Assembly: GCA_016210845.1 (NCBI GenBank) | Contig: JACQTK010000145.1 | Span: 1-46,853 of the forward strand | DNA: 46,853 nt | Reading direction: 5' to 3' | Origin: Acidobacteriota bacterium | GTDB taxonomy: Bacteria > Acidobacteriota > Vicinamibacteria > Vicinamibacterales > UBA2999 | Shown here: piece by piece, positions 1 to 46,853 of the stretch | How positions within the stretch are numbered: position 1 is the first letter of the stretch | How the letters are laid out: every line of letters starts with the position of its first letter | Notes under the pieces: model-generated | What the model saw: the letters and a program-made list of their open reading frames with translations, nothing else | What the model was told of the DNA's origin: nothing | Databases searched by the model: none | Position numbers and translations under genes: made by a program

Positions 1-114
1 CCCGCCGACCCGCAGCATGGCCGGATCGTCGAGGCCATGCAGCGATCGACCCGCATCACGATCGACGGCGGCGCTCCTTTAATTAACTCGACCTTGGTGT
101 CTCAATGTCATTGA
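1..114 (+). CDS. C-terminal fragment of an unidentified protein, cut by the window edge
   Basis: Frame 1 is open from the first base to a TGA at 112-114. Its codons are strongly G/C at the third position up to about base 75 (visible residues HGRIVEAMQRSTRITIDGG), which is how real genes in this window look. The last dozen codons are much more AT-rich, so the true end may have been altered by a rearrangement, for example around the ttaattaa at 78-86. I do not recognise the family. It could also be chance open frame. Confidence 0.3.
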   Translation, partial: PADPQHGRIVEAMQRSTRITIDGGAPLINSTLVSQCH

Positions 115-139
115 CAGCGCCCGCGTGAGCTGATGGGCC

Positions 140-538
140 TTGTGCCAGACCTGGATCCGGCTGATGGAAGTCCTGCTCCACGCCGGCACCCAGCTCGCCG
201 GCTGGCGTACGATCGAGATCCACACCGCCCTCCTGACCACCTGTGGACTGACCCGGGACGCCTACTCCCTCACGCAACTGCGGTACGACGTGCGGAAGAT
301 GAAGGCCCACGGGCTGGTGGAACGCGAAGTCCGTCGGTACTGCTACCGGCTCACCGAGAAAGGCCTCCGCGTCGCCACGATGTTCGTCCTGTTCCACAAG
401 CGGGTCTGCGGGCCGTTGGTGAACACCCTGCTTCAAGGGCGGCCCGACAAATCCTCTGCACTGCACACCCCGATCGAAACCGCCTACTATAGGGCTGATG
501 CGGCCATTCAAAAGCTGGTCGACCTGCTCGCAGCGTGA
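140..538 (+). CDS. Winged-helix-like hypothetical protein, probably 5'-truncated
   Basis: The frame encodes 132 residues from a TTG at 140 (or 124 from ATG 164). It has a helix-turn-helix feel: the segment TLTQLRYDV is only similar in spirit, the actual text being SLTQLRYDVRKMKAHGLV, followed by a wing-like RRYCYRLTEKG and a basic FHKRVCGPL motif. From memory this resembles the C-terminal part of longer uncharacterised proteins found in Acidobacteria and cyanobacteria, some with mobile-element context. An in-frame stop lies just upstream at 131-133 and no good ribosome site precedes the start, which supports truncation. DNA binding is inferred from the fold impression only. Confidence 0.5.
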   Translation: MCQTWIRLMEVLLHAGTQLAGWRTIEIHTALLTTCGLTRDAYSLTQLRYDVRKMKAHGLVEREVRRYCYRLTEKGLRVATMFVLFHKRVCGPLVNTLLQGRPDKSSALHTPIETAYYRADAAIQKLVDLLAA

Positions 539-604
539 AATTCTGAGAGCGAAATTCTCAGAGTCGGCGGGCTAACAAGGTTAGAGCTTGAGCATGTGAG
601 GCGC

Positions 605-732
605 CGGGTCGCACCGACACGGATCGAGGTCGCACCGACACGGATCGAGGTCGCACCGACTGAGATCGAGGTCGCACCGACTGAGATCGAGAGAGGTCGC
701 ACCGACGAGCGACAGTGGGCTCGCACCGACCC
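605..732. repeat. 21-bp tandem repeat array A (about 5.5 units)
   Basis: Units begin at 611, 632, 653, 674, 699 and 723. The unit is GCACCGAC, four variable bases, then ATCGAGGTC. The first three units are 21 bp, and the next two have grown to 25 and 24 bp. The array sits between two convergent genes. The same unit family recurs at 18139-18284 in the same orientation. Confidence 0.9.
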
Positions 733-735
733 GCG

Positions 736-2514
736 TCAGAGAATATTTCTCCTGACGGGTGGCTCGGGCACCAGTCCCATCCAGTCGAGGATGATCCTCG
801 CCAGCGGCTGCGCGGCACCTTCGACAGGCGTGATCGCCAGGAGACGGCCGCGGCGGGGCGCGACCGCGAAATCGCGCACCTCCCGCACGTCGAGCGCGAG
901 CGTGGCGGCGCCGAACGTGCCGTCGGGGTGGCCGTCCGCGCGCATCAGGCGGCCGTCGCGCAGAAAGAACAGTGAGCCGCCATCACCGCTCCACTGGGGC
1001 CGCGTCCCGCCCGCAAACGACACCCGCCTTCGCGGCTCCGCCGCTGCGGCGGGCAAGCCCGGTGGCGCAGCCGGCCACGGCTCGACGTAGATATCCGGCC
1101 GGCCCGACTCGTCCGAGACGTAGGCGAGTCGGCGGCCGTCGGGCGACCATCGCGCGTCGAACGTGTTGAACCCCCGCTCGATCACGGGCGTGCGCGTGCC
1201 GGTGGCCACGTCGATCGCCACGACCTCGACAGTCCCAGGGCTTGCCCGCCGACGCTCCGACAGAGCGAAGGCGGGCCCGTGAGCGAGCACCGTCGCGCCG
1301 CGCCAGTCGGTGGGCGTGTCGTCTGCCTCCGACGCGAAGAAGGCCTCGGCCGGCGCATCGGGCGCGTGCACGCGCCGCACGAACAGACCGGGCGTCCGGC
1401 CCTGCAAGGAGCGAAACACCACACGCCCGCCGCCGGGGTCCCAGACCGGGTCGCTGTCGGCGGCCAGCGCCAGCGACAACTGCTCCGGAGGACGCGTACC
1501 GTCGAGCCGCAGAATGAAGACATCGAGCGTCCGCAGGAGCGGATCGAGCCGCGTGACGGCCGCCCGCCCTTCCTCCGGCGAGAGACGAACCTGCCAGTAG
1601 TCGGCGGGCTCGCCTGCCGTGCCGAGCCGCCGCCCCTCGACATCGAACCACACGAGCTCGCGGGCTCTCGGAGCCGCAGCCGCCCAGACGACCAGCCGCG
1701 GCGAGGCCGCGAAGAATCCACGGCCCGTGGACGCCGTGCCGACGTCGTAGGCCAGCGGCGCCGACGCTCCGGCGAGCGTGCGACGCGCGAGGTCGACGCG
1801 CTGGGCCATCAACGTTCCGTCGCGGAGATGGACGAGGTGGTCGTCGAACAGATAGGCGTGGGCCGATGTCTCGGTGAGGTCGCGCTCCTCGTCCGCGTCC
1901 ACGATGCGGACCACGCGGTGGCCGTCGGCGAGCGTGGCGACATACGTGAACCCGCCGCCGCTGGCAGGCCACGGGAAGCCGTGGCCGCGGTCGCCCGGCT
2001 GGAGGGTGGTGGCGTCGGTGACGACACCCCCACGCCAATGACGCACCGGACCGCGCGCAGCGGGCACGAACAAGAGGGAGCCATCGGGCAGCCACGCGGC
2101 GCCAGCAGGCGCGGGAGCGTCCGTGATGTCGCGCACCTCGCCGCTGGCCAGCGCAATCTCTTTGAGCGTGCCGCCGGCGAAGAAGGACAGCAGGCGCCCC
2201 GTCGGCCCCCACGCGGGCATGGACGCGCCCTCGGTGCCGACGAGCGGGTCCGCCGCATCGCTGCCGAGCTCCCGCCGCCAGAGCCGGGACACCCCGTCCG
2301 TGGTGGCGACGAAGACGATCGCGCCGCCGTCCGGTGCAATCGCCGCATCCAGCACGTCGTCGCCCGCGCCGAGCTCTGCGCCTGACGGCGGCGCCAGCGT
2401 GAACCGGAGGGGCGGCGGTGCAGGGGGAGGGGTTTCGCGCAGGTGCCGCCACGCGGGGGGCGCGGCGAGCAGGAGCAGCACGCCGCACGCGAGCGCGGCC
2501 ACGCGCCAGATCAT
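736..2514 (-). CDS. Membrane-anchored TolB-like beta-propeller protein
   Basis: The 592-residue product starts with one membrane segment (about residues 3-20) and a proline-rich linker, then has repeated PD40/WD40-type blades such as IAPDGGAIVFVA, WLPDGSLLFVPA, WSPDGRRLAYVSDESGRPDIYVEPW and WSGDGGSLFF. In Acidobacteria this propeller is usually the C-terminal half of a PknB-type Ser/Thr kinase. No kinase domain is present here, and the membrane segment is now the N-terminus. There is no visible Shine-Dalgarno before the ATG, and a dispersed repeat element begins within about ten bases upstream. This suggests the gene lost its kinase half by recombination, and its expression is uncertain. The ligand is unknown. 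Confidence 0.75.
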   Translation of the reverse strand: MIWRVAALACGVLLLLAAPPAWRHLRETPPPAPPPLRFTLAPPSGAELGAGDDVLDAAIAPDGGAIVFVATTDGVSRLWRRELGSDAADPLVGTEGASMPAWGPTGRLLSFFAGGTLKEIALASGEVRDITDAPAPAGAAWLPDGSLLFVPAARGPVRHWRGGVVTDATTLQPGDRGHGFPWPASGGGFTYVATLADGHRVVRIVDADEERDLTETSAHAYLFDDHLVHLRDGTLMAQRVDLARRTLAGASAPLAYDVGTASTGRGFFAASPRLVVWAAAAPRARELVWFDVEGRRLGTAGEPADYWQVRLSPEEGRAAVTRLDPLLRTLDVFILRLDGTRPPEQLSLALAADSDPVWDPGGGRVVFRSLQGRTPGLFVRRVHAPDAPAEAFFASEADDTPTDWRGATVLAHGPAFALSERRRASPGTVEVVAIDVATGTRTPVIERGFNTFDARWSPDGRRLAYVSDESGRPDIYVEPWPAAPPGLPAAAAEPRRRVSFAGGTRPQWSGDGGSLFFLRDGRLMRADGHPDGTFGAATLALDVREVRDFAVAPRRGRLLAITPVEGAAQPLARIILDWMGLVPEPPVRRNIL

Positions 2515-2520
2515 CAGAAG

Positions 2521-2750
2521 GGTTCAGTCAAGGACACAAAGACGATCAAGCCACAAAGGCCACAAAGATCCCAGCGCGGCGAAGCCGCAACCACACGCCG
2601 CGCTGGGATCAAGAACCTGTATCTGCTAGTGACACTAACGCGCCCGAAGTTGTGCGAAAAAGCAAAATCTGGCGCGTTAGTGTCACAAAGAAAGCCTTTG
2701 AGGCCTTTTGTGTGCTTTGTGGCCAATCCGTCTTCGTGATCTTGACAGGT
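2521..2750. repeat. Composite stem-loop repeat element, copy 1
   Basis: The element opens with CACAAAG-type direct repeats. It then holds a 14-bp perfect inverted repeat (GATCCCAGCGCGGC, 2567-2580 against 2597-2610) and a 16-bp perfect inverted repeat (GTGACACTAACGCGCC, 2629-2644 against 2671-2686). It closes with TTTGTGGCCAATCCGTCTTCGTG. A second copy with the same architecture lies at 13250-13500. It fills the whole gap between the propeller gene and the FKBP gene. Confidence 0.85.
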
Positions 2751-3178
2751 CATTGTACGTCCAGCAACTCGACGTCGAAGACGAGCGTGGCATTCGGGGG
2801 AATCACGCCGCCCGCTCCGCGTGCGCCATACGCCAGATCGGGCGGAATCGTCAGCGTGCGCTGGCCGCCCACCTTCATGCCGGCCACGCCTTCGTCCCAC
2901 CCGCGAATCACCTCACCAGCACCCAGGCGGAACGAGAAAGGCTCGTTGCGGTCGCGCGAGCTGTCGAACGTCGCGCCTTTCTGGTCGGCGCGCGACGCGT
3001 CGCACAGCCAGCCCGTGTAGTGGACCGTCACGTTGCGGCCCGAGACGGCCTCCGCGCCCGTACCGGCACGGGCGTCCTGCCTGATCAGCTCGTTCACCAC
3101 ACACGCTCCCGTCTCGGTGTCGCCACCGCATGCGGACAGCCCAACCGTCAACACCGCCAGCCAACCGATACGCCGCAC
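2750..3178 (-). CDS. FKBP-type peptidyl-prolyl isomerase, lipoprotein
   Basis: The 142-residue protein catalyses cis-trans isomerisation of prolyl bonds in the cell envelope. A signal peptide ends in a lipobox (VGLSAC), and the single FKBP domain follows: [44 protein letters not shown] and the terminal [10 protein letters not shown]. The insert ADQKG before ATFDSS is normal for secreted FKBPs. The start chosen is GTG at 3178, preceded by GGGAG at a good distance and giving a proper signal peptide. A longer upstream frame would run into the palindrome cluster. It appears to be a single-gene unit. Confidence 0.9.
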
Positions 3179-3201
3179 GCCACTCTCCCTTCGTCGCTCG
3201 C

Positions 3202-3300
3202 GGCGGCTGAAGCCGCCTGATCTACCAGGGGATAGCTTATCCCCTGTAGAGCGCACGCTTTAGCGTGCGCGTTCCAGCGGATCAGCGTGCGCGATCCGCC
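3202..3300. repeat. Cluster of four short palindromes
   Basis: Four hairpins follow one another: GGCGGCTGAAGCCGCC (3202-3217); TCTAC plus AGGGGATA pairing with TATCCCCT plus GTAGA (3221-3250); GCGCACGCT pairing with AGCGTGCGC (3251-3270); and CGGATC pairing with GATCCG (3278-3299). They lie just upstream of the FKBP start, so they could form an attenuator-like leader. They also look like dispersed small palindromes. Confidence 0.75.
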
Positions 3301-3373
3301 GGATTATACGTGACAGAATGGCGGAGAAGATGAACCAGCCAAGGGGCTGTCATTCGATATCCCGGCAGAACCC

Positions 3374-3440
3374 CTTGGACCGCTATGCGGCCCGTAACGC
3401 GAATTCTGTACTCGTTGTCCCGACCGCATAGCGGTCCAAG
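3374..3440. repeat. 17-bp inverted repeat overlapping the sppA ribosome binding site
   Basis: CTTGGACCGCTATGCGG (3374-3390) pairs perfectly with CCGCATAGCGGTCCAAG (3424-3440) around a 33-base loop. The right arm runs into the AAGGAGG of sppA (3438-3444). The preceding bases 3331-3378 also resemble the inverted repeat at 29423-29482. Confidence 0.85.
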
Positions 3441-3449
3441 GAGGGTCCC

Positions 3450-5216
3450 GTGCCTCTACGCCGCAGTGTCGCTGTCGTGCTCGCCCTCGTCGGCCTGGCG
3501 GCGGTGGTCTCCATCGCCGGCATCCTGTTCCTCTTCCTGATCGTCTCGCGAGGGCCGTCGGTCCCCGCGCAGGCCACGCTCGTCCTGCGCCCTGGCGGCG
3601 AGCTCGTCGAACGGCTTCCCGACGATGTGGTGGGGCAGGTGTTCGGGCGGGACGCGGTGACGCTCCGCGGCTTCGTCGACAGCCTGCGCATGGCCAAGCG
3701 CGATCCCCGAATCACGGGAGTGCTGCTGCTGCCCACTGCGCTGGAGCTGCCCTTCTGGGCCAAGGTGCAGGAGCTGCGCGACGCCATTCTCGACTTCCGC
3801 ACGTCGGGCAAGCCCGTCGTGGCGTTTCTCGAATACGGCGGCGACCGCGAGTACTACCTCGCCAGCGCGGCCGATCGCGTCTACCTGCTCCCGACGAGCC
3901 CGCTCGATCTGACCGGGGTGGCCTCGTACGAGATCTTCCTGCGCGGCGCGCTCGACAAGCTCGGCGTCGCCCCTGACTTCGAAAAGATCGGGGACTACAA
4001 GACAGCCGCAAACCAGCTCACCGAGAAGGGCTTCACGCCCGCGCACCGCGAGATGAGCGAGTGGCTGAACCGCGACCTCTACGCGCAGCTCGTCCGCGGC
4101 ATCGCCGAGGCGCGCAGCAAGACCGACGCGGAGGTTCGCGCGCTGATCGACGAGGGTCCCTTCGCCCCCGAAGCCGCGCTCGGGGCCGGACTCGTGGATG
4201 GCCTCGCCTACCTGGACCAGCTCGATGACGAGGTGCCCGAGCTGCGGCCAGCCTCGGGCGAGCCGCGGCGGATCGAGGGATCGGACTACGCGCGCGTCAG
4301 TCCCCGGACGGCCGGCCTCCGGCCGCGCTCGCGGATTGCCGTGCTCCACGCATCGGGAATCATCGCGTCGGGCAAGAGCGCCTACGACACCATCAACGGC
4401 CCCATCGTCGGCTCCGAGACGATGGTGGAGCAGATCCGCCGGATTCGCGATGACGACTCGATCCGGGCGATCGTCGTGCGCATCGACAGCCCGGGCGGAT
4501 CGTCGGTCGCCTCGGACGTGATCTGGCGCGAGCTGATCATCACGCGCGACCAGCGGCCGTCGCGGCCGCTGGTCGCGTCGATGTCGGATCTGGCCGCCTC
4601 GGGTGGCTACTACATCGCCATGCCAGGCCAGGCGATCGTGGCGCAGCCCGCCAGCCTGACGGGATCGATCGGGATCTACGCAGGCAAGATGGCGCTGGAC
4701 GGCGCGATGGACAAGCTGGGCGTCTCCACGGAAACCGTGACGTCGGGCAGCAATGCCGACATGGCGTCACCTTTCTCGCCATTCACCCCCGATCAGCGCG
4801 TCAAGCTGCAGGACTACATGCAGGGCTTCTACCGGAGCTTCGTCGAGAAGGCGGCCGCGTCCCGCAGGATGACGCCCGAGCAGATCGACGCCGTGGCCCA
4901 GGGACGCGTCTGGACCGGGCAGCAGGCGCTCGAACGCGGCCTGGTGGACGCGCTGGGCGGTCTCGAGGCTGCCGTGGCGCTCGCCAAGGAACGCGCCGAC
5001 ATTCCGGCCGACGAGGATGTCGAGCTCGTCGCCTATCCGCCGCGCCGCAGCGTCTACGAGGCCCTGCGCGAGCAGTTCGGCTCCTCGCGCCTCGGCGTGT
5101 GGAACCTGCTGGCAGGCGGAGCGGAGCGCCGCGCGATGGCGGCGCTGACGGCTCCCGTGCGCCTGTTCCGCCGCGGCGAGCCGCTCGCCCTGATGCCGTT
5201 CGCGTTCGTCCGCTAG
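3450..5216 (+). CDS. sppA: Signal peptide peptidase SppA, 67 kDa type
   Basis: The 588-residue inner-membrane serine protease degrades cleaved signal peptides. One N-terminal membrane segment (about residues 6-32) is followed by two tandem SppA/S49 domains. The catalytic lysine is K184 (GDYKTAAN) in the first domain and the nucleophile is S384 (LAASGGYY) in the second. The spacing of 200 residues matches K209/S409 of E. coli SppA. The GTG start is preceded by AAGGAGG five bases upstream. The gene stands alone, and its ribosome site is embedded in a long inverted repeat, so translation may depend on RNA structure. Confidence 0.95.
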   Translation: MPLRRSVAVVLALVGLAAVVSIAGILFLFLIVSRGPSVPAQATLVLRPGGELVERLPDDVVGQVFGRDAVTLRGFVDSLRMAKRDPRITGVLLLPTALELPFWAKVQELRDAILDFRTSGKPVVAFLEYGGDREYYLASAADRVYLLPTSPLDLTGVASYEIFLRGALDKLGVAPDFEKIGDYKTAANQLTEKGFTPAHREMSEWLNRDLYAQLVRGIAEARSKTDAEVRALIDEGPFAPEAALGAGLVDGLAYLDQLDDEVPELRPASGEPRRIEGSDYARVSPRTAGLRPRSRIAVLHASGIIASGKSAYDTINGPIVGSETMVEQIRRIRDDDSIRAIVVRIDSPGGSSVASDVIWRELIITRDQRPSRPLVASMSDLAASGGYYIAMPGQAIVAQPASLTGSIGIYAGKMALDGAMDKLGVSTETVTSGSNADMASPFSPFTPDQRVKLQDYMQGFYRSFVEKAAASRRMTPEQIDAVAQGRVWTGQQALERGLVDALGGLEAAVALAKERADIPADEDVELVAYPPRRSVYEALREQFGSSRLGVWNLLAGGAERRAMAALTAPVRLFRRGEPLALMPFAFVR

Positions 5217-5509
5217 AGCCTTTCTTACGTGTGCCGTGGCGCGGACCTTGTCAGGGCCGCGCAGGCGAGCCTGGCAAGGCTCGCCCCACGCCCCGCGGCT
5301 GAAGACGCGTGCCCGTCTCTGCACGCAATTGCACATACCAGCACATAGTGTCCGAAATAGTCCTACATCGTGTAGGACGACGACGGACTTTGGCGTGCGC
5401 ATGTGTGCGTTACTCTCGTGCCAGGTTTGATCGATCGAATCGCAGAACCGTGGGAACGCGTGCAAGTTCTGCACAGAAAGTGCGCCTGTTCATCACCAAA
5501 GGATCGCGC
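5217..5509. other. Intergenic region with two hairpins
   Basis: GGCGAGCCT (5264-5272) pairs with AGGCTCGCC (5277-5285) around GGCA. It has no T-tract but may end sppA transcription. GTCCTACA (5360-5367) pairs with TGTAGGAC (5371-5378) around TCG and could be an operator for the kinase gene downstream. An open frame continues through part of this region from 5309, but its composition is non-coding and the conserved protein begins at 5510. Confidence 0.6.
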
Positions 5510-7156
5510 GTGCCGCTTCGTCTGGTGCACTTGGAAGACGATCCGAGCGATCGGACGCTCGTCGCGGACGTGCTTCGTCGCGACGGCCTCGAATGCGCCA
5601 TTGCCGCGGTGGCGTCGCGCGGCGCCTTCGAGGATGCCCTTGCGGAGTGTCCGGACCTCATTCTGGCGGACCACGCGCTTCCAGGGTTCGACGGCATCTC
5701 CGCCCAGGAACTGGCCAGCACGCAGTGCCCCGACGTGCCGTTCATCTTCGTGTCGGGGTCGATCGGCGAGGATTTCGCCGTCGATCGGCTCAAGAGCGGT
5801 GCCACCGACTACGTCCTGAAGCACAGGCTCGAGAAGCTGCCGACCGCCGTACGACGGGCGGTGCGCGAGGTCGAAGACCGGCGGCGCCGCGCGCAGGCCG
5901 AGGCGGCGCTCCGGCGGCTCAACGCCGAGCTCGAGGCGCGCGTGGCCGAGCGCACCCGCGCCCTCGTCTCGGCGAACGAGGCGCTGCAGCAGGCGCGGCT
6001 CGAGGCCGAGCGCGCCAACGGCGCGAAGAGCGCGTTCCTCTCGCGCATGAGCCACGACCTGCGCACGCCCCTGAATGCCGTGATCGGGTTCGCGCAGCTG
6101 CTGCAGTTCGACGATCTCACGCCCGGGCAGGCCGACAGCGTCGAGCAGATCCTGCGCGGCGGCCGGCACCTGCTGGATCTCATCAATGAAGTGCTCGACA
6201 TCGCGCGGATCGAGGCAGGCACGCTCTCCCTGTCGCCGGAGCCCGTGGCGGTCGGCGAGGTCGCGCACCAGGCCGCCGAGCTCATTCGGCCCCTGGCAGC
6301 TCCTCGCCGCATCACCGTGATCGTCGAGCCGCTCGAGGACGTGTGGGTGCGCGCCGACCGCCAGCGGCTCAATCAGATCCTCCTCAATCTGCTCTCGAAC
6401 GCCGTCAAGTACAACCGCGACGACGGCACGGTGGTGGTGTCGGCCCGTCGAGCCACCCCCGACCGTGTGAGCCTCGTCGTGTCGGATACGGGGGCAGGCA
6501 TCCCTCCGGAGAAGCTGTCACTGCTGTTCACGCCGTTCGAGCGGCTCGGTGCGGAGTTCTCGGGCATCGACGGCACGGGGCTCGGCCTCGCGCTGTCGAG
6601 AGGTCTGGCGGAGGCGATGCACGGAGAGCTGAGGGCCGACAGCGTGGTCGACCAGGGGACGACGCTGTACCTCGACCTGCCCGCCTGCGCCACGGGCCTC
6701 GTCCACACGACAGGGGGCGAGCGGGCGGCGGCCGAGGGAACTGGCATGACCGGTACGGTCCTCTACATCGACGACAACCTGTCGAACGTGCAGCTGATGC
6801 AGCGGCTGCTCGCGCGCCGGCGGCCGCAGGTGGAGTTCCTCAGTGCGTCGGACGGACGCACGGGGCTGGAGGTGGCCGGCGCCCGCCTTCCATCGCTGGT
6901 GCTCCTCGATCTGCACCTGCCCGACATGCGCGGCGAGGAGGTGCTGCGGCAGCTCTGGGAGGGCGCCGCCACACGCCACATCCCGGTGGCGGTGCTCAGC
7001 GCGGATGCCATGGCCGCCCAGAAGCGGCGTCTGGTCGCCTCGGGGGCCGTGGCCTACCTCACCAAGCCGTTCGACGTGGGCGACGTGCTCCAGCTGGTCG
7101 ACGGCGTGCTGCGCACGGGGGGCCCGACGGGACCGCAGCCACAGGAGGCGCCATGA
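5510..7156 (+). CDS. REC - histidine kinase - REC hybrid sensor, cytoplasmic
   Basis: The product has 548 residues. A receiver domain (about 1-118, phosphoacceptor in LILADHALPGFDG) is followed by a coiled coil (about 120-170). Next come HisKA with H182 (MSHDLRTPLNAVIGF) and an HATPase with N-box LLNLLSNAVKYN, G1 DTGAGI and G2 GTGLGL. A second receiver follows (about 428-540, LVLLDLHLPDMRG). No membrane segment is present, so input probably arrives through the first REC. The GTG at 5510 was chosen because AAAGGA precedes it and the REC begins at once. The stop overlaps the next start (ATGA), so it is cotranscribed with the HD-GYP gene. Confidence 0.9.
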   Translation: MPLRLVHLEDDPSDRTLVADVLRRDGLECAIAAVASRGAFEDALAECPDLILADHALPGFDGISAQELASTQCPDVPFIFVSGSIGEDFAVDRLKSGATDYVLKHRLEKLPTAVRRAVREVEDRRRRAQAEAALRRLNAELEARVAERTRALVSANEALQQARLEAERANGAKSAFLSRMSHDLRTPLNAVIGFAQLLQFDDLTPGQADSVEQILRGGRHLLDLINEVLDIARIEAGTLSLSPEPVAVGEVAHQAAELIRPLAAPRRITVIVEPLEDVWVRADRQRLNQILLNLLSNAVKYNRDDGTVVVSARRATPDRVSLVVSDTGAGIPPEKLSLLFTPFERLGAEFSGIDGTGLGLALSRGLAEAMHGELRADSVVDQGTTLYLDLPACATGLVHTTGGERAAAEGTGMTGTVLYIDDNLSNVQLMQRLLARRRPQVEFLSASDGRTGLEVAGARLPSLVLLDLHLPDMRGEEVLRQLWEGAATRHIPVAVLSADAMAAQKRRLVASGAVAYLTKPFDVGDVLQLVDGVLRTGGPTGPQPQEAP

Positions 7157-8178
7157 GGATGGGCTCGAAGGCCACGGGGACGATCGTCGTGGCCGACGAC
7201 GTCCAGGCCAACGTCGATCTGCTGACGGGGCTGCTGACGCGCGAGGGGTATGCGGTGCTCCCCGCGCTCGATGGTGCGGCCGCCCTGGAGCTGGTGCAGC
7301 GCGAGTCGCCCGATCTCGTGCTCAGCGACGTGCTGATGCCGAAGCTGAGCGGGTTCGATCTCTGCCGCCGCCTCAAGGAGGAGCGCGCCACGCGTCTCAT
7401 CCCCGTGGTCCTCGTCACGGCGCTCGGCGAGCGCGAGGACCGGATCGAAGGCATCAATGCGGGCGCCGACGACTTCCTCACCAAGCCGGTCAACGCGCAC
7501 GAGCTCAAGGCGCGCGTGCGCTCGCTGGTGCGCCTCAAGCGCTTCACCGACGACCTCGATTCCGCGGAGTCGGTCATTCTCAGCCTGGGTCTGACCGTGG
7601 AGGCGCGCGATCGGTACACCGTGGGTCACTGCGAACGGATGGCGGCGTACGCCGCGGCGTTCGGCGTGCACCTCGACCTGCCCGACGAGGAGGTCGCGGC
7701 GCTGCATCGCGGCGGCTTCCTGCACGACGTGGGGAAGGTCGGCGTGCCCGACGCCATCCTCCTGAAGGCAGGACCGCTGACCCCGGACGAGAGCGAGGTG
7801 ATGAAGCGCCACACCGTCACCGGCGACGCCGTGTGCGGCACCTTCAGGCTGCTGCGGCTGGTGCGTCCGATCGTGCGGCACCATCACGAGCGGCTGGACG
7901 GCAGCGGATACCCGGACGGGCTTCGCGGCGATCGGATACCTCAACTCGCCCACATCATGGGCATCGTCGACGTATACGACGCGCTGACCACCGACCGTCC
8001 GTACCGGAGGCGGCTTACGCCGGAGGAGGCGTGCGCCGAGCTGCAGCGGGAAGCGGACCGGGGGTGGCGGCATCCGGACCTGGTGCGCGAGTTCCTGACC
8101 TTCTGGCGCGGCGGGCGGATGGCGAAGCTCGCCGATGTGCTGCCCGGGCCGGTTCCGTTCGCGGGAGTCCGCCGGTAG
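7153..8178 (+). CDS. RpfG-like response regulator with HD-GYP domain
   Basis: The 341-residue protein pairs a receiver (D59 in LVLSDVLMPK) with an HD-GYP cyclic-di-GMP phosphodiesterase domain. The metal-binding H191-D192 (FLHDVGKVGVPD), HHHERLDGSGYPDG and the GYP triad around 252-254 are intact, so hydrolysis of c-di-GMP is likely. AGGAGG sits just upstream of the ATG, which overlaps the stop of the preceding hybrid kinase. That kinase is the obvious phosphodonor candidate. The output is probably lower c-di-GMP and a change in motility or surface behaviour. Confidence 0.92.
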   Translation: MRMGSKATGTIVVADDVQANVDLLTGLLTREGYAVLPALDGAAALELVQRESPDLVLSDVLMPKLSGFDLCRRLKEERATRLIPVVLVTALGEREDRIEGINAGADDFLTKPVNAHELKARVRSLVRLKRFTDDLDSAESVILSLGLTVEARDRYTVGHCERMAAYAAAFGVHLDLPDEEVAALHRGGFLHDVGKVGVPDAILLKAGPLTPDESEVMKRHTVTGDAVCGTFRLLRLVRPIVRHHHERLDGSGYPDGLRGDRIPQLAHIMGIVDVYDALTTDRPYRRRLTPEEACAELQREADRGWRHPDLVREFLTFWRGGRMAKLADVLPGPVPFAGVRR

Positions 8179-8180
8179 CC

Positions 8181-9176
8181 ATGGCCGAAGGAGCCCAGCC
8201 GTCGCGCCGCCTCGGCCAGGCAGGCCCGCTCGTCCTCGACACGGTGGTGTTCGCGCGCGGCGTCGCCACGCCCGCCGGCGTGCGCCCGTCGCTCGACCGC
8301 GTCGATCTCGACATCCTGCCAGGCGAGATTTTCTCGATCGTCGGACGCGCGGGGTCGGGCAAGACGATGCTGCTCGAATCGATCGTCGGCCTTCAACCCG
8401 TGTCGGCCGAGCAGTTGCTCGTGTGCGGAACCGATCCGCGGCGATTCCCGCGGGCCGTCAAGCAGCGCATCGGCGTGGCGCCACGACGCGTGGCCGTCGA
8501 GCGGAAGATTACCGTGCACGAGGCGCTGCGTCTCTTTGCCGCCTTCTACGAACGCGCCGATCCCGAACGCGCGCTCGACCGGCTGGGGCTGGCGGCCGTA
8601 CGCCACACGCGCGTCGATACGCTGCCGCCCCCGCTGCAGCAGCGCGTGTCGCTGGCGCTCGCGCTGCTCCACGATCCATCGGTCCTCTTCGCCGACGAGC
8701 CCACCCGTGACCTCGATCCCGAGGGTGCGCGCACCGTCTGGGATCTGCTCCGCGAGCGCCGGGATCGCGGCCGGACCTCGGTCATCACGACCAATCACCT
8801 CGACGAAGCCGCCCGTCTGAGCGATCGCATCGCCGTGATCGACGGCGGGCGCGTCATCGCGGCCGAGACGCCCGCGGCCCTGATGGCGCGCTCGAGGGCG
8901 CCGGAGCGTGTCACGTTTCAGCTGCTGAAGCCGGCGGTGCCGGTCGACAGCCTGACGGCGCTCGACGGGGTCGTCGGGCTCCAGGTCGAGCGCTCCGCGT
9001 ATGTGATCACCTCGAGCGACGGCGTCGCCACGCTGCGCGCCGTCCTGCGGTTGCTCGAGAGCCTCGGCCTCCGGCCGCTGAATCTCGGCCTGCACCAGCA
9101 GACGCTGGAAGACATGTTCTTCGAGCTGACCGCACACGGCGCGCGCGCCAGCGCGGCGGACCAGCGCGATGCCTAG
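8181..9176 (+). CDS. ABC exporter ATP-binding protein with degenerate signature
   Basis: The 331-residue protein has a Walker A (GRAGSGKT, K61) and a Walker B with catalytic Glu (VLFADE, D172/E173). It also has an H-loop (TTNHLDEA). Two normally conserved elements are altered. The Q-loop region reads IGVAPRR with no Gln, and the LSGGQ signature is replaced by PPPLQQRVSLA. The D-loop reads TRDLDP. The C-terminal extension resembles drug or antibiotic exporter ATPases of the DrrA type. It overlaps the permease gene by 8 bp and starts 2 bp after the HD-GYP gene. ATPase activity may be impaired or depend on a partner. Confidence 0.85.
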   Translation: MAEGAQPSRRLGQAGPLVLDTVVFARGVATPAGVRPSLDRVDLDILPGEIFSIVGRAGSGKTMLLESIVGLQPVSAEQLLVCGTDPRRFPRAVKQRIGVAPRRVAVERKITVHEALRLFAAFYERADPERALDRLGLAAVRHTRVDTLPPPLQQRVSLALALLHDPSVLFADEPTRDLDPEGARTVWDLLRERRDRGRTSVITTNHLDEAARLSDRIAVIDGGRVIAAETPAALMARSRAPERVTFQLLKPAVPVDSLTALDGVVGLQVERSAYVITSSDGVATLRAVLRLLESLGLRPLNLGLHQQTLEDMFFELTAHGARASAADQRDA

Positions 9177-9909
9177 CCTGGTGTTCATTCGCCTCGTGGA
9201 GAGGCAGCTGCGGCTGCTGGCGCGCGACCGGCAGCTCGTGTTCTGGAACTTCGGGTTCTTCCTGCTGCTGCTGGTCATCTTCCTCGGCGTGCTGAGCGGC
9301 GGCGACGCGGCGGTGCGCGTCACGCTGGCCGCGGCGCTCGTCACCACGGGCGTCATGGCCAACGCCCTGTTCACGGTGGCCGTCGGGCTGACGGCGGCCC
9401 GTGAGCGGGGCGTGTTCCGGCGCTACTGGCTCACGCCGACCTCGCCCGGCCTGTCGGTGTCGGCGGCGCTGTGCGCCAGGGCGGTGATGGTCTTCAGCGC
9501 CGCGTCGCTGCAGGTGATCGTCGCAGGCGTCGTGTTTGGGGTGCCCTGGTCCGGCGGTGCGCTGAGCTGGATCACGATCGCGGCGCTCGGCACCAGCGCG
9601 TTCGCCGCCATCGGCTTCGCCATCGCCTCGCTGGCGCCCGCGCCTCACGTGGCCAACGCGCTGGCGAACCTGGTCTTCATCCCGATGATGGCGCTCGGGG
9701 GCACGGCGCTTCCGGCGTCGATGATGCCCGAGGCGTGGGAGCGCCTGTATTGGGTGCTGCCGACCGCCGCGATTCTCGAAGGCCTCCTCGGGGCGTTCGT
9801 GCGCGGGGAGGGCGTGGCGGACAACGGCGCCCGCCTCGGCTACCTCGCGCTCTGGACCGTGGCACCGGCCGCATGGGCCGCATACCGGTGGAGGCGCCGT
9901 GGCCCGTAG
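9169..9909 (+). CDS. ABC-2 type transporter permease
   Basis: The 246-residue protein has six predicted membrane segments, for example NFGFFLLLLVIFLGVL, the stretch after RVTLAAALV, VFSAASLQVIVAGVVFGV, ITIAALGTSAFAAIGFAIASLA, NLVFIPMMALGGTALPASMMPE and LGYLALWTVAPAAWAAY. The loop with PASMMPEAWERL and an aromatic-Leu-P is typical of ABC-2/DrrB permeases. Its ATG lies inside the end of the ATPase gene, so the two form one exporter. The substrate cannot be told from sequence. Confidence 0.9.
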   Translation: MPSLVFIRLVERQLRLLARDRQLVFWNFGFFLLLLVIFLGVLSGGDAAVRVTLAAALVTTGVMANALFTVAVGLTAARERGVFRRYWLTPTSPGLSVSAALCARAVMVFSAASLQVIVAGVVFGVPWSGGALSWITIAALGTSAFAAIGFAIASLAPAPHVANALANLVFIPMMALGGTALPASMMPEAWERLYWVLPTAAILEGLLGAFVRGEGVADNGARLGYLALWTVAPAAWAAYRWRRRGP

Positions 9910-9933
9910 TCACTCGCGCAGGCTGAAGGGCCA

Positions 9934-9961
9934 CCCCACCGCGCAGGCGTGCGCGGTGGGG
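9934..9961 (+). terminator. Strong hairpin after the ABC permease
   Basis: CCCCACCGCGCA (9934-9945) pairs perfectly with TGCGCGGTGGGG (9950-9961) around GGCG. There is no T-tract, but a 12-bp GC stem 25 bases after the permease stop is a good terminator or RNA-stabiliser candidate. It lies inside a longer open frame, which argues against that frame's upstream start. Confidence 0.55.
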
Positions 9962-10027
9962 ACCCCGGCGCCTGCGCGCTACACACGGAGGCCATGTGCG
10001 AGCCGCGGCCCGGCGGTGGGGCCGTTG

Positions 10028-10618
10028 ATGTTCTCGCTTGCCCTGACGTGCCAGGCGGGCTTCTCGACCGGCGAAACGGCGGCCGTGATCACGGCCACGT
10101 CGATCCTGTCCGCGACCGCCGCCCCGCAGCTGCAGGAGTACATCGAGACGGCGCGCGCGACGAAGGCCACCGGCGACGTCCGCGTCATCGCCCTCTCCAT
10201 CATCCGGCTGATGGCGCACGTGGGCCGCGTCGGCGGCCACCAGCGCGAGCGTCCGTCGCTGCTCGTGAGCGCGGGCGGCGTGCCGGCCGCTGCGAGCCCG
10301 GACCACGCGTCGTGGACGCTCCCGCTCGACGGGCGCGTCGTCCAGGCGCTCGAGGCGCACCTGGTCGACAACGCGGCCAGCTATGCGGTGGGGGCCGCCC
10401 AGCCGCTGCGATGGAGGGGGCCGTACCTCGAAGGGCTGTCATCCGATCCCTGGGGCTCCCGATACGCGGCCAACGTGGGTCTGCTCGGAGGCACGAGAGG
10501 CCAGGTGGTGATCGTGCTCAGCCCGGGCCCGAACGGAATCGTCGAGACACCGTTCGAGATGGTGGGCCTGCGCCTTGGCGGTGACGACGTGGCCGGGCTG
10601 ATTGCGAGTGGATGGTGA
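10028..10618 (+). CDS. Degenerate type II/IV pseudopilin-like protein
   Basis: From ATG 10028 the product has 196 residues. The N-terminus reads CQAGFSTGETAAV, and G11-F12 followed by E16 reproduces the prepilin peptidase motif (cleavage after G, Glu at +5). APQLQEY fits the start of the pilin helix. The usual hydrophobic run is replaced by a polar one rich in Thr, Ala and Ser, so membrane insertion and assembly are doubtful. The rest has a GspG-like GPYL then DPWGSRY segment, common in major pseudopilins, and ends VVIVLSPGPNGIVET. The open frame continues upstream to 9899, but that part contains a hairpin. No other secretion gene is nearby. Confidence 0.6.
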   Translation: MFSLALTCQAGFSTGETAAVITATSILSATAAPQLQEYIETARATKATGDVRVIALSIIRLMAHVGRVGGHQRERPSLLVSAGGVPAAASPDHASWTLPLDGRVVQALEAHLVDNAASYAVGAAQPLRWRGPYLEGLSSDPWGSRYAANVGLLGGTRGQVVIVLSPGPNGIVETPFEMVGLRLGGDDVAGLIASGW

Positions 10619-10622
10619 TCAC

Positions 10623-10679
<57 letters not shown>

Positions 10680-10690
10680 AGGGACACGTG

Positions 10691-11218
10691 ATGCGCGACG
10701 GGCGTGAGGAATATCTGCTGGTCCGGGCGTGCGGGCAGTTGTGCGCGCTGCCCCTCGAGCACGTCGAGGAGACGATGCGGCCGCAGCCGGTCCGGGCCCT
10801 TGGCGAGGCGCCGTCGTTCGTGTGCGGCGTGGCGGTGATTCGCGGCGCGCCGGTGCCCGTGGTGGACGTGGCGTCCGTGCTCGCTCACGGACGTGCGGGG
10901 ACAAAGACGTCGGCTGCCCCTGATGGCGAGGCCGAGGCGACGACGCGCTTCGTGACCGTGCGGACAGGCGGCCGCCACGTGGCGCTTGCCGTGGACGAGG
11001 TCGTCGACGTGCGGAGGATCCCCTCGGAGGCCCTCGCGGATCTGCCCCCGCTCATCGGGCACGGCCGCGCCGACGCCGTCGAGGCCATCGGCATGCTCGA
11101 TGCCGATCTGCTCGTGGTCCTGCGGGCGTCGCGTCTGGTGCCCGACGCGGTCTGGGCGGCCATCGGCACGGGGAGGGGAGACCCTCGTGCTCGCGCAGGT
11201 GAGGACCCCGATGGTTGA
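10691..11218 (+). CDS. CheW-like coupling protein (WspB/WspD type)
   Basis: The 175-residue protein is a single CheW domain: YLLVRACGQLCALPLEHVEE, then CGVAVIRGAPVPVVDVASVL, and later FVTVRTGGRHVALAVDEV. It should dock the chemoreceptor to CheA at the inner membrane. ATG 10691 was chosen because CAGGGA precedes it. The frame extends back into the heptamer array, which is unlikely to be coding. It is the first gene of the chemosensory operon and overlaps cheR. Confidence 0.88.
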   Translation: MRDGREEYLLVRACGQLCALPLEHVEETMRPQPVRALGEAPSFVCGVAVIRGAPVPVVDVASVLAHGRAGTKTSAAPDGEAEATTRFVTVRTGGRHVALAVDEVVDVRRIPSEALADLPPLIGHGRADAVEAIGMLDADLLVVLRASRLVPDAVWAAIGTGRGDPRARAGEDPDG

Positions 11219-12746
11219 GGCCAGCACGGATGCGATCGAGCGCTTCCGCGCCGCCGTGGCCGGCGGACTGGGGCTGCAGTTCGAGGAGGCGAAGCTCGGG
11301 TTTCTCGCCGGTGTCCTGCAGCGGCGGCTGCAGATCACCGGGCAGCCCGTCGAGCGGTATCTGTCACGCCTGGAATCGGAGCAGGACCAGGACGAAGTCG
11401 GAGCGCTCGCGCAGGAGCTGACGGTGGGCGAGACGTACTTCTTCCGCAACGCCGATCACTACCGCGCGCTGACGGAACACGTGCTTCCCGAGCGACTCGC
11501 CGCGCACGGCGCCGCCAGGGTTCTCCGGATCCTCTCGCTCGGGTGCGCGTCGGGCGAGGAGCCGTACTCCCTGGCCATCATGGCTCGCACGGTGATCCAG
11601 GACCCGGCGTGGCCCGTGTCGATCCTTGGCGTCGACGTGAACCCCGTGATACTCGACAAGGCCCGGCGCGGCCGGTATTCGGAATGGGCGTTGCGCGAGA
11701 CGCCCGCCGACGTCAGGCATCGATGGTTTCGCGCAGAGGGAGGACACCTCGTCCTCGACGACGCGCTGCGCGAGGCCGTCCGGTTCGAGCGGCACAATCT
11801 CGTGGACGAGCACGCGCGGGTCTGGCAACTCGACCCCTTCGACGTCATCTTCTGCCGGAACGTGCTGATGTACTTCACGCCCGCGCAGGCGCACGCGCTC
11901 GTCGGGCGCACGGCTCGCCTGCTGCAGACGGGCGGGTATCTCTTCCTCGGGCACGCCGAGACGCTGCGCGGCCTGTCCACGGCCTTCCATCTCCGCCACA
12001 CGCACGGCACGTTCTACTACCAGCGGAAGGACGCGCCCGGGTCGGCGGCACAACGCGAGCAGGCGCCACCCGCGCGGGCACATGGCCTGCCGCTGCCCGC
12101 CGACGGCGGTGGCTTCCGGCTCCGGCCGGAAGAACTTGCCGACACGTGGATTGCCACGATTGGCCGCGCGGCCGCCCGCGTCGCGGCGCTGGCGGAGGCG
12201 CCTCGGCCGCGCCCGATCGCGCGCGCCGGCCAGCAGAAGCCCGGCTGGGAGCTGGGCCTGGTGCTGGAGCTGCTGCGGAAGGAGCGCTTCGCCGACGCGC
12301 TCGCGATGGTGGAGGCACTGCCGCCCGAGTCGGGTGGCGACCCGGACGTCCTGCTCCTGCACGCCGTGCTCTTGACGCACGGCGGCCAGCTCGCCAGGGC
12401 CGAGGAGGTATGTCAGCGGCTGCTCGACGTCGACGATCTGAATGCGGGCGCCCACTATCTGCTGGCGCTCTGCCGCGAAGGATCGTCCGACGTCTCGAGG
12501 GCCCTTCACCACGACCAGGCGGCGGCGTACCTGGACCCTGGCTTCGCGATGCCGCGCCTCCATCTCGGCCTGCTGTCGCGGCGCGCGGGCGATCGCGCCG
12601 CCGCCCGCCAGGAGCTGGGCCAGGCGCTCGTCCTCCTCCAGCGCGAGGAGGCGTCCCGCATCCTGCTCTTCGGCGGCGGATTCGGCCGCGAGGCGCTCGT
12701 GGCGCTGTGCCGCGCGGAGCTGGTGGCCTGCGGAGGGATGCCGTGA
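11211..12746 (+). CDS. CheR-type chemoreceptor methyltransferase with TPR tail (WspC-like)
   Basis: The 511-residue protein has a CheR N-terminal helical domain with ELTVGETYFFRN. The SAM-binding Rossmann domain follows (ILSLGCASGEEPYSLA, GVDVNP) with the characteristic FDVIFCRNVLMYF and GYLFLGHAETL. After a linker the C-terminus has TPR-like helices (DVLLLHAVLLTHGGQLARAEEVCQ and the following repeats, about 370-480). CheR proteins with TPR tails are typical of Wsp-type systems. ATG 11211 has GAGG upstream and overlaps cheW by 8 bp. GTG 11187, behind a stronger GGGGAGGGGAG, is an equally good start. Confidence 0.92.
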   Translation: MVEASTDAIERFRAAVAGGLGLQFEEAKLGFLAGVLQRRLQITGQPVERYLSRLESEQDQDEVGALAQELTVGETYFFRNADHYRALTEHVLPERLAAHGAARVLRILSLGCASGEEPYSLAIMARTVIQDPAWPVSILGVDVNPVILDKARRGRYSEWALRETPADVRHRWFRAEGGHLVLDDALREAVRFERHNLVDEHARVWQLDPFDVIFCRNVLMYFTPAQAHALVGRTARLLQTGGYLFLGHAETLRGLSTAFHLRHTHGTFYYQRKDAPGSAAQREQAPPARAHGLPLPADGGGFRLRPEELADTWIATIGRAAARVAALAEAPRPRPIARAGQQKPGWELGLVLELLRKERFADALAMVEALPPESGGDPDVLLLHAVLLTHGGQLARAEEVCQRLLDVDDLNAGAHYLLALCREGSSDVSRALHHDQAAAYLDPGFAMPRLHLGLLSRRAGDRAAARQELGQALVLLQREEASRILLFGGGFGREALVALCRAELVACGGMP

Positions 12747-13336
12747 GCGGGACGGCCCACTCGCTGACCCGACGGGCCGCGGAGCTTCGGCGCGCGTTCG
12801 ACCGATCGTTCGCGGAGACGGCGGCGGACCAGGCGAGGGCGTACGAGGACCTGCTCGCGATCACCGTGGGAGACGTTCCGTACGCGCTGCGGATGGCCGA
12901 GATCGCGAGCCTGCACGTGGATCGCCCGGTCACGCCGCTTCCGGGATCGGCGCCGGAGCTGCTCGGCTTGACCGGCCTGCGCGGCGCGATGCTGCCCGTC
13001 TACGACCTGCGCGTGATTCTCGGGCGGGCACAAGGCCCGACCCGAACTCCCCGCTGGCTGGTGGTGGACGCGCAGGCGCGCGCGGCGTTGGCCTTCGACC
13101 GGTTCGACGCGCATCTCCGCGTGGGCCGCGAGCGGCTGGTCCCACAGCGCGCACACGCGGCGAGTCAGTACGCGCAAGAGGTCGCACGAATGGACGACGA
13201 CGTGAGGCCGATCGTGTCGGTGGCCTCCGTCCTGGACGCGATTGTCACGGCCACGAAGGACACGAAGACGATCAGCCACGAAGAACACGAAGGTCACAGC
13301 GCGGCACAGCGGCAACCAAAGGATGCCGCGCTGTGA
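12743..13336 (+). CDS. Second CheW-like coupling protein
   Basis: The 197-residue protein has a CheW domain beginning near residue 33 (DLLAITVGDVPYALRMAEIASL, then GLTGLRGAMLPVYDLRVILGR). The GTG start overlaps the cheR stop (GTGA) and is preceded by GGAGGG. The last 30 or so residues (from about TKDTK onward) are encoded by the dispersed stem-loop element that starts near 13250. The native C-terminus has therefore probably been replaced by repeat sequence. Two CheW proteins flanking CheR match the wspB-wspC-wspD order. Confidence 0.87.
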   Translation: MSGTAHSLTRRAAELRRAFDRSFAETAADQARAYEDLLAITVGDVPYALRMAEIASLHVDRPVTPLPGSAPELLGLTGLRGAMLPVYDLRVILGRAQGPTRTPRWLVVDAQARAALAFDRFDAHLRVGRERLVPQRAHAASQYAQEVARMDDDVRPIVSVASVLDAIVTATKDTKTISHEEHEGHSAAQRQPKDAAL

Positions 13337-13500
13337 CCTCGGACCAGCGCTGGCACGAACGTGACACTAACGCGCCGCATGTTTTTGCTCAAATAACAAA
13401 CTCCGGCGCGTTGGTGTCACGAAGATCAACCTGAATAAGAGCACTTCGTTCCTTCGTGGTCTTCGTGGCCAATCCGTCTTCGTGGTCTTCGTGGCCCAGG
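13250..13500. repeat. Composite stem-loop repeat element, copy 2
   Basis: It has the same plan as copy 1. CACGAAG-type direct repeats come first, then a 16-bp perfect inverted repeat (AGGTCACAGCGCGGCA, 13291-13306 against 13324-13339). Next is GTGACACTAACGCGCC (13361-13376), pairing with GGCGCGTTGGTGTCAC (13405-13420) with one mismatch, and the end carries GTGGCCAATCCGTCTTCGTG. The inner stem sequence is shared with copy 1, the outer stem is not. It separates cheW from the receptor gene. Confidence 0.88.
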
Positions 13501-13516
13501 AAAGGAGTAATGGCAA

Positions 13517-14989
13517 ATGGCTCGGCACTGGACGTTCGGTCAGAAGGTGGGGGCGAGCTTCGCGCTGATCGTCGCGCTCGCCGTGGCGATGAGCGTCGTG
13601 AGCTATTACGCGCTTCGCGCGGTGGTCGCCAGCAAGGACCGCGTCATCGACGTGGAGGCGCAGCTCCTCATCGACGCGCAGGAGCTGCAGGCGCTCCGCG
13701 AGGCCGCCGCGGCCGACGCCCGCGGGTACCTGCTGACGCGCGAGGATCGCTTCTTCACCACCCTCCAGGCCTCGCGCACCAGCTTTGCCGCGGTGCTCGC
13801 GCGGCTCCAGGGCAATGTCGTCACAGACGAGGGGCGGCGGCTCGTCGACACCATCGAGCGGACCAACGAAGAGCAGGTGCGCGCGATGGACCAGGTCATC
13901 GCGCTCAGACGCACGGACGCTCCCCTCGACGCCGTCGTGCAGGCGTTCGACAACCAGGTCGGCCCCGTGCGCGAGCGGCTCGATGCCGCCATTCAGGCCT
14001 TTGTCGCCCTCGAGGGGCAGCGGCTCCGAGCCGCGACGCAGGCGTCGACGGATGCGGCGAGCGCCGCGAGCACGCTGGTGGCGACGCTCGCGCTGTTCTC
14101 GGTGCTCGGGGCGTGTGTCGCGGGGTTCGTGCTGACGCGCACGCTCGGCCGGCAGATCGGCACGGCGGTCAGCCAGGTGCAGAGCTCGTCGGCCGAGCTG
14201 CAGGCGGCCGCCACGCAGCAGGCCACCGGCGCCAAGGAGCAGGCCACGGCGATGACCGAGATCGCCACCACGATCGGCGAGCTGCTCGCCACTTCGCGCC
14301 AGATCACCGAGAGCGCGCAGCGCGTGGCGCAGATCGCGGAGGAGACCGCCGCCGCGGCGCGTTCAGGGGACGCCACGGTGGACGAGGCGCACGCCTCCAT
14401 CGCGGGCATCCGCCGGCAGGTGGACCTGATCGTGGGCCACATGCTCGAGCTGGGCAAGAAGTCGCAGCAGATCGGCAGCGTGCTCGACATCGTGTCGGAG
14501 CTGGCCGAGCAGACCAACATCCTGGCGATCAACGCCACCATCGAAGCGGCCGGCGCGGGCGAAGCGGGCAGGCGCTTTGCGGTGGTCGCCGATGAGATCC
14601 GCAAGCTCGCCGACCGCGTGGCGGGCTCCACCAAGGAGATCCGCGGCCTCATCGAGGAGGTGCGGAGCGCGGTGAATACCACCGTGATGGCCACCGAGAC
14701 GGGCGCCAAGGCGGTGGACGCCGGCTCCGCGCAGTTCGGGCGCGTCGCCGCCGCGTTCACGCAGATCGCGGGGCTCGTGGGCACGACGACGGAGGCGGCG
14801 CGCGAAATCGAGCTGTCCACGCGGCAGCAGACGACGGCCGTCGAGCAGGTCAACGTGGCGATCGCCAACATCGCCCAGGCCTCGAAGGAGACGGAGGCCA
14901 GCTCGGGCCAGACGCAGCAGACGGCCTCGCAGCTCGCCGTGCTGTCGACGGATCTGCTTCGGCTCGTGCGGTCGGAGGCAGCCGCGTGA
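13517..14989 (+). CDS. Methyl-accepting chemotaxis protein (WspA-like receptor)
   Basis: The 490-residue receptor has an N-terminal membrane segment (about 12-34) and a periplasmic four-helix/CHASE3-like bundle (about 35-180). A second membrane segment follows (about 184-210), then a long coiled coil. The hairpin tip is canonical: [22 protein letters not shown] then [18 protein letters not shown] clear HAMP domain is not obvious after the second membrane segment. GGAGTAA precedes the ATG. The gene sits between the cheW/cheR genes and cheA, so it is the dedicated receptor of this system. Confidence 0.93.
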
Positions 14990-15016
14990 ATCGCAGCATG
15001 AACGGCAGTCGCAGAC

Positions 15017-17092
15017 ATGGCTCCTGATCCCTATCGGTACTTCCGCATCGAGGCGCGCGAGATCCTCGAGCAGCTCGGGCGGGGGGCGCTCGATCTCGAG
15101 AAGGGCGCTCCCTCCGCCGATTCGATCGCCCGGATGCTCCGCCTGGCGCACACGCTGAAGGGCGCGGCGCGTGTGGTCAGGCAGCCCGAGATCGCCGAGC
15201 AGGCGCACGCGCTCGAAGACGTGTTCGCGGCCGCTCGTGGGTCCGATGCGGCGGTGCCGCGGGCGCAGATCGACGTCGCGCTGCGCCTGCTGGATGGGAT
15301 CGGCTCGCAGGTGGCGGCCCTGACGCCCGCCCAGCCCGACGAGCAGCCCGTCAAGGCGCCCCTCCACCTCTTCCGTCCCGAGATTGCCGACCTCGATGCG
15401 CTGCTCGAGGGCCTGGCCGAGGCGCAGGTGCAGCTCGGTTCCATCCGGCCGCGGCTCGACCGCGTGGAGAGGGCGCGCCACCTGATCGATCTCGTGGCGG
15501 GCCAGCTCGCCCGGCCTGGGCAGGCTCACGGCCTGCCCCTGCGACCCGAAACCGTCGCGCCTCTCGATCGACCGGCCGACAGGGCGCGCTCGATGATCGA
15601 CGAGCTGCGAGCCCTCCTGGGCACGCTCGAGCGGGATCTCGCCTCCGGCCTCGACGCGGTCCATCGCGAGCTGCAGCAGGTCGGCGACGCGGCCGCCCGT
15701 TTGCGCCTCGTGCCCGCCAGCGCCGTCTTCACGTTCCTGGAGCGGGCCGCCCGCGACGTGGCGGGCACGCTCGGCCGACGCATCGTCTTCCAAGGCCGCG
15801 GCGGCGAGGTGCGCGTGGACAACCTCGTGCTGGGCGTGGTCCAGCAGGCGTTGCTGCAGGTGGTGCGCAACGCGGTCGCGCACGGAATCGAGTCCCCCGA
15901 GGAACGGCTCTCGGCCGGCAAGCCCCCCGATGGACGAGTGACGATCGCGGTGTCGCATCGCGGCCAGTGGGCCTCGTTCGTGTGTACCGACGATGGCCGC
16001 GGCGTGGACGTGGCGGCGGTTCGGCGGCTGCTCGAGCGCAAAGGCGTCGCGGCGGCGGGTCCAGCGGCCGAATCCGGAGGCCGCGCGAGCGCGACCGACG
16101 CGCTGCTCCGTGCCCTGCTCGATGGCGGGATCAGCACGTCCGGCACGGTCACGGACGTGGCCGGCCGAGGCGTCGGTCTGGATGTCGTCCGGGAGGCCGC
16201 CGAGCGTCTCGGTGGCACCGTGACGATGCGGACCGAGGTGGGGCGGGGCACGACCGTCGAGCTGGTCGTGCCGCTGTCGATGGCGTCGTTCGAGGCGCTG
16301 ATCGTCGAAGCGGACGGCGTGAGCGCCGCGGTGCCGCTGGAGGCCGTTCGCGGCACGCGCCGGATCGGGTCGCCGCAGATCGTCGAGGCCTCGCAGGGCC
16401 GGTCGATCCTTCATGAGGGACAAAGCCTTCCACTGCTGCCTCTGTCGCGCGCCCTTGGGCTGACGGTGCGGCGCGACGGCCGCAGCCGGCCGTCCTCCGC
16501 GTTTGTCGTACAGGCAGCGGAGGCCTCTGCTGCGTTCAGCGTGGATCGCATCGCCGGCACGGCCCGGGTGGTCGCGCGCCCGCTCCCGCCGCTCGCGCCA
16601 GCCGCCCGCGCAGTGGTCGGTGCGGCGCTCGACGCCCGCGGACACCCGCGCCTCGTGCTCGACCCGGCCGGCCTCGTTGCCGAGGCGCAGCAGCGAGGCG
16701 AGGTGGACGCGGAGCCTCCGCCCGCGCGCCGGTCGATTCTCGTGGTTGACGACTCGCTGACGACGCGGATGCTCGAACAGAGCATCCTCGAGTCCGCCGG
16801 CTACGAGGTGGAGCTGGCGAGCTCGGGCGAGGAAGGGCTGGCGAAGGCGCGCCAGGGACGCCATGCGCTGTTTCTCGTCGACGTCGAGATGCCCGGGATG
16901 GACGGGTTCACGTTCATCGAGCGCGCGCGGGCGGATCCGGTGCTCCGGGACACGCCGTCGATTCTGGTGACGTCGCGCACGTCACCGGAGGACCGGCAGC
17001 GGGGACGCGCGGCGGGCGCCGACGGTTACATCATGAAGAGCGAGTTCGATCAGGGCGTCCTGCTGGAGCGCATCCGGAGCCTGGTGCTCTGA
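15017..17092 (+). CDS. CheA-type histidine kinase with C-terminal receiver (WspE-like)
   Basis: The 691-residue protein has an Hpt domain with H45 (AHTLKGAARVV) and a helical dimerisation region. The CheA-type HATPase follows (VVRNAVAHGIE, DDGRGVD, GRGVGLDVV), then a CheW-like domain and a receiver with D622 (LFLVDVEMPGMDGF). No P2 CheY-binding domain is evident. The fused receiver is typical of CheA in Wsp and Frz systems. The stop shares one base with the cheB start. Phosphoryl flow is likely to its own REC, CheB and the kinases downstream. Confidence 0.94.
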   Translation: MAPDPYRYFRIEAREILEQLGRGALDLEKGAPSADSIARMLRLAHTLKGAARVVRQPEIAEQAHALEDVFAAARGSDAAVPRAQIDVALRLLDGIGSQVAALTPAQPDEQPVKAPLHLFRPEIADLDALLEGLAEAQVQLGSIRPRLDRVERARHLIDLVAGQLARPGQAHGLPLRPETVAPLDRPADRARSMIDELRALLGTLERDLASGLDAVHRELQQVGDAAARLRLVPASAVFTFLERAARDVAGTLGRRIVFQGRGGEVRVDNLVLGVVQQALLQVVRNAVAHGIESPEERLSAGKPPDGRVTIAVSHRGQWASFVCTDDGRGVDVAAVRRLLERKGVAAAGPAAESGGRASATDALLRALLDGGISTSGTVTDVAGRGVGLDVVREAAERLGGTVTMRTEVGRGTTVELVVPLSMASFEALIVEADGVSAAVPLEAVRGTRRIGSPQIVEASQGRSILHEGQSLPLLPLSRALGLTVRRDGRSRPSSAFVVQAAEASAAFSVDRIAGTARVVARPLPPLAPAARAVVGAALDARGHPRLVLDPAGLVAEAQQRGEVDAEPPPARRSILVVDDSLTTRMLEQSILESAGYEVELASSGEEGLAKARQGRHALFLVDVEMPGMDGFTFIERARADPVLRDTPSILVTSRTSPEDRQRGRAAGADGYIMKSEFDQGVLLERIRSLVL

Positions 17093-18135
17093 TGGCGATC
17101 CGCGTGCTGGTCGTCGAGGATTCGGCCACCGTGCGGCGGCACCTGTGCGACGTGCTGCGCGCCGATTCTGGCATCGAGGTCGTGGGCGAGGCGGGCGACG
17201 GCAAGCTCGCCATTCATCTGTGCCAGGCCCTTCGGCCCGACGTGGTGACGCTCGACATGATGCTGCCGGTGATGACCGGCCTCAGTGCCACCGAGTTCAT
17301 CATGGCCCACTGCCCGACGCCGATCCTCATCGTCTCCGCGTCCGACAACCGGGGCGAGGTGTTCAAGACGTACGAGGCGCTCGCGGCCGGCGCGGTGGAC
17401 GTGCTCGAGAAGCCACGGGGTGACGAGCCGCCAGGCGAGTGGGAGGCGCGGTTCGTGGCGACGGTCGAGCTGCTCTCGCGCATCCGGCCGGTGACGCATC
17501 CGCGCGCGCGGCTCGGCGCGCTCGGGCGATCGCCGATTGCTGATTCTGCCCCGCTTCCCGCGCCGCGCGCACGGCGCGAGGTCATCGCTATCGGCGCGTC
17601 GACAGGAGGGCCTGGCGCCGTGCTCACGATCCTGCGATCGTTGCCGCCGCAGTTCCCCCTTCCCGTGCTGCTCGTACTCCACATCAACGAGCCGTTCGGC
17701 GCCGCGTTCGCGGAGTGGCTGGACGGGCAGACCGGGCTTGCTGTCTCGTACGGCGTCGACGGCGCGCGCGTCGACGGGCAGCCCGGACGCGTGGTGATGG
17801 CGCCGCCGGACCAGCATCTGCTCGTCCACGGCGGCCGCCTGCGCCTCACGCGCGATCCGGAGCGCCACTCGTGCCGGCCGTCCGTCGACGTGCTGTTCGA
17901 GTCGATCGCCCGCGAATGCGGCGGCGCCTCGGCCGCGTGCCTGCTGACCGGGATGGGACGCGATGGCGCGGCGGGCCTGCTCGAGGTCCGGCGGGCAGGC
18001 GGGCTGACGATCGCCCAGGACGAGGCCTCGTCTGTCGTGTACGGCATGCCGCGGGAGGCCGTGCGGCTCGGCGCCGCGCAGCACGTGCTCCCGCTCGAGG
18101 ACATCGGCCCGGCCCTCGCGGCACTGGCGGATTGA
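17092..18135 (+). CDS. CheB-type protein-glutamate methylesterase (WspF-like)
   Basis: The 347-residue protein has a receiver with D55 (VVTLDMMLPVMTG) and a CheB methylesterase domain. The catalytic triad is S170 (GASTGGPG), H197 (VLHINEPFG) and D291 (TGMGRDGA), at the spacing of E. coli CheB. It removes receptor methyl groups when phosphorylated by CheA. The ATG overlaps the cheA stop by one base. A 21-bp repeat array begins immediately after the stop codon. Confidence 0.95.
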   Translation: MAIRVLVVEDSATVRRHLCDVLRADSGIEVVGEAGDGKLAIHLCQALRPDVVTLDMMLPVMTGLSATEFIMAHCPTPILIVSASDNRGEVFKTYEALAAGAVDVLEKPRGDEPPGEWEARFVATVELLSRIRPVTHPRARLGALGRSPIADSAPLPAPRARREVIAIGASTGGPGAVLTILRSLPPQFPLPVLLVLHINEPFGAAFAEWLDGQTGLAVSYGVDGARVDGQPGRVVMAPPDQHLLVHGGRLRLTRDPERHSCRPSVDVLFESIARECGGASAACLLTGMGRDGAAGLLEVRRAGGLTIAQDEASSVVYGMPREAVRLGAAQHVLPLEDIGPALAALAD

Positions 18136-18138
18136 CAT

Positions 18139-18284
18139 GCACCGACGAGCATCGAGGTTGCACCGACGAGCATCGAGGTTGCACCGACGAGCATCGAGGT
18201 TGCACCGACGAGGATCGAGGTTGCACCGACACCGATCGAGGTTGCACCGACACCGATCGAGGTTGCACCGACGAGGATCGAGGG
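18139..18284. repeat. 21-bp tandem repeat array B (7 units)
   Basis: Units start at 18139, 18160, 18181, 18202, 18223, 18244 and 18265, with almost perfect 21-bp phase. The unit is GCACCGAC, then four bases in the classes GAGC, GAGG and ACCG, then ATCGAGGTT. The final unit ends GAGGG right before the ATG at 18286, so repeat sequence supplies the ribosome binding site of the next gene. Confidence 0.95.
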
Positions 18285-18285
18285 C

Positions 18286-20262
18286 ATGAGCTACAGCGTC
18301 CTCGTGGTCGACGACAGCCTGACGGTCCGCATGGACCTCGTGGACGCGTTTCGCGCCGCGGGCTTCAGGCCGCTCCCGTGCGCCACCGCCGCGGACGCGC
18401 GCGCGACGCTGGCCACCGGCGCCGTGGACGTCATCATCCTCGACGTGCTGCTGCCGGACGCCAACGGCGTCGATCTGCTCAGGGAAATCCGCGGCTTGCC
18501 CGGCGGAGCCGATCTGCCCGTATTGATGCTCTCCTCCGAGGCGGAGGTCTACGATCGCATCCGCGGGCTGCAGACGGGGGCCGACGAGTACGTCGGCAAG
18601 CCGTACGACGCCGCCTACGTCGTCTCGAAAGCGCAGGAGCTGGTCCGGTCGCGGCGCGATGCCGTCGAGGGCGTGGTCACGATTCTCATGATCGACGACA
18701 GCGCCACGTTCCGCGAGGCGCTGCGGGCGGCGCTCGAGGAGGCGGGGTACGCCGTGCTCACCGCCGCCACCGGCGAAGACGGCCTCCGGCTCGCCGGCGT
18801 GCAGCGTCCCGACGCGATCGTCGTCGACGGGGTGCTTCCGGGCATCGACGGCCCCACGGTCATCCGGCGCGTGCGTCTGGATGCGGTGCTGCGCGACGTG
18901 CCATGCCTGCTGCTCACGGCGTCGGAGGGCCAGGACACGGAGCTGCGCGCGCTCGACGCGGGCGCCGACGCCTTCGTACGGAAGGAAGAGGACCCGGCGG
19001 TCATCCTCGCGCGCCTGGGGGCGGCGCTGCGGCGCTCCACGGGGCGCACGCCCACCGCCGACCAGACGCGGAGCCTGCTCGGGCTGAAGAAGATTCTCGC
19101 CGTCGACGACAGCACGACCTACCTGCAGGCGCTCGCCGACGCGATGAAAGGCGAAGGATACGACGTCATCCTCGCGAGGTCCGGGGAGGAAGCGATCGAG
19201 CTGCTGGCCGTCCAGCCGGTGGACTGCATCCTGCTCGATCTGATGATGCCGGGCATGAGCGGGCAGGAGACGTGCGAGCGGATCAAGGCCGCGCCGATCG
19301 TGCGCGACATCCCGCTCATCATGCTCACCGCGCTCGAGGACCGGAACGCGATGATCGAGGGGCTGGTGGCGGGCGCCGATGACTACATCTCGAAGTCGAG
19401 CGAGCTCGAGGTGCTGAAGGCGAGAGTGCGGGCGCAGATCCGGCGCAAGCAGTTCGAGGACGAGAACCGCCGTATCCGGGAGGAGCTGCTGCGGAAGGAG
19501 CTCGAGGCCGTCGAGGCCAGGGCCGCGCGCCAGCTCGCCGAGACCAGGGCGAGGCTCGTCGACGAGCTCGAGCGCAAGAACCGCGAGCTCGAGGCGTTCA
19601 GCTACTCCGTGTCGCACGACCTGCGCGCGCCGCTGCGGGCCATCGACGGGTTCAGCCGCGTGGTGCTCGAGGACTTCGGCGCGCAGCTCGAGGGCAAAGG
19701 GCTCGACTACCTGCGGCGCGTGTGCGCGGCGGCGCAGCGGATGGGCGAGCTGATCGACGACCTGCTGGAGCTCTCGCGCGTGGGACGCGCGGAGATCCGC
19801 CGCACGCGCATCAGCCTGTCCGACATCGCGGCGGCCGTCACGGCCGACTTGCGGAAGCGCACGGACCACGATGCCGCCGTGGAGATCGAAATGGAGCTCA
19901 CGGCGGACGCCGACAGCCGCCTGATGCGCGTCGTCCTCGACAACCTGATCGGCAACAGCTGGAAGTTCACGGCCAGGGTCCCGGAGCCGCGCATTCGGAT
20001 CGGGAGCGAACGCCGCGAGAACGGCCAGGTCTTCTTCGTTCGCGACAACGGCGCCGGCTTCGACATGGCGTTCGCGGAGAAGCTCTTCCGGCCGTTCCAG
20101 CGCCTGCACAGCGAGAGCGAATTCCCGGGGACGGGCATCGGGCTGGCCACGGTGCACCGGATCGTCGATCGCCATGGAGGCCGCGTGTGGGCGGAGGGCG
20201 CGGTCGGGCAGGGCGCGACGTTCTACTTCACCGTGCCGAGGCAGTTGACAGTTGACAGTTGA
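18286..20262 (+). CDS. Triple-receiver hybrid histidine kinase
   Basis: The 658-residue cytoplasmic protein carries three receivers in a row, with acceptors in VIILDVLLPDANG, AIVVDGVLPGIDG and CILLDLMMPGMSG. A coiled coil rich in Glu and Arg leads to HisKA (YSVSHDLRAPLRAIDGFS) and an HATPase (VLDNLIGNSWKF, DNGAGFD, GTGIGL). Following cheB it is a natural output of the chemosensory operon, taking the place WspR has in Pseudomonas. The last residues (QLTVDS) are encoded by the TTGACAG heptamer repeat. Confidence 0.9.
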   Translation: MSYSVLVVDDSLTVRMDLVDAFRAAGFRPLPCATAADARATLATGAVDVIILDVLLPDANGVDLLREIRGLPGGADLPVLMLSSEAEVYDRIRGLQTGADEYVGKPYDAAYVVSKAQELVRSRRDAVEGVVTILMIDDSATFREALRAALEEAGYAVLTAATGEDGLRLAGVQRPDAIVVDGVLPGIDGPTVIRRVRLDAVLRDVPCLLLTASEGQDTELRALDAGADAFVRKEEDPAVILARLGAALRRSTGRTPTADQTRSLLGLKKILAVDDSTTYLQALADAMKGEGYDVILARSGEEAIELLAVQPVDCILLDLMMPGMSGQETCERIKAAPIVRDIPLIMLTALEDRNAMIEGLVAGADDYISKSSELEVLKARVRAQIRRKQFEDENRRIREELLRKELEAVEARAARQLAETRARLVDELERKNRELEAFSYSVSHDLRAPLRAIDGFSRVVLEDFGAQLEGKGLDYLRRVCAAAQRMGELIDDLLELSRVGRAEIRRTRISLSDIAAAVTADLRKRTDHDAAVEIEMELTADADSRLMRVVLDNLIGNSWKFTARVPEPRIRIGSERRENGQVFFVRDNGAGFDMAFAEKLFRPFQRLHSESEFPGTGIGLATVHRIVDRHGGRVWAEGAVGQGATFYFTVPRQLTVDS

Positions 20263-20326
20263 CAGAGGGCGCTGAAGCAGCCCGTCGCGCTGTCAACCGT
20301 CAACTGTCAACCTGTCAACCGTCAAC
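20242..20326. repeat. Inverted heptamer repeat (TTGACAG / CTGTCAA)
   Basis: Three TTGACAG units (20245-20265) are followed after 24 bases by inverted copies, CTGTCAA and CCGTCAA alternating to 20326. The left arm contains the stop codon of the triple-REC kinase and the right arm lies just before the ribosome site of the next gene. The RNA could form a long hairpin. Confidence 0.9.
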
Positions 20327-20342
20327 TCGAGGGGAGGCAATC

Positions 20343-20798
20343 ATGAGCCGCAGTCGGATCATCCTGCTCGTCGAGGACAACCCCGACGACGTCGAGCTCA
20401 CGCTCAGGGCGTTCGAGCGGAGCAAGCTCGCCAACGACATCATCGTCGCCAGGGACGGCGCGGAGGCGCTGGACTACCTGCTCGCCACGGGCGCCCACGC
20501 GGGCCGCGATCCCGCGGCGCTGCCTGAAGTGGTCCTCCTCGACTTGAAGCTGCCCAAGGTGGACGGCCTCGAGGTGCTGCAGCGGATCCGTGCCGACGAG
20601 CGGACCCGCCGCCTGCCCGTCGTCATCCTCACCTCCAGCAAGGAGGAGCGGGACGTGCTGCGGAGCTACGACCTCGGCGCCAACAGCTTCGTGCGCAAGC
20701 CGGTCGACTTCGTGCAGTTCCTCGACGCGGCGCGCCACCTCGGCCTGTACTGGCTGGTGCTCAACGAGCCGTCGCCGGCCGCCGCCGGCCGCGAGTAG
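20343..20798 (+). CDS. Single-domain response regulator, Rcp1-like
   Basis: The 151-residue protein is a stand-alone receiver of the Rcp1/phytochrome-partner type: LLVEDNPDDVELTLRAF, VVLLDLKLPKVDG, VVILTSSKEERD and the terminal VRKPVDFVQF. Such regulators usually serve the kind of HisKA seen in the gene before it (YSVSHDLRAPLRAI). GGGGAGG precedes the ATG. It is three bases from the next kinase gene and very likely in one transcript with it. Confidence 0.93.
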   Translation: MSRSRIILLVEDNPDDVELTLRAFERSKLANDIIVARDGAEALDYLLATGAHAGRDPAALPEVVLLDLKLPKVDGLEVLQRIRADERTRRLPVVILTSSKEERDVLRSYDLGANSFVRKPVDFVQFLDAARHLGLYWLVLNEPSPAAAGRE

Positions 20799-20801
20799 GA
20801 C

Positions 20802-22394
20802 GTGAGCCTGCCCCTGCGGCTGCTCGTCGTCGAGGATCGCGCGGAGGACGCGCTCCTGCTGCTGCGGCAGCTCGAGCGCGGCGGGTACGCGGTGACCCAC
20901 CGACGCGTCGAGACCGCCGGAGAACTGCAGGCTGCGCTCGGCGCCGAGGAGTGGCAGCTCGTCGTCAGCGACTACTCGCTGCCGTCGATGACGGCTCTGG
21001 ACACACTGCGGATCATCAAGGCCTCTGGCCTGGACCTGCCCTGCATCGTCGTGTCCGGCACGATCGAAGAGGAGGCCGCGGTGGACGTGCTCAGGGCCGG
21101 CGCGCGCGACTTCATCGTCAAGGCGCGCATGGCCAGGCTTCTCCCTGCCGTGGCGCGCGAGCTGCGCGACGCGGCCGAGCGGCGGGAGGCCGAGGAGGCG
21201 CTGCGCCGCACCGAAGCGCAGTTCCGCCAGGCGCAGAAGATGGAGCTGATTGGAAGTCTGGCCGGCGGCATCGCGCACGACTTCAACAACCTGCTCGCGG
21301 TCGTGTCCGGCTACTGCGACATGCTCGCCGAGCGGGTGGTGGACGACCCGATCGCCTCCGAGCAGCTCGAGGAGATCAACCGGGCCGCCGCGAGCGCCAT
21401 CGCCCTGACGCGGCAGCTGCTCGCCTTCAGCCGGCGGCAGATCCTGGAGGCGCGGCTCGTGAGCCTGAACGACATCGTCACCGGGTTTCAGAAGATCCTC
21501 GGGCGGATCGTCGAGGAGAGCGTGTCCATCGAGTTCCGCCTGGCCTCCGATCTCGCTCCCGTCCGCGTCGATCCCGGTCAGATCGAGCAGGTGCTGCTCA
21601 ACCTGGTGGTGAACGCGCGGGATGCCATGCCCAGGGGCGGCACGCTCACTATCACGACGCGAGGCGCCTCCCTTGCCGGGCCCGACGCGCGAGGGCGCCC
21701 AGGTCTCAAGCCCGGCGACTATGTCGTGCTGTCGGTGAGCGACACGGGTGTGGGCATGTCACCCGAGGTGAAGGCGCGCCTGTTCGAGCCGTTCTTCACC
21801 ACGAAGGAGCCGGGCCGCGGCACGGGCCTCGGCCTGGCCACGGTGTACGGGATCGTGAAGCAGAGCGACGGCTACGTCTACGCCGACAGCGAGCCGGGCG
21901 CAGGCACCACGTTCACGATCTATTTCCCGGTAGCGAGCCACACGGGGGCCGTGGAGGGGGCGGATCGGCGGCCGGAGGCACCGGGCGCCCTCACGGGCAC
22001 CGAAACCGTGCTCGTCGTCGAGGACAACGGGCCGCTGCGGTCGCTGGAAGAGCGGATCCTGCGCCGCTACGGCTATTCCGTGCTCGCGGCGGCCAACGGC
22101 GCCGAGGCGCAGCGGATCTGCACCTCCTACGATGGTGCGATCCACCTGGTCTTGATGGACATCGTCATGCCTGGCGCCGACGGCCGGCTCATCGGCGAGT
22201 GGATCCGGCAGCATCGCCCTGACGCCAAGGTCGTGTACATGTCGGGCTACATGAGCCAGGCTGCGACCGAGGGCGGGATCGATTGGCCTGGAGTCGCGTT
22301 CCTGCGGAAGCCCTTCACGACGACGGGCCTGCTGCGCAAGGTACGCGAGGCCCTGGGCGACCGCACCGGCGCCGCGGGGAGGACGTCGTCCTGA
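20802..22394 (+). CDS. REC - histidine kinase - REC hybrid, NtrB-like core
   Basis: The 530-residue protein has a receiver (LVVSDYSLPSMTA) and a short coiled coil. The HisKA variant is GGIAHDFNNLLAVVSGY, with HATPase motifs LLNLVVNARDAMP, DTGVGM and GTGLGLATVYGI. A C-terminal receiver follows (LVLMDIVMPGADG). This HDFNNLL class is the same as that of the membrane kinase at 26423-29287, and the two are clearly paralogous from HisKA onward. The start is GTG. Its stop overlaps the ATG of the sigma54 activator, which suggests a cognate pair. Confidence 0.92.
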   Translation: MSLPLRLLVVEDRAEDALLLLRQLERGGYAVTHRRVETAGELQAALGAEEWQLVVSDYSLPSMTALDTLRIIKASGLDLPCIVVSGTIEEEAAVDVLRAGARDFIVKARMARLLPAVARELRDAAERREAEEALRRTEAQFRQAQKMELIGSLAGGIAHDFNNLLAVVSGYCDMLAERVVDDPIASEQLEEINRAAASAIALTRQLLAFSRRQILEARLVSLNDIVTGFQKILGRIVEESVSIEFRLASDLAPVRVDPGQIEQVLLNLVVNARDAMPRGGTLTITTRGASLAGPDARGRPGLKPGDYVVLSVSDTGVGMSPEVKARLFEPFFTTKEPGRGTGLGLATVYGIVKQSDGYVYADSEPGAGTTFTIYFPVASHTGAVEGADRRPEAPGALTGTETVLVVEDNGPLRSLEERILRRYGYSVLAAANGAEAQRICTSYDGAIHLVLMDIVMPGADGRLIGEWIRQHRPDAKVVYMSGYMSQAATEGGIDWPGVAFLRKPFTTTGLLRKVREALGDRTGAAGRTSS

Positions 22395-23794
22395 TGCCGG
22401 TCGACTCCCCGCCGCCCACGTTGCTCATCGTCGACGACGATGAGGCGATTCTCACGCTCGTGGGACGCTTTGCCGAGCGCGCGGGCTTCTGCGTACGGAC
22501 GTGCGCGGGCGGGTGGGAAGCCATCGAGCGCCTGGCCCGCGAGCGCGCGGACGTGGCCGTCGTCGATCTGCGCATGCCCGACGTAGGGGGGCTCGACGTC
22601 CTGCGGGCCATTCGCGAGGCCGATCCGGATTGCCAGGTGATCCTCATGAGCGGCGCGGGCACCATCGAGAGCGCCGTGGAGGCGGTCAAGCTGGGAGCCG
22701 TCGACTTCCTGACCAAGCCGTTCGATTTCGCCCGCCTGAAGGCGCTGCTGGGGCACGTCAAGGAGGATGCCTCGCGGCGGCGGCGCGTCCTTGAGGCGGA
22801 GCGCAAGGTGGCGAGGGACCTGGAATTCTGCGGGATGATCGGCCGCGGTCCCGCCATGCAGGAGCTGTTCGGCCTCATCCGCCGCCTCGCGCCCCACGTG
22901 CGCACGGCGCTCATCAGCGGTGAAACAGGCGTCGGCAAGGAGCTCGTGGCCCGTGCCTTGTACCAGCTCGGGCCGCGGCGGGGCAGACGGTTCGTCACGA
23001 TCAACTGCGCGTCGATTGCCGAGTCGCTCTTCGAGAGCGAGCTGTTCGGCCACGTCCGGGGCGCGTTCACGGGGGCGGTCGACAGCAAGCCCGGGCTGTT
23101 CGAGACGGCCGATGGAGGAACGATTGTCCTGGACGAAGTGGGGGAGATTCCGCTAGCCATGCAGGCCAAGCTCCTGCGCGTGCTGGAGTCGGGCGAGGTG
23201 CAGCGCGTCGGGGCCGTCGAGCCCCGCCGCGTCGACGTCCACGTGCTCGCGGCCACCAACCGCGATCTGCGTGCAGAGGCGCGCGCCGGCCGGTTTCGCC
23301 TCGACCTGTTCTACCGGCTCGGCGTCGTCGAGCTGTGGGTTCCCCCTCTGCGCGAGCGGCGCGAGGACATTCCGTATCTCACGGCGGCGTTCGTGCGGGA
23401 CGCGGGCGAGCGCCTCGGCAAGCGGCTGGCGGGTCCCACGCCCGCGGCCGAGCGCCAGCTGGTGGCGGCGCCGTGGGAGGGCAACGTGCGCGAGCTGCGC
23501 AACGTGATCGAGCGCGCCTGCCTGCTCGCCGACGGCGACTTCATCACCGAGCGCGAGATCCAGAGCGGCGCCGCGCCGAGCACCGGGACCGGCACGCGCG
23601 GGTTCGATGCGCGCGGGCCCGCCCCGGAGGACGGGCCAGCGGGTGACGATCATTCCTTGTCCAGCCTCGAGCGCGAGCACATCCTGACCGTGCTGGCGCA
23701 GTCGGGTGGCAACAAGATGACGGCCGCGCGCCGGCTCGGTCTGAGCCGACGGGCGCTGTACCGCCGGCTCGAGCGATACGGGATCAGGCCCTGA
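22394..23794 (+). CDS. NtrC-family sigma54-dependent response regulator
   Basis: The 466-residue protein has a receiver with D58 (VAVVDLRMPDVGG). The AAA+ domain follows with Walker A GETGVGKE, the sigma54-contacting GAFTGA loop (223-228), Walker B GGTIVLDEVGEI and an arginine-finger region. A FIS-type helix-turn-helix ends the protein (MTAARRLGLSRRALYRRLERYG). The complete GAFTGA loop means it should activate sigma54 promoters. It overlaps the preceding hybrid kinase by one base. It ends 11 bases from the convergent TonB receptor gene. Confidence 0.95.
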   Translation: MPVDSPPPTLLIVDDDEAILTLVGRFAERAGFCVRTCAGGWEAIERLARERADVAVVDLRMPDVGGLDVLRAIREADPDCQVILMSGAGTIESAVEAVKLGAVDFLTKPFDFARLKALLGHVKEDASRRRRVLEAERKVARDLEFCGMIGRGPAMQELFGLIRRLAPHVRTALISGETGVGKELVARALYQLGPRRGRRFVTINCASIAESLFESELFGHVRGAFTGAVDSKPGLFETADGGTIVLDEVGEIPLAMQAKLLRVLESGEVQRVGAVEPRRVDVHVLAATNRDLRAEARAGRFRLDLFYRLGVVELWVPPLRERREDIPYLTAAFVRDAGERLGKRLAGPTPAAERQLVAAPWEGNVRELRNVIERACLLADGDFITEREIQSGAAPSTGTGTRGFDARGPAPEDGPAGDDHSLSSLEREHILTVLAQSGGNKMTAARRLGLSRRALYRRLERYGIRP

Positions 23795-23805
23795 ACGCTC
23801 CCGGA

Positions 23806-26430
23806 TCAGAAACTCCGGCTGAACGTCAGGCTCAGCGTGCGCAGCTCGCTCGGCTTGACGAACACGTCCCAGAACAGGTACTGGGACTGGTAGTACTCCT
23901 TCTTGAATAGATTGTTGACAGCGAGGTTCACGCCCCAGGTGGCCTTCCGGTAGAACACCGATCCCCGCCACACCGCATAAGCCGGCAGTCTGACGCTGCT
24001 GACGTAGCCGGTATTCACGCCGGCGACGTGTGTGGCTCCCAGCGTGACGCCCGTGTCACGCCGAAGCAGGTAGGTGCCGAACAGGCTCATGACCTGCGGT
24101 GGCTGGCCGGCCACGCGAACCGGGGCCTTGACGTCGAACACGCTGGCCGGTCCGACGAACCGACCGCCGTAGCCGTCCTGCGGCTCGAACCCGAGGAGGG
24201 CAGGAGGAATCGCGAGCAGGAACGGGATGTTCAGCTGCTCCGGTCGCTGCCAGGTGTACGCGCCGGTGATGCTGAGGGTCGGGTGGAGGGCCGCACGCGC
24301 CTCGACCTCGAGACCCACGGTGCGGAAGTAGTCGATCCCTGCGGTCTCCTTGTTCGCGGCGGTCCGCTGCTGCCGGAACGCGGCGGCCGTCGCGAGCACG
24401 CGGTTCTCGAGCCCGCGGACTTTCACGCCACCCTCCAGCAGCAGGGAATCCTGCAGGTAGGTGCCGTTGGCGACCATCCCGCGGTCGAGCTCGCTGCCCT
24501 GCCCGAGCTCCAGGTACGTGGACGTCGCGTAGGTCACGTACGGCTGGAAGCCTCCGGGCAGCGCGTAGCCAAGGCTGACGTGATAGGTCGCGGCCACGTC
24601 GTGGCTCCGGGCCCGCGCCATCGCCTCGCCGTTGAAGCGGCCGGTGAAATCGGGCGTGTAGCGGTCGAACCGCACTCCCAGGAGGGCCTCGAGCCTGTCG
24701 CGATAGGCGAGGCTGGACAGCAGGAACAGGCCCGCGTCGCCGTACGATCCCTGCTGGTAGTAGTTGAACGGGATGGTGCCGTTGCTGTTGAAGGGCCCTT
24801 GAAAGCGATCGTTCGGCGTCGCCCCGACCGAGAGGTCGCGGCGATCGATCACCTGATACCCGCGGCCGCGGGATTCGCCGGCCCGAACGTCGGAATACCG
24901 GTACGCCACTCCGCTCGTGCTCTTCACGACGAGCGCGGGGCCCGCCGCAAACGTGAAGTCCAGGCTCGTCTTGTTTTCGACGACCCATGGCCGGTAATCG
25001 GCGCCGAAGCCGTACGTGCTGAACTTCTGGTGATTCATCCGATCGAAGAACGTCTGGTTCGTGACCGTGACTCCAGGCCTGACGTCGTGGGCCACGTCGA
25101 GGTAGGCGGTCAGCGTGAACGAGTCGGAGAAATCCGGACTGTCGGCGAAGATCTGATGGTGTCCGAGCGTCACGAGGTGGACCGTCGAGGGGTCGAGGCG
25201 GTACAGCGCCGCGTGCATCGCAAAGGCGGGATCGGATGCGAAGACGCGCTGCATGTCTCGCGTGAACGCGGGCTGCTGCAGCCGGCCGTCCGCGAGATCG
25301 GCCACGGCCAGGTCGTACCCGTTGCTCGACAGGGTCACTGCGGGTGTGCCCGCAAGGTACTGCTTGCGGTCGACGAGCTCCTGCGTGACGCGATTCCACC
25401 CGATGTTCTGCGGGCGCGCCGCGGCATAGGCCTGCCCGCCGAACGCCAGCCGCCACGCGGGAGACAGCTCGACGTCGACGGCGACCTGGCCCAGCCGGCT
25501 GCGGCTGTAGATGCCGTCATAGAAGCTGTGTGAGTCTTCCACCTGGACGAAGCCGTAGAAGCCGGCTCGACGGCCCAGCGCGAACGGCACACCAGCTTCG
25601 ACGGTGGCGAGTTTCTGGTCGTAGCTGCCGTACGTGACGCTCGCACTGCCCATTGGCCGCTCCATCCAGACCGCGCTCGCGCTGAGTGCCGTCTTCGGCA
25701 CGAAGTTGAGGAAGCCGCCGATCTTGCCGCCGCCGTAGATCGGCGACGGTGGTCCTTTGACGATCTCCACGTGATCGCTGGCGGCAACGGGAGTGGCGTA
25801 GTTGCCGCGGTTCTCGACGCGACGGAAGCCGCGGAAGAAGTTGTCGCCCGGCTCGCCGCGGACGAAGAGGCTCCCGGGGACGCCGAAATAGCTGCCCGTG
25901 AAGCTGCCAGGCGCGATGGTCACCAGGTCGTTCACCGTCCGGACGTTGTAGCGCGTGATGTGCCCGGATTCGACCACCGAGATCGAGCGCGGAATCCGCT
26001 CGAGCGGCGCCGTCACCCCGAACAACGTCTGGCTCGAGCGGGAAGGGAGCATGTCGAACGGGTCGAGGTTCGCGCTGACCATGACCGCTTCGGTGACGGC
26101 GGCCAGCTCGAGCGTGATGTCGACCACGACTGGCGCCGCACCTACGAGAACCGCTGACGCCTCGAAGTCACGAAAGCCCGCCAGCGCGGCGCGTACCGCG
26201 TACATCCCTGGCGCCACGGGAGCCGTCTCGAAGCGTCCGGTCGCATCGGTGACGGCCACCAGCGGCGCCGCCGGCATATTCCCCGTGATGGTGACGACGA
26301 CGCCAGGAAGCGCGCCGCCGCTCCGGTCGCGCACCGAGCCGCGGACGCTCCCGCTGGGACCCTGTGCGTGGATGGTCACGGAAGACAGCAGAGCCACGGA
26401 GAAGACGATCGACAGACACACCCTATGCAT
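23806..26430 (-). CDS. TonB-dependent siderophore-type outer membrane receptor
   Basis: The 874-residue protein has a signal peptide (to about residue 22) and a carboxypeptidase-regulatory-like/Cna-B domain (VRGSVRDRSGGALPGVVVTI, about 28-105). A plug follows (RIPRSISVVESGHITRYNVRTV split by others, VRGEPGDNFFRGF), then a 22-strand-type barrel ending in a terminal Phe (LTFSRSF). The plug motifs are those of FhuE/FpvA-like siderophore receptors; the true ligand is unknown. The ATG at 26430 overlaps the stop of the membrane kinase (ATGCATAG) and has GGAGGT upstream, so the two are translationally coupled. Confidence 0.9.
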   Translation of the reverse strand: MHRVCLSIVFSVALLSSVTIHAQGPSGSVRGSVRDRSGGALPGVVVTITGNMPAAPLVAVTDATGRFETAPVAPGMYAVRAALAGFRDFEASAVLVGAAPVVVDITLELAAVTEAVMVSANLDPFDMLPSRSSQTLFGVTAPLERIPRSISVVESGHITRYNVRTVNDLVTIAPGSFTGSYFGVPGSLFVRGEPGDNFFRGFRRVENRGNYATPVAASDHVEIVKGPPSPIYGGGKIGGFLNFVPKTALSASAVWMERPMGSASVTYGSYDQKLATVEAGVPFALGRRAGFYGFVQVEDSHSFYDGIYSRSRLGQVAVDVELSPAWRLAFGGQAYAAARPQNIGWNRVTQELVDRKQYLAGTPAVTLSSNGYDLAVADLADGRLQQPAFTRDMQRVFASDPAFAMHAALYRLDPSTVHLVTLGHHQIFADSPDFSDSFTLTAYLDVAHDVRPGVTVTNQTFFDRMNHQKFSTYGFGADYRPWVVENKTSLDFTFAAGPALVVKSTSGVAYRYSDVRAGESRGRGYQVIDRRDLSVGATPNDRFQGPFNSNGTIPFNYYQQGSYGDAGLFLLSSLAYRDRLEALLGVRFDRYTPDFTGRFNGEAMARARSHDVAATYHVSLGYALPGGFQPYVTYATSTYLELGQGSELDRGMVANGTYLQDSLLLEGGVKVRGLENRVLATAAAFRQQRTAANKETAGIDYFRTVGLEVEARAALHPTLSITGAYTWQRPEQLNIPFLLAIPPALLGFEPQDGYGGRFVGPASVFDVKAPVRVAGQPPQVMSLFGTYLLRRDTGVTLGATHVAGVNTGYVSSVRLPAYAVWRGSVFYRKATWGVNLAVNNLFKKEYYQSQYLFWDVFVKPSELRTLSLTFSRSF

Positions 26431-29287
26431 CCAGCACCTCCCGGAGTTTCCGTGCGAGCGCCACCGGGGCAAACGGCTTCTGTAGAAAGGCGGTGCCCGC
26501 GGTCAGGACGCCGTGGTGCACGATCGCGTCGTCGGTGTACCCCGACATGTACACGACCTTGACGTCCGGTCGCGTGGCCATCACCTGCTCGGCCAGGTCG
26601 CGTCCGCTGCCGCCTGGCATCACGACGTCGGTCAGCAGCAGATGAATCGCGCCCGGATGCTCCGCGCTGACCCGGAGCCCTTCCTCCACATCGGCCGCCG
26701 AGAGCACCGTGTATCGATAACTCCGCAGGACTTTCTCGGCCAGTGTGCGCAGGCGGCTCTCGTCCTCGACGAGGAGCACGGTCTCCGTCCCGGACAGAGC
26801 CTGTGTGAGGGAGCGATTGGCGACGGTGATCGGTTCGGGTGGCGGCGAGACGGCCGGGAAGTAGATCCGGAACGTCGTCCCCATCCCGACTTCGCTGTAC
26901 ACGCTGATGTCGCCACCGCTTTGTTTGACAATGCCGTACACGGTGGCCAGGCCGAGTCCCGTGCCCCGTCCCCGCGGCTTGGTGGTGAAGAACGGTTCGA
27001 ACAGATGCCTCTTGACGTCCGGCGTCATCCCGGTGCCCGTATCGCTCAACGACAGGACGACGTAGCGGCCCGGAGGCACGCCCGGATGCGCAACCGCAGC
27101 ATCCTGATCCAGCATGGTTACAGCCGTTTCGATGGTGAGCGTACCGCCCTTGGGCATCGCGTCCCTCGCATTGATGGCGAGGTTCAGGACAACCTGCTCG
27201 AGCTGTCCCGGATCGGCCTGCACGTCTGCCGCACGCGACGTGAGATTGAACGTGATGGTGATGTTCTCTTCCAGCAGCCGCCGGAGCATCTCGTGGAGCC
27301 GTAGCACCAGCGCGTTGAGGTCGAGCACGCGCGGCGCCAGGATCTGTTTGCGACTGAAGGCCAGGAGCTGGCGGGTGAGCGACGCGGCGGTGTCGGCCGC
27401 GTGTCGGACTTCCTGGAGCTCGCGGCTGGCCTCGGGATCCGATTCCACCCGCTCGGCGAGCAGCTCGCAGTTGCCGGAGATCACCGTCAGGAGATTGTTG
27501 AAGTCGTGCGCCACCCCTCCGGCCAGGCGGCCTACCGCCTCGATCTTCTGCGACTGCCGGAGCTGCTCTTCGTTCTTCTCCAGTGCCTGCTCGGCGAGCT
27601 GTCGCTCGGCGATTTCGCGCTCGAGGTCCTGGTTGGTTCTAGAGAGCTCCGCCGCGCGCTCCGCGCCGAGCCGCTCGATGACGACGGCGTGGCCCGTGAC
27701 GACCAGGAGGAATGCCGTCAGGAGCCCAGCGAAGAGCATGCCGCCCGCCAATGCGACCCACGGGCGCCAGCTGCCCGCCGCGGACCGGTAGGTGGGCGCG
27801 GCCGTGAAGAAGATCGACCACTGCCGCCCTCCCACCATGACGTGTGCCACGTCGGCCAGCTCGCTCGACGAGGCGGTGCCCCGCGTCGGGATCTGCCACG
27901 GGGGCGGTCCGTTCGACCACACGCTTCGCGGTCCGCCGGACATGTCCTCGTCGGTGAGCGTGATGGCGATGTTCGGATTCACGTGATGCCCGAGCGCGGT
28001 TCGCATCACCTCGTCGATTCTGAACACCCCGGTGGCGTACCCGCGGATGAGCCCGCAGCGCTCGTCCGCGGACGCCGGCAGGTCGCCGGTGACGTACACC
28101 GGCGAGAAGACAAGGATGCCGTACTGATCGGTGGTGTCCTGGACCAGCCGGATCGGTTCGGTGGCGGAGGGCTGCCCTGTCGCGCAGGCGCGCCGCAGCG
28201 CCCGCCGGCGCAGCCGCTCGGAGGACACATCGAAGCCGCGCGCGGCGGCGTTGGATTCCACCGGCTCGATGTGCAGGACGACGACGTGGTCGTCGCGACG
28301 GGGCGCGGGCACGACAGTCCCGCCCCGGCTCCGCTCGACGATTCGAAAGTCGGGATAGATGCTCGTGCGGGCGCGTCGCTCGAATGCGGCCCGCTCCTCG
28401 TCGGGCACCCTTGGATTCCAGGAGAGCGCCTGGATGCCCGGATTGGCAGCCAGCGTTCTTCTCGCGAACGTCGAGAAGGTGTCCGCGCGCTCCGCGTGCG
28501 GCGTGGCGACGAACAGGTCGCCGAGTGACCGTACGATGCCGACGGTCGCGTCGAAGTTCGCCTGCACCGCATCGGCCGCCTGGGTGACGTCCGTGTCCCA
28601 CTCGGCTCGGATGCGGGCGTCCTCGAGCCGGCTCACCCAGACGAAGAGCGTCACCGTCGCGATGAGCGCGCACCCGAGCGGGAGCGCCACGGAGTCGCAG
28701 CGCCGCCGCCAGATCTCGCGTGGCTCCGCCAGCCAGACGAACAGGAGCGGGACCATGATGCTGACGCCGATCGAGTCGCCGATCCACCACGTCCACCAGC
28801 TGCGCAGCGCGTCATCGGGGCCGATCGCCCCCACCAGGGCCAACACGCCCGCGCCGATGCTGGCGCTGATCAGGCAACTCGCTGGACCGCCGAGCGCAAA
28901 GAACGTGGCCACGTCGCGGGCCCGGACGAGCTCGAACGGCCGCCCCACATACCGCTCGACGAGGCTCGCACCGACGAGCGCCTGGACGGTTGCGCCGCCG
29001 GCGATCGCCAACGCGACGAGCGGCGGGACCAGGAGTGGTGCGCCGCCGGGGGGACCGAAGGACATCGCGACATCGAGGTTTATGCAGAACGAGCCGAGAA
29101 CTATGCCTGGCCACAGCCGGGAGCCGCCGAGCAGCAGACCGGCGAGCGCAATGCCCGACGCAGGCCAGATGGCGGTGGCGTAGCCGGGGGGAATGGCCAG
29201 GAGGAGGCCGAGCCGGCCTGACACGTAGTAGGCCGCCGCCAGCAGGAGGAGCCGCACCAGAGTCCGGGCACGGGGCGTCAAGTGCAT
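26423..29287 (-). CDS. MASE1-CHASE hybrid histidine kinase
   Basis: The 954-residue membrane sensor starts with an eight-helix MASE1 domain (about 1-205). A periplasmic CHASE domain follows (about 240-470, containing NPGIQALSWNPRV and GFDVSSE), then another membrane helix and a coiled coil. The core has HisKA (GGVAHDFNNLLTVISG), HATPase (LNLAINARDAMP, DTGTGM, GTGLGLATVYGI) and a C-terminal receiver (LLLTDVVMPGGSG). It is cotranscribed with the TonB receptor, so it may sense a ligand related to that receptor or control it. A dyad just upstream (29309-29331) may be an operator. Confidence 0.92.
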   Translation of the reverse strand: MHLTPRARTLVRLLLLAAAYYVSGRLGLLLAIPPGYATAIWPASGIALAGLLLGGSRLWPGIVLGSFCINLDVAMSFGPPGGAPLLVPPLVALAIAGGATVQALVGASLVERYVGRPFELVRARDVATFFALGGPASCLISASIGAGVLALVGAIGPDDALRSWWTWWIGDSIGVSIMVPLLFVWLAEPREIWRRRCDSVALPLGCALIATVTLFVWVSRLEDARIRAEWDTDVTQAADAVQANFDATVGIVRSLGDLFVATPHAERADTFSTFARRTLAANPGIQALSWNPRVPDEERAAFERRARTSIYPDFRIVERSRGGTVVPAPRRDDHVVVLHIEPVESNAAARGFDVSSERLRRRALRRACATGQPSATEPIRLVQDTTDQYGILVFSPVYVTGDLPASADERCGLIRGYATGVFRIDEVMRTALGHHVNPNIAITLTDEDMSGGPRSVWSNGPPPWQIPTRGTASSSELADVAHVMVGGRQWSIFFTAAPTYRSAAGSWRPWVALAGGMLFAGLLTAFLLVVTGHAVVIERLGAERAAELSRTNQDLEREIAERQLAEQALEKNEEQLRQSQKIEAVGRLAGGVAHDFNNLLTVISGNCELLAERVESDPEASRELQEVRHAADTAASLTRQLLAFSRKQILAPRVLDLNALVLRLHEMLRRLLEENITITFNLTSRAADVQADPGQLEQVVLNLAINARDAMPKGGTLTIETAVTMLDQDAAVAHPGVPPGRYVVLSLSDTGTGMTPDVKRHLFEPFFTTKPRGRGTGLGLATVYGIVKQSGGDISVYSEVGMGTTFRIYFPAVSPPPEPITVANRSLTQALSGTETVLLVEDESRLRTLAEKVLRSYRYTVLSAADVEEGLRVSAEHPGAIHLLLTDVVMPGGSGRDLAEQVMATRPDVKVVYMSGYTDDAIVHHGVLTAGTAFLQKPFAPVALARKLREVLDA

Positions 29288-29308
29288 CGATGACCACCGA
29301 GCGGGCGC

Positions 29309-29331
29309 TTCCGCACACCGATTGTGCGGAA
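29309..29331. promoter_or_regulatory. Dyad upstream of the MASE1-CHASE kinase
   Basis: TTCCGCACA (29309-29317) and TGTGCGGAA (29323-29331) form a perfect 9-bp dyad with a 5-base centre, 22 bases upstream of the kinase start. This fits a dimeric activator site better than a terminator. The half-site sequence TGTGCGGAAACGG also occurs at 30208-30220. Confidence 0.45.
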
Positions 29332-29425
29332 ACGGCCTGAAACCATCGGATTGACCCGGGATTCCGCGCTTCCGAGGTCAGCGGTAGCAGCCGTCGTGCC
29401 ACGTCACGGCGGATGCGCTCCTGAA

Positions 29426-29482
29426 CCAGCCAAGGGCTCGCCCTTGATATCCCGTTGTTCGCAGAACCGAGCCCTTGGCTGG
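29426..29482. repeat. 15-bp inverted repeat downstream of the REC gene
   Basis: CCAGCCAAGGGCTCG (29426-29440) pairs perfectly with CGAGCCCTTGGCTGG (29468-29482) around a 27-base loop containing GATATCCCG and GCAGAAC. It abuts the stop codon of the regulator gene and may terminate its transcript. Sequence and plan resemble 3331-3378, so both belong to one dispersed family. Confidence 0.85.
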
Positions 29483-30109
29483 CTAGTGACAGGGTTGGAG
29501 CAGATCGAGCGCATCGAAGACGAGCGGATCGAACCTCGAGCCTCGCTCCGATCGGAGAATATCGAGCGCCTGATGGGCGGACACGGCGGTCCGCTTCCCG
29601 TCGGCGACCGGTCGACCGCTGTCGATCATGGCGAGCATTGCGGCCATGGTGCTCGACGCGTTGAGCTCGGCCTCGACCAGCGCCTCGTCGGTCCGCACGC
29701 GCTGCTGCTCCAGCTCCCCGCGCAGCGCAGCCTGCGCGCGTCGCGTCGTGTGCGCGTGAAAGGCGCGCCAGAGGGCCTTGGAGAGTCGGGCTGCTTCGAA
29801 GGGCTTCACGACGTAATCGACCACTCCCAGCTGGAGACTGCCGACCGCCACGTCGAAGTCCACGAAGCCGGTGGCCATGACGACAGCCGTATCGGGCGCC
29901 ACCTCCTGAAGCCGACCTGCCAGCCAGAGACCGTCTTTTCCAGGCAGGCGGAGATCGCAGAGCGCCACGGCTGGCGCGCCTTCCCGTGCCAGCACGTCCA
30001 ACGCCTCCTCGGCGCTGGACGCCTCCAGCACGTCCGCACCGTCTGCCGTCACGAAGCGATGCAGGAGCCGACGGACCGGCGCCTCGTCATCGACGATCAA
30101 CGCGCGCAT
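29483..30109 (-). CDS. Response regulator with truncated HD-GYP-like tail
   Basis: The 208-residue protein has a receiver (ALIVDDEAPVRRLL, ALCDLRLPGKDG, VVKPFEAARL) and a linker helix (LRGELEQQRVRTDEALVEAE). The end, HQALDILRSERGSRFDPLVFDAL, matches the extreme C-terminus of HD-GYP domains. The catalytic HD and GYP parts are missing between the two. It therefore looks like an internal deletion product that may keep only its receiver. The ATG at 30109 starts directly at the REC domain. It could act as a phosphate sink or simply be decaying. Confidence 0.7.
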   Translation of the reverse strand: MRALIVDDEAPVRRLLHRFVTADGADVLEASSAEEALDVLAREGAPAVALCDLRLPGKDGLWLAGRLQEVAPDTAVVMATGFVDFDVAVGSLQLGVVDYVVKPFEAARLSKALWRAFHAHTTRRAQAALRGELEQQRVRTDEALVEAELNASSTMAAMLAMIDSGRPVADGKRTAVSAHQALDILRSERGSRFDPLVFDALDLLQPCH

Positions 30110-30247
30110 GCCGACGGGGCCGGCAAGATGACAGCCAACTTGGGACGACCTGTAACGCACTGACGTGGCGCGCGCTGCGGCACGGACGTCCCGTCCGGAG
30201 TGTGCGCTGTGCGGAAACGGACCGGCGCCCTGGGGGAGCGGCCCGGG

Positions 30248-30373
30248 ATGGACGGTCCCGACGTCTGCGGGCGGGTGCGAGCCGTGCGCGGCGACCGGCC
30301 GACGCACATCGTCTTGCTCACGTCGCGCTCGGCGCGGTCGGACGTGGTGGCCGGCCTGGAAGCGGGTGCCGAC
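30248..30373 (+). pseudogene. Receiver-domain fragment
   Basis: About 42 codons (MDGPDVCGRVRAV, then THIVLLTSRSARSDVVAGLEAGAD) match the alpha3-beta4-alpha4 part of a REC domain of the type followed by KPF. The acceptor Asp region and the final third are absent, and the frame loses similarity exactly where a VapC fragment begins. It is a broken gene. Confidence 0.6.
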
Positions 30374-30402
30374 GTCCGGTTCACGCGCGGCATCTGTCCG
30401 GC

Positions 30403-30687
30403 GTGCTTGGGAAGAAGGTCCAGATCGGAAGGCTTCCGCTGCCCAAGGATCTGACAGGGTGGTTTGCGGACGCGCTCGCACCGAACGTTCAGATCCTGCC
30501 ACTCGAAGCCGCCGTTGTCACCGAGGCGATGCGCTTGCCGGAGTTCCCCACCCGTGATCCCGCCGACGAGCTCATCGTTGCCTCCGCACGTCTTCACAAC
30601 CTCATCCTCCTCACCACCGACACCAAGCTGAGGGGCTACCGCCACGCGCGCGTCCAGTACTTCAAGCCGCTCATGGATCGGCGGTAA
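30403..30687 (+). pseudogene. C-terminal part of a VapC-type PIN-domain toxin
   Basis: About 94 codons match the second half of VapC RNases: a GRLPLP segment, then LPLEAAVVTEAMRLP, TRDPADELIVASARLHNLILLTTDTKL and a short tail. The acidic residues of the second half of the active site (E in VVTEA, D in RDPADE) are present. The N-terminal LLDTH-type strand with the first Asp is missing, and no antitoxin gene is adjacent. GTG 30403 could start a short product, but it would lack the catalytic centre. Confidence 0.65.
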
Positions 30688-30794
30688 CCCGCACTCGGGC
30701 CCCCGCGCGCTTAATTCGCAGGAAGTGGCCCGGGCCACAGTCGCGGTTTGCGGTCCCGGGCGTTTTGCGGTCAGATAGTCAGATAGATCGACGC

Positions 30795-33278
30795 ATGCAG
30801 ACCCGGATCGAGGACACCACGCTTCTGAGGGCCCCGGCCACGGTCGTCGAGCGTGTCCAGGGCGGACTCGTGGCGGTCGACCCCGCCTCGCCGCACTGGA
30901 TTGCCACCGACGACCGCGGACTGGCGATCCTGCGGCGCCTCGACGGCCGCACGCCGCTCGGCGACGTGGTCCGCGGCTACGCCGCCGAGACGGGGCTCGA
31001 CGCGAGCCGCGCGTGGCTGCACGTGGAGACCTTCGCCCGCGACGCGCTGCGGCACGGGTTCGTCTCCACCGACGGGGCCGTGCCGCTGCCGTACCTTGGC
31101 CGTGCCACCTACCTCCGCACCGACCGGCTGCGGGAGCTGTGGATTCAGGTCAACGACTTCTGCAATCTCGCGTGCGAGCACTGCCTGGTGTCGTCGAGCC
31201 CGGAGGGCGGCCAGGGGCTCGGACATGACGTGGTGCGCGACGCGATCGACCAGGCCGTCACGCTCGGCGTGGAACGCGTCTTCCTGACCGGCGGGGAGCC
31301 GTTGGCCCGCCCCGATGCCATCGATCTCATCGACCACATCGTCTCGCGGCGCGAGCGCGAGCTCGTGATCATGACGAACGGCACGCTGTTGCGAGGCGAT
31401 CGCCTCCGTGCGCTGGCGGCGCTGCCGGCCGATCGCCTGCGCGTGCAGATCAGCCTCGACGGCGCGTCGGCCGAGGTGAACGATCCCATTCGCGGCCGCG
31501 GCAGCTTCTCACGCATCGTCGACGGCGTCCGTGCCGCGGTGGGCGCCGGTCTGCGCACCACCGTGACGATGGTGCTGCTGCGAGGGAACCTGCAGGATGC
31601 GCCCGCCGTGGTGGCGCTGGCGGCCGACCTCGGCGTCACCAACGTCCACCTGCTCTGGCCTCATCGTCGGGGCAGGCTGATCACGGGTCCTCATGCCAGC
31701 CTTCCCGACGCGCGCGAGATCCTGAGTGCCGTCAGGGCCGCGCGGCAGGTGGCGCGCGAGCGCGGCGTCGCCATCGACAACGTCGAGGAGCTGCGGCTCC
31801 GGTTCGACGGTCGCCACGGCGTCAAGAACGACCTGGCCAGCGCGGGCTGGACGAGCCTGTGCCTGCATGCCGACGGCGCGATTTATCCGTCGGCGTCGAT
31901 GACCGGTGTGGCCGAGCTGCGGTGCGGCAGCGTCCTCGAGCAGCCGCTCGAGCGCATCTGGAAGGAAAGCGCGGTGCTGCGGGAGCTGCGCGGCGCCACC
32001 GTGGAGCGGAAGGTCCACTGCCGCACGTGCCATCTGAAGTTCCTGTGCGGCGGCGGCGACGTCGAGCACGGCTATTGGGCGTCGGGCGGCCCCACGGGCC
32101 GCGGCAGTTTCGTCGCGCACGACCCGTACTGCGAGCTGTACAAGGGCCTGGCGGCCGACGCCTTCGCCGACCTCGTCGACCAGGGGCGCGCGACGGTGCA
32201 GCCGCGATCCGGATTCGACCGTCCGATCGTCCTTCGGGCGATGGGCGAGCGGACCCTTCACGACGAGGAGACGCTCGTCCGCACCACGCACTCGGCATGC
32301 GTGCTGTCGGAGGAAGTGGCGGACCGGTCGCGTGCCGCCGTGCGGGAGTTCTACGGTCATGCCGCGGAGCAACCGCAGGCCGAGCTGTGCTGTCCCGTGC
32401 GGCCGGATGCCGAAGACCTCGCGCACATCCCCCCGGAGGTCGTGGAACGGTTCTATGGGTGCGGCAGCCCCGTATCGGCTGCTGCACCCCAGGCGGGTGA
32501 AACGCTGGTCGACCTGGGATCCGGCGCGGGGATTGATTGCTTCATCGCGTCGCGCCGCGTCGGCCGCGACGGCCGTGTGTGCGGCGTCGACATGACCGAC
32601 CAGATGCTGGCGGTCGCGCGCGAGTGTCAGCCCACGGTGGCCGCGGCGCTCGGTTACGACAACGTCGAGTTCCGCCGTGGCCTGCTCGAGCGCGTTCCGC
32701 TGGACGATGGCGTGGCGGATATCGTGACGTCGAACTGTGTGATCAACCTCTCACCGGACAAGCCGGCGGTGTTCCGCGAGATCTGGCGCGTGCTGAAGGA
32801 CCACGGGCGTCTCGTCATCGCCGACATCGTGTCCGACACCGAGGTGCCGCCCGCGCTGCGCGCCGACGGCCAGCTCTGGGGCGAATGCATCAGCGGCGCG
32901 CTCTCGGAGGACGGGTTGTTCTCGGCTTTGGAGCGCGCGGGCTTCTATGGGGTGACGCTCCTGAAGAAGAGCGTCTGGCGGGAGGTACAGGGGACACGCT
33001 TCTACTCGGTGACCGTGCGCGGGTTCAAGTTCGAGAAGAAGGCGGGCTGCCGGTACGTGGGCCAGTGGGCCACGTACCTCGGACCGATGAAGGCAGCCGT
33101 CGACGAAGAGGGGCACTTCTTCCCGCGCGGTGTGCCCGTCGAGGTGTGCACCGACACGGCCGCCAAGCTGCGCGCGGCGCCGTACGCGGGAAATTTCGCA
33201 GTCGTCGACGGTCCCGACTCGGAGATGACCGTTACCGCAGGCGACGGCTGCTGCGGCCCTGGCGGCACGTGCTGCTGA
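30795..33278 (+). CDS. PqqD-like / radical SAM-SPASM / ArsM-like methyltransferase fusion
   Basis: The 827-residue enzyme has three modules. Residues 1-105 form a PqqD-like domain. Residues about 115-470 are a radical SAM enzyme with C123-x3-C127-x2-C130 and GGEPL, followed by a Cys-rich SPASM-like region (CRTCHLKFLCGGGD, DPYCELYK). Residues about 500-827 are a SAM methyltransferase of the ArsM type: CC at 532-533, LVDLGSGAGIDCF, SNCVINLSPDK (C648), WGECISGAL (C698) and a C-terminal CCGPGGTCC. C648 and C698 are 50 apart, the spacing I recall for the arsenic-binding cysteines of algal ArsM. A metalloid or peptide substrate is inferred. ATG 30795 was chosen; the frame is open from 30765 without a better start. 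Confidence 0.85.
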   Translation: MQTRIEDTTLLRAPATVVERVQGGLVAVDPASPHWIATDDRGLAILRRLDGRTPLGDVVRGYAAETGLDASRAWLHVETFARDALRHGFVSTDGAVPLPYLGRATYLRTDRLRELWIQVNDFCNLACEHCLVSSSPEGGQGLGHDVVRDAIDQAVTLGVERVFLTGGEPLARPDAIDLIDHIVSRRERELVIMTNGTLLRGDRLRALAALPADRLRVQISLDGASAEVNDPIRGRGSFSRIVDGVRAAVGAGLRTTVTMVLLRGNLQDAPAVVALAADLGVTNVHLLWPHRRGRLITGPHASLPDAREILSAVRAARQVARERGVAIDNVEELRLRFDGRHGVKNDLASAGWTSLCLHADGAIYPSASMTGVAELRCGSVLEQPLERIWKESAVLRELRGATVERKVHCRTCHLKFLCGGGDVEHGYWASGGPTGRGSFVAHDPYCELYKGLAADAFADLVDQGRATVQPRSGFDRPIVLRAMGERTLHDEETLVRTTHSACVLSEEVADRSRAAVREFYGHAAEQPQAELCCPVRPDAEDLAHIPPEVVERFYGCGSPVSAAAPQAGETLVDLGSGAGIDCFIASRRVGRDGRVCGVDMTDQMLAVARECQPTVAAALGYDNVEFRRGLLERVPLDDGVADIVTSNCVINLSPDKPAVFREIWRVLKDHGRLVIADIVSDTEVPPALRADGQLWGECISGALSEDGLFSALERAGFYGVTLLKKSVWREVQGTRFYSVTVRGFKFEKKAGCRYVGQWATYLGPMKAAVDEEGHFFPRGVPVEVCTDTAAKLRAAPYAGNFAVVDGPDSEMTVTAGDGCCGPGGTCC

Positions 33279-33392
33279 TACGCCATCTGTAAAGAACCCC
33301 TCCGCCGGTATACAATTGCGGCACAAAATATATCCACATCTGCCCGCGGGACGCTCCGGTCCGTGCGGCGCGGTCCCGCGAAAGGAGGGATC

Positions 33393-33893
33393 ATGCGGCA
33401 GCTCATACAGTACGCTCTTCCGGGAGTGATCGTCGGCGCATTCGTCTTCCTGAGCCCGGCTGCCGGCCAGGCGCAATCCACCAATCCACTTGTCGGAACC
33501 TGGGTCCTCAACGTCGACAAGTCCGCGTTCCAGCCGGCGAACTTCGCGCCAGACGCCAAGGACATGACGCTCGAGCTGGTGGGCGACAGGCTTCGGATGC
33601 ACACGCGGACCATCCGCGGCCAGGGCGCCGGCTCGGCTCGCGAGACCGAGCTCACCGTGGGGTTCGATGGTTCGGAGGTCGAGGTCCCGGCCACCGGTGT
33701 GAAGGTCTCGCTGAAGAAGATGAGCGACACCAGCTTCGAGCGGATGGCGAAGGGCGACGGCCCTCAGATGGAGACCTCGACGTGGACGCTTTCGGCCGAT
33801 CGAAAGATGCTGACCGTCACGACCGAGGGCGTCGACGCGTTCGGCGCGAAGTACACGAGCACGCAGGTGTTCGAGAGAGGGACCGCAGACTAA
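33393..33893 (+). CDS. Secreted hypothetical protein, lipocalin-like fold likely
   Basis: The 166-residue protein has a signal peptide cleaved near AAGQAQ. The mature part contains NPLVGTWVLNVDKSAF, a pattern frequent in small secreted acidobacterial proteins with a lipocalin or beta-barrel-like fold, then alternating strands ending STQVFERG. AAAGGAGGGA gives an excellent ribosome site. A TATACAAT at 33308-33315 is a possible minus-10 element, but no clear minus-35 was seen. Function unknown; its position after the radical SAM fusion may be coincidental. Confidence 0.8.
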   Translation: MRQLIQYALPGVIVGAFVFLSPAAGQAQSTNPLVGTWVLNVDKSAFQPANFAPDAKDMTLELVGDRLRMHTRTIRGQGAGSARETELTVGFDGSEVEVPATGVKVSLKKMSDTSFERMAKGDGPQMETSTWTLSADRKMLTVTTEGVDAFGAKYTSTQVFERGTAD

Positions 33894-34033
33894 TCCACCT
33901 CCAGCTCGACGCGCTCGTCGTAGAAGGCCAGCAGGTTCCTGATGCCCGCGGCTTCGGCGAGCGGCTCGGGGTAGTACCAGACGACATCGCGCACCAGACG
34001 CGCCGATGTGCGGACGGAGTAGTAGGACGCTCT
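33890..34033 (-). pseudogene. C-terminal fragment of a DUF427-family protein
   Basis: The 47 codons before the TAG at 33890 read ASYYSVRTSA, then DVVWYYPEPLAEAAGIRNLLAFYDERVELEVD split here by family motifs. WYYPEP and the AFYDERV ending are hallmarks of DUF427. The N-terminal two thirds are missing. Upstream the similarity stops near a palindrome-rich repeat block (34050-34195), which probably marks the breakpoint. It overlaps the end of the secreted protein gene by 4 bp. Confidence 0.6.
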
Positions 34034-34089
34034 GGGTGGCCTGAGCGACAGTCGAAGGCCAAGGGGCGGAGCCCCTCGGCTGGTTGGGA

Positions 34090-34195
34090 TTGGTGCCTGG
34101 TTCCTGGTCGGTGCCTGGTGCACCAGGCACCGACAAGCACAAGGCACGTCGCCCAACCAGGCACGAAGCACGAGGCACCAGGCACTGACGCGCCA
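34090..34195. repeat. GGCACCA-type heptamer repeat block with a 28-bp perfect palindrome
   Basis: The block is built of variants of TGCCTGG and CCAGGCA. At its centre, 34107-34120 and 34121-34134 form a perfect 28-bp palindrome with no spacer (GTCGGTGCCTGGTG and its complement). It is followed by AGGCACG and AGGCACC repeats up to the stop of the reductase gene. Confidence 0.85.
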
Positions 34196-34198
34196 TGG

Positions 34199-35542
34199 TC
34201 ACACCATATACGCGATGTCGGAGGCGCGCGTCGGGTAGGCGAAGATCGTCTGCTTCAATTCGCCGGCCGTCATACCGCTGCACATGGCCACCGAGAAGAC
34301 ATTGACGAGCTCGTCGCTGTTCGGCCCGAGCAGATGCGCGCCCAGAATACGGCCGCTGCCTTCCTCCACCAGCACCTTGTGGGCCGACCACCGCTCGCCC
34401 AGCCGCCGTGACGAGAACCACGCATCGGTCCGGGCGAAGTGTGTCTCGAAGCGGAGGCCTTTGTCGCGGGCGTCAGCTTCCTGCAGACCCACGTAGGCGA
34501 GCGGCGGCAGCGTGAACACCACGCTGGGGATGGCCGGATACTCGACGGCCTGCCTGTTGCCGTCCAGCAGGTTGGCCGCGACGATGCGCCCCTCGAAGCC
34601 GGCGACGGGCGTGAGCATCGGTCCGCTGTCGGCCGCGTCGCCCGCGGCGTAGACGGCGGGGTTCGAGACGCTTTGCAGATACTGGTTCACCTTGATGCCC
34701 CGCGTGGTGCGTTCGACGCCGCCCTTCTCCAGATCCAGGTCGTCGATCTCGGGCACGCGTCCGGCCCCGTGCACCACCATGTCCGCGTCGAAGGTGCGGC
34801 GGCCCTGTGGACCGTCGGCGCTCACGACGAGACGATCCGCGACGCGTTCCACGCCCTGCACTTTCGTCTGAAGGTGCAGCTCGATGCCCAGTTCCCTCGT
34901 GCCCTCCACGAGCACCGACACCAGATCGGGATCGAACCCTGCCAGCGGGCGATCGAGCATCTCGATCATCGTCACCTGCGCGCCCGCGATGGCGCACACA
35001 TGGGCGAACTCGAACGAGATGAAGCCGCTGCCCAGGAACACGATCCGGCGCGGCAGCTCCTCCAGCTCGAGGAACCGATCGCTCGTCGTGAGCAGCTCCT
35101 CGCCTGGAATCCGCAGCCTGACGGGCATGGCGCCGGTCGCGATGTGAATGTGGCGCCCCTCGATCACCCGGCCGTCCACGCCAATCGACTGCCGGTCGAC
35201 GAAGCGGGCGCGGCCGTGCAGCGTGTCGATGCCCGCCTTGGCAAGGCCCTTCTCCGACCGCTCCGCGACCGGATCCGTGAACGTGCGTTCGAACCTGACG
35301 AGATCCGCCCAGCGCAGGGCGGCGCCGTCCGCGCCAACGCCCCTGCCTGCCAGCCGCCGGGCCGCGTGGATCGCGTCGGCCGCGCCGACCAGCACTTTCT
35401 TCGGATCGCACCCCCGCTGCGCGCACGTCCCGCCGTACGGCCTGGAGTCGACGATGGCCACCTTCCATCCGGCGGAACGGCACTTCCGCGCGACGCCAGA
35501 GCCGGCAGAGCCGGTGCCAATAACGATGAGATCGAATGTCAT
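34199..35542 (-). CDS. FAD-dependent pyridine nucleotide-disulfide oxidoreductase
   Basis: The 447-residue flavoenzyme belongs to the glutathione/mercuric reductase and lipoamide dehydrogenase superfamily. It has the FAD-binding GTGSAGSG, the redox pair C40/C45 (GGTCAQRGC), the NAD(P)-binding GSGFISFEFAHV and the second FAD motif VYAAGDAAD. The C-terminal HPTxxE that supplies the catalytic His-Glu is replaced by YPTRASD, so a classical disulfide substrate is less certain. ATG 35542 starts right at the Rossmann strand and has AGGAG upstream; ATG 35551 is possible. It follows the EgtB-like gene by about 100 bp on the same strand. Confidence 0.88.
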   Translation of the reverse strand: MTFDLIVIGTGSAGSGVARKCRSAGWKVAIVDSRPYGGTCAQRGCDPKKVLVGAADAIHAARRLAGRGVGADGAALRWADLVRFERTFTDPVAERSEKGLAKAGIDTLHGRARFVDRQSIGVDGRVIEGRHIHIATGAMPVRLRIPGEELLTTSDRFLELEELPRRIVFLGSGFISFEFAHVCAIAGAQVTMIEMLDRPLAGFDPDLVSVLVEGTRELGIELHLQTKVQGVERVADRLVVSADGPQGRRTFDADMVVHGAGRVPEIDDLDLEKGGVERTTRGIKVNQYLQSVSNPAVYAAGDAADSGPMLTPVAGFEGRIVAANLLDGNRQAVEYPAIPSVVFTLPPLAYVGLQEADARDKGLRFETHFARTDAWFSSRRLGERWSAHKVLVEEGSGRILGAHLLGPNSDELVNVFSVAMCSGMTAGELKQTIFAYPTRASDIAYMV

Positions 35543-35642
35543 GTCCTTCATTCTCCTCGCGTCGAACGCCGTGTCGATCGGCTGTCGTGTGGGTTGCCTC
35601 ACAGGGCCAGTCACAATGCGTCAGGTGATGAGCCGGTGCAGG

Positions 35643-36929
35643 TCATCGCGCTGCCGTACGGAAACCGGCGACGATATTGCGCCGGTGGCGCTTGTAGAAG
35701 TTCCGGAACGTCGTCCGGATCAGGCGTGACCGCGTCATCCAGCCGCCGCCTCGCAGCACTTTCTTCTCGCCGAAGTACGGCTGCGAATACTCCGCGTAGG
35801 GATCGCAGGCGAACCCGGGATAGGGGTGGAAGGTGTCCTCGACCCACTCCCAGACGTTGCCGATCATCTGGCGGCAGCCAACCGGGCTGTCGCCCTCCGG
35901 CAGCGCGCGCACGTCGATGGTGGCGCCCGCGCGAAAATCCAGACTGGCGCGTTCGGGGCTGGGCGCTTCGTCGCCCCAGGGAAAGCGGCGCTTGCGTCCC
36001 GTCGTGAAGTCGTACGTGGCGGCCATCTCCCACTCCGCCTCGGTGGGGAGCCGCCGCCCCGCCCACCGGCAGAAGGCGTCGGCTTCGTACCAGTTCACGT
36101 GAACGACCGGATGCCACGGCTCCAGGGGCAGCACCGCATCGAACTGTCGGGTGTGCCAGCGCCCCGCGCCATCGCGGATCCAGAACAGCGGGTGCCCGGC
36201 CCCTTCGCGCCGCCGCCAGTCCCATCCGCGGCGACTCCAGCACTCGCGACGATGGTAGCCTCCGTCATCGACGAAGGCCCGGAATTCCGCGTTCGTGACG
36301 GGAGCGGCCGAGAGGCGAAAGGGTTTCACCTCGATGGGATGCGCCCACTTCTCGTTGTCGAAGACGAACGGCTCGCGAGGATCGGCGCCCAGCCGGAACA
36401 TGCCGCCGGGGACGTGCACGTCGTACGGGCGGTGCGCGACGTCCACCTCCGGGGCGCCCCACACCGGATCGAACCGGCTCAACCCTGGCCGGCGATAGCC
36501 ATGTGTCTGGACGATCGTCGTCAAGGTCTCGGTGTGCATGTCCTCGTGGCACGCAGCCAGGGTGTAGAAGTAGGCTTCCTCGGCGGAAGGCGTTCGCGAA
36601 TCGAGCCGCGCCATGCATCGCCGCAGGACCTCGGCGATGTAGGCCAGCGTCCCCTCACGGGATGGAAACGCATGATCCCAGCGCCGCTTGTACGAGACAT
36701 GGAAGGCATCGTAGATGCCGTCGGAGCCCGGGAGAAGCGATTCGGCTCCGTCCAGGCCTCGCAGGATCCAGTACTCCTGGAACCATCCGACGTGGCCGAC
36801 CTCCCAGATAGGGGGCTCGACGAAGTGGCCGCGGCGGCCGAGCAGCTGGTCATCGGTCAGCCCCTCCAGCAGCTCGAGCTCGACAGAGCGCGCGTCGAGC
36901 AGCGCATCGATCAGAAGACCCGTTGTCAT
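35643..36929 (-). CDS. EgtB-like sulfoxide synthase (DinB plus FGE-sulfatase domains)
   Basis: The 428-residue protein has an N-terminal DinB-like helical domain and a C-terminal FGE-sulfatase domain ([49 protein letters not shown]). The iron ligands of EgtB are present as H46 (GHVGWF), H128 and H132 (HEDMH). In ergothioneine synthesis EgtB joins a thiol to trimethylhistidine with O2. No EgtD, EgtC or EgtE gene is in the window, so the substrate could be ergothioneine, ovothiol or selenoneine type (the SenA homologue is also an EgtB relative). ATG 36929 has a perfect GGAGG eight bases upstream. Confidence 0.85.
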
Positions 36930-36979
36930 CGTTCGATCCTCCATCATTATCATCAAGCTCGTCGCCTGGGGCTGGGCAC

Positions 36980-37009
36980 TTGACTTTCCACTCGGGTGGA
37001 CAGCCTACA

Positions 37010-37011
<2 letters not shown>
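36980..37011 (+). promoter_or_regulatory. MerR-type promoter in front of the decayed metal operon
   Basis: TTGACT (36980-36985) is followed by a 19-base spacer holding the dyad TTCCACTCGGGTGGA and then CTACACT as minus 10. The long spacer with a central dyad is diagnostic of MerR-family promoters. It is almost identical to the promoters at 46072-46102 and 46107-46137. Confidence 0.75.
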
Positions 37012-37807
<796 letters not shown>

Positions 37808-37811
<4 letters not shown>

Positions 37812-37926
37812 CGAGCGCCTGGACCGTGCGCCTCGCGAGTCTCGCGTTCGTCGGCGCAATCGTGACGGCCGGCGATGTCGCGGGACAGCGGCCACGGGGC
37901 ATCACGATTTCGGTCCCGGGCATTCG
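37808..37926 (+). pseudogene. Fragment of a secreted HMA-like protein
   Basis: The GTG at 37808 overlaps the preceding stop as GTGA, just as the intact gene overlaps the intact ATPase gene. The codons read LASLAFVGAIVTAGDVAGQ, then [10 protein letters not shown], matching the signal peptide and first strand of 41971-42279. Similarity ends where the CMYG motif should be. Confidence 0.75.
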
Positions 37927-37939
37927 CTGGCCGGTGCCG

Positions 37940-38177
37940 GCCACGCCCGGCAGCCGACCTGCCCGTCACATGGGGCTCGCGTGGAGGGCCGGACGGGGCC
38001 GGACTCCTCTACGTCACCGACGCGGACAACGGCGTCGTGGAGCGGTACGGCACCGACGGCACGCTGGAGTCGCGGTGGAGCGGATTCACGCGGCCCGTGG
38101 CCGTGGCGCCCACCGATGGCCTCGTCTACGTCGGTGACTTCTATGACACAGGGATTCGCCGGGTGCAATGCGAGTAG
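37940..38177 (+). pseudogene. Fragment of an NHL-repeat protein
   Basis: In a different frame, LLYVTDADNGVVERYGTDG and GLVYVGDFYDTGIRRVQCE match the NHL blades and C-terminus of the protein at 41447-41974 (there TVYASDFYETDIRQLRCDS). The N-terminal membrane anchor and middle blades are missing. It is the last piece of the decayed operon. Confidence 0.7.
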
Positions 38178-38199
38178 CGCCCGATGCCCGCGAGTGTGG

Positions 38200-38697
38200 C
38201 TACGTCGGGCGTGTGGGGCGATGGCCGAGGACCTGCGTTGCGAGGCGAATGGTGTCCGCCGTGTGGCTCGGCTCATGCTCTTCGATGAGACCGCACACGC
38301 AGCCGTCGCGCGGCCCGGCCACGACTGCCTGGGCCCGAAGCGCCGCGAGCTCGTTCCTGAAATCCCCGAGAGCCCGGATGTGCTCATCCAGTTGTCGCAG
38401 CTTGTCCTCGACGACGCGGAGAACATGCGCACACGGCGTCACACCCTGCCGCCGCAGCGCGAGGACATCGCGGATTTCCTGGAGCGACAGCCCGACCGTC
38501 TTGGCTTTGAGGATGAAACGGAGGCGATCGCGGTCCGCCGGACCGTAGACGCGGTAGCCGGCCGACGTGCGCCCGGAGGCGGCCAGCAGGCCGATGCGCT
38601 CGTAGTACCGGATCGTGCGAGGGTTGAGACCGAACTCCGCCGCCAGTTCGCCCACGTGTGCCGCGGAGCGGGTTACTCGCGATGGGGATTTCGCCAT
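38200..38697 (-). CDS. MerR-family heavy-metal-responsive regulator
   Basis: The 165-residue protein has a MerR winged helix (VGELAAEFGLNPRTIRYYERIGLL, then AGYRVYGPADRDRLRFI) and a dimerisation helix. Possible metal ligands are C89 (GVTPCAHV), C133 and C135 (DGCVCGLIEEHE). The cysteine expected 35 residues after C89 is absent, so specificity may differ from MerR itself, perhaps Zn, Cd or Cu type. ATG 38697 was chosen; an upstream TTG at 38718 would add seven residues. It is downstream of the HMA selenoprotein on the same strand and convergent with the decayed operon. Confidence 0.88.
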   Translation of the reverse strand: MAKSPSRVTRSAAHVGELAAEFGLNPRTIRYYERIGLLAASGRTSAGYRVYGPADRDRLRFILKAKTVGLSLQEIRDVLALRRQGVTPCAHVLRVVEDKLRQLDEHIRALGDFRNELAALRAQAVVAGPRDGCVCGLIEEHEPSHTADTIRLATQVLGHRPTRPT

Positions 38698-38714
38698 GGC
38701 ATCAGGATAACGCC

Positions 38715-38810
38715 TCAATGCTGGTGCTGGATGAGCGCCGCCGTCCAGGCGGGAAACGCGCGGAGGAGGATCGCCACCAGCACGCCCGCCGACTCACTCG
38801 TTGGCGACAT
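38715..38810 (-). CDS. Possible 31-residue membrane peptide with HQH end
   Basis: An ATG at 38810 opens a 31-codon frame overlapping the end of the HMA selenoprotein gene by 17 bp. It consists of a polar start, one hydrophobic helix (AGVLVAILLRAFPAWTAALI) and the C-terminus QHQH. Third positions are G/C-rich. The ribosome site is weak (AAGG three bases before the ATG). It may be a genuine small membrane peptide of the metal operon, the tail of a lost membrane protein, or chance. Confidence 0.3.
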   Translation of the reverse strand: MSPTSESAGVLVAILLRAFPAWTAALIQHQH

Positions 38811-39144
38811 GGGCCTTGAAGCCGATTTCCTGCACCGCCTCGACGAGAGCATCCGCGCTGACGAGCCCGGGGCGGTACCTGACGACGGCCTGCGGGGGCT
38901 GGAACGACACCTCCGCGGCGGTGACGCCGTCGACATCCAACAGGGCCTGGCGCACGGCCAGGGGACACCCGCCTCAGGTCATTCCCTGGACCGCCAGCGT
39001 GACCGTGTCGGTCTCGCCGGGCACGTCATGGCTGGCCGGGGCGCCTGGGCGCGCGGCGTTTGAACCGCACCCGCCAAGGGCAAGCGCAGCCGCGATGGCG
39101 AGCGCCACAAGTGCGGGCCTCCTTTCGATCCACATCGCCTTCAT
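38794..39144 (-). CDS. MerP/HMA-like metal-binding lipoprotein, candidate selenoprotein (U57)
   Basis: The frame codes 116 residues if the TGA at 38974-38976 is read as selenocysteine. A signal peptide ends in a lipobox (LALGGC). The HMA domain follows: TLAVQGMT-U57-GGC60-PLAVRQAL, then VDGVTAAEVSFQPPQAVVRY, AVQEIGFKAHV and stop. The first Cys of the metal-binding CxxC is exactly the position of the TGA. In-frame homology continues for 60 residues beyond it. A perfect hairpin with G and U in its loop sits 11-28 bases after the TGA. The ATG overlaps the merR stop (ATGA), so metal-controlled expression is likely. It probably captures soft ions in the periplasm. A one-base or point-mutation pseudogene is the alternative. 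Confidence 0.82.
38946..38962 (-). promoter_or_regulatory. Candidate bacterial SECIS hairpin of the HMA selenoprotein
   Basis: Reading the mRNA, the stem CCTGGC and GCCAGG closes the loop CGTGC. The loop starts 18 bases after the TGA and has G and U at its tip. This fits the known rules for bacterial SECIS elements (loop about 16-37 bases after UGA, G among the first two loop bases). Confidence 0.7.
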
Positions 39145-39596
39145 CTCTCTTTCGTCGTGAGCGTCTCGATGACCGGGCACTCCGGTTCCGGGCGCGACCG
39201 CGGCGGGCGTCCGTCCGCCAGCGTACGTTCGCACCCTTCGAGGAAGCCCGACAGCGTGGCGCGAAACGCCTCGAGCTCCGTCATTCTGGCGTGGAGCTCG
39301 TCGAGCTTCGCGCGCAGCAGGTCGCGCACCTGACGGCAGCGGGTCAGGCCGCCACGGTCCTGATAGGTCACCAGGTCGCGAATCTCCTGCAACGTGAGGC
39401 CGAGCGCCTGCGCCTGCTTGATGAAGCGCAGCCGCTCGAGCGCTGCCGACGTGTAGCGGCGGAAGCCGCCGCTCGTACGTGGCGCCTGCGGCAGCAGGCG
39501 CAGGCGCTCGTAGTACCGCACCGTGTCCGGCGTCACGCCGCTTCGGGCCGCGACCTCGCCAATCTGATACGTCTCGTCCGCTGCTGACGACCGCAT
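39141..39596 (-). CDS. MerR-family regulator with mercury-type cysteine spacing
   Basis: The 151-residue protein has the MerR DNA-binding domain (YQIGEVAARSGVTPDTVRYYE, GGFRRYTSAALERLRFI) and a long dimerisation helix. Its cysteines are C87 (LTRCRQV), C122 (LEGCERT) and C140 (EPECPVIE). The 35-residue spacing of C87 and C122 equals C82/C117 of Tn501 MerR and the PbrR pair. The third Cys is 18 rather than 9 residues further. AGAGGT precedes the ATG. It lies between the CopZ remnant and the HMA selenoprotein gene in one unit, with a MerR-type promoter at 39831-39861 that it probably controls. Confidence 0.92.
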   Translation of the reverse strand: MRSSAADETYQIGEVAARSGVTPDTVRYYERLRLLPQAPRTSGGFRRYTSAALERLRFIKQAQALGLTLQEIRDLVTYQDRGGLTRCRQVRDLLRAKLDELHARMTELEAFRATLSGFLEGCERTLADGRPPRSRPEPECPVIETLTTKER

Positions 39597-39601
39597 GGTG
39601 C

Positions 39602-39823
39602 TTACCTCTTGGCCTGCGAGAGCGGCACGTTCGAAGCAAAACCGTAGGCCACCATTGTCCGCGCGCGCTTGACCGCTGCGGCGATGTCGCCCAGGCAGCA
39701 TACGCCACGGGGAGCCGTGAGGAGATCGACCGCCTGTCCCGTCGTCGCGCTCACGGGGCACACGCCGACGCGGCAGGAGACCGATCCAGGTGCCGAACAG
39801 CGCGACGATCCGCCGGCGTCCAC
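39602..39823 (-). pseudogene. CopZ-like copper chaperone with internal deletion
   Basis: The 73-codon frame keeps the two ends of the CopZ (zinc-finger plus [2Fe-2S] BFD-like) family. The N-terminal CSAPGSVSCRVGVCPVSATTGQAVDLLTA is split between CSAPG and the CPVS-x3-G motif, and the C-terminal part is PRGVCCLGDIAAAVKRA. The roughly 100-residue middle with the remaining cysteines is missing and the join is in frame. It might still make a small Cys-rich peptide. The GTG at 39823 lies about where transcription from the MerR-type promoter should begin, so the message would be leaderless. Confidence 0.6.
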
Positions 39824-39830
39824 GAGGGGA

Positions 39831-39861
39831 GTATCCGCCCTGGAGTGCGCTCCAGAGTCAA
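39831..39861 (-). promoter_or_regulatory. ZntR/MerR-type promoter for the merR-HMA operon
   Basis: On the minus strand TTGACT (39856-39861) is followed by the dyad CTGGAG-CGCA-CTCCAG (39840-39855). GGATAC (39831-39836) then acts as minus 10, giving a 19-base spacer. The dyad strongly resembles the one I remember from the E. coli zntA promoter. It differs from the operator of the ATPase operon, so the two MerR proteins may each have their own site. Confidence 0.75.
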
Positions 39862-40083
39862 GCGTTTTGTCGGACGCCTCAGATGTCGGACCGCTTCCGG
39901 CGACCCGCGCCGCGCCGCAGCCATTCGCGGGGCGTGAGCGTGGGGACGGAGACCTTGCCGGCGAAATGCTTCGCAGTCCGCAGCAGTCATCGATGACGAA
40001 CAGGGCCCTTCCCCCAGATGGTCCGCAGCAGTCCCCGGCCCATGCCGTAGCTGCCATACGTCCGAGCTCTTCCAGGACCTGCG

Positions 40084-41124
40084 CTACCCCAGGGGCTTGA
40101 GCGCCACGGTCCATGAGAGCGGCACCCGCTGCGGCGGATCGCAGACCTCCGGGGTGCATGCCTGATACTCGAGCACCCCTTGGAGTGACATCGTCGCACC
40201 AGGCTTCTGCGCGAGCTGTCGCGTCTCGTTGTTGACGACAACAGCGACGTCCTGGATAAGCCGGAACGGCTGTGCGTACGCCGGCAGGCGCTCGTTCCCC
40301 GGCGCCTGGAACTCGGCGCTCGGCGGGTGGCTCAGGGGATAGATTCTCAGGTTCCCCGTCGATTCCAGGTCGAGGGCGACGACGCGATAGCGATGCTGGC
40401 CGGGAGCGATGACACGCATGCCGGGCCCGGGCGTGATGTCGAGCACAATCGAGAAGCGGTGGCCGGGCGCCACGGTCTCATCCGTGAGAAACGCCGCGAT
40501 CTCCGCTTGCGGCGTGGCGCGGCGGATGGGGTTCCCCATGCCCGACACGGGCTGCCCGATCTTCAACGCGATGCTCGCCGCGGTATTGCGATACTGGTAC
40601 TCCTCCTCGAAGTACCGCGCGAGGACACGGCCCTCACGGTTCAGGATGAACGTGCCAGGGTGCGGGATCCCATAGTTCTGATGGCCCGGCGCATACTGGC
40701 GGTTGAGGATCCCGTACCGTTCGACGATGCTGTGGTCCGCGTCCGAGAGAATCGGGAACTCGATCGCTCGCTCGTCGGCGAATCTCCTGATCGTCGCCGG
40801 AGGGTCGTACGTCACCGAGGCGATCCCCAGGCCCAGCTTCTGCAGCTCCCCGTACCGTGCTTGCAGCTCCACGAGCTGCGCTTTGCAGAACGGTCACCAG
40901 TCGGCCGAACGGTTGAAGAAGAGCATGGCTCCGTTCGGCCCCATGACCGACTGGAGCGACTGGGTGCGGCCGAACTGGTCGACAGCCGAGAAGTCGGGCA
41001 CGATCTCGCCGACCTGCGGTCCGATCCGCTCGACGTCGACCGGCTGCGCCGGCGGCGGCGCCTGAGCCGCCGTGCTCATCGTGATCGCCGCGGCCAGGAG
41101 CACTCCAAAGGCAGCACGTGTCAT
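40084..41124 (-). CDS. Secreted thioredoxin-like plus DsbD-alpha-like protein, candidate selenoprotein (U77)
   Basis: The frame codes 346 residues if the TGA at 40894-40896 is selenocysteine. A signal peptide (to about AAQA) is followed by a redoxin domain: GEIVPDFSAVDQFGR, MLFFNRSADW-U77-PFC80-KAQLVELQ, SVTYDPPATIRRFA and HPGTFILNREGRVLARYF. The TGA takes the place of the nucleophilic Cys of the CxxC site. The C-terminal 140 residues resemble the DsbD alpha domain, including its Cys pair (EYQACTPEVCDPPQRVPLSW). A perfect 7-bp hairpin follows the TGA. GGGGGGAG precedes the ATG. It probably passes electrons from the CcdA-like protein to oxidised envelope thiols. A nonsense mutation is the alternative. 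Confidence 0.85.
40863..40879 (-). promoter_or_regulatory. Candidate bacterial SECIS hairpin of the redoxin selenoprotein
   Basis: Reading the mRNA, GCAGCTC and GAGCTGC form a perfect 7-bp stem around the triloop GTG. The loop lies 22-24 bases after the TGA. G is first and U second in the loop, as in known bacterial SECIS elements. Confidence 0.75.
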
Positions 41125-41446
41125 ACGCTCCCCCCCCTTGACGGTGTTCGACGGTCTTCTCCTGCTTCGATCCTCACCGCTCGGCTTCGAGACTGTCCGC
41201 CGACCGGAGGACCTCCTCACGTGATATTAAACGCGCCGGGCGCGGTTTTTATTCCGCCGCCCGTAGAGAACAGTGCCTGGTTGTCGTACTCACGGTGCAG
41301 GCGCGCCGGCGTGGTTGCCCGTCGCCGAACATGACTCACGGTCACGGAGCATGCCCCTCGCGACGCAGGTGCGTGGCCGCCGTCCCGCGCGACCGACATA
41401 ACGTCATCGGCACCTGCGCCCAGATGACGCGAGGGGCGCCTCCGCG
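41125..41446. other. Intergenic region with an interrupted dyad
   Basis: No gene was recognised. GCCCCTCGCG (41353-41362) pairs with CGCGAGGGGC (41428-41437), and GCAGGTG (41365-41371) pairs with CACCTGC (41411-41417). A large interrupted hairpin could therefore form just after the NHL gene and end its operon. Nearer the redoxin gene, GGAGGTCCTCC and an AT-rich TTTAATATCAC (minus strand, about 41218-41230) may belong to a promoter. Confidence 0.45.
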
Positions 41447-41974
41447 TCACGAGTCGCAGCGTAGCTGTCGGATGTCCGTCTCATAGAAATCGCTGGCGTA
41501 GACGGTGCCATCGTCGGCGACCGCTATTCCCGCGGCATACCGAAGCGCTGGATCCTCGGGATCCCAGAGCGCCAGCAGCTGGCCGTTCGATGTGAACATC
41601 TGGATGCGACCGTTGAACGCATCGGCGACAAAGATGGAGCCGGCGGCGTCCACGGCCACCTCCTTGGCGAGGCGAAACCATCCCGGCCATCCGCCGCCAA
41701 CTCCGAACCCGATGCCGCCCCATTGCCGGAGGTATTCGCCGTCGGGCGTAAAGACCTGCACGCGATGATTGAACGCGTCGGCGACCACCACCTCACCCTG
41801 TACGCTGATCGCGAGGCCGGTCGGGTACTGAAAGCGCCCGCTGGTGCGCCCCTGGTCGCCCCATTCGAGCAGGAACCGCCCGTCTCGATCGAACTTCTGG
41901 ATCCGGTAGGCCGTCGCGTAGATCAGGACGAGGACGGCGATGGTGCGAATAGCCGCCGTGTACAGTCTCTTCAC
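41447..41974 (-). CDS. Membrane-anchored NHL-repeat protein
   Basis: The 175-residue protein starts with a single membrane helix (AAIRTIAVLVLIYATAY) and continues with NHL blades, each of the form DRDGRFLLEWG or TPDGEYLRQWG followed by GLAISVQGEVVVADAFNHRVQVF. The C-terminus is DIRQLRCDS. The GTG start overlaps the stop of the HMA-like gene (GTGA). It is the last gene of the metal operon. NHL propellers mediate binding, and its partner may be the HMA protein or the ATPase. The same gene order survives in the decayed copy. Confidence 0.82.
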   Translation of the reverse strand: MKRLYTAAIRTIAVLVLIYATAYRIQKFDRDGRFLLEWGDQGRTSGRFQYPTGLAISVQGEVVVADAFNHRVQVFTPDGEYLRQWGGIGFGVGGGWPGWFRLAKEVAVDAAGSIFVADAFNGRIQMFTSNGQLLALWDPEDPALRYAAGIAVADDGTVYASDFYETDIRQLRCDS

Positions 41975-42279
41975 AGCGAGATCGAGTACGTGTACGGATA
42001 TTCCGCCCGATCGATGGCACCGTCGAGCTGCTGGCGCGCCAGCGACGCTCCGGGCCTGACGGTGATTCGGATCTCCTCGGCATCCCACCGCAGGTCGATC
42101 CGCTCGATCTCCGGGATCTCGGCGAGCCGTTTTTCGATGCCGTACATGCAATAGGGCCCTGGAATCCCGGGGACGGAAATGGTGATGCCTTGTTGTCGCT
42201 GGCTCGCGAGATCGCCGGCCGTCACGATCGCCAACCCACCGGCGAGCGCGAGAGTGGCGAGCCGTGTGGCCGACCTCAT
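41971..42279 (-). CDS. Secreted HMA-like protein with a single cysteine
   Basis: The 102-residue protein has a signal peptide (to about DLASQ) and one ferredoxin-like HMA fold: [33 protein letters not shown], which I split here at CMYG, then [11 protein letters not shown]. The metal loop has only one Cys (PYCMYG) where MerP has CxxC. It may receive an ion from the ATPase or act with another thiol or selenol protein. The ATG overlaps the ATPase stop by 4 bp (ATGA). Confidence 0.8.
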
Positions 42280-44855
42280 ACTGTCCCCGGCTCGTGTCCC
42301 GTCTCGTGCACGGCCTGCACGCGGAAGCCGAGCGCGGTCACGGCCGATTCGATCTCGTGAATCCCGATCCGGTCCGGCCGGTACGCCACTCGCACCTTGT
42401 GCTCGCCGGCACTCGCCCTCACATCGTCAATCCCGTCGCGCGTACCAAGCCGCCGCTCGATCGTCTGCTCGCAGCCGGCGCAGTGGACATCGGGGACGTC
42501 CAGCAGCACGTGCGCCGGCGCGCTGGGCGGCCTGTGCTCCATCGCCCGCACGTCCACGCGCGCCTCGGCTGGCGACACCTCCTCGCGCCTGGCGTCCCGA
42601 TCGGCCACGTGCGCCGGCGACGGTCTGCCGGGCAGCAGCCGGCCGCCGAAGCTGTTGAGCAGCACGGCGCTCACGCTGGCGGCCATCGCCACCATGGCCC
42701 ACACGGGGTGCACGAGACCGGTGGCCGCCAGCGGAACGCCCACGGCGTTGAACGAGAAGGCGAAGACGAGGTTCTGCACCGTCTTCGCGTAGCTCTTTCT
42801 GCCGATGTGATACGCGTCCACGACCGCCGAGAGCCGCTCGCCGATGAGGATGACGTCGCTCGACTCGATCGCGATGTCCGTTCCGGCCCCGATGGCGATG
42901 CCGACGTCCGCCTGCATCAGTGCCGGAGCGTCGTTGATGCCGTCGCCCACGAACGCCACTCGTATGTTGCCGTGCTGCAACTCGCGCACGCGGTCGGCTT
43001 TCCGGTCCGGAAGCACGCGGGAACGGACGTCCTCGATGCCGACATCCCCTGCGATGGCTCGGGCGGTCGCCTCGGCGTCGCCCGTGACCATCACGACCTG
43101 CATCCCGAGCGCCCTGAGCTCGGCGATGGCCTGCTTCGCGTCGGCCTTCACGGTATCGGCGATCGAGAGCGTCCCCGCCACCTCACCGCCAACCGCGACG
43201 AGTACGGCCGTGCGGCCCCGCGCCTCCTCGCGCGCGAGCACGCGACCGGCATCCGCCACTGGCACGCCGCGGTCGGCCAGGAGCCTCGGCGTACCGATGA
43301 CGATGCGGCGTCCGCGGACGAGGGCCTCGACGCCGCCGCCCGCAATCGCCTGGAAGTGTTCCGCCTCGCTCAGCGTCACCTCCTCTTCTTCGGCGCGCGT
43401 GACAACGGCACGGGCCAGTGGGTGCTCCGAGGGCGACTCCGCGCTGGCCGCATCGCGCAGCACGTCCTCCCGCGAATATCCCGGCGTGGGAACGACCTCG
43501 ACGACGCGCGGCTTGCCTTCCGTGATCGTGCCGGTCTTGTCGAGGACGATGATCCGGATGTCCTTCAGGACCTGGAACGCCTCGCCGGAGCGCATCAGGA
43601 CGCCGCGCTCCGCCGCCATGCCGCCGCCTCGGATGAGCGCGAGCGGCGTCGCCATCCCGAGCGCGCACGGATAGCCCATCACGAGCACCGTGACCGCCGC
43701 ATAGATCGCACGCTGGTACACCGGCCCGGCGCCAAACAGGAGCGGCGCGATCACCCAGAACAAGTACGCGCCCAGCGAGATCGTGAGCACCACGGGCACG
43801 TAGTACTTGAGCACGCGATCCACCAGGACGATGATCCCCGGCTTGAGCGCCTTGGCCTCCTCCACGTGCCGCGCGACCTGACGGAGGAAGCTCTCGTCCC
43901 CCACGCGGGTGACCCGCACCAGGAGCGTGCCGGTCTGGTTCACGCTGCCGCCGATCACCTCGTCGCCCACCTGCTTCTCCGCAGGGATCGGCTCACCGGT
44001 CACCAACGCCTGGTCGACGGCGCTCCCGCCGTCCACGATCCGGCCATCGACCGGGATCCGCTCGCCTGGCCGGATCCGCACGTCGTCGCCGATCCTGACC
44101 TCGTCGATCGGGATCTCCTCCTCGCGGCCGTCACGGACCACCCGGGCCGTCGGCGGCTGCATCTCGAGCAGCCTGCGGACGCTCTGCGACGCGCGCGTCC
44201 GCACCTTCAGCGACACGAAGCCGGACAGCAGGTGATAGGTCGTCAGGAAGACCACGACCCCGAAGAAGTCGACGGCCGGGAACCCGTAGGCGCCGTTCCA
44301 GCCGGTGAACGGAATCGGCGAGCCGAGGAGCCCGCCGCCATAGCCCGCGAGCGCACCGGCCGTGAGCAGGACGTGCTGGTTCGTGATCCCGCGCCGCGCC
44401 GCGCCCCACGCCATGCGGAGGATGTGCCGGCCGGTCCAGAAGAAGACAAACGTGGCCGCGGCCCACGCGATCCAGATCTGCCAGTTCTCGATGACGAGCC
44501 GATCCAGCCACATCGCCGCCATGGCGGACACCATCCCGACGGCGAACCCGGCCGCGACCAGCAGGTTGTTGCGCTCGCGGCGCATCATCGCCTCCTGCTC
44601 CTCGAAGCTCTGCACCTTCCGCGGGTCGCGCACCGTGTAGCCCAGGCCGCGCAGCGTGTCCTCGATCTGCGTGTCCGTCACCTGGTCCGGGTGATACCGG
44701 ACGAGGGCTTCCTCATGCGCCAGCGAGACGTGCACGTCGTCGACGCCCTTCTGCCGGCCGATGGCCTTCCGAATCGAGTTCGCGCAGAAGGAACAGCTCA
44801 TGCCGCCAACCTTCATCTGAAGGGTGGCGGTGCCGGATGCCGCCGGCGGGTTCAC
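42276..44855 (-). CDS. P1B-type metal-transporting ATPase with YPC motif
   Basis: The 859-residue transporter has an N-terminal HMA domain (C21/C24 in GGMSCSFC), eight membrane helices, the A-domain VTGEP, and the P-domain D439 ([11 protein letters not shown]). HP ([10 protein letters not shown]) and GDGINDAP are also present. A second HMA domain at the C-terminus has CAGC ([14 protein letters not shown]). The membrane metal motif is Y395-P396-C397 ([12 protein letters not shown]) instead of CPC, so Cu(I) specificity cannot be assumed. The GTG overlaps the preceding gene (GTGA) with GGAGG upstream. It should pump a soft or transition metal ion from the cytoplasm. A decayed paralogue lies at 37010-37811. 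Confidence 0.92.
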
Positions 44856-45388
44856 CGCTCGCCTCCGCCCGGCCAGGTGAGGAACGGCATGTTCACCACG
44901 GCGCCGGGTCGCTCGATCGTCGCCTCGCCAGCCGCCTCAGCCTGCCGAACCTCGGATGCGGACGTCAGCAGGCGCGCCCGTGCTGGATCCTTCCACGTGA
45001 CGATGTGCACGGTACGGAGGGGGCTGTAGGCGGGAGTGTCGGGTGGCGCGTCGAAGACATCCGGCTGATAGCCGAACGGCCCCCTGTTGCCGCGCGGCTG
45101 AACGCCGTTGGCGAACACATAGACCGTCGCCCGCACCGCATCGGGCGTCTCCGCCAACGCGGGGACGACGAGGACCGGGGAGCGCATCATCGTGGTCAGC
45201 AGCTCCGCCACCTTCGGGTCCGAGGCCTCGGTGTGGATGAACAGGATCCGTTCGCTGTCCGCGTACCCGGCGACGGAGGGAATCACGGGGCCTCCGGCGT
45301 CCATCGCGGCCGGGCGCTCCCGGAAATCGCATGCGGCGAAGGCAATGGCCGATGCCGCCAGCGTGATCAGTATGCCTGCTGCCTTCAT
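44852..45388 (-). CDS. DUF7482-like lipoprotein
   Basis: The 178-residue protein has a lipobox signal peptide (IAFAAC). The rest resembles a DUF7482-type domain from memory: [71 protein letters not shown] and the terminal [10 protein letters not shown]. Function is unknown, and the family is sometimes found beside copper or redox genes. It starts 5 bp after the CcdA-like gene and overlaps the ATPase gene, so it is an integral member of the metal operon. The aromatic and histidine residues could bind metal, but no clear site is visible. Confidence 0.75.
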
Positions 45389-45393
45389 GCGTC

Positions 45394-46062
45394 TCACACT
45401 CCTGCTTGCAATCCACCGCGAAGTCCGCCGATGCCCAGCGCGACGGACCACGCCCCCAGAACGATGAGCACGATGCCAGTCCAGAGAGGCGCACGATCGG
45501 AGAGCTGCGCCATGCGGTCCAGCGCCGCGCGCGCCCTCGTCCAGGAGACGGCCGCGATGAGCGGGAGCGACAGGGCGATGCCGAAGATCGCCATCATCCA
45601 GAAGCCTTGCACGATGGTCGCCGTCCCAACGCTGGCGGCGAAGATCGCTGCCAGCAGCGGCGCGGCACATGCGGGGATGTTCAGGCCGAACACCAGGCCC
45701 AGCACGGCGGCCCTCCCGGTCGTGCGGGTCCGGGCCACACTCGGGCCGACTGCGTGCATCAGGCGCCAGTGCCGGCCCGCGATATAGATGCCGCCCAACA
45801 CCACGTAGGCGGAGCCGAGCAGGATCCAGAACCACTGCTGTACCCCAATCAACGCAGCGCCAAAGAGGGCGGCAATCGCTCCCAACGACCCGATGAACAA
45901 CGCCCGTGTCACGGCAAACACGGCCGTCTCGACGATCGTGACCGCCGCCTCCTTGCCCTCGAGGTACTTCACGAAGAGGAGGCTCGAGCCAACCGTGCAC
46001 GGCTCGATGAAGCCCAGCAGTCCGAGGCCGAGCGGCAGAGTCACCAGCAGCCACAGGTCCAT
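45394..46062 (-). CDS. CcdA/DsbD-like membrane thiol-disulfide transporter
   Basis: The 222-residue protein has six membrane helices and the paired motifs of the CcdA family: IEPCTVGSSLLFV in the first helix and NIPACAAPLLAA in the fourth. These cysteines carry reducing equivalents from cytoplasmic thioredoxin to the periplasm. It is the first gene of the metal operon. The likely acceptor is the redoxin selenoprotein at 40084-41124, whose C-terminal domain resembles the DsbD alpha domain. The ATG is only about 3 bases after the transcription start expected from the MerR-type promoter. Confidence 0.87.
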   Translation of the reverse strand: MDLWLLVTLPLGLGLLGFIEPCTVGSSLLFVKYLEGKEAAVTIVETAVFAVTRALFIGSLGAIAALFGAALIGVQQWFWILLGSAYVVLGGIYIAGRHWRLMHAVGPSVARTRTTGRAAVLGLVFGLNIPACAAPLLAAIFAASVGTATIVQGFWMMAIFGIALSLPLIAAVSWTRARAALDRMAQLSDRAPLWTGIVLIVLGAWSVALGIGGLRGGLQAGV

Positions 46063-46071
46063 CTCTGCTCA

Positions 46072-46102
46072 TCGTAGGCCTTCCACCCGAGTGGAAGGTC
46101 AA
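46072..46102 (-). promoter_or_regulatory. MerR-type promoter of the metal operon
   Basis: On the minus strand TTGACC (46097-46102) is followed by a 19-base spacer with the dyad CCTTCCACTCGGGTGGAAGG and then CTACGA (46072-46077). This is the signature of a MerR-activated promoter driving the CcdA-like gene. Confidence 0.82.
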
Positions 46103-46106
46103 GCCC

Positions 46107-46137
46107 TTGACCTTCCACTCGGGTGGCAGGTGCATGC
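46107..46137 (+). promoter_or_regulatory. Divergent MerR-type promoter
   Basis: TTGACC (46107-46112), a 19-base spacer beginning TTCCACTCGGGTGG, and GCATGC (46132-46137) drive the gene that starts at 46146. Only four bases separate it from the opposing promoter, and the two operators together form a long inverted repeat (46080-46120). Confidence 0.78.
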
Positions 46138-46145
46138 TGGGCGTG

Positions 46146-46853
46146 ATGAGCATCAGGGCATGTGCGTTCGTCATGACGGCCATCCTTGTGTGGGCCTCGG
46201 GTCGCGCTGACGCCGGTCCGGTGACGTTTCTCACCGCCCTGCCGGTCGCGACGTCGCAGGCCGTCGTCCGCGGGCAGTACTTCCTCTTCCGCGCGACCGG
46301 CGACCCGACGCCGGCGGCGCGGGACCTCACGGTCCACGCGGTGCCCCTGGCCGTCGCCGTCGGCGCGACGCCGCGGCTCGCGCTCTTTGGCGTCGTGCCG
46401 ATCGTCAACAAATCGATGAAGCTGAGTACTCCGATCGGCCGCGTCACCCGCGATACGACCGGGCTTGGCGACATCGTCGCGTTTGCCCGGTACACGGTCT
46501 ATGCGGTCGACACGGAGGAATCAACGTTCCGAATCGCGCCCTTTGGCGGCCTCGAGATGCCGACCGGTGACAGCGACGAGTCGGACGCTTTTGGCCTGTT
46601 GCCCAGACCGCTCCAGCCGGGCTCGGGATCGTGGGACGGCCTCGGCGGCCTGGCCGTCACGTATCAGACGAAGCAGTGGGAGCTCGATGCCGATGCGGGG
46701 ATCAAGAAAAACACCGAAGCGGACGGCTTCCGGTTCGGCGATGAGTTCTTTGCGGACCTCTCGTTACAGTATCGCGTGTGGCCGAGGCAGCTCGGCGCCG
46801 GCATACCGGCCTTTCTGTTCGCGGTCGTGGAGACAAACGTCGTCTCGCAGGGC
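46146..46853 (+). CDS. Outer-membrane beta-barrel protein, MetA-like, 3' end outside window
   Basis: The open frame runs off the window after 236 codons. A signal peptide (about 1-24, ending near GRADA) is followed by alternating strands with many aromatic and Gly residues: LFGVVPIV, GDIVAFARYTVYA, IAPFGGLEMPTGDSDE, GGLAVTYQTKQWELDADAGI and ADLSLQYRV. This is typical of the MetA-pathway (phenol degradation) outer-membrane family often found with metal efflux genes. It shares a divergent MerR-type control region with the metal operon. ATG 46134 is in frame but overlaps the minus 10, so 46146 was chosen. Confidence 0.75.
   Translation, partial: MSIRACAFVMTAILVWASGRADAGPVTFLTALPVATSQAVVRGQYFLFRATGDPTPAARDLTVHAVPLAVAVGATPRLALFGVVPIVNKSMKLSTPIGRVTRDTTGLGDIVAFARYTVYAVDTEESTFRIAPFGGLEMPTGDSDESDAFGLLPRPLQPGSGSWDGLGGLAVTYQTKQWELDADAGIKKNTEADGFRFGDEFFADLSLQYRVWPRQLGAGIPAFLFAVVETNVVSQG

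Follow-up and report, generated by a model that had tools for sequence, protein, structure and literature searches.

A widespread radical SAM-ArsM fusion protein, probably a single-chain start of complex organoarsenical synthesis

The window analysed here, a 46,853-nucleotide stretch of Acidobacteriota DNA, encodes a protein in which a PqqD/RRE-like domain, a radical SAM/SPASM part and an ArsM-like arsenite methyltransferase form one chain. By analogy with the separate enzymes of arsenosugar biosynthesis, we propose that its ArsM half would make dimethylarsenite and that its radical SAM half would add a radical to it, replacing the ArsM+ArsS pair. We assign a probability of roughly two in three to the protein being a bifunctional C-As bond-forming enzyme that does the job of ArsM and ArsS at the entry of arsenosugar-type biosynthesis, and it is probably a new single-protein start of the synthesis of complex organic arsenic compounds. 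To our knowledge, bacteria have only a few described pathways to complex organoarsenicals, and both radical SAM routes (arsenosugar and arsinothricin) use a separate methyltransferase. The fused family is real and widespread and is a variant of the ArsM+ArsS kind of system, with a function that we infer from its parts and its neighbours. In a search of mainly open-access literature, we found no paper on such a fusion, nor one bringing PqqD, radical SAM and arsenite methyltransferase together; in the literature searched, the architecture is undescribed.

Results

Domain architecture and predicted fold

The protein is encoded by a single intact reading frame with an ATG start (Table 1). Pfam profiles match PqqD at residues 25-90 (23.4 bits, exactly the cut-off), Radical_SAM at residues 118-265 (95.7 bits), SPASM at residues 350-413 (24.8 bits versus a cut-off of 21.5) and Methyltransf_31 at residues 567-704 (100 bits). 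The three-module chain described in an earlier note on this DNA is thus recovered in full, with a borderline PqqD match that the predicted fold supports. The radical SAM cluster motif reported there is the CX3CX2C of C123/C127/C130, and the SNC and GEC cysteines, described as 50 residues apart, are C648 and C698, with a spacing of exactly 50. That reading overlooked C532/C533 and C556, which occupy the remaining ArsM cysteine positions and complete the four-position arsenic set.

Table 1. Features of the fused gene and of two nearby genes, in positions of the window
Feature	Position	Strand	Basis
Fused PqqD/RRE-like - radical SAM/SPASM - ArsM protein, 827 aa	30795-33278	+	ORF, Pfam, relatives, model
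PqqD/RRE-like winged-helix domain, residues 10-90	30822-31064	+	PF05402 at cut-off; secondary structure of the model; alignment with CteB 5wgg
Radical SAM core, C123/C127/C130 (CX3CX2C)	31146-31589	+	PF04055, 95.7 bits; cysteines in 30/30
SPASM region, C356/C377/C409/C412/C418/D422/C446	31842-32132	+	PF13186; 30-row alignment
ArsM domain and C-terminal extension, residues 510-805	32322-33209	+	Likeness to CmArsM and human AS3MT in both sequence and fold
C-terminal Cys tail, GCCGPGGTCC	33246-33275	+	C826-C827 in 30/30; separate ArsMs likewise end in CC
FAD/NAD(P) disulfide oxidoreductase, possible pathway partner	34199-35614	-	Pfam Pyr_redox_2
SenA-like selenoneine synthase	35643-36956	-	447 bits versus a cut-off of 420

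An AlphaFold2 model built from a 30-row alignment reached a pLDDT of 86.5 and a pTM of 0.86, with low confidence for the final 13 residues. Residues 535-807 align with CmArsM (4fr0; Z 26.9, 271 residues, 40% identity), and human AS3MT (8xt7) matches the ArsM half with Z 23.0; the model was also searched with Foldseek, and the likeness in fold to both enzymes is accompanied by matches in sequence to CmArsM (4kw7/4fr0, E 4e-42) and to human AS3MT. At the other end, peptide maturases are the nearest solved structures to the N-terminal half: CteB (5wgg), a sactipeptide maturase with an RRE domain, aligns with residues 14-464 (Z 31.1, 410 residues, 19% identity), and TigE gives Z 26.7. By sequence the PqqD-like label is weak, with a profile match at E<0.01 in 8 of 30 relatives, and it is the alignment of residues 14-464 with CteB that backs it.

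Spread and conservation

Besides the source genome, some 40 genomes whose labels span roughly eight phyla carry the same fusion (45-83% identity); 12 of them are among 98 relatives of the order (64-83% identity). In the wider search each species was represented by a single genome and two conserved peptide patterns were used; it yielded loci L033-L072, which include whole fusions and fragments at contig ends and are labelled Acidobacteria, Nitrospirae, Troglogloeales, Planctomycetota, Hydrogenedentota, Eisenbacteria, Deltaproteobacteria, Omnitrophota and, once, Chloroflexi. As a whole, the family reaches across Acidobacteria, Planctomycetes, Nitrospirota, Myxococcota and other groups. The fused genes of the single Chloroflexi locus (L050, Chloroflexi bacterium UBA6622) and of Acidobacteria UBA2990 (L049) have equal scores, ends and neighbours, and the phylum label of L050 may be wrong. 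A fusion by chance or by misassembly is ruled out by a frame that is intact in many genomes. No plasmid-borne copy covering 80% of the protein was found.

Across 30 aligned members, C123/C127/C130, C502, C532/C533, C556, C648, C698 and C826-C827 are invariant, as are W288, H290, R292 and R294 of a WxHxRGR motif. The SPASM profile matches 26 of the 30, and the SPASM cysteines C409/C412/C418/C446, which the window protein has, are retained by 25 members and missing from five (L061, L063, L066, L068 and L070), while D422 is kept in every member, these five included. Judged from the alignment, the SPASM cysteines appear dispensable, whereas those of ArsM and of the radical SAM core do not, and the five members lacking them fit a reaction that needs no auxiliary cluster.

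The ArsM half reaches neither of two curated NCBIfam cut-offs, scoring 230.9 against 263 for PRK11873 and 133.1 against 400 for NF038099 (AsSugarArsM); it is therefore ArsM-like by fold and cysteines and stands outside the curated families. Phylogenies of both catalytic halves had been proposed in the earlier note, and in the tree of the ArsM half the fused members form a clean clade (99/97), although its placement relative to the ArsMs linked to ArsS is not firm (support of 86/91, long branches). The terminal CCGPGGTCC, singled out earlier as a possible metalloid-binding site, is conserved at C826-C827 in 30 of 30 members, but nothing about it is special to the fusion. Separate ArsMs encoded beside ArsS have the long C-terminal region and CC end of the fused ArsM, and in most short ArsMs the C-terminus is a CCGPxCC-like tail, so that the CC tail is an ordinary ArsM trait.

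Arsenosugar-type gene neighbourhoods

When open reading frames of at least 45 aa flanking some 40 fused genes were clustered, a glycosyltransferase, an FAD oxidoreductase, a VTT membrane protein, a Pit-type transporter and DUF547 came out as recurrent neighbours. Glycosyltransferases that NCBIfam names 'TIGR04283/TIGR04282 family arsenosugar biosynthesis glycosyltransferase' are encoded no more than 9 kb from the fused gene in 19 of the 34 loci whose flanks could be used, and no ArsS was found within that distance of the fused gene. Example scores are 229 and 226 bits for TIGR04283 (cut-off 182) and 180 and 175 bits for TIGR04282 (cut-off 134). Two loci (L019 and L058) carry TIGR04283 and TIGR04282 parts in one chain, both over cut-off, while in L056 TIGR04283 is over cut-off and its TIGR04282 scores only 118 versus 134. 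The operons are tight: glycosyltransferases or other genes abut the fused gene in many genomes, and in L057 glycosyltransferases overlap it on both sides.

These accessory genes and their order are common to canonical and fused loci. Two canonical loci from the same order as the source genome read ArsM-ArsS-Pit-VTT-FAD-GT-GT (L124) and ArsM-ArsS-Pit-VTT-GT-GT (L123), where GT is a glycosyltransferase; fused loci L033 and L036 read FAD-fused-Pit-VTT, and fused locus L019 likewise has accessory genes and their order in common with the canonical pair. Because 13 of 15 canonical ArsS loci from these genomes showed no Pit/VTT set in the stretch covered, the gene-order match rests on two canonical loci. 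The suggestion in the earlier note that the fusion could make an organoarsenical is well supported by all of this: the ArsM fold and the full set of arsenic cysteines are there, arsenosugar glycosyltransferases adjoin the gene in other genomes, and the gene stands where ArsM and ArsS stand elsewhere.

Two other arrangements were observed. In eight loci that form a group, most of them with the label Acidobacteria, a gene downstream of the fused one encodes a further radical SAM protein, roughly 700 aa long and bearing an HMPTM zinc ribbon (L024, 12535-14634; L025, 9665-11929). In a third arrangement (L099, 4176-8778, plus strand), a TIGR04283-type glycosyltransferase, an FAD oxidoreductase and a 314-aa radical SAM protein occur with no ArsM nearby.

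In counts that ignore shared ancestry and come mostly from incomplete metagenome assemblies, TIGR04283 was over cut-off in 12/13 fused versus 23/86 other genomes of the order (Fisher p 9e-6), and ArsS in 4/13 versus 15/86 (Fisher p 0.27). Among 29 further fused genomes ArsS was over cut-off in one and TIGR04283 in 23, which brings the figures for all fused genomes to 5/42 and 35/42, respectively. TIGR04283 without fusion or ArsS was seen in 12 relatives. Since the presence of ArsS does not by itself separate fused genomes from the others (p 0.27), the case for replacement is built on gene order together with the 29-genome set.

The radical SAM half and the moiety it transfers

The radical SAM half is not an ArsS orthologue: its match to the ArsS profile TIGR04167 (G000:C113:31113-31538) scores 61.7 bits versus a cut-off of 300, and DUF3641 (PF12345) is absent from the window protein and from the Pfam tally of the family. 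HHalign aligned only 149 columns with ArsS from a 10-row profile, and from a 30-row profile 275 columns, into the SPASM region, at 98.8%, a result that any two SPASM-type enzymes may give. A predicted ArsS model (pLDDT 76.9) shares several nearest solved folds with the fused radical SAM half, among them BlsE, SuiB, SkfB and CteB. A distant kinship of the two is likely, as it would be for many SPASM enzymes.

With the radical SAM half so far from ArsS by profile score, it could instead add another fragment of SAM, such as the 3-amino-3-carboxypropyl group that ArsL transfers, or couple arsenic to another small substrate, and yield an organoarsenical that is not an arsenosugar. That other C-As transfers exist is shown by ArsL plus ArsM (PMC8552651), and part of the ArsM domain matches the profile of the arsinothricin ArsM with 204.8 bits. 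This score misses its cut-off of 500, however, the glycosyltransferases nearby are arsenosugar-type ones and the gene order matches that of ArsM-ArsS loci, so that we regard a different transfer as unlikely. Adenosylation is favoured because the neighbours are arsenosugar genes.

A true fusion of ArsS to ArsM also exists. In a Nitrospirae MAG (L077; WFMM01000058, 9935-12019, plus strand) the two are one protein, with a TIGR04167 score of 357 bits versus the cut-off of 300. Its ArsM sits in another clade, so that this fusion is a separate one and the tethering of ArsM to a radical SAM enzyme arose at least twice.

Peptide substrates and detoxification

The N-terminal 464 residues resemble the RRE-bearing maturases CteB and TigE, and the matches to the PqqD profile and, in 26 of 30 members, to the SPASM profile point the same way. 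The RRE-like domain might accordingly bind a ribosomal precursor peptide, which the radical SAM/SPASM part would modify or link to arsenic supplied in methylated form by ArsM. The earlier note had seen no precursor gene nearby, and we agree: no precursor-like open reading frame adjoins the gene in the window, where frames under 45 aa were also checked, and neighbour clustering at 45 aa or more found no conserved small gene. Neighbours abut or overlap the fused gene, five members have lost the SPASM cluster cysteines, and nothing implies a peptide in the canonical ArsS loci, which have the same accessory genes. A distant or very short precursor gene is possible, yet we hold the peptide reading to be rather unlikely, and the idea in the earlier note that a Cys-rich peptide is modified loses ground for want of a conserved precursor, with genes packed against the fused gene and five members without SPASM cysteines. 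Quite improbable is a variant in which a functional RRE-like domain presents a peptide or carrier, methylarsenite is installed on it and arsenosugar-type transferases later glycosylate the product.

Detoxification only, with ArsM methylating As(III) and the radical SAM part an unrelated passenger or a regulatory module, would suit the complete ArsM half and the separate ArsMs common in genomes of the order, but it is highly improbable given the link to arsenosugar glycosyltransferases and because a passenger would not keep core radical SAM cysteines and a WxHxRGR motif invariant in 30/30 members across phyla.

The window and its genome

No glycosyltransferase was found near the fused gene in the window, where only the FAD oxidoreductase and the SenA-like gene gave matches. 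The source genome has its TIGR04283 gene on another contig (C228) and carries a separate ArsM-ArsS pair on a third (C43); with that pair present and no glycosyltransferase nearby, the enzyme here may be redundant or make something else. The FAD oxidoreductase of the window is 77% identical to one that in L035 is encoded downstream of the fused gene, at a distance of 1.25 kb.

Upstream of the FAD oxidoreductase, 28 bases away and in the same orientation, lies the SenA-like gene. It occurs beside no other fused gene in the neighbourhoods examined, and the source genome has no match over cut-off to TIGR04348, which we take to be SenB. Selenium chemistry by way of this gene was rejected on these grounds, and the organoselenium product raised in the earlier note finds nothing further in its favour.

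Farther along, a heavy-metal P-type ATPase remnant is split over two frames (36715-37773, plus strand), with a HAD hydrolase match at 36923-37561 and a ten-residue motif in the other frame. Two MerR-type regulators (ZntR/MerR-like, below cut-offs; 38200-38718 and 39141-39761, both minus strand) and a P-type metal ATPase that is intact and carries HMA domains (42276-44855, minus strand) make up a metal-response region.

Discussion

Bacteria form C-As bonds with radical SAM enzymes in at least two pathways. In oxo-arsenosugar biosynthesis, the radical SAM enzyme ArsS adenosylates arsenic (PMC12159101), and in arsinothricin biosynthesis, ArsL forms the C-As bond by aminocarboxypropyl transfer (PMC8552651). 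In the fused enzyme, strong homology suggests that the ArsM half would bind As(III) on its conserved cysteines and use SAM to methylate it, yielding dimethylarsenite or a related species. This trivalent product would be handed to the radical SAM half, perhaps via the Cys-rich tail, where cleavage of SAM would give a carbon radical, most likely 5'-deoxyadenosyl, that joins arsenic. The product would be 5'-deoxy-5'-dimethylarsinoyl-adenosine or a close analogue, as the analogy with ArsS and the shared neighbourhood suggest. The TIGR04283/TIGR04282 glycosyltransferases, FAD oxidoreductase, Pit and VTT proteins, whose association with the fusion is observed, might then process and move it. On this reading the RRE-like domain would be a leftover or a docking module and would not point to a peptide substrate.

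If single-chain C-As bond formation is borne out, many arsenosugar-type producers would escape surveys that look for ArsS (37 of 42 fused genomes are without ArsS over cut-off). It would also mean that a radical SAM architecture of the peptide-maturase type has been recruited for metalloid chemistry, and that methylation is tethered to C-As bond formation, which could be tested with one protein.

Among known systems, the ArsM+ArsS pair (NF038099, TIGR04167) likewise combines a methyltransferase and a radical SAM enzyme with TIGR04283/TIGR04282 glycosyltransferases, an FAD oxidoreductase, Pit and VTT, but the system in the window is one chain, with an N-terminal RRE-like domain and SPASM instead of DUF3641. 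The ArsS-ArsM fusion L077 has the same layout of radical SAM N-terminal, ArsM C-terminal and a CC end; it is, however, a true ArsS with DUF3641, and the PqqD/RRE-like domain was not found in its protein. ArsL and ArsM of arsinothricin biosynthesis also pair radical SAM C-As bond formation with an ArsM (PMC8552651), but there the genes are separate and adjoin one for an efflux permease (arsQML), and ArsL gives 3-amino-3-carboxypropyl arsenic. The RRE-bearing radical SAM-SPASM maturases CteB, TigE and SkfB share the fold of residues 14-464, whereas the window protein is fused to ArsM, has no precursor gene in sight and belongs to a family in which the SPASM cysteines seem dispensable. CmArsM and human AS3MT, finally, have the same fold and cysteine set as the fused ArsM half, but stand alone, whereas the ArsM of the window is fused to a radical SAM part.

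Follow-up and report, generated by a model that had tools for sequence, protein, structure and literature searches.

Bacterial mercury resistance usually combines import of the metal by MerT and MerP with its reduction by MerA. Copper ATPases of the P1B-1 type are recognized by a CPC motif in membrane helix 6. Among selenoproteins, the Sao families are those of organometal systems (Haft and Gwadz 2023, as listed in PMC13188914). Published lists of selenoproteins already include Sec-MerP proteins and UxxC redoxins. In the literature searched, we found no description of a mer-CcdA-P1B system or of a YPC ATPase. Here, we analyzed the end of a 46,853-nucleotide stretch of DNA from an Acidobacteriota genome (the window), which the original prediction had read as a single envelope system. 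We consider it reasonably probable that this region is not one system and consists of three independently inherited units, forming a composite island for mercury or soft divalent metals.

Gene content of the region

All components named by the original prediction were recovered, namely, two MerR regulators, a P1B ATPase, HMA proteins, a CcdA-like protein, a DUF7482 protein, an NHL protein, an outer-membrane barrel, and two genes with an in-frame UGA (Table 1). No RNA family of Rfam was found in the window, and none of its proteins scanned against NCBIfam matched a Sao family. The start/stop overlaps that had been taken as a sign of one function are real (GTGA at 44852-44855; ATGA at 42276-42279 and 39141-39144), but they couple genes only inside each unit. 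The NHL gene lies 322 bp from the redoxin gene, which lies 487 bp from the MerR-B gene.

Table 1. Features of the region, with positions in the window.
Feature	Position	Strand	Evidence or remarks
Decayed inverted second module copy	36980..38177	+	Operator relic; CcdA, P1B, HMA, and NHL pieces
MerR-A, divalent-type MerR regulator	38200..38697	-	46% identical to regulator beside syntenic Gemmatimonadota module
merT relic, last ~25 codons only	38715..38798	-	12/22 residues identical to MerT-like C-terminus
HMA selenoprotein, MerP-like lipoprotein, Sec57 in GMTUGGC	38794..39144	-	PF00403, 47 bits
HMA gene UGA (38974-38976) and SECIS hairpin CCTGGC-CGTGC-GCCAGG	38946..38976	-	Conserved pairing
MerR-B	39141..39596	-	Best PDB match 4ua1, 84.6 bits
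ZntR-like MerR-type promoter	39830..39861	-	TTGACT, dyad CTGGAGCGCACTCCAG, GATACT, spacer 20; upstream of MerR-B/HMA-Sec
Redoxin selenoprotein, Sec77 in SADWUPFC	40084..41124	-	PF00578, 94 bits
Redoxin UGA (40894-40896) and SECIS hairpin GCAGCTC-GTG-GAGCTGC	40863..40896	-	Synonymous-site conservation
NHL beta-propeller protein	41447..about 42010	-	PF01436, 62.7 bits; start uncertain
Small exported HMA-like protein (GPYCMYG)	41971..42279	-	60% identical to syntenic gene of L096
P1B-type ATPase, HMA domains at both ends	42276..44855	-	TIGR01525, 552 bits (cut-off 346)
DUF7482 lipoprotein	44852..45388	-	PF24298, 83.3 bits (cut-off 27.5)
CcdA-like membrane protein	45394..46062	-	Two membrane Cys (EPC, PAC)
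Divergent promoter pair with two MerR-type operators	46079..46130	.	CcdA operon and barrel
Outer-membrane barrel (Phenol_MetA_deg type)	46107..46853	+	PF13557, 57 bits; contig end cuts gene; start uncertain

The first unit is a module built around the CcdA-like protein and the P1B ATPase. The CcdA-like protein scored 20.6 bits against PF02683, below the gathering score of 27.1; its two redox Cys, C22 and C132, lie in different membrane segments and are invariant in alignment A1. Upon alignment with Archaeoglobus fulgidus CopA, the membrane metal site of the ATPase reads YPC in place of the CPC that marks P1B-1 copper ATPases, and this motif is invariant in alignment A2. Homologues of the DUF7482 lipoprotein, 50 to 69% identical, are found in the equivalent module of other genomes; its AlphaFold model was too poor for a structure search. 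The small HMA-like protein matched no Pfam family, and the NHL protein is shortened, corresponding to the C-terminal half of a 309-residue protein encoded in a Gemmatimonadota MAG (locus L096). The decayed second copy of the module retains 79.6% DNA identity across 598 bp as well as colinear shorter pieces.

Recurrence of the CcdA/P1B module

Scanning genome contigs with the CcdA alignment recovered 222 relatives of the CcdA-like protein, and the module recurs in Gemmatimonadota, Proteobacteria, Desulfobacterota, and Calditrichota. In L096, it is syntenic with the one described here, with proteins 60 to 77% identical and a MerR-A homologue upstream. Homologues of the barrel adjoin the module in six loci (L083, L096, L116, L128, L152, and L166). 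Among 80 loci of CcdA relatives, a P1B ATPase was present in 66, merA in 31, and a multicopper oxidase in 10. The YPC motif was found in 55 of 58 module ATPases, and CPC in 7 of the 8 other P1B matches of those loci. The module was also located on plasmids, adjoining mer genes; no relatives were found among viral contigs.

An Hg-MerR operator (CCGTAC-N4-GTACGG, at most one mismatch) stood upstream of CcdA in 41 of 76 testable loci, and in 37 of 54 when only stretches with P1B downstream were counted, compared with 0 of 59 control stretches and 0.1 by shuffling. A strict CueR-like pattern, searched for in the stretches upstream of CcdA, gave no match in the 80 loci. The metal gene set is mobile, widespread, and often under mercury switches. 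The predicted soft-metal defense under MerR control is supported, as in many genomes the conserved module is found together with Hg-MerR operators and mer genes; further support comes from MerR-B, with its three Hg-ligand Cys, and from the pairing of the HMA selenoprotein with MerT-like genes.

Operators, regulators, and the identity of the metal

The two divergent promoters at the head of the module have the sequences TTGACC-N20-TACGAT (CcdA operon, minus strand, from 46102) and TTGACC-N20-CATGCT (barrel, plus strand, from 46107). Their operators, CCTTCCACCCGAGTGGAAGG (0 mismatch) and CCTTCCACTCGGGTGGCAGG (1 mismatch), follow the pattern CTTCC-N8-GG[AC]AG, which occurs three times in the window, against 0.18 expected. 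The operators had been predicted to be shared across the region. These dyads proved common to the CcdA operon and the barrel only; the MerR-B/HMA unit has the different, ZntR-like dyad, and no MerR-type promoter was found before the redoxin gene. The operators of the window are not of the Hg-MerR type, with no good CCGTAC-N4-GTACGG site found, a point against the mercury reading.

MerR-B scored 105.1 bits against TIGR02051, below the curated cut-off of 150.85; in the alignment with 4ua1, all three Hg-ligand Cys of Bacillus MerR are present. The toxic metal of the module is most likely mercury. A copper, silver, or gold module, with a CopA-like pump and a CueR-type switch, would be an unlikely alternative: the ATPase exceeds the copper-subfamily cut-off (TIGR01511, 462 versus 397) and multicopper oxidase genes accompany some of the loci, but with YPC, one of the two Cys that bind Cu is gone. 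The dyad in front of CcdA (TTGACCTTCC...GGAAGG), like the similar one of L096, resembles CueR-type sites, but Hg-MerR operators predominate in other genomes. Both MerR-A and MerR-B also carry the early Cys that lines up with the one in CadR and MerR, which are divalent sensors; this again speaks against copper.

Two selenoprotein genes

The genome carries tRNA-Sec (68 bits); neither selA nor selB was detected in the 93% complete draft, and SelA/SelB are present in 26 to 27 of 40 relatives, where they are often neighbors. Conservation was used as SECIS evidence because single-sequence folds after the UGA codons were not significant alone (z of -1.1 and 0.2). By this measure, both selenoproteins exceed what chance would give, as the prediction of two candidate selenoproteins had supposed. 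The hairpin of the HMA gene is 98.6% paired in 12 sequences (the gene and 11 orthologues), with two pairs changed on both sides, a covariation matched by 0 of 500 shuffles and also beyond that of slides. For the redoxin gene and 22 orthologues, codons 6 to 10 after the UGA are identical, synonymous sites included, in 114 of 115 cases.

The HMA selenoprotein scored 84.7 bits against NF041115, missing the cut-off of 95 and carrying UxxC, not UxxU, and 62.9 bits against TIGR02052 (MerP), below the cut-off of 92.55. All 11 orthologues have the UGA and the lipobox is kept; a MerT-like gene lies directly downstream in 9 of 10 testable orthologue loci (model scores of 24 to 36 bits, below cut-off). 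The match of the merT relic to such genes was equaled by 0 of 20,000 shuffles. We read MerR-B and the HMA selenoprotein as what is left of a merR-merP(Sec)-merT unit. No MerA above cut-off was found in this genome, which tells against the mercury reading. Scanning genomes with only the HMA-Sec protein as query gave no matches. Separately, the sequences that this query matched within the 80 module loci were rejected as selenoproteins, being HMA domains of the Cys type, in many cases fused to MerR. The one exception, in L116, is a MerP with a UGA codon in its GMTCxxC site, encoded in a betaproteobacterial mer operon of a genome with tRNA-Sec.

The redoxin combines a UxxC peroxiredoxin fold with a C-terminal domain of probable DsbD_N type. 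Its model has a pLDDT of 86 and matches peroxiredoxin structures; the rows of the VIA-align structure alignment cover mainly the peroxiredoxin half, and the C-terminal domain was assigned from sequence families. Two orthologues scored 40.6 and 34.0 bits against DsbD_N (PF11412, gathering score 25), while the window copy gave no match. The UGA is conserved in dozens of genomes and occupies its position in 23 aligned sequences; the orthologue in L033 has Cys there and lacks the SECIS hairpin. The redoxin, like the HMA protein, is a genuine selenoprotein. Its DsbD_N-type domain is likely an electron donor domain, and DsbD adjoins a redoxin orthologue in two loci.

Relation among the three units

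A single integrated system, in which the HMA and redoxin selenols act with CcdA and the P1B ATPase under common MerR control, capturing a soft metal and repairing oxidized thiols, is very improbable. All the genes do lie within 8.7 kb, on one strand except for the barrel, MerR-type promoters are present in the region, and the DsbD_N-type domain could receive electrons from CcdA. However, a redoxin homologue was found in 0 of 80 module loci, module genes are absent around the orthologues of the redoxin (8 loci) and of HMA-Sec (11 loci), the redoxin gene lacks a detectable MerR-type promoter, and merT is deleted. The redoxin is itself widespread in its order, with no linkage to metal genes. On these 80, 8, and 11 loci, the proposed joint function fails the co-occurrence check suggested with the original prediction. 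As for the selenols, the HMA protein could plausibly use its own for metal capture; a joint selenol function is unsupported.

Given what is missing from merT and from the NHL gene, the second unit and perhaps the first may be decaying. It is nonetheless distinctly unlikely that the island in its entirety is in decay and has little function in its host. Such decay could account for the 25-codon remainder of merT, the shortened NHL gene, the decayed inverted copy of the module, and a metallochaperone remnant seen by inspection at 39602-39830, but the genes for CcdA, DUF7482, P1B, the HMA-like protein, and both MerR regulators, both Sec frames, the promoters, and the hairpins are all intact.

Proposed function of the units

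Under the three-unit reading, the first unit would be a mobile export module in which a MerR regulator switches on the CcdA-like protein, the YPC ATPase, DUF7482, the HMA-like protein, NHL, and the barrel. The role of the ATPase would be to move the metal, which is most likely Hg(II) or a comparable soft cation, into the periplasm, from where the HMA-like protein and the barrel may carry it outward, and CcdA would provide electrons that keep periplasmic thiols reduced. We tentatively suggest, as a possibility short of our main conclusion, a mobile and widespread mercury-export route in which an Hg-MerR-controlled YPC ATPase exports Hg(II) and a CcdA-type carrier keeps its periplasmic partners reduced, beside or instead of the MerA route. 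If true, this would add an export branch to mercury resistance, with an operon that occurs on plasmids and in four or more phyla.

The second unit would be a worn merR-merP-merT unit, most of its merT lost, with a MerP-like lipoprotein whose selenocysteine lies in the metal site. Pairs of Sec-MerP and MerT offer a direct test of whether the strong selenium-mercury bond is used for capture. The third unit would be a separate envelope selenoprotein, peroxiredoxin-like with UxxC and its own DsbD_N-type electron input, which may serve general thiol redox and be located here by chance or loose selection. Its SECIS signal is clean, and its fusion to a likely electron donor domain is unusual.

Comparison with known systems

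The region resembles the mer operon (merR-merT-merP-merA) in the Hg ligands of MerR-B, the MerP-like protein whose GMTCxxC site contains Sec, the MerT-like gene downstream in relatives, and the Hg-MerR operators on the P1B module in other genomes; it differs in that the window cluster has no merA, the MerP-like protein is a lipoprotein, and merT is a relic. With CopA and other P1B ATPases, the window ATPase shares its architecture, HMA domains, and scores above the heavy-metal and Cu subfamily cut-offs. Unlike them, it has YPC instead of CPC, a second HMA domain at the C-terminus, and an operon with CcdA and DUF7482, and most relatives of the module have mercury operators.

Like the Prx-like UxxC and redoxin selenoproteins of Zhang and Gladyshev, the redoxin has a peroxiredoxin fold with UxxC and a SECIS element, but it is fused to a probable DsbD_N-type domain with C-x4-C and has many members in one bacterial order. 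The NF041115 UxxU (seleno)protein and the NF045683 MerT/CopZ selenoprotein share with the HMA selenoprotein an HMA domain whose metal site contains Sec and a tie to a MerT-like protein; the window protein, in contrast, is UxxC and below the NF041115 cut-off, with MerT and HMA as separate genes. Finally, the Sao families share the idea of selenols in soft-metal handling, although the families are different.

Organization of the metal region

The gene families named in the original prediction were all found, close to where they had been placed, and the composition it described was confirmed; its claim of one selenol-based system was not upheld. The GTGA and ATGA overlaps are genuine but join genes inside units only (CcdA-DUF7482-P1B-HMA-NHL and MerR-B with HMA-Sec, the HMA selenoprotein). 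The redoxin gene is isolated, with flanking gaps of 322 and 487 bp. The CcdA operon shares a back-to-back pair of MerR-type promoters with the gene for the outer-membrane barrel; these have 20-bp spacers and dyads reading CTTCCACTCGGGTGG[AC]AG (three in the window versus 0.18 expected by chance), while the MerR-B/HMA-Sec unit has a different, ZntR-like promoter. The decayed, inverted second copy of the CcdA-P1B-HMA-NHL module carries an operator relic and retains an NHL part absent from the main copy.

SenA, selenoneine synthase, directly adjoins the metal island (NF041186, 447 bits; cut-off 420). Beside it lies a flavoprotein disulfide reductase of glutathione-reductase/MerA-like type (PRK06116, 308 bits; MerA, 285 bits, under cut-off). 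Another single frame combines a radical SAM part with an arsenite methyltransferase (ArsM-like) part and ends in CCGPGGTCC.

Positions of features in the window and at loci in other genomes (L numbers)
Feature	Position	Strand
Radical SAM/ArsM-like frame	30558-33275	+
Disulfide reductase	34214-35536	-
SenA	35646-36938	-
Second module copy	36980-38177	+
MerR-A	38200-38697	-
HMA-Sec	38794-39144	-
MerR-B	39141-39596	-
Short remnant	39602-39830	-
ZntR-like promoter	39861-39830	
Redoxin	40084-41124	-
CcdA-like	45394-46062	-
Sec-MerP	L116:17130-17421	
MerR-HMA fusion	L082:7270-7941	
MerR-HMA fusion	L083:2254-2925	

Two genuine selenoproteins

Comparative evidence indicates that both candidate selenoproteins are genuine. 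Within the order, dozens of genomes encode redoxin relatives with one in-frame UGA; among these relatives is a second copy (79% identical) in the window's own genome. In a comparison of the window gene with 22 orthologues that also have the UGA, codons +6 to +10 after the UGA (CAG CTC GTG GAG CTG), all five open to synonymous change, are identical in 114/115 cases, with variable codons on either side. They form the hairpin GCAGCTC-GTG-GAGCTGC, a sequence lacking in the Cys orthologue at L033. The UGA of HMA-Sec is present in 11 orthologues, and in its hairpin (CCTGGC-CGTGC-GCCAGG) 98.6% of cells are paired and two pairs are changed on both sides, with paired percentage and covariation score both above 500/500 shuffles. 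The genome encodes tRNA-Sec (68 bits). Neither SelA nor SelB was found in this draft (93% complete); since their genes adjoin in many relatives, one missing locus could account for both absences. In three relatives (G109:C15, G094:C143, and G112:C80), selA and selB share a contig with a UGA-containing redoxin selenoprotein paralogue, which is within a few kb of them.

In the redoxin model (pLDDT 86), the first half matches Bcp/AhpE-type peroxiredoxins. For the second half, orthologues reach the DsbD_N cut-off, and its YQAC-x4-C is similar to the genome's own DsbD. The second redoxin copy of this genome has DsbD as its neighbour, as does the redoxin of one relative (G047). The protein would be a periplasmic UxxC enzyme, with electrons passing via DsbD-like carriers; eight neighbourhoods revealed no link to metal.

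A putative MerP-like role for HMA-Sec

HMA-Sec is a lipoprotein by its lipobox. A MerT-like gene directly follows it in 9 of 10 testable orthologues, the eleventh being cut by a contig end and left out; the neighbouring protein (LLAASCCLLPLALI...RLFPSWTA) reaches 24-36 bits with MerT models, below cut-offs. The window retains merT only as a relic of its last ~25 codons (12/22 identical; 0/20,000 shuffles). The adjacent regulator MerR-B has the mercury MerR 4ua1 as its best PDB match and carries all three ligand cysteines. A betaproteobacterial mer operon (L116) is an independent case of Sec-MerP: its MerP reads GMTUASC, with a hairpin after the UGA and merA next, and that genome encodes tRNA-Sec (76 bits). 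Taken together, the MerT-like neighbour, the mercury ligands of MerR-B, and this Sec-MerP suggest that HMA-Sec works like MerP. As it scores below the curated cut-offs of both MerP and NF041115, it was assigned to neither. The short remnant CPVSATTGQAVDLLT resembles an iron-sulfur metallochaperone.

A widespread module and its metal

A CcdA alignment searched against genome_contigs gave 222 related places. Many contigs stop inside the module, so neighbour counts for the best 80 of these 222 are lower bounds: a P1B ATPase was near CcdA at 66 (58 on the same strand within 3.5 kb downstream), merA at 31, merA or merT at 34, a 507-aa protein at 16, DUF7482 at 7, NHL at 6, the barrel at 5, and the redoxin at none. 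A Gemmatimonadota MAG locus (L096) is colinear with the window module, starting with a MerR-A homologue (46% identity) and continuing with CcdA (67%), DUF7482 (69%), P1B (77%), HMA-like (60%), and NHL (62%). The module core occurs on plasmids of Leisingera, Thalassobaculum, and Marinobacter, and in Marinobacter salarius CcdA-P1B-HMA-barrel lies close to merA/P/T. Close CcdA relatives within the window's order were found only in its own genome, and the module was therefore probably acquired.

Within 900 bp upstream of CcdA, CCGTAC-N4-GTACGG (≤1 mismatch), which we take to be the mercury MerR operator of Tn501/Tn21, was found at 41 of 76 loci long enough, including 37/54 with P1B downstream, versus 0/59 in downstream stretches of equal size and 0.1 upon shuffling. 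Many such operons start with a MerR fused to a C-terminal HMA domain; for one fusion, the mercury MerR model is the best match (124 bits; cut-off 150.85). The module ATPase has YPC at the copper-ATPase CPC position (55/58), and other P1B matches in module loci have CPC in 7/8. MerR-A and MerR-B each have the early Cys that aligns with that of CadR and MerR, two sensors of divalent metals. Copper, silver, or gold is the main rival: the window itself has no mercury operator, and its dyad and that of L096 look closer to CueR-type sites. Weighing these dyads against the operators elsewhere, YPC, and the early Cys, we favor mercury or another soft divalent metal as first choice.

The analysis goes beyond the original prediction in pointing to a widespread module with mercury operators as promoters in many genomes. 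No paper on a CcdA-YPC-P1B module under such operators was found in the library searched, which lacks most subscription journals. Published lists already include Sec-containing MerP, a putative mercuric transport protein, a P-type ATPase, NF041115, and UxxC redoxins (PMC13188914; PMC2398784).

Follow-up and report, generated by a model that had tools for sequence, protein, structure and literature searches.

A predicted selenocysteine-containing, MerP-like metal-binding lipoprotein in a genome of the order Vicinamibacterales

Selenocysteine (Sec) forms of proteins related to mercury and heavy-metal transport have been listed before. The Global Ocean Sampling table includes a Sec MerP, represented by two sequences, and a cation ATPase with a UxxC motif (PMC2398784). 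A 2026 inventory of 119 families contains a MerT selenoprotein, a UxxC ATPase, and NF041115, which has a UxxU motif (PMC13188914). NCBIfam also includes NF045683, a selenoprotein similar to a MerT/CopZ fusion. A preliminary description of the DNA analysed here had guessed that Sec forms of HMA proteins were already reported, and Sec MerP, NF041115, and Sec P-type ATPases are indeed on record. Because of these earlier reports of Sec in MerP and HMA proteins, the arrangement presented here is less new than hoped, the Global Ocean Sampling MerP having been compared by its listing alone.

The window, i.e. the whole stretch of 46,853 nucleotides that was analysed, is the entire contig C113 of the Vicinamibacterales MAG G000 (4.18 Mb, 93.2% complete). 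It harbours the following features of the gene, hereafter Sec-MerP.

38797-39144, minus strand: predicted Sec-containing MerP-like HMA lipoprotein of 116 residues (translation, Pfam HMA, fold), stop TGA at 38794-38796
38974-38976, minus strand: in-frame TGA, predicted Sec57 and first metal ligand (13 relatives also have TGA, whereas more distant HMA proteins have Cys)
38946-38962, minus strand: SECIS-like hairpin, 6-bp stem and loop CGTGC (72/72 pairs in 12 members; the codon-shuffle null was never that high)

One frame begins with the ATG at 39144, is interrupted by a single TGA, codon 57, and ends with a stop TGA (38796-38794); the coordinates of the preliminary description were correct, with the gene on the minus strand. 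With this TGA read as Sec, the product is MKAMWIERRPALVALAIAAALALGGCGSNAARPGAPASHDVPGETDTVTLAVQGMT-U-GGCPLAVRQALLDVDGVTAAEVSFQPPQAVVRYRPGLVSADALVEAVQEIGFKAHVANE, 116 residues with the metal motif GMT-U-GGC. The protein possesses a signal peptide with the lipobox LALGGC (LGGC-26), a short linker, and an HMA domain. Pfam HMA (PF00403) covers residues 49-110 as a whole domain (47 bits, cut-off 24.8), in which U57 occupies the position of the first Cys of the motif and Cys60 is the second ligand. Thus, the proposed replacement of the first Cys by TGA is borne out by the translation, the Pfam match, and the relatives, and the assignment as a lipoprotein agrees with the lipobox, whose Cys is conserved in at least 90% of the Sec-MerP clade. 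AlphaFold, run with the clade alignment, predicted a beta-alpha-beta-beta-alpha-beta domain with high confidence (mean pLDDT 88-98 per ten-residue block from residue 41). The top PDB match of this model in Foldseek is MerP 1osd (E 4.5e-8, TM-score 0.96 on the target). In the sequence comparison with solved structures, MerP (1osd, 1afi) aligned over residues 45-113, and U57 would therefore replace the first Hg-binding cysteine of MerP.

Similar to MerP (TIGR02052; 1afi, 1osd), the window protein combines an HMA fold, a CxxC-type ligand pair, and predicted export, and its relatives adjoin a MerT-like gene. Unlike MerP, it has Sec as first ligand and a lipobox, and its merT is deleted. With 62.9 bits it remains below the TIGR02052 cut-off of 92.55; it would work like MerP, though it is not a member by score. 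In NCBIfam, the window protein and most of the clade members that were scanned match NF041115 best. This family likewise has Sec in the HMA motif, but with two Sec residues (UxxU) instead of the one (UxxC) of the window protein and its clade. The NF041115 scores, 84.7 for the window protein and 76-92 for the clade members scanned (best 92.4), are all below the cut-off of 95. Sec MerT (PF02411, C/SxxU), NF045683, whose HMA part aligns to the window protein with 39 bits, and the Sec cation ATPase (UxxC) also carry Sec in mercury or heavy-metal transport proteins. However, these are a transporter, a fusion, and an ATPase, whereas Sec-MerP is a separate lipoprotein that is accompanied in relatives by a separate MerT-like gene.

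When 162 genomes of the order were searched, the ten best matches after the window gene, from nine genomes, each contained exactly one TGA, at the identical codon. A phylum-wide search revealed two further UGA members, L169 and L171. In L169, the Arg under the hairpin loop is changed to Ser and the stem is nevertheless retained. Two other phylum matches flagged for TGA, L172 and L174, were discarded, as they have Cys at the motif and a stop near the match end. In total, at least 13 relatives, exclusively Acidobacteriota, have UGA at the equivalent of codon 57, which together with the window copy makes 14 genes. In a species-wide scan (one genome per species, 84,980 species), TGA was found only in Acidobacteria members of the Sec-MerP clade, and Cys in 112/112 other HMA segments read. 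The 12 members known when the maximum-likelihood tree was built form one clade (support 99/93) in this tree, which is coarse because it has 70 columns.

The aligned members specify the second ligand with a Cys codon, TGT or TGC (UxxC). Downstream of the UGA, codon comparison among members gave dN/dS values mostly of 0.1-0.5, with a median of about 0.47 for the window copy against the other members and 0.24 among the others. The earlier claim that coding continues to the normal end of the family is in agreement with this purifying selection and with the intact coding in the closest relatives. An isolated nonsense change in close relatives, the contrary case named in the preliminary description, was not what we found, since the closest relatives all have the UGA, with intact coding after it. 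From the conservation of the UGA at an aligned Cys position and the purifying selection after it, we infer that the gene is a selenoprotein gene.

The hairpin (CCTGGC-CGTGC-GCCAGG) starts 11 nt past the UGA and its loop 17 nt past, with G at loop position 2. All 72 base-pair cells of the stem are paired in the 12 members, and sliding one arm by 1-3 bases lowers the pairing to 8-44%. A compensatory pair was found in L058, in which a Leu-to-Val and a Gln-to-His change turn C-G into G-C; L063 has G-U at this place. Recoding with synonymous codons yielded 53 ± 3 pairs and reached 72 in 0/20,000 trials, a null in which the 12 members are kin and not 12 independent tests. In an any-register test, 0/300 shuffles matched the observed stem. 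The Rfam scan of the window returned no matches. A SECIS-type hairpin is present just downstream of the UGA, at the right distance as first described, and is retained in every clade member; its binding by SelB is putative.

The neighbourhood of the gene includes further features related to metals.

38715-38792, minus strand: remaining C-terminal end of a MerT-like gene that is otherwise deleted (SAGVLVAILLRAFPAWTAALIQHQH + stop; tblastn E 7e-4, alignment scores)
39141-39761, minus strand: MerR-family regulator, start probably at 39599, stop overlapping the Sec-MerP start (ATGA) (Pfam MerR, PDB 4ua1)
38200-38718, minus strand: second MerR-family regulator, CadR/ZntR-like
42276-44855, minus strand: heavy-metal P-type ATPase with two HMA stretches (TIGR01525, 552 bits, cut-off 346; context)

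A MerT-like gene starts directly 3' of the Sec-MerP gene in 12 of the 13 relatives, and in the thirteenth the contig ends. The encoded proteins resemble MerT and carry two adjacent cysteines (CC) in their first membrane helix, but the three that were scanned score 24-30 bits against a Pfam cut-off of 32.9. In L072, a MerR gene comes first, followed by the genes of a CopZ-type Fe-S chaperone (NF047645, 108.7 bits, cut-off 100), Sec-MerP, and a MerT-like protein. The best PDB match of the upstream MerR of the window is 4ua1, an Hg(II)-bound structure of MerR from Bacillus megaterium, with the three metal-ligand cysteines aligned. The MerT-like neighbours, the gene order in L072, the ATGA overlap with MerR, and the MerR cysteines together point to Hg(II) as substrate. 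The label MerP-like given in the preliminary description is consistent with MerP 1osd as best fold match and with the adjoining MerT-like genes. As the MerT-like gene directly follows in 12/13 relatives, the most plausible reading of the family is that of a MerP, which would bind Hg(II) via a Sec-Cys pair. For the window protein, we consider it likely that it is a selenoprotein, namely a MerP-like metal-binding lipoprotein with Sec57 and Cys60 as ligands and most likely Hg(II) as metal.

In the proposed mechanism, SelB and tRNA-Sec would read the UGA via the hairpin, and the lipid-anchored HMA domain, placed outside the inner membrane, would capture a soft ion, likely Hg(II), between Sec57 and Cys60. 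In the relatives, the captured ion would be handed to the MerT-like protein encoded next door. The MerR whose stop overlaps the Sec-MerP start would control the gene.

The merT stub of the window corresponds to the last 25 codons and lies directly after the Sec-MerP gene, in a different frame. Compared with the MerT ends of seven relatives, it gave alignment scores of 52-71, and no shuffle scored as high. The window merT is, by this alignment, deleted except for these codons, a loss newly seen here, which leaves the window copy of Sec-MerP without its usual partner. The search of G000 for a further MerT was empty, a result that carries little weight. Owing to this deletion, Sec-MerP in G000 is probably a lone metal trap, or would hand the ion over to another transporter, or belongs to a module that is heading for loss. 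Apparent degenerate second copies of the end of the P-type ATPase and of an NHL-repeat protein were found at 36983-38177 on the plus strand, adjoining the Sec-MerP gene on the opposite strand.

The protein could also be a selenoprotein whose Sec-Cys pair binds a soft ion other than Hg(II), namely Cu(I), Ag(I), Cd(II), or As(III), or takes part in a redox reaction. The HMA domains of CopZ and of copper ATPases score almost equal to MerP, and the window also holds the heavy-metal P-type ATPase and the CadR/ZntR-like MerR. Nonetheless, the MerT-like neighbour in 12/13 relatives, MerP as best fold match, and the three ligand cysteines that MerR shares with 4ua1 make such a role unlikely.

The use of Sec by G000 was assessed with the Sec machinery and with a second UGA gene, which is located approximately 0.9 kb upstream of the Sec-MerP gene on the same strand.

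40084-41220, minus strand: AhpC/TSA redoxin, an internal control for Sec use, with an in-frame TGA at 40894-40896 (SADW-U-PFC) and a hairpin at 40863-40879

The genome of G000 encodes a tRNA-Sec (68 bits, anticodon TCA). Regarding the check for sel genes suggested in the preliminary description, the tRNA-Sec was present, whereas searches of the 93.2%-complete MAG detected no selA, selB, or selD. The two best selB matches in G000 correspond to IF2 and CysN, and the best selD match to ThiL. In the order (162 genomes), selB is above the cut-off in 113 genomes and selA in 121; selA occurs in 9/9 sampled genomes of the order that carry the Sec-MerP clade besides G000, and in the family 27/27 other tRNA-Sec genomes have selA or selB. 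The genome G109 has tRNA-Sec, selA, selB, and selD in one cluster, so that a single assembly gap could remove several of them. In other family members the sel genes are on different contigs, an arrangement for which more than one gap would have to be assumed.

A scan of all TGAs of the window for coding potential recovered the redoxin TGA independently; two other candidates, at 11366 and 33766, resemble shadow frames of other genes. A common stem is present in 12 UGA members of the redoxin (72/72 pairs), and G000 possesses a second redoxin copy with one TGA on another contig (C209:834-1898). Of 76 genomes of the order that carry the UGA form, 74 also encode selA or selB, the exceptions being G000 and the 74%-complete G141. 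Conversely, 9/10 genomes with only stop-free redoxin forms have neither gene (Fisher p = 1.2e-9; genome sets compiled by hand from tables), and the redoxin position is Cys where selA/selB are absent. Since the redoxin UGA tracks selA/selB across the order, G000 looks like a Sec-using genome. Together, the cluster in G109, the 27/27 family genomes, and the two UGA redoxin genes of G000 make incompleteness of the MAG the best explanation for the missing selA, selB, and selD. The search among molybdopterin oxidoreductases of G000 for another Sec gene revealed no in-frame TGA, and a literature search on Sec in Vicinamibacterales found nothing relevant. A SenA-type selenoneine synthase is encoded at 35643-36956 on the minus strand of the window (NF041186, 447 bits, cut-off 420), a second sign of selenium use; senB and senC were not recognised among the window genes scanned.

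Counted against the Hg(II)-binding selenoprotein are the sel genes not found, the deleted merT, the raised dN/dS, and the MerT-like scores below the cut-off. Several of these observations would fit a remnant, in which merT was deleted, the Sec machinery was perhaps lost, and translation now stops at the UGA, after residue 56; the merT stub, the absence of selA/selB/selD from the assembly, the somewhat raised dN/dS of the window copy, and the degenerate copies of neighbouring genes alongside speak for it. However, motif, frame, and stem are intact in Sec-MerP, as is the tRNA-Sec, the genome has two UGA redoxin genes on two contigs, one with an intact stem, and selA or selB accompanies the tRNA-Sec in each of the 27 other family genomes that encode one, which makes such decay improbable. 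A simple nonsense mutation, an error of sequencing, or a changed code in which TGA stands for Trp or Cys is favoured only by the absence of selA/selB/selD and was rejected as highly implausible, given the identical codon in 14 independent genes, the purifying selection downstream, the conserved stem, the Cys at the aligned residue elsewhere, and the use of TGA as commonest stop in the window and as terminator of Sec-MerP itself.

Two other Sec-HMA clades were found in the order. Group B has the motif GM[TIF]-U-EGC and its own stem. In the coarse tree mentioned above, group C (GMT-U-[AT]GC) branches within Cys forms (100/95), a placement that suggests Sec originated a second time; no uniform gap-free stem was found in this group, and its Sec status is therefore less well supported. 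In G064, one HMA gene of group C that has TGA at its motif (L054, 2047-2400, minus strand) is fused at its 5' end to an unrelated membrane protein. G064 is a complete genome without selA/selB, and this copy is probably decayed. With three Sec clades, one of them nested among Cys forms, a broader and rather speculative view is that recoding of the first ligand to Sec arose more than once in one order, that Sec-MerP with MerT is a recurrent selenium-dependent mercury system, and that the window protein, having lost its transporter, persists as a selenol trap that captures Hg on its own.

In the apparent mercury-handling module, selenium would act as metal ligand and not as redox centre, in an order whose selenoproteome is hardly described so far. 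The Sec form and its natural Cys relatives of the same fold offer a compact pair for asking what a selenol contributes to Hg(II) capture. Ordinary annotation would end all Sec-MerP genes near residue 50-60 and lose the HMA domain. For the window gene this was anticipated in the preliminary description, with a stop at residue 56, and holds true with the TGA as codon 57 and the HMA domain at residues 49-110.

Other genes were observed near Sec-MerP or elsewhere in the window. A DF family (seleno)protein gene is located just upstream of Sec-MerP in L059 (4232-4549, minus strand; NF049942, 96.8 bits, cut-off 70), and a similar gene lies ahead of Sec-MerP in L064. The window also encodes, at 30765-33278 on the plus strand, a fusion of a radical SAM/SPASM protein with an ArsM-like methyltransferase (ArsM 230.9, cut-off 263), which ends in CCGPGGTCC.
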